A stretch of DNA of 20,826 bases, taken from IMG/VR virus record IMGVR_UViG_3300030329_002819, positions 1 to 20,826 of that record; one strand, given 5' to 3'. Made by a program: the position numbers and the translations under genes. The stretch is from a virus. Of the stretch, positions 1 to 20,826 are shown piece by piece. The notes under the pieces are model-generated. The model did not search any database. It had not been told where the DNA came from and worked only from the letters and a program-made list of their open reading frames with translations. The first letter of the stretch is position 1; each line of letters opens with the position of its first letter.

Positions 1-267
1 GCAGAAAAACCAGATCAACACAAGTGTGGGCATGTGATAGAATTAGATGATGGCAACTATGCAATTCAACCCAACAATAGGCTAAGGATCTTTGATCCTT
101 CTATGGCAGCCGACCCTAGCAAACCTCTCATACATAGATTAGTTAATACTAGAATATGGTCTGTGGAAGATACATCAAAATGGATAACTGATGAAAACGA
201 AGAAGGCAGTTATGATTATGAATATAAGGAGATGAAAGATGGCGAAGAAAAAAAGCACAGTAAATAA
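1..267 (+). CDS. Partial phage protein, C-terminal end
   Basis: The frame is open from base 1 with no start codon before it, so this is the 3' end of a gene that begins outside the window; it ends at TAA 265-267. The visible 88 residues are hydrophilic, contain CGH near the edge and a region reading NNRLRIFDPSMA, and end in a charged Asp/Glu/Lys-rich tail. I do not recognise the family. It is the first of a tightly overlapping rightward series, and its last 29 bases overlap the next gene. An internal GTG at 34 could be called as a start, but the open frame upstream argues against it. Position before the lysis-like gene suggests the end of a late or structural operon; that is inference. Confidence 0.6.
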   Translation, partial: AEKPDQHKCGHVIELDDGNYAIQPNNRLRIFDPSMAADPSKPLIHRLVNTRIWSVEDTSKWITDENEEGSYDYEYKEMKDGEEKKHSK

Positions 268-418
268 GGCAGGCAACTACACAAAACCTGGTATGAGAAA
301 ACGAATGTTTAATCAGATTATGGCTAGTTCAAAGGGTGGAAAACCTGGACAATGGTCAGCGAGAAAAGCCCAGATGTTAGCCAAAAAATATAAGGCAGCT
401 GGTGGGGGTTATAAGTAA
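239..418 (+). CDS. Small basic phage protein (59 aa)
   Basis: ATG at 239 lies inside the end of the preceding frame and TAA is at 416-418. The product is Lys/Arg/Gly-rich and reads MAKKKSTVNKAGNYTKP at the N-terminus, with KGGKPGQWSARKAQML in the middle and a GGGYK tail. From memory, proteins with this NKAGNYTKP...GQWSARKAQ pattern recur in marine phages as uncharacterised small genes next to structural genes. The strong basic charge suggests nucleic-acid or capsid association, but nothing shows this. The stop overlaps the start of the next frame as TAATG, so translation is probably coupled. Confidence 0.8.
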   Translation: MAKKKSTVNKAGNYTKPGMRKRMFNQIMASSKGGKPGQWSARKAQMLAKKYKAAGGGYK

Positions 419-519
419 TGATAACTTTTATTAAAAAACTTTTAGGTATAGATAGTTTAGAATATAAAGTTAGATTATTAGAAAGAAAAAACTATTGGAG
501 AGATAAATACAAAACATGA
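418..519 (+). CDS. Tiny hypothetical protein (33 aa)
   Basis: ATG at 418 overlaps the upstream stop (TAATG) and TGA at 517-519 overlaps the next start (ATGA). The peptide begins MITFIKKLLGIDSLEYKVR and has a charged C-terminal half, compatible with a short amphipathic helix followed by a basic tail. I do not recognise it. Support is purely the perfect nesting between two coupled genes in the same operon. Confidence 0.55.
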   Translation: MITFIKKLLGIDSLEYKVRLLERKNYWRDKYKT

Positions 520-641
520 AAAAAGCAAAAGCAAAAATAAAAAAAGTAATTAAAGGCTTAAAGAAAGCATCTAAGGTACATGCTGGACAAGCTAAGTCTT
601 TACAAAGCACTATTAAAAATGGTAAAAAAAAGAGATCCTAA
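516..641 (+). CDS. Small basic phage protein with HAGQAKSL motif (41 aa)
   Basis: ATG at 516 sits in an ATGA overlap with the upstream gene; TAA is at 639-641. The peptide is extremely Lys-rich (MKKAKAKIKKVIKGLKKASK) followed by VHAGQAKSLQS and a KKKRS end. Similar short proteins with a K-rich helix and a HAGQAK segment recur in marine phages from memory, with no known function. Its last 23 bases overlap the next gene. It could bind DNA or RNA through its charge; that is inference. Confidence 0.7.
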   Translation: MKKAKAKIKKVIKGLKKASKVHAGQAKSLQSTIKNGKKKRS

Positions 642-906
642 AGTAGGTACAGGCAAAAAGCCTAAAGGATCAGGTAGGAGACTTTATACAGATGAGAATC
701 CTAAAGATACTGTTAGAATTAAGTTTGCGACTCCTACTGATGCTCGTAAGACTGTTGCAAAAGTTAAGAAGGTATCTAAACCATTTGCAAGAAAAATACA
801 AATATTAACCGTTGGTGAACAGCGGGCTAAGGTTATGGGTAAATCGCAGGTAGCTAGTATATTTAAAAAGGGTAAAGAAGCTATAAGAAAAAGGAGAAAA
901 AAATAA
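619..906 (+). CDS. Conserved small basic protein, GSGRRLYTDENPKDT family (95 aa)
   Basis: I take the ATG at 619 (MVKKRDPKVGTGKKP) rather than the in-frame start at 580, because the 580 version adds residues lying wholly inside the upstream gene. The N-terminal third has the signature KPKGSGRRLYTDENPKDT, which I remember from small uncharacterised proteins of phages and large algal viruses, possibly the family labelled DUF5872 or a neighbour of it. The rest is a basic alternating pattern ending IRKRRKK. The function is unknown; conservation across unrelated viruses hints at a DNA-packaging or virion role, which is inference. TAA 904-906 overlaps the next start. Confidence 0.8.
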   Translation: MVKKRDPKVGTGKKPKGSGRRLYTDENPKDTVRIKFATPTDARKTVAKVKKVSKPFARKIQILTVGEQRAKVMGKSQVASIFKKGKEAIRKRRKK

Positions 907-1148
907 TGGCACTTGCAAAAAGTCAAAAAAGTTTAAAAGATTGGGGAAAGCAGAAATGGCGTACAAAATCTGGAAAAAAGTCGAGCATTACTGGAGAAAG
1001 GTATTTGCCTTCTGCAGCAATAAAGAGTTTAAGTGCTGCGGAGTATGCGGCAACGACAAGGGCAAAACGAAGAGATAGTAAAAAAGGTAAACAACATAGT
1101 AAGCAACCAAAAAAGATTGCTAAAAAAACAGCTAAATACAGGAGGTAA
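906..1148 (+). CDS. Conserved small basic viral protein (80 aa)
   Basis: ATG at 906 overlaps the upstream stop as TAATG. The sequence is MALAKSQKSLKDWGKQKW, then TKSGKKSSITGERYLPSAAI, then LSAAEYAATTRAKR and a KKGKQHSKQPKKIAKKTAKY tail. The pattern SLKxWGKQKWRTKSGK...TGERYLP...EYAATTRAK...KKGKQ..KQPKKIAKKTAKYR is one I remember as widespread in marine phages and algal viruses, always uncharacterised. It is strongly basic throughout with no membrane segment. A perfect GGAGG lies at its 3' end (1141-1145) and serves the next gene. Confidence 0.85.
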   Translation: MALAKSQKSLKDWGKQKWRTKSGKKSSITGERYLPSAAIKSLSAAEYAATTRAKRRDSKKGKQHSKQPKKIAKKTAKYRR

Positions 1149-1153
1149 TAGCT

Positions 1154-1324
1154 ATGCCAATGGGACCAGGAACATATGGGTCTAAAAGAGGAAGACCTAT
1201 GAAAAAGAAAGGTGGCAAAAAAGTCACTGGAAAAAGAACAAAACTAGACATGGACAAAGATGGTAAACTAACTAAAAAAGACTTTGCTATGCTAAGAATG
1301 AAAAAGAAAAAAGGTAAAGCATAA
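1154..1324 (+). CDS. Small basic protein with EF-hand-like loop (56 aa)
   Basis: The ATG at 1154 is preceded by a perfect GGAGG at 1141-1145, the clearest ribosome site of this cluster. The product starts MPMGPGTYGSKRGRPMKKK and continues with a basic stretch, then a segment reading LDMDKDGKLTKKDFAMLR. The D-x-D-x-D-G-x-L-x-x-x-D/E spacing matches a canonical calcium-binding EF-hand loop (DMDKDGKLTKKD), with a short helix after it. This is a single half-site in an otherwise Lys-rich peptide. Whether it binds calcium is unknown; calcium-stabilised virions are common in marine phages, but the link is inference. Confidence 0.75.
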   Translation: MPMGPGTYGSKRGRPMKKKGGKKVTGKRTKLDMDKDGKLTKKDFAMLRMKKKKGKA

Positions 1325-1458
1325 TGCCAGGTAAAGGTTTATATGCTAATATACATGCCAAAAGAAAGCGTGGTGGTAAGATGCGTAAGAAAGGTGCAAA
1401 AGGTGCACCCACTGCTGCTAACTTTAGGAGAGCTGCTATGACAGTTAAGAAAAAATAA
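1324..1458 (+). CDS. Conserved small phage protein, MPGKGLYANIHAKR family (44 aa)
   Basis: ATG at 1324 overlaps the upstream stop (TAATG); TAA is at 1456-1458. The peptide begins MPGKGLYANIHAKRKRGG and continues KMRKKGAKGAPTAANF, ending in VKKK. This MPGKGLYANIHAKR...KMRKxGxKGAPT pattern is familiar from many cyanophage and pelagiphage genomes as an uncharacterised protein, usually close to structural genes. It is strongly basic. The function is unknown. Confidence 0.85.
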   Translation: MPGKGLYANIHAKRKRGGKMRKKGAKGAPTAANFRRAAMTVKKK

Positions 1459-1691
1459 TGGTAGCTAAGAAGTATCAAAACCCCTCAGGTGGATTAAATG
1501 AGGCAGGTCGTAAATATTTTAAAAGAACGACTGGTGCTAATTTAAAAAGACCTAGTAAAAAAGTAGGAAACAAACGTAGAGCTAGTTTCTGTGCACGTAT
1601 GAAAGGAATGAAGAAAAAACTTACTTCAGCAAAAACTGCCAATGATCCAAATTCAAGAATTAATAAAGCACTTCGTGCTTGGAATTGTTAG
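1458..1691 (+). CDS. DUF6321-like small basic protein (77 aa)
   Basis: Starts at ATG 1458 in a TAATG overlap. It reads MVAKKYQNPSGGLNEAGRKY, then KRTTGANLKRPSKK, then RRASFCARMKGMKKKL, and ends with INKALRAWNC. The order GGL.xxGRxxF/Y, tGxNLK.P, RRxSFCARMxGMKKKLT, and a terminal ALRxWxC fits the DUF6321 domain as I remember it, found in phages and algal viruses. Two cysteines lie at fixed places (SFC and the terminal WNC). The function is not known. The last 50 bases overlap the start of the lysis-like gene, the longest overlap in this operon. Confidence 0.8.
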   Translation: MVAKKYQNPSGGLNEAGRKYFKRTTGANLKRPSKKVGNKRRASFCARMKGMKKKLTSAKTANDPNSRINKALRAWNC

Positions 1692-2214
1692 TATATTTAT
1701 AATACATAATGCTATGGCTGACGATACAAAAATCAGAAACTTTCTGAATGAGATAAGAGAAGTTAAGGAGGAGTATTCTAAAGATTCTTTTGAATACTCT
1801 ATTCCTAACAAATTTATATTAACAGTTGCTACAGCAGAAACTGGCAATATGGAATTTGAGGGTGCATCTACTGCTAAAAAAGCTAATAATTTTTTTGGTA
1901 TTCATCCTACTGAAGAAGATGATTTCTTACCTACAAAAGGTGGATCTAAACTAACAAAATATGAAACACCTAAAGATAGCATTAGAGCTTTTATAGATTT
2001 AATGAAAACAGGCAGTGCCTATGAGGGTGTAAGAAAAGCAATAAATGAGGATAAACCTGTAGAAGAAATGTTTAATGCTATGGGTAGCTATGCAGAAAAA
2101 TCAGACTACACACAATTTTTAAATACAGTATTTAGAACTCGAGTAAATGATATAATTAATCCTATATTACCAAAAAGAAAACCTATAGATATTCAAATGA
2201 AGGGACTACAATAA
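1642..2214 (+). CDS. Bax/glucosaminidase-like peptidoglycan hydrolase, probable endolysin
   Basis: A protein of 190 residues with a hydrophobic N-terminus (about residues 8-22, FVLGIVSIFI) ending in an AMA/DD site, so it has an export signal or signal-anchor. That signal supports the early ATG at 1642 despite the 50-base overlap upstream. The core matches the Bax/GH73-like fold: ILTVATAETGN (about 59-69, with Glu66 as candidate catalytic acid), NNFFGIHP (82-89), KYETPKDSIRAFIDLM (106-121) and an AYEGVR segment. Family members cleave the glycan strand of peptidoglycan. Here it would act in the periplasm at lysis. No holin is obvious beside it, so a signal-arrest-release type endolysin is possible (inference). 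Confidence 0.75.
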   Translation: MIQIQELIKHFVLGIVSIFIIHNAMADDTKIRNFLNEIREVKEEYSKDSFEYSIPNKFILTVATAETGNMEFEGASTAKKANNFFGIHPTEEDDFLPTKGGSKLTKYETPKDSIRAFIDLMKTGSAYEGVRKAINEDKPVEEMFNAMGSYAEKSDYTQFLNTVFRTRVNDIINPILPKRKPIDIQMKGLQ

Positions 2215-2765
2215 TGGAAGAATTATATAGACAAACTAATAATATGCTTGGTATGAAAGAATATCTCAGTGCATATAGAACAAAACCAACTGATAATACA
2301 CCATCATTACAAACTTTATTAGAAGAATTGGGATATGATTTTACAAGAGATGATAATAATAATCTTGTAGGCATGCAAAAAAGTCCTGATCCTAATTTAC
2401 CTAAATTAACAAGTGTATTAGATGCATACAGACATGCAGCATTTTCTGCAATAGAAGCTAATAAAAGAGGATCTACAATGGCTGCACTAATGGGTGTAGG
2501 TAAAGAAGGTATGGATGCTCTTAAATTTGGTAAAGGAGTTATTACAGGTAGAAATGAAATAAGTAATATTCCTAAGTATATGGATGCAACGAGTACAGAT
2601 TTTTATAATAATAAAGTTGGTAGAAAATTTAGTGCAACAAAAGCTGATGCATTACAAGAATTAAACAAAGTATTTATTAATCAATTAAATAGAATGAAAG
2701 AAGAAGGTACAAATTTTAAATTTAAAGAAAACGTAGATTTTAAATTTGCTGATCAGAGTTATTAA
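2214..2765 (+). CDS. Phage protein with DAYRHA...DFYNNKVGR signature (DUF6973-like)
   Basis: ATG at 2214 directly overlaps the last base of the upstream stop. The protein has 183 residues and no signal or membrane segment. The centre holds LDAYRHAAFSAIEA (about 69-82), GVGKEGMDALKFGKG (94-108) and DFYNNKVGRKF (129-139). The order D-x-x-RHA, then a Glu-containing helix, then D-x-x-NN-x-x-GR is what I remember from DUF6973-type domains found in phage and polymorphic toxin-like proteins, with His, Glu and Asp as possible metal or catalytic residues. It is the last gene of the rightward operon. A lysis or virion-associated enzyme role fits the place, but is not shown. Confidence 0.75.
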   Translation: MEELYRQTNNMLGMKEYLSAYRTKPTDNTPSLQTLLEELGYDFTRDDNNNLVGMQKSPDPNLPKLTSVLDAYRHAAFSAIEANKRGSTMAALMGVGKEGMDALKFGKGVITGRNEISNIPKYMDATSTDFYNNKVGRKFSATKADALQELNKVFINQLNRMKEEGTNFKFKENVDFKFADQSY

Positions 2766-2811
2766 AAAAGGGAGAGCCTAACTTAATAGACTCCCCCACG
2801 CAGGCAACACG

Positions 2812-2850
2812 AAGACCACTTGACTTTTTAGTCTGGTGGTCTTTTTTTTT
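2812..2850 (+). terminator. Rho-independent terminator of the rightward operon
   Basis: The arms AAGACCAC (2812-2819) and GTGGTCTT (2836-2843) form an 8-bp stem, continued by GAC/GTC across a small internal loop, and are followed by an uninterrupted T run to 2850. It lies 47 bases after the last rightward stop. The T run is also used by the convergent leftward gene, whose last codons are read through it. Confidence 0.9.
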
Positions 2851-2947
2851 GGTCGTAATATTTGTGACGATATAAATTTCTATCACCCCAACGTTTACGC
2901 CAAAACCAGTTACTTAGTGAACTAGCATAACTTTCTAATTTATCCAT
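2828..2947 (-). CDS. Small hypothetical protein, SLSNWFWRKRWGDR (39 aa)
   Basis: I use the ATG at 2947 (MDKLESYASSLSNWFW), because the longer frame up to 3034 has a start region without a ribosome site and overlaps the next gene. Even at 2947 no clear Shine-Dalgarno is seen. The peptide is Trp- and Arg-rich (SLSNWFWRKRWGDRNLYRHK), which looks like a conserved small phage protein from memory. It is the most distal gene of the leftward block; its last codons lie inside the terminator of the convergent operon, so the two transcription units meet here. Confidence 0.5.
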   Translation of the reverse strand: MDKLESYASSLSNWFWRKRWGDRNLYRHKYYDQKKRPPD

Positions 2948-2972
2948 GATATAGTTATGCCATAAGTAATAT

Positions 2973-3209
2973 CTAAACTTTTTGTATAAGTTGTTTAATA
3001 TCATCTTGTAATTTCCTACCCACAGAGTTAGCATGATTGATTACAGCAGCACATAGATTACCATGATAGGGATAACCTTTTAATGCCTCTCTAACTTTAG
3101 CTACAGGTTTACCACCATAATCAATTACAATAGCATTATTTTTATTAAGACCTATTTTTAACTCAAATAATATTCCAGTATATTTATCTAAATTATTTTT
3201 TTCCGTCAT
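2973..3209 (-). CDS. Hypothetical protein (78 aa)
   Basis: The ATG at 3209 (MTEKNNLDKYTGILFELK) is preferred over an upstream GTG at 3218, since a GGGAG element lies about eight bases before it. The protein alternates short strands and helices (LNKNNAIVIDYGGKPVAKV) and ends with a basic helix. I do not recognise the family. It overlaps the upstream gene by 17 bases, consistent with coupled translation at the far end of the leftward operon. Confidence 0.7.
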   Translation of the reverse strand: MTEKNNLDKYTGILFELKIGLNKNNAIVIDYGGKPVAKVREALKGYPYHGNLCAAVINHANSVGRKLQDDIKQLIQKV

Positions 3210-3384
3210 TTGCACCACTCCCTGACGTAGGTGTAAGTGTAGATATATTATTCATAAGTTTTACTACTTCACCATACGGTCTAGTCATAAGATATCTCAT
3301 GATATCCATAAGTTGTTCAGAACTTATAATATAAGTTCTTGGGGTAGGTTTTTGTTGTTCTTGTTTTTCTTCTTTCTTTTCCAT
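3193..3384 (-). CDS. Hypothetical protein (63 aa)
   Basis: Starts at ATG 3384 with a strong AGGAGG about four bases upstream. A very charged N-terminus (MEKKEEKQEQQKPTPRTY) precedes a helical segment SSEQLMDIMRYLMTRPYGEV and a Ser/Gly/Thr tail. The first part is probably disordered and the second may mediate self-association. No family is recognised. It sits in the tail of the leftward operon, 11 bases after the next upstream gene. Confidence 0.75.
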   Translation of the reverse strand: MEKKEEKQEQQKPTPRTYIISSEQLMDIMRYLMTRPYGEVVKLMNNISTLTPTSGSGANDGKK

Positions 3385-3395
3385 CTATCCTCCTA

Positions 3396-3620
3396 TTAAA
3401 ATGGTATATCATCATCATTATTAGAATAATCATCTTCAATAGTTTTTATCTTATCTCTTGCACATGTAATTATATCTAATTGTTTATCTATCTCTTCAAC
3501 AAACTGGGGATGTTCTCCAACACCTACAGGTTTATCAAAGAAAACTTCTATGGTAGCCTTTGCTACTTTTATTTCTGCCTCATATTTAGCTTTTAAAGCA
3601 TCAATAAATTTTTCTCTCAT
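3396..3620 (-). CDS. Conserved phage protein with PVGVGEHPQFVEEI motif (74 aa)
   Basis: ATG at 3620 overlaps the upstream stop by one base, with AGGAG about seven bases before it. The N-terminal helix (FIDALKAKYEAEIKVAKAT) is followed by FFDKPVGVGEHPQFVEEIDK and a second helix with an acidic tail ending DDDIPF. The helix-VGVGEHP-helix pattern is one I remember from many T4-like and other phage genomes as an uncharacterised small protein. The acidic C-terminal tip resembles those of ssDNA-binding proteins, but the protein is too small and helical for that call. Confidence 0.8.
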   Translation of the reverse strand: MREKFIDALKAKYEAEIKVAKATIEVFFDKPVGVGEHPQFVEEIDKQLDIITCARDKIKTIEDDYSNNDDDIPF

Positions 3621-3805
3621 TATTCCACTCCTTTAAATTGGTAGTATTTATCTTCTACTAAATCCTCATCATCAAAATAAGGATTAGTTTTTGCTGCTTT
3701 ACATCCTCTAGCATCTCGTATGGTTTGATTTAACGTTCTACCTTGACGTAAACAACCTGATACAAAATCTTCAACTTCTATTATTGCTTGTTTTACTGCA
3801 CCCAT
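3620..3805 (-). CDS. Hypothetical protein (61 aa)
   Basis: ATG at 3805 is preceded by AGGAGG about 12 bases upstream, inside the overlapping upstream gene. The first half is a helix (MGAVKQAIIEVEDFVSG), then LRQGRTLNQTIRDARGCK, and an acidic end with the motif NPYFDDEDLVEDKYYQF. Small phage proteins beginning MGAVKQAIIEVEDFV recur in pelagiphages from memory. The function is unknown. It overlaps the upstream frame by 35 bases. Confidence 0.75.
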   Translation of the reverse strand: MGAVKQAIIEVEDFVSGCLRQGRTLNQTIRDARGCKAAKTNPYFDDEDLVEDKYYQFKGVE

Positions 3806-3926
3806 CGTTTTGCTCTGCCTCCTTTAATTGTTCAGTTAATTTATTTATTTTATCTTGTATTTCTAAGGCAACTTCGTATAACATATTTATCTTACCAAGT
3901 AAAGCCATTTTTTCACCGTGCGTCAT
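3771..3926 (-). CDS. Small coiled-coil protein (51 aa)
   Basis: This short gene has an excellent AGGAGG four bases before ATG 3926, and the start forms an ATGA overlap with the stop of the DUF3310 gene. The product reads MTHGEKMALLGKINMLYEV, then ALEIQDKINKLTEQLKEAEQ, a clear amphipathic heptad helix, and then a polar tail that overlaps the next gene in another frame. The ribosome site and coupling make it a convincing gene. The role is unknown; dimerisation is likely from the coiled coil. Confidence 0.75.
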   Translation of the reverse strand: MTHGEKMALLGKINMLYEVALEIQDKINKLTEQLKEAEQNDGCSKTSNNRS

Positions 3927-4240
3927 TTAACCTCCTTTATTAATCTATTTAGATACCATTGTGCTTTTTCTAAATCTTGCAATGGCTCTCCTTTAAATTT
4001 ATATCTAGAAACATATTTTAAAACATTACCTTTTAGATATCCATGATATTCATCATCTGTCATACAATCCTGTATTACATCTATAGTTTCTTTTTTACCA
4101 TACTTGTAATGTGCAGGTGAATTAACATTATCGTGCTTTCTCTCGTTCTCATATGAAACATCATGACTATAATCTTTTTCATATTTATATGTTCTTTTAT
4201 TATCTATAGGTTGTTCAAATATATAATTATCTTCTTCCAT
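3923..4240 (-). CDS. DUF3310 protein (T7 gp1.7-related family)
   Basis: A protein of 105 residues. The first ~35 residues are polar and probably variable; the DUF3310 domain follows: VNSPAHYKYG (39-48), ETIDVIQDCM (51-60), GYLKGNVLKYVSRYKFKG (67-84) and DLEKAQWYLNRLI (89-101). This is the standard spacing of the family. T7 gp1.7, which carries this domain, is a nucleotide kinase acting on dTMP and dGMP, so a role in nucleotide metabolism is reasonable, but many members are untested. It overlaps the metallophosphoesterase upstream by 14 bases and the coiled-coil gene downstream by four. Confidence 0.88.
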   Translation of the reverse strand: MEEDNYIFEQPIDNKRTYKYEKDYSHDVSYENERKHDNVNSPAHYKYGKKETIDVIQDCMTDDEYHGYLKGNVLKYVSRYKFKGEPLQDLEKAQWYLNRLIKEVK

Positions 4241-4970
4241 ATTCTTTCCTTATAGCTTTCATATCAATAGTTTCCATATTATAAGATCCATTATTAACTT
4301 CTCTCTTCACAATAATACCACTCCACCACATATGTTGTGTATCTTTAGCAAAAAACTCAGGGTGTGTCAAATAACATCCTGCAGATAGTGCTTGCAATTT
4401 TCTACCATTAGGTAACGTAGCCATAGCATAATCTAATAGATGACAATGCCCAACAGTAGCAGATACTTTATGTTTATTTAAAATTGATCTAGCAATATTT
4501 TCACCTGATATTGCACGACCCATTATGCCATTTGGTAAATAATGAACATAGTGTATACCACTAATTACTTTTATCTCTTTGAAAGGCACTTCTTGCCAAC
4601 CATATTCTTTAAATTGTAAATCTGATATTGACATCTTACCTTCTAATTCAGGGTTCTCATCTACAAATCTATCTATTCTATCTTCGTGATTACCATGAAT
4701 CATTATCTTTCTAGGTTTATGTTTACCTAAACCTTTATTAAATAAAGCTAGTGCTTGATGAGAGTGATCCATATCTTTCTCATAACGTCTACCTTCAAAA
4801 GATTTTTTACCTCTATCATAAGAGGATAAAGAATCCATACTACAAAAGTCACCCATGCATATTACATGAGTAGCTTTTACATCTGCGGCTAATCTACCTG
4901 CCCACAGAAATCTTTCATTGCTTGCTTTAGGTGTGCAATGAGGGTCACCTATTACAACGTGTGTTGCCAT
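4227..4970 (-). CDS. Calcineurin-like metallophosphoesterase
   Basis: A 247-residue protein with all the metal-binding blocks of the superfamily: GDPHC (8-12, Asp9 and His11), GDFCSMDSL (40-48), GNHEDR (93-98), a HYVHYLP segment (about 140-146) and GHCH (174-177). The active site thus looks complete for a two-metal phosphoesterase. Family members cleave phosphomonoesters or diesters in nucleotides, nucleic acids or proteins; the substrate cannot be read from the sequence. Phage members commonly lie near replication genes, as here. ATG at 4970 overlaps the upstream stop by one base. Confidence 0.92.
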   Translation of the reverse strand: MATHVVIGDPHCTPKASNERFLWAGRLAADVKATHVICMGDFCSMDSLSSYDRGKKSFEGRRYEKDMDHSHQALALFNKGLGKHKPRKIMIHGNHEDRIDRFVDENPELEGKMSISDLQFKEYGWQEVPFKEIKVISGIHYVHYLPNGIMGRAISGENIARSILNKHKVSATVGHCHLLDYAMATLPNGRKLQALSAGCYLTHPEFFAKDTQHMWWSGIIVKREVNNGSYNMETIDMKAIRKEYGRR

Positions 4971-5305
4971 TAGTTTAACTCCTTATCACGTTTCTGTTTT
5001 AAAAATTCCAAGAAATCTACTACATTAGATTCATCATCAAACTCTGATACTGCACTAATAGTAAGATCTCTTGTTTGCTTTTTCTTATCATCAGCAAATC
5101 CACGAAGGCCCCATAGAAACGTAGAATGAGGATCTGTAGTTGCCATTTTTATCATGCCTCTAGCTATTGTAGAACATAATTCGTACTCTTCTGTGGTCAT
5201 TTTACTTTTACTATCCATAATTATACCACACTGAAATCCTTTGTCCCAAGGACTTACAAGAACTTTTATTGAATTTAATAACAATAATTTATCTTTATTT
5301 TTCAT
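4970..5305 (-). CDS. Conserved phage hypothetical protein (111 aa)
   Basis: Starts at ATG 5305 in an ATGA overlap with the gene before it. Conserved-looking blocks are CGIIMDSKSKMTTEEYELC, STIARGMIKMATTDPHSTF and LWGLRGFADDKK. The block GMIKMATTDPHxTFxxGLRGFAxDK seems familiar from marine phage genomes, always without function. There is no signal peptide or membrane segment. The tail (VVDFLEFLKQKRDKELN) is a charged helix. Position after the exonuclease and before the phosphoesterase suggests a replication or nucleotide role, by context only. Confidence 0.8.
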   Translation of the reverse strand: MKNKDKLLLLNSIKVLVSPWDKGFQCGIIMDSKSKMTTEEYELCSTIARGMIKMATTDPHSTFLWGLRGFADDKKKQTRDLTISAVSEFDDESNVVDFLEFLKQKRDKELN

Positions 5306-5433
5306 TTATACCAATACCTCTTATAGTTTTCTTTATTATACTCTACAACTTTATGTTCATATCCTCTTTTCATACTACTTTTACCAAAATGCTCTGCCTC
5401 TTTTTCATTACTAAATATAGTGTTAGTAAACAT
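5302..5433 (-). CDS. Small hypothetical protein (43 aa; alternative start at 5484)
   Basis: I favour ATG 5433 (MFTNTIFSNEKEAEHFG), since AAGGA lies about seven bases before it. An in-frame ATG at 5484 would add a Lys-rich leader (TLYFVIYKKKKEKEYK) but has no ribosome site. The product ends KVVEYNKENYKRYWYK and resembles a short alpha/beta unit. I do not recognise its family. It overlaps the next gene as ATGA. Confidence 0.6.
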   Translation of the reverse strand: MFTNTIFSNEKEAEHFGKSSMKRGYEHKVVEYNKENYKRYWYK

Positions 5434-5558
5434 TTTATATTCCTTTTCTTTCTTTTTTTTATATATTACAAAATATAATGTCATAATGAGTTAGTGAAGA
5501 CTAGACCCCTCAAACTAATCTCCACCAATCTCGTCTCCCAACAAGGAAGTCTGTAATA
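5434..5558 (-). other. Gap with purine-rich transcript strand and no clear gene
   Basis: On the leftward strand this holds a run of GGAGA/GAGGGG-type purine blocks (about 5490-5545) and, nearer the next gene, a weak promoter-like pair (ATGACA with TATAAA 15 bases on). A TTAGT/ACTAA inverted repeat encloses the GGGGTC segment. None is strong enough to name. If the 5484 start is used for the next gene, the gap shrinks to 74 bases. Confidence 0.3.
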
Positions 5559-6323
5559 CTATTTATTAACATTTCTCCAAATCTTTGTTGCTGCTTGTTG
5601 TATATTCTTATCCCAGTAAAAAGGACTTGGATCAGTATTTAGAGGTGTTATTTTTATAGCATTCTCTAAATTATTTTTACACATATCAATATAATTTTCT
5701 AATGATTTAAAATCACTTAGTAATTCATCATAACCTTTTTGTACATCTTCTTCTGTAAGATCATACCATAAAGTTTTTTTAGGTGTAGCATATAATAAAG
5801 CTATAGGCTTATTGTGTACTTTAGAATATAATGCCTGTTGCCTTATATGATCTATCTTAGGTTTAGTAGGCATTCTTAAAGTAGATTTTAAATCTACTAT
5901 TATATTATCATATTCAAAATCAGTAAATAATCTCACTGGATATTTTAAACCTTCTATCTTTTCAACTTTTTCTTTTTGATAGCTAACTATATTTCTCAAT
6001 TGTCTTTCATAAAGTTTTTCCTCAAACTTCTTTGCAATATTAATTGCATTAAATATTTCGCTATCATCACTAAAAAATTTGTTTTTTTTAAATTTATGTA
6101 TTATTAACTTCTCAAAATACTTATCATCTTTTTGTTGCATACCTTTTTTAATTTTATAATACGCACCAAACTCAGCAAGATTACCCCTAACCATAGCTGG
6201 ACTACTAGATACTCTTAACCCTAATCCATAGTGCACCAGCCATTCACTGGGATTATGTTTAAATTTATTTATAGAACTAAAGCTATGTTTAAAATCTTTA
6301 TTTATAATATCTTTTAATTCCAT
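5559..6323 (-). CDS. PD-(D/E)XK exonuclease, RecB/Cas4-like
   Basis: A 254-residue protein with the RecB-family nuclease pattern: SFSSINKFKHNPSEWLVHY (14-32, as in PDDEXK nucleases starting with an S-x-x-xxxxxCP-like helix), RGNLAEFGAYY (46-56, Glu51), FTDFEYDN (133-140, Asp135), IIVDLKST (141-148, Asp144-x-Lys146), and QQALYSKVHNKP (162-173, the QxxxY block) with ALLYATPKK after it. All catalytic positions are present. No cysteines suggest the iron-sulfur cluster of Cas4. It probably processes DNA ends or recycles host DNA, filling the role of T7 gp6. It lies right after the candidate ssDNA-binding gene and the polymerase. Confidence 0.88.
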   Translation of the reverse strand: MELKDIINKDFKHSFSSINKFKHNPSEWLVHYGLGLRVSSSPAMVRGNLAEFGAYYKIKKGMQQKDDKYFEKLIIHKFKKNKFFSDDSEIFNAINIAKKFEEKLYERQLRNIVSYQKEKVEKIEGLKYPVRLFTDFEYDNIIVDLKSTLRMPTKPKIDHIRQQALYSKVHNKPIALLYATPKKTLWYDLTEEDVQKGYDELLSDFKSLENYIDMCKNNLENAIKITPLNTDPSPFYWDKNIQQAATKIWRNVNK

Positions 6324-6349
6324 ATGTATCTAGTAGTATAGTCCACACA

Positions 6350-7210
6350 TTATTTAGCTAAGACTTGTTCAGGAAGTTCATCATTTAAATCCTCAATGAC
6401 TTTAGCATCCACTCCATCTGAACCATTTGGTTTTTTAGTTTTTGCAGAATTGTATAGATCTACAACTTCTGCATTTTCAGTATCTATAGATTCCTGAAAC
6501 ACTTTTAATGTCTCTACGTCATCATCAGATAATTGTAAATTAGCATCAGCATTTACTCCTATCTCAGGTATGTAGAAAACATTTCCACCTTTCTTTTGTC
6601 TTTTAGTATCAAGAGAAAAAGTACAATTAAACATAAGTTTTTTTCTTTTCTTCAATTGATCTAATGCAGAAGTCACAGGTGAAAAAGCTGTGCCAGTTAC
6701 TCTATATAGAACAGGTAAGTTCTCTACGACATGATCCTCACCTTTTGCAGTTTTACCATCTTTAAAAGATAATAAACCATACACAAGTTTATAACATCGT
6801 ATAGTTCTTTGTTGTTCTAACTGTTCGGGAGTAAGGCTAGACCTTTCTTTGAAAGGTATCTTACCACATTTAGTACCACCTAAAATATCTATAGCTTCTT
6901 CTTTCCAGCTTTTAAATATAATAGATCTATTTACGTACTCTCCCTTATCCGCATCGTAATGCATGTACTGCATTGCACTTATGAATGGTCTGAGTGTAAT
7001 TGGTTTTCCAAAAACATTCTGACCTATATTAGAATCATAAGCGGTGAAGTGACCGACAGGTAATTGATTACCATCGTCATCTTCAGGTGTTCGATTAATA
7101 GATAATCTAGGAATATTATTTCCTAAATTAGATCCATCATCTTGACCTATTGCCTGCATGATTTGCTCATCAGACATTCCTTTTATATTTACTAAGTTAT
7201 TATCAGACAT
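6350..7210 (-). CDS. Candidate ssDNA-binding or replication-associated protein (286 aa)
   Basis: The N-terminus is polar, then NIPRLSINRTPEDDDGN (32-48) and PVGHFTAYDSNIGQNVFGK (51-69), a centre with beta-rich blocks (KLMFNCTFSLDTKRQKKGG, NVFYIPEIGVN), and an acidic, probably disordered C-terminus. Proteins of this type lie between polymerase and exonuclease in marine podoviruses and are sometimes called ssDNA-binding; that is recollection, and no OB-fold signature can be read with certainty. The acidic tail is compatible with an SSB. It has its own promoter (7234-7262) with GGAGG (about six bases) before ATG 7210, suggesting a need for high dose, which again fits an SSB. Confidence 0.6.
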   Translation of the reverse strand: MSDNNLVNIKGMSDEQIMQAIGQDDGSNLGNNIPRLSINRTPEDDDGNQLPVGHFTAYDSNIGQNVFGKPITLRPFISAMQYMHYDADKGEYVNRSIIFKSWKEEAIDILGGTKCGKIPFKERSSLTPEQLEQQRTIRCYKLVYGLLSFKDGKTAKGEDHVVENLPVLYRVTGTAFSPVTSALDQLKKRKKLMFNCTFSLDTKRQKKGGNVFYIPEIGVNADANLQLSDDDVETLKVFQESIDTENAEVVDLYNSAKTKKPNGSDGVDAKVIEDLNDELPEQVLAK

Positions 7211-7233
7211 TTGTCCTCCATTTTAGTTATTAC

Positions 7234-7262
7234 CTTATACCACATTTTTGTATAAAAGTCAA
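7234..7262 (-). promoter_or_regulatory. Sigma-70 promoter for the candidate SSB gene
   Basis: Leftward strand: TTGACT (7262-7257), 17-bp spacer, TATAAG (7239-7234). The stop codon TGA of the 31-residue gene upstream (7261-7259) lies inside the -35 box. The start codon of the regulated gene follows about 24 bases after the -10 box. Confidence 0.8.
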
Positions 7263-7354
7263 GTAAAAATTGCAATTAAAGTTATATACCACATTGCAAA
7301 GATAACACTAAATGTCGCAGTTGCAATAAGAAATTTTATTATATCCTCTAACAT
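7259..7354 (-). CDS. Small membrane peptide (31 aa)
   Basis: ATG at 7354 has AGGAG about nine bases before it and overlaps the upstream gene by seven bases. The peptide is MLEDIIKFLIATATFSVIF followed by AMWYITLIAIFT, so nearly the whole length after a short acidic start is one or two membrane-spanning segments. The TGA stop is shared with the -35 box of the promoter downstream. Unknown function; it could be a membrane regulator or a small holin-like peptide, but the position inside the replication operon gives no lysis support. Confidence 0.65.
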   Translation of the reverse strand: MLEDIIKFLIATATFSVIFAMWYITLIAIFT

Positions 7355-7566
7355 ATTCGTGTATCTCCTTTTATTACTTTTACCTCTAAACCATCAGAAT
7401 GTGCAAAGTATTTAAACGTACTTAAAAACTCATGGTTCTCATCTATGTATAGAGTTGATGGCTCTATTACACATCTGTCTTTTAACTCTACATATTCTAA
7501 ATAAGCAGAATAATCTTCATCATCATACTCATCTAAAGTTTCAAGAGCTTCTATTGTTTTTTTCAT
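7348..7566 (-). CDS. Acidic hypothetical protein (72 aa)
   Basis: ATG at 7566 is preceded by AGGAGG about nine bases upstream, within the 3' end of the polymerase gene (26-base overlap). The N-terminal half is acidic (MKKTIEALETLDEYDDEDY) and the second half reads like alternating strands (LSTFKYFAHSDGLEVKVIKG). I recognise no family. It has its own strong promoter within the polymerase gene (7595-7623), so it is probably expressed above polymerase level. Confidence 0.75.
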   Translation of the reverse strand: MKKTIEALETLDEYDDEDYSAYLEYVELKDRCVIEPSTLYIDENHEFLSTFKYFAHSDGLEVKVIKGDTRIC

Positions 7567-9604
7567 GCTGTTTTACCTCCTGCATATTTAACCAATCATA
7601 ACCTATTTTAATGTCCGTGTCAAGTGGCACATTAAAATCTATGTTATAATATTCTTTTAATGATTTTATAACATTTGAAGTTCCTTCTTCAAATATTCTA
7701 CTCATAATATCTTTTTCATCACTGCAAACATCTGCTATAATAGAATCATGAACTGTATTTATTAATACACTTTTAACATTTTTTTCTTGCATAAGTTTAT
7801 ATATATTAATACAAGCTAATGGTACAATATCCGCAGTAGCAAAACCTTGCACAGGATAATTTTTTATCTGTGTCCCATATGTAGATCCACCCCAAGGTGT
7901 TCTTTCTGCATATGGAAAAGAATATTCTCTACCAGTTGGTAATTTTACTCTTTTAAATCTTATAGCTTCACTTTGTAATTTTTCGTGCCAAGTTTTTATG
8001 TCCTTATATTTTTCTAAAAATTTAGAGTAGTATCTTTTCTCATCTTCTGTACCTGTAACACCACCATATAAAGGTTTAAATGTATGTGCTTTTGCGTCTT
8101 GTCTTGATACACCTATGATATCTGCAGTATATTGATGAACATCTATTTTATTTTTTATATCCTCCATGCCTTGTTTATCTTGTGCAAGAAAAACAGCAGT
8201 TCTAAACTCTAGTTGTGCAAAGTCTACCTCTAATATCATACCATCTTTAAATCTAGATGTAACAACTTTACGAATAGGAAAAGTCTTACCTCTTGGTTGA
8301 TTCTGAAAGTTAGGATCTCTGCTTGATAATCTTCCTGTAGCAGTAATTGCTTGCATAAATTTAGGATGTAAAAAACCTTTTTCATTAGTAAAGTTTTTTA
8401 ATCCTGTAACAAATGTATTTAAGTAAGTATCAACTGCATTATGCCTTACGATAGCATCTATAAATTCTTTAAACTCGCCTTCAGCCTCACCAGCTATCTT
8501 ACTTAAAGTTATTCTGTCTGTTCTAAATCCAGCCTCAGCTACATCATAAACACTTCTAGGTCTCTGCTGAAAACCAGCTACTCTTCCCATACTTACATAT
8601 ATGTAACCATCTCCATCACAAGCATCACACTTAGAATAATTTTTATATGGGCTACCATCTTTTTTTATTTTTTTTATAACACCTTTACCTTTGCATGTCA
8701 TACATTGTTCTGCATTTGTCTTATAAATTTTTTCTACATTTTCAGATACTAAATTTCTAAATTGTAATCTAGAAAAATTTGGTCGTCTTTTATTTTTACG
8801 AGTAGCTTTATCAATACCAACGTTAAATATTTTAGCCCAATGTTTTTTATCTTTAGGTTTAACACTATATATCAACCAAGATAATTGTTCAGGACTAGAT
8901 AAATTAATTTTAGTATCACCCATCTGTTTATTAACTATCTTATCTATCTTTTGTTTTAAATATGCAAACTCTGCACGATATTCTCTTTCTACTTTAGATA
9001 AGTCTTCTAGATTTATGTTAATACCATTTCTCTCCATGTCAGATAAAACAATTAAAAATTCATTCATCATCTTTGCTGTCATTAATAAATGTTTATTTTT
9101 AGGTAATCTAAAGTCTAACATCTGTGAATCAAATAATTTTTTTGTTATATCAACATCTATTCTACCATATTCTTCAACAACATCAGCAGGTATATTCTGA
9201 AAAGGTATACCCCTATCTGTAAATTCTTTTATACGATTATCTTTAGATCCTATTCTTCTTCTTCTACAAGACATTTCTAATGTTAAACTTTTTCTTATAC
9301 CTCTATTAAGTATATACTCCCCCAACATAGTATCATATACTCTACCAGAATATTTAAATCCTGCCTCTAATAACCACATTAAATCAAATTTTATATTATG
9401 TCCAACTAATAAAGTTGTTTTATCTAAAGTAGATTGTATCTTATCATAACAACCTTTGTCTATTCTTTCAGAATGATTAGTAAAATAATACTCATCATTT
9501 ATTCCAACACTTACTAATATATTATCAGGATGAAAAGGTGATGGATCATAACCACCTGTCTCAGTAACTTGCCAAGATGTCTCTACGTCTACTACACTAA
9601 TCAT
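7541..9604 (-). CDS. polA: Family A DNA polymerase with DnaJ-like zinc insertion
   Basis: A replicative polymerase of 687 residues. The 3'-5' exonuclease is complete: VVDVETS (Asp6, Glu8), VGHNIKFDLMWL (67-78, Asp74) and YGRIDVDIT (146-154). The polymerase motifs are ILEVDFAQLEF (457-467, motif A, Asp461), RQDAKAHTFKPLYGG (501-515, motif B) and VHDS (618-621, motif C, Asp620). Between them, CMTCKGKG (301-308) and CDACDGDG (326-333) form a zinc motif like half of the DnaJ central domain. HMO-2011-type phages are reported to have such a polymerase, so this is the main taxonomic marker here. The start ATG overlaps the helicase stop as ATGA. No thioredoxin-binding loop of T7 type is evident. Confidence 0.97.
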   Translation of the reverse strand: MISVVDVETSWQVTETGGYDPSPFHPDNILVSVGINDEYYFTNHSERIDKGCYDKIQSTLDKTTLLVGHNIKFDLMWLLEAGFKYSGRVYDTMLGEYILNRGIRKSLTLEMSCRRRRIGSKDNRIKEFTDRGIPFQNIPADVVEEYGRIDVDITKKLFDSQMLDFRLPKNKHLLMTAKMMNEFLIVLSDMERNGININLEDLSKVEREYRAEFAYLKQKIDKIVNKQMGDTKINLSSPEQLSWLIYSVKPKDKKHWAKIFNVGIDKATRKNKRRPNFSRLQFRNLVSENVEKIYKTNAEQCMTCKGKGVIKKIKKDGSPYKNYSKCDACDGDGYIYVSMGRVAGFQQRPRSVYDVAEAGFRTDRITLSKIAGEAEGEFKEFIDAIVRHNAVDTYLNTFVTGLKNFTNEKGFLHPKFMQAITATGRLSSRDPNFQNQPRGKTFPIRKVVTSRFKDGMILEVDFAQLEFRTAVFLAQDKQGMEDIKNKIDVHQYTADIIGVSRQDAKAHTFKPLYGGVTGTEDEKRYYSKFLEKYKDIKTWHEKLQSEAIRFKRVKLPTGREYSFPYAERTPWGGSTYGTQIKNYPVQGFATADIVPLACINIYKLMQEKNVKSVLINTVHDSIIADVCSDEKDIMSRIFEEGTSNVIKSLKEYYNIDFNVPLDTDIKIGYDWLNMQEVKQHEKNNRSS
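7595..7623 (-). promoter_or_regulatory. Sigma-70 promoter inside the 3' end of the polymerase gene
   Basis: Leftward strand: exact TTGACA (7623-7618), 17-bp spacer, TATGAT (7600-7595). The predicted start is about 20 bases before ATG 7566, leaving room for the AGGAGG ribosome site. It lies within polymerase codons near residue 660, so protein and promoter share the sequence. Confidence 0.7.
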
Positions 9605-10812
9605 ACTTCATACCTACTTATACTTCTTCTGATTGTACAAGATGGCTCACCATGATATCCATTTATTTTATTTTTACTTATACATAAAGTTCTTATTTTA
9701 TTTTCTGTGTCAGAGTTTGAGTTTCTACCTATACCTATTATAATATCTGCCTCTGCAGCTTTACCTGTTTTAGAATTTTCCATCATATCAAATGATATAC
9801 TATTTCTATTATGTGCATCTGCTGATGCTTGTGATATAGCAATCACAGCACAATCTCTTCTCTTTGCTATCTCTCTTACACTTGTGTATATCTGTCTTAA
9901 CTTTTCATCTGTTCTTGCATATGTCCCTACCACATTTATTTTATCTAGCTGGTCAATAACTATTATATCAGGTTTATGTTTTTCACAATGTGCATCTATG
10001 TCCTCCATAGACCAATCAACAGTATCAAACATAGATATATTATCTTTTATCTCACTCCAAGAATTTTGTGCAATATCCTTATCTTCAACTATCTCTTCTC
10101 TAGTCATTCCAGTATGACAAGATATAGCTCTCATCTGTGTTCTTATTGCAGGTTCTTCATTTATAAATGCATGAACCTTTGCACCTTGTTCAGCAAAACC
10201 TTCAGGTCCTGCACATAGGCTAACCCAAAATGCTGTCTTACCTGTCTCAGGTCTAGCAAATGCAATCATGAGATTGCCACCACCAATACCACCTACATTT
10301 TGTTTTAATACAGGTATGTTAAATTTCCATTTAGTAGTTACATCAAGTAATCCTAAAACTTCTTTCACATTATTAGTAACTGCAGGTGTTTTTTCCTCAT
10401 CACCTTGTTTATGATTTTCTATCATACTTGTTATCTCAGTAAAGTTTGCATCTTTACCATTAAATATTTCTGTAGCCTCTACTGCAATTCTTTGTGCTAA
10501 ATCCCTATCAGATAGTATACGCATTATATCTTTTGCTATTTCTTTATTAGGTTCTTGTATTTCTTTTATATCTTCTACTAACTCACTAAACTTTTCTTTC
10601 GCAGCACGAGTTAATGCAGGATTAAATATAGCAGTATGTAAAGAATATAATTCATCAACACTTATATCATTTGAATATTTTGCATGTGCTTTCTGTATTG
10701 TATCAAACAAAGAACTTATATCTCCTGTAAATATAGTTGGTGATATTGTACCTTTGTATTTTGTATAGAATGCTTTATTAAGCATTAGTCTAAGCATTTG
10801 TTTCTCTATCAT
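9601..10812 (-). CDS. DnaB-like replicative helicase (RecA fold)
   Basis: 403 residues. The N-terminal ~150 residues are helical, as in the DnaB N-domain. The RecA-like ATPase follows: FARPETGKTAF (185-195, Walker A with GKT), AFINEEP (215-221, the Glu of the H1a block), PDIIVIDQLDKI (281-292, Walker B), VIAISQASAD (323-332, the Gln-containing H3 block), and an Arg-rich C-terminus (about 395-400) that could supply the arginine finger. It should form the hexameric ring that unwinds DNA ahead of the polymerase. Primase is encoded separately, unlike T7 gp4. AAGGAG lies four bases before ATG 10812, and the end overlaps polA by four bases. Confidence 0.93.
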   Translation of the reverse strand: MIEKQMLRLMLNKAFYTKYKGTISPTIFTGDISSLFDTIQKAHAKYSNDISVDELYSLHTAIFNPALTRAAKEKFSELVEDIKEIQEPNKEIAKDIMRILSDRDLAQRIAVEATEIFNGKDANFTEITSMIENHKQGDEEKTPAVTNNVKEVLGLLDVTTKWKFNIPVLKQNVGGIGGGNLMIAFARPETGKTAFWVSLCAGPEGFAEQGAKVHAFINEEPAIRTQMRAISCHTGMTREEIVEDKDIAQNSWSEIKDNISMFDTVDWSMEDIDAHCEKHKPDIIVIDQLDKINVVGTYARTDEKLRQIYTSVREIAKRRDCAVIAISQASADAHNRNSISFDMMENSKTGKAAEADIIIGIGRNSNSDTENKIRTLCISKNKINGYHGEPSCTIRRSISRYEV

Positions 10813-10954
10813 CTAACTCCTTTAGTAAAATTTGACTTATTGTTTCTGCTATGGCTTGGTCTCTTTGATTCCAAGTAGATCTATTAGACTCCCATATATC
10901 CCACTTCCATGAATTCCAAGAATCTAATATTTCTTTTTTCATTTTTTTATCCAT
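10790..10954 (-). CDS. Small Trp-rich protein (54 aa)
   Basis: ATG at 10954 has GAGGAG about nine bases upstream and overlaps the end of the primase gene by eight bases; the TAG (10792-10790) lies 23 bases inside the helicase gene. The product reads MDKKMKKEILDSWNSWKWDI, then WESNRSTWNQRDQAIAETIS and a charged helix. Five tryptophans in 54 residues is unusual. Lying between primase and helicase, it may be a partner of one of them, though there is no direct evidence. Confidence 0.65.
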   Translation of the reverse strand: MDKKMKKEILDSWNSWKWDIWESNRSTWNQRDQAIAETISQILLKELDDRETNA

Positions 10955-11735
10955 AAAATATCTCCTCTATTTGGTTTGTATTATAATACTTTAAATCATC
11001 TTCTAGTGGTTTAACTATTACATTATCAAACCCTGAAGATCTCAAGTCTTTTGCCATATCATATGCTTTTGTTGTAGCATCTCGGTCTAGGCATATATAT
11101 AAATTTTTATATGGTGTCAAATGTTTCTTGTGTTCTTCTTTTAGTTTTGTACCCATAATGGATATACCAGTTAATACATTTGATACTGCACAAGCAGAAG
11201 GACAATCTTCTACAATAACAGCATCATCACATTCTCCACATTTAAAAGGAACATTTTTATTACCATACATAAACCATTTAGGATATACATTTTTATTTAA
11301 GCCTCTTCCTACTGCACCAACAATTTTATCTGTATGTCTATCTCTAATTAAAAAAACAACTCTATCTTGTTTAACATCATATTTAATATCTGCTCTACCC
11401 CAAGACCAAGCCTCCCAACAATTATTTTTATGTAAATACATTTGTGCATTTTTATTGCTTGATACTATATTAAAACTATCATGTAAAATAAATTCTTGTG
11501 AAATGTCTTTGTCTATCTTTTTAAAAGTATTACTTACATATTGCATATTTTTTTCTCCATCATGTTTACCTTTTGCCTTACAAGTAGAATGAAAACAATA
11601 CCAATTAATACTATTGTTTTGAGTGTCTACTGATAGTGTATTTTTATTCTTACAAAATGGACAATCTAATCTTATCTGTGTATCAGGTGGAATAAATAAT
11701 CCTTGAACTACTGCTAACTGTTGTTTATAATTCAA
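10947..11735 (-). CDS. TOPRIM DNA primase with zinc-binding N-terminus
   Basis: 262 residues. The N-terminus has CPFC (25-28) and CFHSTC (47-52), a four-Cys/His zinc ribbon of the primase type used to select priming sites. The catalytic part holds AVIVEDCPSACAVSN (172-186, TOPRIM Glu176) and LYICLDRDATTKAYD (212-226, DxD at 217 and 219), the metal-binding motifs of TOPRIM. It should make RNA primers for the lagging strand and work with the separate helicase encoded downstream. It starts in an ATGA overlap with the 69-residue gene. The length is shorter than bacterial DnaG, and no helicase-binding C-terminal domain is present. Confidence 0.9.
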   Translation of the reverse strand: MNYKQQLAVVQGLFIPPDTQIRLDCPFCKNKNTLSVDTQNNSINWYCFHSTCKAKGKHDGEKNMQYVSNTFKKIDKDISQEFILHDSFNIVSSNKNAQMYLHKNNCWEAWSWGRADIKYDVKQDRVVFLIRDRHTDKIVGAVGRGLNKNVYPKWFMYGNKNVPFKCGECDDAVIVEDCPSACAVSNVLTGISIMGTKLKEEHKKHLTPYKNLYICLDRDATTKAYDMAKDLRSSGFDNVIVKPLEDDLKYYNTNQIEEIFYG

Positions 11736-11941
11736 GCTATTTCCTCATATGTAACTCTTACTCTGTTTCTATCATAGAAAGATTCTTTTTGAAAGTTAAA
11801 ACTTTTTGGTGATGCTACACATAAATGTATTACTTCATCATTTATTCTATCTGCATCTACTTCTCCTACTAAAGATAATATTATACTACCTTCATAACCG
11901 TGTCCAAATACTCTTATCTTATATTTTTTTGATTGTTCCAT
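11732..11941 (-). CDS. Hypothetical protein (69 aa)
   Basis: ATG 11941 (MEQSKKYKIRVFGHGYEGS) is chosen because AAGGAG lies six bases before it; a TTG further up at 11977 is part of a promoter-like element. The product is beta-rich (KIRVFGHGYEGSIILSLVGEV) followed by ADRINDEVIHLC and ends RVRVTYEEIA. I do not recognise the family. It immediately precedes the primase with a four-base overlap, so it probably belongs to the replication unit. Confidence 0.75.
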   Translation of the reverse strand: MEQSKKYKIRVFGHGYEGSIILSLVGEVDADRINDEVIHLCVASPKSFNFQKESFYDRNRVRVTYEEIA

Positions 11942-11948
11942 TATTTTC

Positions 11949-11977
11949 TCCTTACCATATTTTTGTTTATTTGTCAA
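11949..11977 (-). promoter_or_regulatory. Possible weak or decayed promoter before the primase unit
   Basis: Leftward TTGACA (11977-11972) is exact, but at 17 bp only TAAGGA follows, which overlaps the ribosome site. The stretch closely resembles the 7234-7262 promoter (ACAAAAATATGGTA-AGG against ACAAAAATGTGGTATAAGG), as if two bases were missing from the -10 region. Confidence 0.35.
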
Positions 11978-12356
11978 GTGACTTAATGTATTTTCTTAAT
12001 TCTTTATCCTGTACATTATCAGGTATATTATTTTTATAAAATATCTCATAGCTGTCGCTACCATATTTACCTATACCAAATAATTTTGTAGCATCGTTTC
12101 CATCCCAGTTAAGATAATCTTGAGACATTCTATATATTCTATGTGCTCTTACGTTTTTCATACCTATATCTTTTAGCATTTCTGCTATAGTTTCTCTATC
12201 TGAGTTTAATAAATGCCTTGCCGTAGGAAACTTTTCAAAGAAAGCTGGTAATAGTTTTTTAACTTTTTTTCTTCCTGTTTGATTTAAACAGATGACACCA
12301 ACCATGTGTTGCCAATCATTAGCCACTTGTTGTTGTACCATTAAATCATCTCTCAT
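11967..12356 (-). CDS. HhH-GPD DNA glycosylase, MBD4-like
   Basis: 129 residues that follow the glycosylase domain of vertebrate MBD4 closely by eye: WQHMVGVICLNQTG (15-28, where MBD4 has a LIATIFLNRTSG block), FEKFPTARHLL (40-50), MLKDIGMKNVRAHRI (60-74), LFGIGKYGSDSYEIF (92-106, the helix-hairpin-helix) and QDKELRKYIKSL (116-127, with Asp117 in the place of the catalytic Asp). Family enzymes remove mismatched thymine or uracil from DNA. Here it could repair deaminated bases or act on host DNA; the lyase Lys of bifunctional relatives is not evident. Unusual in a phage. It overlaps the upstream gene by 11 bases. Confidence 0.8.
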   Translation of the reverse strand: MRDDLMVQQQVANDWQHMVGVICLNQTGRKKVKKLLPAFFEKFPTARHLLNSDRETIAEMLKDIGMKNVRAHRIYRMSQDYLNWDGNDATKLFGIGKYGSDSYEIFYKNNIPDNVQDKELRKYIKSLDK

Positions 12357-12474
12357 CTTCTAGTCCTTCAATATAATCAATCAAATTTTTTAATGATTGT
12401 TCTATATCTTTTGACATAAACTTTTGATAATCATTTATTATCTCTCTTATCTCTAGTATTATCTTTTGTTTCAT
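12346..12474 (-). CDS. Small acidic helical protein (42 aa)
   Basis: ATG at 12474 overlaps the lipoprotein gene stop (ATGA), with GGAG about eight bases ahead. The peptide reads MKQKIILEIREIINDYQKF, then MSKDIEQSLKNLIDYIEGLE and DER, an amphipathic helical pair. No family is recognised. Its stop lies 11 bases inside the glycosylase gene, so all three genes are tightly coupled. Confidence 0.65.
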   Translation of the reverse strand: MKQKIILEIREIINDYQKFMSKDIEQSLKNLIDYIEGLEDER

Positions 12475-12587
12475 TTACTAACTCCATTTGTTAAGATTTG
12501 TTTTACTATTGTTGTCCAAGGATTCATGTTGTTTTTATTTGTACTACAAGATGTAAGTAGTAGCACTATTACTATTATTCTAATCAT
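12471..12587 (-). CDS. Small lipoprotein (38 aa)
   Basis: ATG at 12587 has AAGGAG five bases ahead and overlaps the upstream stop by one base (TGATG). The N-terminus MIRIIVIVLLLTSCSTNKN is a lipoprotein signal with lipobox LTSC (Cys14), leaving a mature peptide of 25 residues. Such tiny lipoproteins are typical of phage outer-membrane proteins (for example spanin outer subunits, or superinfection exclusion factors), but this one lies in the replication block and is not proline-rich like Rz1, so the role is open. Confidence 0.75.
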   Translation of the reverse strand: MIRIIVIVLLLTSCSTNKNNMNPWTTIVKQILTNGVSK

Positions 12588-13222
12588 CAATGCTCCTTAT
12601 AACTTACTTGTTTAACTTCACGACTCCAACAGGCACGACAACTGCCACACTCACCATCTTGTTTGTATGCAGGACATTCTCTACCTACTGCAGGTTTATC
12701 TTTGTGTACACCTGATGTCCATTTCCAAAAGTTAGGTGGTGGACTATCTACTTTGATTGCAGATACACGCAAACATAAATTCTTTGGTACATCTTCTTCT
12801 TTGATATCTTTTATAAATTGATATTCTCTTGTGGCTAACCAATATTTTATATGTGGTGTTAGTTCACATACTTCAAATATCTTCATTAAATGTGAGTAAG
12901 ATTGTAAATCTCCAGAGTCAAACCAACGATGAAAAAGCCTTGATTTATCTAGGTTTTTATATTTTAAGGTCAATAATTCTGACATATAATCTACCCATTC
13001 AGGCATCTCTATTGCCTTTCGTCTTATCTCGTGTGCATCAAATACATTTCTAAATGCGTAATGTCCTTTAAGTGCATAACATTTATTACAGATAGTACCA
13101 GGTATCTTTGCTAATTTAGCACCAGTGATACATCTTTTTGCAGATATACCCCACGCATACGAGGGCATCTTACTTGGATTAGATAATGTACCTATCTTTT
13201 TTTCTATATCTTTAATCTTCAC
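12587..13222 (-). CDS. Phage gp88-family protein (putative metal-binding enzyme)
   Basis: 211 residues with a GTG start at 13222. The conserved blocks are WGISAKRCITGAKLAKIPG (24-42), TICNKCYALKGHYAF (43-57), HRWFDSGDLQSYSHLMKI (98-115), YWLATREYQF (127-136) and a C-terminal CPAYKQDGECGSCRACW (183-199). This is the 'gene product 88' family found in mycobacteriophages and many marine phages. Seven cysteines, including a CxxC and a C-x8-CxxCxxC, indicate bound metal, probably zinc or an iron-sulfur cluster. The RWFDSGD motif looks catalytic. The reaction is unknown. Confidence 0.85.
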   Translation of the reverse strand: MKIKDIEKKIGTLSNPSKMPSYAWGISAKRCITGAKLAKIPGTICNKCYALKGHYAFRNVFDAHEIRRKAIEMPEWVDYMSELLTLKYKNLDKSRLFHRWFDSGDLQSYSHLMKIFEVCELTPHIKYWLATREYQFIKDIKEEDVPKNLCLRVSAIKVDSPPPNFWKWTSGVHKDKPAVGRECPAYKQDGECGSCRACWSREVKQVSYKEH

Positions 13223-13382
13223 TTTTTATCTCAATCTTAATTTTACTTGTTGATTGTGCTTCTCTTTCTGCGTCTATATGATCATAGTCTATAACTTCAT
13301 AATTAAGTTTATCATGATACTCTTTAGGGATAACAACATCTGTACAGACACCACCCTCAATATATACTTTAATTGTTTTCAT
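13212..13382 (-). CDS. Small phage protein, MKTIKVYIEGGVCTDV (56 aa)
   Basis: ATG at 13382 follows the previous stop by one base; TAA lies 11 bases inside the gp88-like gene. The first half, MKTIKVYIEGGVCTDVVIP, and YEVIDYDHIDAE match a short beta-sheet protein I remember from several phages (VYIEGGVV...V...DYD). The second half is charged. The function is unknown. Confidence 0.7.
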   Translation of the reverse strand: MKTIKVYIEGGVCTDVVIPKEYHDKLNYEVIDYDHIDAEREAQSTSKIKIEIKSED

Positions 13383-13383
13383 A

Positions 13384-13623
13384 TTATTTGTCTATTTGTA
13401 ATGATTCGGGCTCAGAACTCCATTCCTCATCTTTAGAAAATGGATTAGTGCATTGTGTATTTTTTAATTTCTTTTTATTTTTTTTGGTTATATGTTGATA
13501 ATCTAAATACAATGAACACCATTCATAGAATGAATCATTCGTTGCTGACCAACATTTAGCAAAGACCTTATCTTTACGGTGTTTTCTAAACTCTTGTCTT
13601 ACTTCTTCTTCTGTTAATTTCAT
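13384..13623 (-). CDS. Hypothetical protein (79 aa)
   Basis: ATG at 13623 overlaps the membrane peptide gene (ATGA). The product starts MKLTEEEVRQEFRKHRKDK and has FAKCWSATNDSFYEWCSLYL, a Lys-rich stretch and a polar tail. Two cysteines flank the aromatic centre. No family is recognised. It belongs to the middle cluster of the leftward block. Confidence 0.7.
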   Translation of the reverse strand: MKLTEEEVRQEFRKHRKDKVFAKCWSATNDSFYEWCSLYLDYQHITKKNKKKLKNTQCTNPFSKDEEWSSEPESLQIDK

Positions 13624-13724
13624 AGTAATATTGCTCCCACGATAAAGCCAACTATAAACCAGACAATCTCTTGTCTATAATATAGTGACCATATATTTAT
13701 TTTATTTAATATTCTTTTTAACAT
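13620..13724 (-). CDS. Small single-span membrane protein (34 aa)
   Basis: ATG at 13724 overlaps the upstream gene by seven bases; the stop forms ATGA with the next start. The peptide is MLKRILNKINIWSLYYRQEI followed by VWFIVGFIVGAILL: a basic N-terminal half and one membrane helix with a GxxxG-like repeat (VGFIVGA). Very similar YYRQEIVWFIVGF peptides occur in other phages from memory. Unknown function. Confidence 0.7.
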   Translation of the reverse strand: MLKRILNKINIWSLYYRQEIVWFIVGFIVGAILL

Positions 13725-14191
13725 AAAAACTCTGGCGTGTCAACTCCAGTATACTTTGCGAATCTTTTCTTTTCACCAATATAATATTGTTTGTATGCAG
13801 TAATATAATCTTTATGCTTATATTGGTCGGGCATACATTGTGGTGGTCGTGTAAATTCTGTCTTCCAACCATGCCATAATTTATATTTTTTATGAAATAG
13901 ATTTGATATTCTTATTGTGGTGTGTACTTTTCTATATCTTAATGTGTATTGATATAATAACTGGTCTAGTAATTGTATAGTCCAAAAAAAATTATTACCA
14001 CTATCTCCAACCCAAATAGTCATTGGGTGTTTTGGAAAAGCTGTTTTATATAATTCTTCTCCATCATCAAACTTTTTTCTATATGCAGTTGATAACATCT
14101 GTGCAGTTTCTAATATCATCTTTACTACATGTTTATCACAATGATATTCAGCACATATCTTTGGGTCTTTATGTAAATGAAATATGTTCAT
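13718..14191 (-). CDS. Conserved phage protein, HCDKHVVKMILE family (157 aa)
   Basis: Blocks: MNIFHLHKDPKICAEYHCDK (1-20), HVVKMILETAQMLSTAYRKK (21-40), FPKHPMTIWVGDSGNNFFW, RYRKVHTTIRISNL and TRPPQCMPDQYKHKDYITAY followed by KQYYIGEKKRFAKY. The HCDKH pair near the start and the PPQCMPD motif are strongly conserved-looking in a family I remember from many T4-like and marine phages, without a proven function. His/Cys/Asp richness suggests a metal site. No signal peptide. It ends seven bases inside the membrane peptide gene. Confidence 0.82.
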   Translation of the reverse strand: MNIFHLHKDPKICAEYHCDKHVVKMILETAQMLSTAYRKKFDDGEELYKTAFPKHPMTIWVGDSGNNFFWTIQLLDQLLYQYTLRYRKVHTTIRISNLFHKKYKLWHGWKTEFTRPPQCMPDQYKHKDYITAYKQYYIGEKKRFAKYTGVDTPEFLC

Positions 14192-14228
14192 GCGTCTATC
14201 TGTCCTATCTTTTTTATATATTTAGTCT

Positions 14229-14257
14229 TTGACATTTTTAAAAAAATATGCTATAGT
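14229..14257 (+). promoter_or_regulatory. Rightward sigma-70 promoter opposing the leftward operon
   Basis: Plus strand: exact TTGACA (14229-14234), 17-bp spacer, TATAGT (14252-14257). No rightward gene follows for 4 kb, so an RNA from here would be antisense to 14288-14938 and beyond. Its spacer holds the A run that serves as the T run of the leftward terminator hairpin. Confidence 0.55.
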
Positions 14258-14290
14258 ATCCTGCACTTCGGGGGCAGGTAGTATATACTA
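14240..14290 (-). terminator. Leftward terminator-like structure with competing palindromes
   Basis: On the leftward strand the palindrome TAGTATATACTA (14290-14279) is followed by the stem CCTGC/GCAGG (14278-14274 with 14264-14260) around a CCCCGAAGT-type loop, then ATACTA (14259-14254) and a seven-T run (14246-14240). TAGTAT can pair either with the adjacent ATACTA or with the one after the stem. It starts within the stop codon of the 62-residue gene. Confidence 0.5.
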
Positions 14291-14476
14291 TTTAGGTTCT
14301 ATTCCTGATATATGGGCGACTAACTCATTACCCTTTTTATTTGTATATTCTACTCTATATAATTTTTTGTGGTCTAATTTTTTCTGTAATTTTTTTAATG
14401 ACATAGCACTCATAGTTTCTACCTTATTATTATTATCATCTTCAGTTATATCTGTAACTTTATAATCATATCTCAT
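14288..14476 (-). CDS. Hypothetical protein (62 aa)
   Basis: ATG at 14476 with AAGGAG about 11 bases upstream, inside the end of the membrane-protein gene. The product is MRYDYKVTDITEDDNNNKVE, then TMSAMSLKKLQKKLDHKKLY and a beta-like end RVEYTNKKGNELVAHIS. It resembles small phage proteins of mixed fold with a central helix. No family is recognised. Confidence 0.65.
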   Translation of the reverse strand: MRYDYKVTDITEDDNNNKVETMSAMSLKKLQKKLDHKKLYRVEYTNKKGNELVAHISGIEPK

Positions 14477-14615
14477 ATGGGGGTTTCTCCTTTTCCTTTT
14501 GTTGTTTTTCTTTTTTTATATTATAGTTTATCACAAAATAAGCAATAAGTCCACCTACCATAATGGCACACAGACCAACAAATAATTGTAATATTCTTAA
14601 TTCTACTATAGTCAT
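14466..14615 (-). CDS. Small membrane protein with charged tail (49 aa)
   Basis: ATG at 14615. The N-terminal part MTIVELRILQLFVGLCAIMV and GGLIAYFVI is one long membrane helix, followed by a Lys/Glu/Gln-rich cytoplasmic-type tail (KKEKQQKEKEK) with PPYEI at the end. It overlaps the next gene by 11 bases. No strong ribosome site (only GAGAGAG further up). Layout resembles membrane-anchored phage regulators or an inner-membrane spanin piece, but is not diagnostic. Confidence 0.6.
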   Translation of the reverse strand: MTIVELRILQLFVGLCAIMVGGLIAYFVINYNIKKEKQQKEKEKPPYEI

Positions 14616-14617
14616 AT

Positions 14618-14938
14618 TTATAAATTATACTCTCTCTCTAGGTGAGGATATGGATATTTTTCTCTCCAAAATCTTCCATTGTAAGAAAAATGTCCAATAT
14701 ATTTTTTATCTTTATAAACTTTTGGTGGTATAAAATTTCCACTACCCAAATTATACTCATTAATATAAGTATTTATTAAGTCTCTTAACTTTGAGAGTTT
14801 TTTATGTTTTATATCTACTAAAGTTTGTGTGCCATATTTAACTTCATATGGGTTTTGGTCAAAATCAATATTACCACAATTAGTTAATTTTTTTATTCTA
14901 TACATATTATCTTTTCTGTTATCTTTTTTAAGGTGCAT
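14618..14938 (-). CDS. Hypothetical protein (106 aa, or 95 aa from 14905)
   Basis: ATG at 14938 gives 106 residues; an internal ATG at 14905 (MYRIKKLTNCGNIDFDQNPY) starts what looks like the folded part. Neither has a good ribosome site. Segments are YEVKYGTQTLVDIKHKKLSK, LRDLINTYINEYNLGSGN and GHFSYNGRFWREKYPYPH. No family is recognised. It is the first gene after the terminator of the 341-residue gene and so may start a transcription unit; a 12-bp palindrome lies just upstream. Confidence 0.6.
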   Translation of the reverse strand: MHLKKDNRKDNMYRIKKLTNCGNIDFDQNPYEVKYGTQTLVDIKHKKLSKLRDLINTYINEYNLGSGNFIPPKVYKDKKYIGHFSYNGRFWREKYPYPHLEREYNL

Positions 14939-15076
14939 ACCATTGTTGCAACAAGTATCATCTAAAAATACTCCGAAGATTCACCATTCGCCACAGATAC
15001 TTAAATATATTTTATTCATATCTGCCCTACTAAAGTTATATTTTTATCAACTATACTAATAAATAATATACACCCT
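14939..15076 (-). other. Gap with palindrome and inverted repeat, no clear gene
   Basis: Contains the perfect 12-bp palindrome TTGTTGCAACAA (14943-14954) directly before the 14938 start, and an inverted repeat AAGTATC/GATACTT (14953-14959 and 14996-15002). A 12-residue reading frame (MNKIYLSICGEW) lies on the leftward strand near 15016-14978. No promoter with good boxes was found. It may be an operator or a short structured RNA. Confidence 0.35.
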
Positions 15077-15103
15077 AAAAAGGCTAGGCGATTTCTCGCC
15101 TAA
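15077..15103 (-). terminator. Rho-independent terminator after the 341-residue gene
   Basis: Leftward strand: TAGGCGA (15102-15096), GAAA tetraloop, TCGCCTA (15091-15085), then GCC and five T (15081-15077). The seven base pairs are perfect with a GNRA loop. It lies 15 bases after the stop of the 341-residue gene. Confidence 0.9.
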
Positions 15104-15117
15104 CCCACACCTTTCTG

Positions 15118-16143
15118 TTATGATGCCAGACTAGTTCTCTGAGAAGCCTCATAGAGCATTCTTGCTCTAATCTTCTCTGCTCTGTCTGGCTTTGGTTTAG
15201 CAATGTTAGTTATCTCATCAACTAAAGTGTCAATAGATATAACTAATTCAGTACCAAACTTATCAACTAGAATCTCTGGTGAGATTTGCCAGTTGAATTT
15301 TGTAGCAAACTCTTCCACTTGAGAAAACTTAGTCATAAGTTTTAAACCTCTTTCTAAGTGTTTCACTTGTGTAAGCATTGTTGAAACCCAAGCAGTATGA
15401 GTCTTAACAAGATTTGCTTTTGCTATATGTAATAACTCGAATTGTGCAAACTCTGAGTCAGTACAAGGTATAGCACGAGAACGACAACCACCAGTACCAA
15501 TAATATCTAATTGGTATTTATCTTTCCAAGATTGAAAGTAGTTAGTACCACCATCACTCTTTCCTGAAAGAAATGCTTGATTGTCATTTCTACATTGAGA
15601 CAAATAGGGATTAGTTTTATAACCTCTATTATTTGCTTCAACATTGTTAATGTCATTCTCAATGTTGCAATCTGGATTTAGTCCACGCTTTTTCATATCA
15701 TCACGATAGTAAGCATAGGCAAAATTTTTACCAGAGTTGCTACTTCCACTATAATAATGTGAAGAAGAATAATCGCCCTCATACTTTCCGTCTAATTCAA
15801 ACGAAAAATGTTTGGACTTATCTACCTCATCATTATATTGGTCAACCACTTTAGGTGCATCAATGACTTTCATAAAGAAACAACTATCAACACCTACTGC
15901 GTCAACAGTTGAATAATCTCTACTTAGTCGTCTATATGTAGCTACATCTTCAGGTTTAAACCTGCGTTGTACTACCTTTCTCATAACACCAAATGTCTCT
16001 GGTATTACTACATCACACCTTTCACGTGCTTGATAATAGTCCTCTTTCTCAGGACTATCTATTGTTTCTAAATGTCTGCGAAAATCTCCTTTCAAAGATG
16101 TTCGCTTGTTAGCATTTAGTCTTATATCTTTTTGCTTTTCCAT
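15118..16143 (-). CDS. Unknown phage protein with dedicated promoter and terminator (341 aa)
   Basis: ATG 16143 (MEKQKDIRLNANKRTSL) is chosen for its AGGAGG nine bases upstream; the longer frame to 16185 runs into a promoter-proximal hairpin. The N-terminal part has LNANKRTSLKGDFRRHLE and ARERCDVVIPETFGVMRKVV, the middle is Tyr/Ser/Gly/Asn-rich (YSSSHYYSGSSNSGKNF), and the C-terminal third is helical (AKANLVKTHTAWVSTMLTQ). No family is recognised. It forms a unit by itself: strong TTGACA-N17-TATATT promoter, 5' stem-loop, gene, strong terminator. That suggests a protein made in large amount early in infection, perhaps a host take-over factor; this is inference. Codon use is less AT-biased than in its neighbours. 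Confidence 0.85.
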   Translation of the reverse strand: MEKQKDIRLNANKRTSLKGDFRRHLETIDSPEKEDYYQARERCDVVIPETFGVMRKVVQRRFKPEDVATYRRLSRDYSTVDAVGVDSCFFMKVIDAPKVVDQYNDEVDKSKHFSFELDGKYEGDYSSSHYYSGSSNSGKNFAYAYYRDDMKKRGLNPDCNIENDINNVEANNRGYKTNPYLSQCRNDNQAFLSGKSDGGTNYFQSWKDKYQLDIIGTGGCRSRAIPCTDSEFAQFELLHIAKANLVKTHTAWVSTMLTQVKHLERGLKLMTKFSQVEEFATKFNWQISPEILVDKFGTELVISIDTLVDEITNIAKPKPDRAEKIRARMLYEASQRTSLAS

Positions 16144-16170
16144 ACAGAAAATCCTCCTTGTTGTAAGGTT

Positions 16171-16204
16171 AAAAGATACTACCAACGTAATGTCAGTAGT
16201 ATCT
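16171..16204 (-). other. 5'-terminal stem-loop of the 341-residue gene's mRNA
   Basis: Leftward strand: arms AGATACTACTGAC (16204-16192) and GTTGGTAGTATCT (16186-16174) pair over 13 positions (two G-U) with a five-base loop, followed by TTTT to 16171. The arm starts three bases after the -10 box, so the RNA would begin inside it. It could block decay from the 5' end or act as a weak attenuator. Confidence 0.75.
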
Positions 16205-16206
16205 AT

Positions 16207-16235
16207 AATATACTATATTATTTTGATTGTGTCAA
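16207..16235 (-). promoter_or_regulatory. Sigma-70 promoter of the 341-residue gene
   Basis: Leftward strand: exact TTGACA (16235-16230), 17-bp spacer, TATATT (16212-16207). The TGA stop of the upstream zinc-finger gene (16234-16232) lies inside the -35 box. Confidence 0.85.
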
Positions 16236-16669
16236 CTAGCTTTTGCTAGACCTAATTGTTCTGCTAGTTCTCTTGCTTGTGTATCTTCTATTGTACGATA
16301 ATCCCATTCTCTTTCTATATCTTCTTGAGTTTGTGCTTGTTGTTGTGTTATCTGTTGTTTGATGCCTAGATTTTTATTTCGTAAGTAATATAATGGATTA
16401 TTCTCTTGTGTATCAGAGTTCCAATTATATTGATACTCAACATACCAAGCATTATCTAAAGGTAATGTTTGCTTACCAATAAAACCAACTGCATTCATAC
16501 AAGTATCTGTATGTTCTTGCCACCATTGTTCACGACAACCCATACTACACCAATACTTATAATAGCCACTAGATTTATTAGATTGATAATACTTCGCACC
16601 TTTACTGCCACGAATCTGTCCTTGATTTTTCTTATCTGGACATTTTTTATTCTGACACCATTCACTCAT
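16232..16669 (-). CDS. Zinc-finger-like hypothetical protein (145 aa)
   Basis: ATG at 16669 overlaps the upstream gene by eight bases. The N-terminus has MSEWCQNKKCPDKKNQG (Cys5, Cys10) and, about 30 residues later, YWCSMGCREQWWQEH (CxxxC), so a four-Cys treble-clef or FCS/MYM-like zinc finger is likely. The rest holds NAWYVEYQYNWNSDT and a Gln-rich helix (KQQITQQQAQTQEDIER) ending ARELAEQLGLAKAS. It may bind nucleic acid or a host protein. No named family is recognised. Its stop codon is part of the next promoter. Confidence 0.75.
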   Translation of the reverse strand: MSEWCQNKKCPDKKNQGQIRGSKGAKYYQSNKSSGYYKYWCSMGCREQWWQEHTDTCMNAVGFIGKQTLPLDNAWYVEYQYNWNSDTQENNPLYYLRNKNLGIKQQITQQQAQTQEDIEREWDYRTIEDTQARELAEQLGLAKAS

Positions 16670-17084
16670 TGATACCTACTACTTTCTTTGCTGATAATAA
16701 ATCTTTAAGATGATTAAATTTAACTTTCTCAAACATCACAACATTTACCTCATCAGATATTTTTAAACGATTGATTTTATATACCTTTTTACCTACACTA
16801 AACCATAACAATCTTTCAACAGATATGTTAGTAGGTCTTTGTTTATCTAGGTCATGTGCTAATATGTATTCGTCAGGTTTAGTAGTTCTTTTCTTACCCT
16901 TACGTTTATACATAGTTCCGTCAGCTTGTTTCCAAGTCTCTCTGTTTTTTAAATCAAACTTGCCAACTCTATAACTTCCGTCAGTCTTTATAAAACCTGC
17001 ACGAAACTTTTTAGCTTTGGTTTGTGTCATTAAAGTATAGAGTAAATTAGAAACTTTGCCAAACTTTACATTTGCTTGTATCAT
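16662..17084 (-). CDS. Phage SH3-barrel/WYL-like beta protein (140 aa)
   Basis: ATG 17084 (MIQANVKFGKVSNLLYTLM) is used because AAGGAG lies five bases upstream; the longer frame starts in the structured leader. Segments FRAGFIKTDGSYRVGKFDLK, then a YKRKGKKRTTKPDEYILAHD stretch and RLLWFSVGKKVYKINRL give a small beta-barrel pattern (KxDGSxRxGxF ... YxLxxDxxxxRxxxxxRLxxF) that I remember from phage SH3-like proteins. The family link is tentative. The gene has a 90-base leader with a three-way-junction fold, so expression is probably controlled at RNA level. Confidence 0.7.
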   Translation of the reverse strand: MIQANVKFGKVSNLLYTLMTQTKAKKFRAGFIKTDGSYRVGKFDLKNRETWKQADGTMYKRKGKKRTTKPDEYILAHDLDKQRPTNISVERLLWFSVGKKVYKINRLKISDEVNVVMFEKVKFNHLKDLLSAKKVVGINE

Positions 17085-17113
17085 ATTTCTCCTTATAAAT
17101 TGATTAATATTAA

Positions 17114-17169
17114 GGGTGGACACATAGTTAGCTAACTATCTTCTAGTGATACTACCACATAGCCCACCC
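17114..17169 (-). ncRNA. Structured leader, three-way-junction fold
   Basis: On the leftward strand GGGTGG (17169-17164) pairs with CCACCC (17119-17114). Inside lie a TAGT/ACTA hairpin (17154-17144) and a perfect 16-bp palindrome ATAGTTAGCTAACTAT (17139-17124) that forms an eight-pair arm. CTATGTG occurs in both strands of the outer region as a repeat (17162-17156 and 17127-17121). The fold sits between an extended -10 promoter and the AAGGAG of the 17084 gene, as expected for a cis-regulatory RNA. No known riboswitch class is recognised. Confidence 0.5.
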
Positions 17170-17181
17170 ATACCTAATTAA

Positions 17182-17190
17182 ATTATATCA
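17182..17190 (-). promoter_or_regulatory. Extended -10 promoter of the 17084 gene
   Basis: Leftward TGA-TATAAT (17190-17182) is an exact TGnTATAAT extended -10. No good -35 is seen, which is usual for this class. The start would fall near 17175, just before the three-way-junction fold. Confidence 0.55.
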
Positions 17191-17201
17191 ATAGGAAAAT
17201 T

Positions 17202-17219
17202 TTAGGACTCTCGCCCTAA
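17202..17219 (-). other. Second GAGA-loop hairpin
   Basis: Leftward TTAGGGC (17219-17213), GAGA loop, GTCCTAA (17208-17202): seven pairs with one G-U, capped by the same C-GAGA-G-U loop as the terminator upstream and followed by AATTTT. It may be a weak second terminator or a protein-binding hairpin. Confidence 0.5.
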
Positions 17220-17235
17220 CTCGAGTATTGCATAC

Positions 17236-17273
17236 AAAATAAAAAGGGCAACCAACTCTCGCTGATTACCCTT
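17236..17273 (-). terminator. Terminator hairpin directly downstream of a promoter
   Basis: Leftward arms AAGGGTAATCAGC (17273-17261) and GTTGGTTGCCCTT (17256-17244) pair over 13 positions including G-U pairs, capped by a GAGA tetraloop, followed by TTTTTATTTT to 17236. It can end the DUF3846-like gene's transcript, but it also lies three bases after the -10 box of the 17276-17304 promoter, so RNA from that promoter would be a hairpin of about 35-40 bases. Confidence 0.85.
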
Positions 17274-17275
17274 AT

Positions 17276-17304
17276 AATATACTATATTATTTTTGATTTG
17301 TCAA
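17276..17304 (-). promoter_or_regulatory. Sigma-70 promoter firing into a terminator
   Basis: Leftward strand: exact TTGACA (17304-17299), 17-bp spacer, TATATT (17281-17276). The TGA stop of the DUF3846-like gene (17303-17301) lies inside the -35 box. The spacer is almost identical to that of the 16207-16235 promoter (both contain AATAATATAG before TATATT). Confidence 0.8.
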
Positions 17305-17621
17305 ATTGCATTATCCTTTGTCATTACTAATGCAACATCTCCTTGTATTACATCGCCAAACAATGCACTTGCATTTGTTCTTTGAAGATAATCATACCAC
17401 ATTGTTGTGGCTTTATTATTTTTTTTAGTTTTCTTTTTCATTTTAGCTTCTTCATCAATCCACATTTCAAATGGTCTTTTGGCTCTATGTTTATCATAAC
17501 CTTTAACTATTTGAATCATATCTGTATTGATAAGAGAATAAACTTTTTGAAAACTAGGTCTTTCAGAAACCTCTTGTTCTGTTTCTGTACCATCTTCTTT
17601 TATGATAGTAAGTTTATACAT
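17301..17621 (-). CDS. DUF3846-like phage protein (106 aa)
   Basis: ATG at 17621 has AAGGAG five bases upstream. It starts MYKLTIIKEDGTETEQEVSE and holds QIVKGYDKHRAKRPFEMWID, EEAKMKKKTKKNNKATTMWY and FGDVIQGDVALVMT near the end. The order (i/v)-x-(G)-x-x-x-x-MWIDEEAK, N-x-x-AT-x-(M/L)(W)x, D-V-I-x-GDV-x-LV agrees with the DUF3846 family of phages and plasmids as I remember it; its role is unknown. Its stop codon is embedded in the following promoter's -35 box. Confidence 0.75.
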   Translation of the reverse strand: MYKLTIIKEDGTETEQEVSERPSFQKVYSLINTDMIQIVKGYDKHRAKRPFEMWIDEEAKMKKKTKKNNKATTMWYDYLQRTNASALFGDVIQGDVALVMTKDNAI

Positions 17622-17629
17622 TTTACTCC

Positions 17630-17818
17630 TTAACTACAATTAGATTTACTTAAATCATCTGACCAATCGTGGTCTTTATTTACAAACCATACATACGATT
17701 TAGTCGTGATTGTTTCAGCACCATTAACTTCTTTTAAACACTTTTTACCAAGCATAACTTGTTTGTTTGAACAAGCTACAAGTGTCAAAAAAGTCAATAA
17801 AATCAACGCTTTTTTCAT
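17630..17818 (-). CDS. Small lipoprotein (62 aa)
   Basis: The N-terminus MKKALILLTFLTLVACSNKQ is a textbook lipoprotein signal: two lysines, hydrophobic core and lipobox LVAC (Cys16). The mature part (46 residues) has two more cysteines (KKCLKEV and the terminal SNCS), so one disulfide is possible in the periplasm, and an aromatic stretch SYVWFVNKDHDW. The ribosome site is a GGGGGG run five bases ahead. It overlaps the upstream gene as ATGA. Phage lipoproteins outside the lysis cassette often block superinfection; that is inference. Confidence 0.8.
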   Translation of the reverse strand: MKKALILLTFLTLVACSNKQVMLGKKCLKEVNGAETITTKSYVWFVNKDHDWSDDLSKSNCS

Positions 17819-17967
17819 AGTCCCCCCTTTCTATTTTTTATAATTTTAATACTAGCACCAACTTTTCTTTTCCATTGTCTAGCCATAAGCAATAGTTCAA
17901 TGATTAAAGTTTGTTGTTGATGATTATTCATTTTACTAGATTCTATAACAATTAATCTTTTAGTCAT
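17815..17967 (-). CDS. Small basic protein (50 aa)
   Basis: ATG 17967 (MTKRLIVIESSKMNNHQQQ) lies within the last bases of the membrane-peptide gene (eight-base overlap), so coupling supports it over the 17931 ATG; no ribosome site is visible. The rest is TLIIELLLMARQWKRKVGAS and IKIIKNRKGGL: a central helix and a basic tail. No family is recognised. The stop overlaps the lipoprotein start by four bases. Confidence 0.55.
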   Translation of the reverse strand: MTKRLIVIESSKMNNHQQQTLIIELLLMARQWKRKVGASIKIIKNRKGGL

Positions 17968-18046
17968 TGATGTACCACAAATAAAATATAACACACGCAC
18001 CAAAAAATAAATGCCATAATAAAATTTCTGTTTCTGCTAATTCCAT
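17960..18046 (-). CDS. Small membrane peptide (28 aa)
   Basis: ATG at 18046 with AAAGG about five bases ahead. The peptide MELAETEILLWHLFFGACVI continues FYLWYIND: a short acidic N-terminus and one membrane-spanning segment rich in aromatic residues. It follows a terminator (18064-18101), so it may be the first gene of a unit with the basic protein and the lipoprotein, although no clear promoter was found. Confidence 0.55.
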   Translation of the reverse strand: MELAETEILLWHLFFGACVIFYLWYIND

Positions 18047-18063
18047 AATACCTTTCTCTCAAC

Positions 18064-18101
18064 AAAAAAACTATGGGCAACAAATTAATATCGCCCATAG
18101 T
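18064..18101 (-). terminator. Rho-independent terminator
   Basis: Leftward arms ACTATGGGC (18101-18093) and GCCCATAGT (18078-18070) pair perfectly over nine bases and are followed by a seven-T run (18070-18064). It closes the unit holding the 80-residue gene, whose stop lies seven bases before. Confidence 0.92.
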
Positions 18102-18108
18102 ATTTAGT

Positions 18109-18351
18109 TTAGTTGCCACCAACTATTGGTTGGTCAATGGGAATAACCATATTGTGTTTTTCCCAAGAAGCAACGTCTGTGTTCCAATAAGTAAATGCTT
18201 CGTGCAATTTCCTTATTTCATATCCAAGTTCTTGTGTAGGTTTGCCATCATTTTCTATTCTCGCAAGAATATTGATAGCTTTTCTACGGCAAGTCCTTTT
18301 CCATTTGAGTTCCCAAGTAGTATCTACTTGAGGTTTTGGTGTTTCAGACAT
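18109..18351 (-). CDS. Hypothetical protein (80 aa)
   Basis: ATG 18351 (MSETPKPQVDTTWELKWK) is preferred over 18387, since AAGGAG lies about nine bases before it. The product continues RTCRRKAINILARIENDGKP, TQELGYEIRKLHEAFTYWNT and DVASWEKHNMVIPIDQP, mostly helical. No family is recognised. It is a single-gene unit with its own strong promoter (18378-18406) and terminator (18064-18101), which suggests a highly expressed early protein. Confidence 0.78.
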   Translation of the reverse strand: MSETPKPQVDTTWELKWKRTCRRKAINILARIENDGKPTQELGYEIRKLHEAFTYWNTDVASWEKHNMVIPIDQPIVGGN

Positions 18352-18377
18352 ATATATATCTCCTTGTTGAGAAGTAT

Positions 18378-18406
18378 AATATAACAAAAAGAAAAGCCCC
18401 TGTCAA
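18378..18406 (-). promoter_or_regulatory. Sigma-70 promoter inside a terminator hairpin
   Basis: Leftward strand: exact TTGACA (18406-18401), 17-bp spacer, TATATT (18383-18378). The -35 box is part of the hairpin arm of the terminator at 18386-18424 and the spacer holds its T-rich tail. Confidence 0.85.
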
Positions 18407-18424
18407 ATTAATGACAAGGGCTTT
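18386..18424 (-). terminator. Rho-independent terminator of the 27-residue gene
   Basis: Arms AAAGCCCC-TTGTCA (leftward, 18424-18412, with one bulged base at 18417) and TGACAGGGGCTTT (18405-18393) form a 13-bp stem with a six-base AT loop, followed by TTTTCTTTTTG. It lies 20 bases after the stop of the membrane peptide gene. Confidence 0.88.
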
Positions 18425-18444
18425 CATTGATTATGTTTCATATA

Positions 18445-18528
18445 TTATCCTGTAATCATTTTAAGTAAGGGCATAACAACTATAATAAAAAAAGGTATGC
18501 CCATAATTAAAGTATATATCAAATACAT
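18445..18528 (-). CDS. Small membrane peptide (27 aa)
   Basis: ATG 18528 has AAGGAG six bases upstream, which decides against the long frame from 18636. The peptide MYLIYTLIMGIPFFIIVVMP ends LLKMITG and is hydrophobic throughout, one membrane span with a proline kink. It is the first leftward gene from the divergent control region and has a terminator of its own. Unknown function. Confidence 0.6.
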   Translation of the reverse strand: MYLIYTLIMGIPFFIIVVMPLLKMITG

Positions 18529-18582
18529 AACTTTCTCCTTTCTGTTATTATATATATGTACGTTAGCAGTATAATATGTAGG

Positions 18583-18600
18583 TGTCAAGCACGTTTGACA
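18583..18600. promoter_or_regulatory. Back-to-back -35 boxes forming an operator-like palindrome
   Basis: TGTCAA (18583-18588), six bases, TTGACA (18595-18600): the two -35-type hexamers are exact inverted copies. The rightward one belongs to a good promoter; the leftward one has only a weak -10 (TAACGT at 18565-18560). The 18-bp dyad could also be a regulator site at the divergence of the two transcription blocks. Confidence 0.5.
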
Positions 18601-18623
18601 TAAAAAATTTATTATGTTATATT
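18595..18623 (+). promoter_or_regulatory. Rightward sigma-70 promoter
   Basis: Exact TTGACA (18595-18600), 17-bp spacer, TATATT (18618-18623). An inverted repeat ATTATGTT/AACATAAT (18611-18618 and 18626-18633) brackets the -10 box and probable start, as an operator would. Confidence 0.82.
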
Positions 18624-18653
18624 TAAACATAATCAAACAAACAAGGAGTGATT

Positions 18654-18968
18654 ATGACGGCAACAACGCCATATAGAATACTTCAAGAACGAAACAAAGA
18701 ACTTGAAGAAATAAGTAAATCCCACCAAAAACAAGTGGGAAATTTAATTTCTGATTTAAGGGATAAGGAACAGATTATTCTTTTACAGAGAGCAAATCAC
18801 AAAGGGGAGATGGATAAACAAAAAAGTTTAATTACTTTTTTAAAATCTGAAGTTGATGACTTGAATAAGTTATGTCAGTTATTAAAGCATACTAATTATT
18901 TAGATAATGCTGATGCTGATACTTACAAACAAGTTAGAGAAATTACTGAAGTTAATTATGTTCCATAG
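18654..18968 (+). CDS. Coiled-coil hypothetical protein (104 aa)
   Basis: ATG 18654 is chosen because AAGGAG ends five bases before it; a GTG at 18648 overlaps that site. After MTATTPYRILQERNKELEEI the chain is a long amphipathic helix with heptads (SDLRDKEQIILLQRANHKGE, LITFLKSEVDDLNKLCQLLK), probably a dimeric coiled coil, ending with a short tail REITEVNYVP. No DNA-binding motif is visible. First rightward gene from the divergent promoter region, so it is likely to be expressed early. No family is recognised. Confidence 0.75.
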   Translation: MTATTPYRILQERNKELEEISKSHQKQVGNLISDLRDKEQIILLQRANHKGEMDKQKSLITFLKSEVDDLNKLCQLLKHTNYLDNADADTYKQVREITEVNYVP

Positions 18969-18996
18969 AAATTAGAAATTTCTCCCCTAGAGAAAA

Positions 18997-19042
18997 CCCT
19001 AGTCGTTTCCCTCTTTTTAGTTCCCAATGTTAACGGCTAGGG
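18997..19042. repeat. Long-range stem CCCTAGTCGTT/AACGGCTAGGG
   Basis: Arms at 18997-19007 and 19032-19042 pair over 11 positions (one G-T) around a 24-base loop. The CCCTAG/CTAGGG ends recur in the right-end non-coding region (20732-20770). Confidence 0.6.
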
Positions 19043-19049
19043 ATAGTAG

Positions 19050-19114
19050 CAATGTCTTAGTCTTTTATTCCTATTTTTTTTCACACGTATCGTTATACAA
19101 TGTCTTAGTCTTTT
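19050..19114. repeat. 17-bp direct repeat
   Basis: CAATGTCTTAGTCTTTT occurs exactly at 19050-19066 and 19098-19114, 48 bp apart, each running into a T-rich stretch. Possible initiator or regulator binding sites. Confidence 0.85.
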
Positions 19115-19118
19115 TTTT

Positions 19119-19147
19119 CCAAATTTTTTTTTGTGTTTTAAATTTGG
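19119..19147. repeat. AT-rich inverted repeat
   Basis: CCAAATTT (19119-19126) and AAATTTGG (19140-19147) form a perfect 8-bp dyad around a T-rich 13-base centre. Suitable as an easily melted element. Confidence 0.7.
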
Positions 19148-19172
19148 CAAAATTGTGGCAGAAATAAGGCAA

Positions 19173-19233
19173 AGAACAAAACAAGAACATATATAGAACA
19201 CTTACACACGTGTAAATGTTCTACAAATGTTCT
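19173..19233. repeat. Helically phased AGAACA/TGTTCT array with central dyad
   Basis: AGAACA starts at 19173, 19184 and 19195; its inverse TGTTCT starts at 19217 and 19228. Every neighbouring pair on one side is 11 bp apart, about one DNA turn. The centre has TTACAC (19202-19207) and GTGTAA (19210-19215), so the 50 bp from 19184 to 19233 are symmetric around 19208.5. It looks like a cooperative protein-binding array (operator or replication initiator sites). Confidence 0.8.
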
Positions 19234-19304
19234 CATTATTCAACCAAAAATAGAAAACCCAAAATGGACACAAAGATTGAAAAAAACTTTTTTTCGACAC
19301 ACGC

Positions 19305-19333
19305 TTGACATACTTTCGCCATTATTGTAGATT
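19305..19333 (+). promoter_or_regulatory. Sigma-70 promoter of the parS-containing gene
   Basis: Exact TTGACA (19305-19310), 17-bp spacer, TAGATT (19328-19333). It leaves a leader of about 35 bases before ATG 19375. Confidence 0.65.
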
Positions 19334-19374
19334 ACAACTTATAGTATATGTTTAATTTTAACAAAGGAGGAAAA

Positions 19375-20433
19375 ATGAACATATCAAAAGCACAACCCAA
19401 GGTTGATAAAAATGTTTCACGTGAAACACAACCTACAAGCGAATCAGTTTGGAGTGATGTTAAAACTATCGCTAAAGGGGAAAAACAAGCAAATGGCAAA
19501 ATGCTTTATTTAAGTAAAGATTTTTATTCTTTATTTAAAAATAAAAAAATGCCCGTTGAATTATATTTTGATGAAACTGAAAATGACAAATCAGTTTCAA
19601 AAATATTTTTTAATGATGACGGAACGCACAAAACTTTAATTGCAAAGGACTTTAATAAGTTCACAAATAAAGTTTTAATCACAGCTTTAGGGCAAGTTTT
19701 GGAAAATTTCCAAACTAAATACCCTTATGAGTATAGAGTGATTAATGACGTTTCACCATTAGTAATGTTTTATATTGCTAATGAAAAACACTTCAATTTA
19801 GATACAATGTTGAACGAAGAAACAGACCCAGTTCAGTTGTTGATGAATTGGAATATGTTTTCTTATAAAGATTTAGCAGATGAAAATTTAAAAGTTTTCA
19901 GATATAATCTTGTAAATAGATTATTTGCAAAATCAGAAATGGGAAAACAAATTAGTAAAACTTTTAGAGGTCAAGACGGAGTTTTAGAAATTGTTAAAAC
20001 TTATTTCTTGCCAAAAAAAGTTGAACAAGAAAATAGGCAGAATGCTACTGAAAGTTCTTTTAGTCAGTCATTAAAATCAATAAATGATGTTGAAAAAGGA
20101 GTTTTAGGTAAAGCTAATTTAATAACTAATGTTGCTAAAAGTGAGCAAGGCAAAAACACTTCAGCAAATCATTATTTAATTAATGAGGTTAATGAATTAG
20201 TAAAAGCAGGGGAAAAGATAATCTCACTACTTGCAGGGAATAACCACCCAAAAGCTAGTGAGGGAATTGAAACCCTTTATGTTGCGATAGTTCGAGCAAT
20301 GCACAAAGGCAATTTTAGGACTTATGAAAAAACAAAGTTTCCTAAAATTAAATCTGACTATATGCCGAGAATAAATCAGAAACCATTTGATTTAGTTTTA
20401 GGCAATCTTCAAAAATATAAAGCTAACATTTAA
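19375..20433 (+). CDS. Unknown phage protein with internal parS (352 aa)
   Basis: ATG 19375 (MNISKAQPKVDKNVSRETQ) is chosen because AAAGGAGG ends five bases before it; the longer frame from 19348 starts ahead of that site. The N-terminal ~25 residues are polar and probably flexible, then KQANGKMLYLSKDFYSLFKN, a charged alpha/beta part, helical blocks (NKVLITALGQVLENFQTKYP, VSPLVMFYIANEKHFNLD), a Ser/Gln/Asn-rich linker near 220-245 and a helical C-terminus (NEVNELVKAGEKIISLLAGN). No family is recognised and no catalytic motif is visible. Its codons for NVSRET form an exact parS. With promoter and control region of its own, it is probably an early gene; it could be a replication initiator or regulator acting at the repeats upstream (inference). 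Confidence 0.85.
   Translation: MNISKAQPKVDKNVSRETQPTSESVWSDVKTIAKGEKQANGKMLYLSKDFYSLFKNKKMPVELYFDETENDKSVSKIFFNDDGTHKTLIAKDFNKFTNKVLITALGQVLENFQTKYPYEYRVINDVSPLVMFYIANEKHFNLDTMLNEETDPVQLLMNWNMFSYKDLADENLKVFRYNLVNRLFAKSEMGKQISKTFRGQDGVLEIVKTYFLPKKVEQENRQNATESSFSQSLKSINDVEKGVLGKANLITNVAKSEQGKNTSANHYLINEVNELVKAGEKIISLLAGNNHPKASEGIETLYVAIVRAMHKGNFRTYEKTKFPKIKSDYMPRINQKPFDLVLGNLQKYKANI
19413..19428. promoter_or_regulatory. Exact parS centromere site
   Basis: TGTTTCACGTGAAACA is a perfect 16-bp palindrome identical to the bacterial parS consensus bound by ParB/Spo0J. It lies in codons for VSRET, including CGT for Arg, whereas AGA is the usual Arg codon around it. No ParA or ParB gene is seen in the window, so the site would be served by host ParB. 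Confidence 0.9.
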
Positions 20434-20442
20434 CTTAACACA

Positions 20443-20475
20443 GGGGGGTATTGGTACAAAAACCAACAACCCCCC
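20443..20475 (+). terminator. Hairpin after the 352-residue gene
   Basis: GGGGGGT (20443-20449) pairs with ACCCCCC (20469-20475), with an inner TTGGT/ACCAA stem (20451-20455 and 20462-20466). The stem is strong but only TAGGTTTATC follows, so termination without a T run is uncertain. Confidence 0.55.
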
Positions 20476-20506
20476 TAGGTTTATCAGGTGTTAAGCTAAT
20501 TCTCTC

Positions 20507-20516
20507 CACACGTGTA
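20507..20516. repeat. CACACGTGTA element, second copy
   Basis: Exact copy of the 10 bp at 19205-19214 in the centre of the phased array. The two copies flank the parS-containing gene; a partial relative CACACGTATC lies at 19082-19091. Confidence 0.6.
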
Positions 20517-20528
20517 TCAAAAAAATTT

Positions 20529-20547
20529 CTACTTTTAAAAAAAGTAG
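20529..20547 (-). terminator. AT-rich hairpin with leftward T run
   Basis: CTACTTTT (20529-20536) and AAAAGTAG (20540-20547) form a perfect 8-bp stem. On the leftward strand AAATTTTTTT follows, so it could stop leftward transcripts entering from the right. Confidence 0.5.
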
Positions 20548-20579
20548 CAAAAAAAAGGAACTGACGTTCTCTTAATATC

Positions 20580-20640
20580 CATAAAAAAATTTTAAGGAAG
20601 CCCTAAAGGGCTACATAAATCTTACTAAAAAATTTTTATG
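20580..20640. repeat. Long imperfect AT inverted repeat with GC core
   Basis: The outer arms ATAAAAAAATTTT and AAAAAATTTTTAT surround AGCCC (20599-20603), TAAA and GGGCT (20608-20612). The arms are complementary with one or two gaps. Confidence 0.5.
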
Positions 20641-20731
20641 ACTACCCTATGCGTGTACCACGGGGGGGTACCTATATACTATATATACGGACCCCAGAAA
20701 ATCTCAGAAATCCCTGTTAACCACTGGGGGG

Positions 20732-20770
20732 CTAGGGAATATTCTAGTAAATTTACTAGGAATACCCTAG
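20732..20770. repeat. Large CTAG-rich palindrome
   Basis: The centre CTAGTAAATTTACTAG (20744-20759) is a perfect 16-bp palindrome. TATT/AATA and CTAGGG/CCCTAG continue the stem with small bulges, giving 18 pairs over 39 bases. Confidence 0.75.
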
Positions 20771-20826
20771 GGGGTAGCCTGTAAGAATATCCAAAGTATA
20801 GGCGTAAAGGCCCCCCGATGGGTTCC

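Follow-up and report, generated by a model that had tools for sequence, protein, structure and literature searches.

The DNA analysed here, referred to as the window, is a 20,826-nucleotide stretch of the IMG/VR virus record IMGVR_UViG_3300030329_002819; at 20.8 kb it is a fragment covering part of a genome of probably ~53 kb, the size of the related Pelagibacter phage HTVC033P (53 kb), so that ~30 kb lie outside the window. Four features make up the locus under study:

18969 to 19374, no strand assigned: non-coding control region with conserved motifs, upstream of the 352-aa gene and aligned in relatives
19305 to 19333, plus strand: sigma-70-like promoter TTGACA-17-TAGATT of the 352-aa gene, from a consensus scan, ~80 bp upstream of the parS-type site
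19375 to 20433, plus strand: gene of a 352-aa orphan protein from the ORF list, with residues 14-19 (NVSRET) coded over the site
19413 to 19428, no strand assigned: parS-type site TGTTTCACGTGAAACA, a proposed host ParB nucleation site, identical in the relatives L121, L122 and L123 and to the chromosomal parS of SAR11

An earlier note on this DNA had claimed an exact copy of the universal parS consensus, and the 16-mer TGTTTCACGTGAAACA at 19413-19428 is indeed a perfect palindrome with 16/16 identity to the consensus given in PMC7383237 and PMC10197239. It is the sole site in the window at up to three mismatches. Its claimed improbability also holds, as Markov models of order 0 to 3 predict between 3e-6 and 7e-6 exact matches in the window by chance; this expectation, together with the control palindromes described below, rules out a chance match as the origin of the 16-mer. 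Contamination or a bacterial prophage flank was ruled out for the window because the site lies inside a phage-family gene having phage relatives.

The site is read in frame near the start of the gene, as had been claimed, through the codons AAT GTT TCA CGT GAA ACA. According to an AF2 model, residues 1-19 of the protein form a predicted disordered tail (pLDDT < 50), and the position of NVSRET within such a tail, if correctly modelled, supports a role of the site at the DNA level. PHROGs, Pfam, PDB and BFVD fold searches with the 352-aa protein returned nothing of weight, the best BFVD match (E 0.005) being itself uncharacterised. Homology with gp84 of HTVC033P, which is encoded at the corresponding place, was not supported. 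Directly 3' of the gene, a G-rich hairpin (AACACAGGGGGGT / ACCCCCCTAGGTT) occupies 20437-20481, and further G-runs follow to the end of the window.

Upstream, the ~400 bp from 18969 to 19374 contain no listed ORF of at least 60 aa, and a longer alternative start of the 352-aa gene (19348) reaches just the last bases of this stretch. The control region that had been suspected next to the site fits this non-coding stretch with its promoter-like sequence at 19305-19333, although promoter-like sites were no more frequent in the scan overall than in shuffled DNA. The TTGAC of the promoter-like site is aligned and invariant in eight relatives. The region also contains an imperfect 26-bp palindrome at 19196-19221 (GAACACTTACACACGTGTAAATGTTC), whose GAACA..TGTTC arms recur in most relatives and which is possibly an operator or origin element, and two 32-bp direct repeats at 19050-19129 (CAATGTCTTAGTCTTTT...; 48 bp spacing), whose TGTCTT core recurs in relatives and which are possibly iterons.

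The phage had been assigned to the HMO-2011 type, and its DNA polymerase A confirms this assignment: the protein (7541-9604, minus strand) shares 84.7% identity with that of HTVC033P and contains, at residues 296-336, an insert resembling a DnaJ zinc finger, the known oddity of the HMO-2011 type. The order of primase, helicase, polymerase and metallophosphoesterase genes is the same in the window and in HTVC033P. Given this close relationship, the host is very likely SAR11.

As had been claimed, the 20.8 kb of the window, a fragment of a probably ~53 kb genome, contain neither ParB nor ParA by profile search (no match to PF02195 or PF13614). The incompleteness of the record would allow for a plasmid-like ParABS system of the phage's own, with parA and parB on the part of the genome outside the window. 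We regard this as extremely unlikely, as searches for ParA and ParB found neither in the three relatives that share the site (L121-L123) nor in the complete 53 kb of HTVC033P, the site has the consensus of the host, and HMO-2011-type subgroups IV-X, which include HTVC033P (IX), are described as lacking identifiable lysogeny genes (PMC9038755). The closest relative in culture is HTVC033P, in which parS is missing even when three mismatches are allowed.

The sequence of the site recurs on the host side. Fifteen SAR11 single-cell or partial genomes were picked by a SAR11 16S probe, and 10 of them contain parS within two mismatches, the best site being exact or one mismatch away in nine. These nine sites all lie ~1.5 kb from parB inside rsmG (a gene named here from position and sequence), where they are read as VSRET. 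SAR11 genomes with a parS match mostly have one exact or near-exact site. In several of these genomes the 16-mer is identical to that of the window and likewise in frame as (N)VSRET; the SAR11 sites, however, lie beside parA-parB, whereas the copy of the window is carried by a phage, in an unrelated gene and with no par genes nearby.

Eleven of the 15 genomes gave a ParB match. Matched by eye, the SAR11 proteins show LGRGL and GERR as well as GKSR and GHA (GQA in two), the latter pair being the equivalents of R173 and G201, which are parS-reading residues conserved in ParB (PMC7383237). With the host assigned from relatedness to HTVC033P, SAR11 thus provides a cognate ParB that has the parS-reading residues. 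ScpA was found in 12 of the 15 genomes; with ParB and ScpA present, SAR11 has the means for partition as well as for SMC loading. A search for MipZ gave just weak, partial matches, several of them at parA itself.

To be selected as DNA, the site should be better conserved in relatives than other synonymous positions, a comparison that the earlier note had proposed. All 16 bases are kept at the same codons in L121 (91% protein identity), L122 (48%) and L123 (47%), so that diverged branches at 46-48% protein identity retain them in full. The segment is missing in L124/L125, L142 and L144/L145 (44-46% identity). The carriers do not form one clade, L122/L123 being sister to the segment-less L144/L145 (support 95/96), and at least two changes are therefore needed. 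At shared residues outside the site ~64% of the codons are retained between the two carrier lineages, compared with six of six at the site; given identical residues, the probability that all six codons are identical in all four carriers is ~0.006, a statistic from four sequences in two lineages. The arginine codon of the site, CGT, accounts for one of the 33 other arginine codons in these genes. The two lineages also share many of the bases and some of the codons next to the site, so that recombination could have spread the segment. Taken together, we regard these comparisons as moderate evidence for selection on the DNA of the site within the 352-aa family. Since HTVC033P, L124, L125, L142, L144 and L145 do without it, the site would be useful and not essential to the phage.

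The same data bear on the possibility that the 16 bases have no function as DNA, either because the NVSRET peptide is what matters or because the site is a relic of chance or recombination that has yet to decay. The absence of the site from several branches of relatives and the conservation of some neighbouring codons between the two lineages would fit such an origin. We nevertheless consider it very unlikely: the peptide lies in a predicted disordered tail, all carriers retain the rare CGT codon, and enrichment of the 16-mer across unrelated phages, in and outside genes, has already weakened this explanation.

That enrichment emerged from an N-padded blastn query against the 50,697 records of INPHARED. 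An exact copy is present in 286 of these records (~412 sites, from 824 hits counting both strands). The 286 are not independent of one another: Listeria phages contribute 87, many of which belong to a single genus, and among the Listeria entries some short ones may derive from host assemblies. Two dinucleotide-matched control palindromes were found in 0 and 0 INPHARED records. In IMG/VR, the exact 16-mer is present in at least 120 contigs as against 11 for one control palindrome. When the pattern was reversed, none of 24 records of carriers or relatives contained it, even with two mismatches allowed. The same N-padded blastn against a plasmid collection gave no match, E in that larger collection being such that it would exceed the limit. 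ParB (PF02195) scored above cut-off in three of the 97 IMG/VR carriers tested, with one further weak hit, and in one of 15 isolate phages tested; for the IMG/VR carriers, the absence of ParB is a weak indication because many records are fragments.

Among the hosts of site-bearing isolates are Listeria, Microbacterium, Arthrobacter, Gordonia, Lactobacillus, Bacillus, Enterococcus, Vibrio and Ruegeria, and some of the phages are microviruses or inoviruses; no Enterobacterales phage is present among the ~100 distinct INPHARED records among the matches listed. In addition to exact sites, Goe1, Chedec 11, Athos, Bacchae and Vibrio phage phi 3 have one-mismatch near-copies. In homologous genes the 16-mer is kept within variable linkers, as in the endolysins of Goe1 and Chedec 11 (72%), the scaffold-like pair L053/L111 (44%) and the pair L054/L083 (61%). 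Together, the spread of the 16-mer and its retention point to selection on the DNA of the site across phages, for which we consider the evidence strong. The scaffold-like L111 gene matches, at 33%, a gene of Pelagibacter phage EXVC031P Hodr that contains the two-mismatch version TGTTTCATTTGAAACA, and a second pelagiphage-like lineage thus appears to carry the site. The TerL genes of L043 and L074 had been considered as one gene with the site in two reading frames; this frame argument was set aside because in L043 the site more likely precedes the true start by a short distance (AAGGAG, then ATG).

Several records stand out by the number or the position of their sites. The 5.8 kb inovirus bajarodino virus 69 (L289; PQ006099.1, 1-5843) has five exact parS and no ParB, and another bajarodino virus among the matches listed has 12 hits over both strands. 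Five exact sites are also present on the 12 kb L043 contig. In the T5-like Vibrio phage phi 3 (L301; KP280063.1, 2934-2949) an exact parS lies in the terminal repeat between A1 and A2, and the phage also has a one-mismatch copy; in T5-like phages the DNA of the terminal repeat enters the cell first.

Such site numbers raise the question of whether the site is mainly a decoy that titrates ParB, and with it SMC, off the single parS of the host, so that segregation and division stop and resources are kept for the phage. A multicopy phage would outnumber the mostly single sites of the SAR11 genomes with a match, and the five sites in a 5.8 kb inovirus and on the 12 kb L043 contig show that many sites are possible in small phages. 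However, several sites would be expected of a decoy and many carriers, the window included, have a single one; inoviruses, whose hosts generally survive infection, carry the site as well. We therefore judge titration to be unlikely as the main role.

The positions of the sites bear on a further explanation, by which ParB bound ~80 bp downstream of a promoter would spread across the control region and keep the orphan gene, together with early genes close by, silent or delayed until the phage copies dilute it. The promoter-like sequence ~80 bp from the site fits this explanation, as do several isolate phages in which the site lies roughly 15-70 bp upstream of a gene. Elsewhere, however, the site is found deep within genes (an endolysin linker, a primase-helicase, a scaffold gene), and neither gene nor position is common across phages, which makes a role in transcription timing quite unlikely. 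Both titration and timing overlap with the reading that we prefer, a site selected for binding host ParB, and both are compatible with ParB binding.

Use of host ParB by a phage has a precedent in Bacillus. According to Meijer 2005 (cited in PMC9437464), the genome of phi29 is trapped in spores by Spo0J (ParB). Exploitation of host ParB by a lytic phage is hence known in principle, in a spore former; phi29 is the only precedent that we met. The phi29 genome contains four one-mismatch copies, TGTTTCACGTGGAACA, and no ParA or ParB hit (PF13614, PF02195), Goe1 one exact and one one-mismatch site, and Chedec 11 two exact sites and one with one mismatch. Like the phage of the window, phi29 and its relatives (B103, Goe1, Chedec 11) are lytic and carry host-type parS, with no ParA/ParB hits where tested. 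They differ in having several sites instead of one, in the location of the conserved site, which is an endolysin linker in the phi29 group and an orphan gene in the window, and in their Bacillus host, which sporulates. SAR11 is a non-spore-former, and the known benefit for phi29 is for that reason inapplicable here.

Other known systems are more distant. Phage-plasmids such as P1, N15 and mycobacteriophage RedRock also carry a centromere on phage DNA, but they encode their own ParA and ParB and have sites of their own type (in RedRock, repeated 8-bp motifs; PMC7157519), whereas the 20.8 kb window has neither gene. Binding sites for host proteins of the cell cycle or of development also occur on phage DNA, as CtrA sites in alphaproteobacterial phages and Spo0A boxes in phi29 show (PMC9437464); the partner proposed for the site of the window, in contrast, is the partition clamp ParB and not a transcription factor. 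The literature search, mostly outside subscription journals and without preprints, met no paper that describes parS as generally present in phages lacking ParB.

The earlier note had proposed that a host-type centromere without partition genes of its own is a candidate docking site for host ParB. This proposal is supported by the conservation of the DNA in relatives, the matching parS and ParB of the host and the excess of the 16-mer across phages, all of them comparisons of sequences. On these grounds we are rather confident that the phage site would recruit host ParB, and the 16-mer is probably a selected host-ParB site that places phage DNA under the control of host ParABS and SMC, whatever the exact benefit. 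Host ParB would nucleate at the phage site, close as a CTP clamp and slide along the neighbouring kilobases. With ParB on its DNA, the incoming or replicating phage genome might be treated by the host as an extra chromosome origin, which host ParA would position and partition on the nucleoid and onto which SMC-ScpAB would possibly be loaded. The phage would benefit by having its DNA stably placed and co-segregated in a tiny, slow-growing host, comparable to the case of phi29 and Spo0J, and accumulating phage copies would also draw ParB from the single host parS. Co-segregation or positioning is the benefit that we prefer as the most likely one, ahead of titration and transcription timing.

Looking beyond SAR11, we lean towards a wider reading, in which the carriage of host parS by phages without ParB is a widespread and repeatedly evolved strategy for using host ParB and SMC on their own genomes outside sporulation, the SAR11 phage being one case. 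This reading covers lytic and other phages, those of SAR11, Listeria, Actinobacteria, Lactobacillus, Vibrio and Ruegeria, phi29-like phages, microviruses and inoviruses. Because the same site is present in so many unrelated phages, borrowing the segregation machinery of the host may be a common and largely overlooked phage habit. If so, many ordinary lytic phages would be subject to host chromosome-segregation machinery of which they encode no part, and ParB exploitation would have a simple sign that can be read from the sequence. Phage infection would be linked to ParB-CTP clamps and SMC loading, and the site would provide an entry to phage persistence and DNA organisation in slow-growing hosts such as SAR11, the most abundant bacteria of the ocean.
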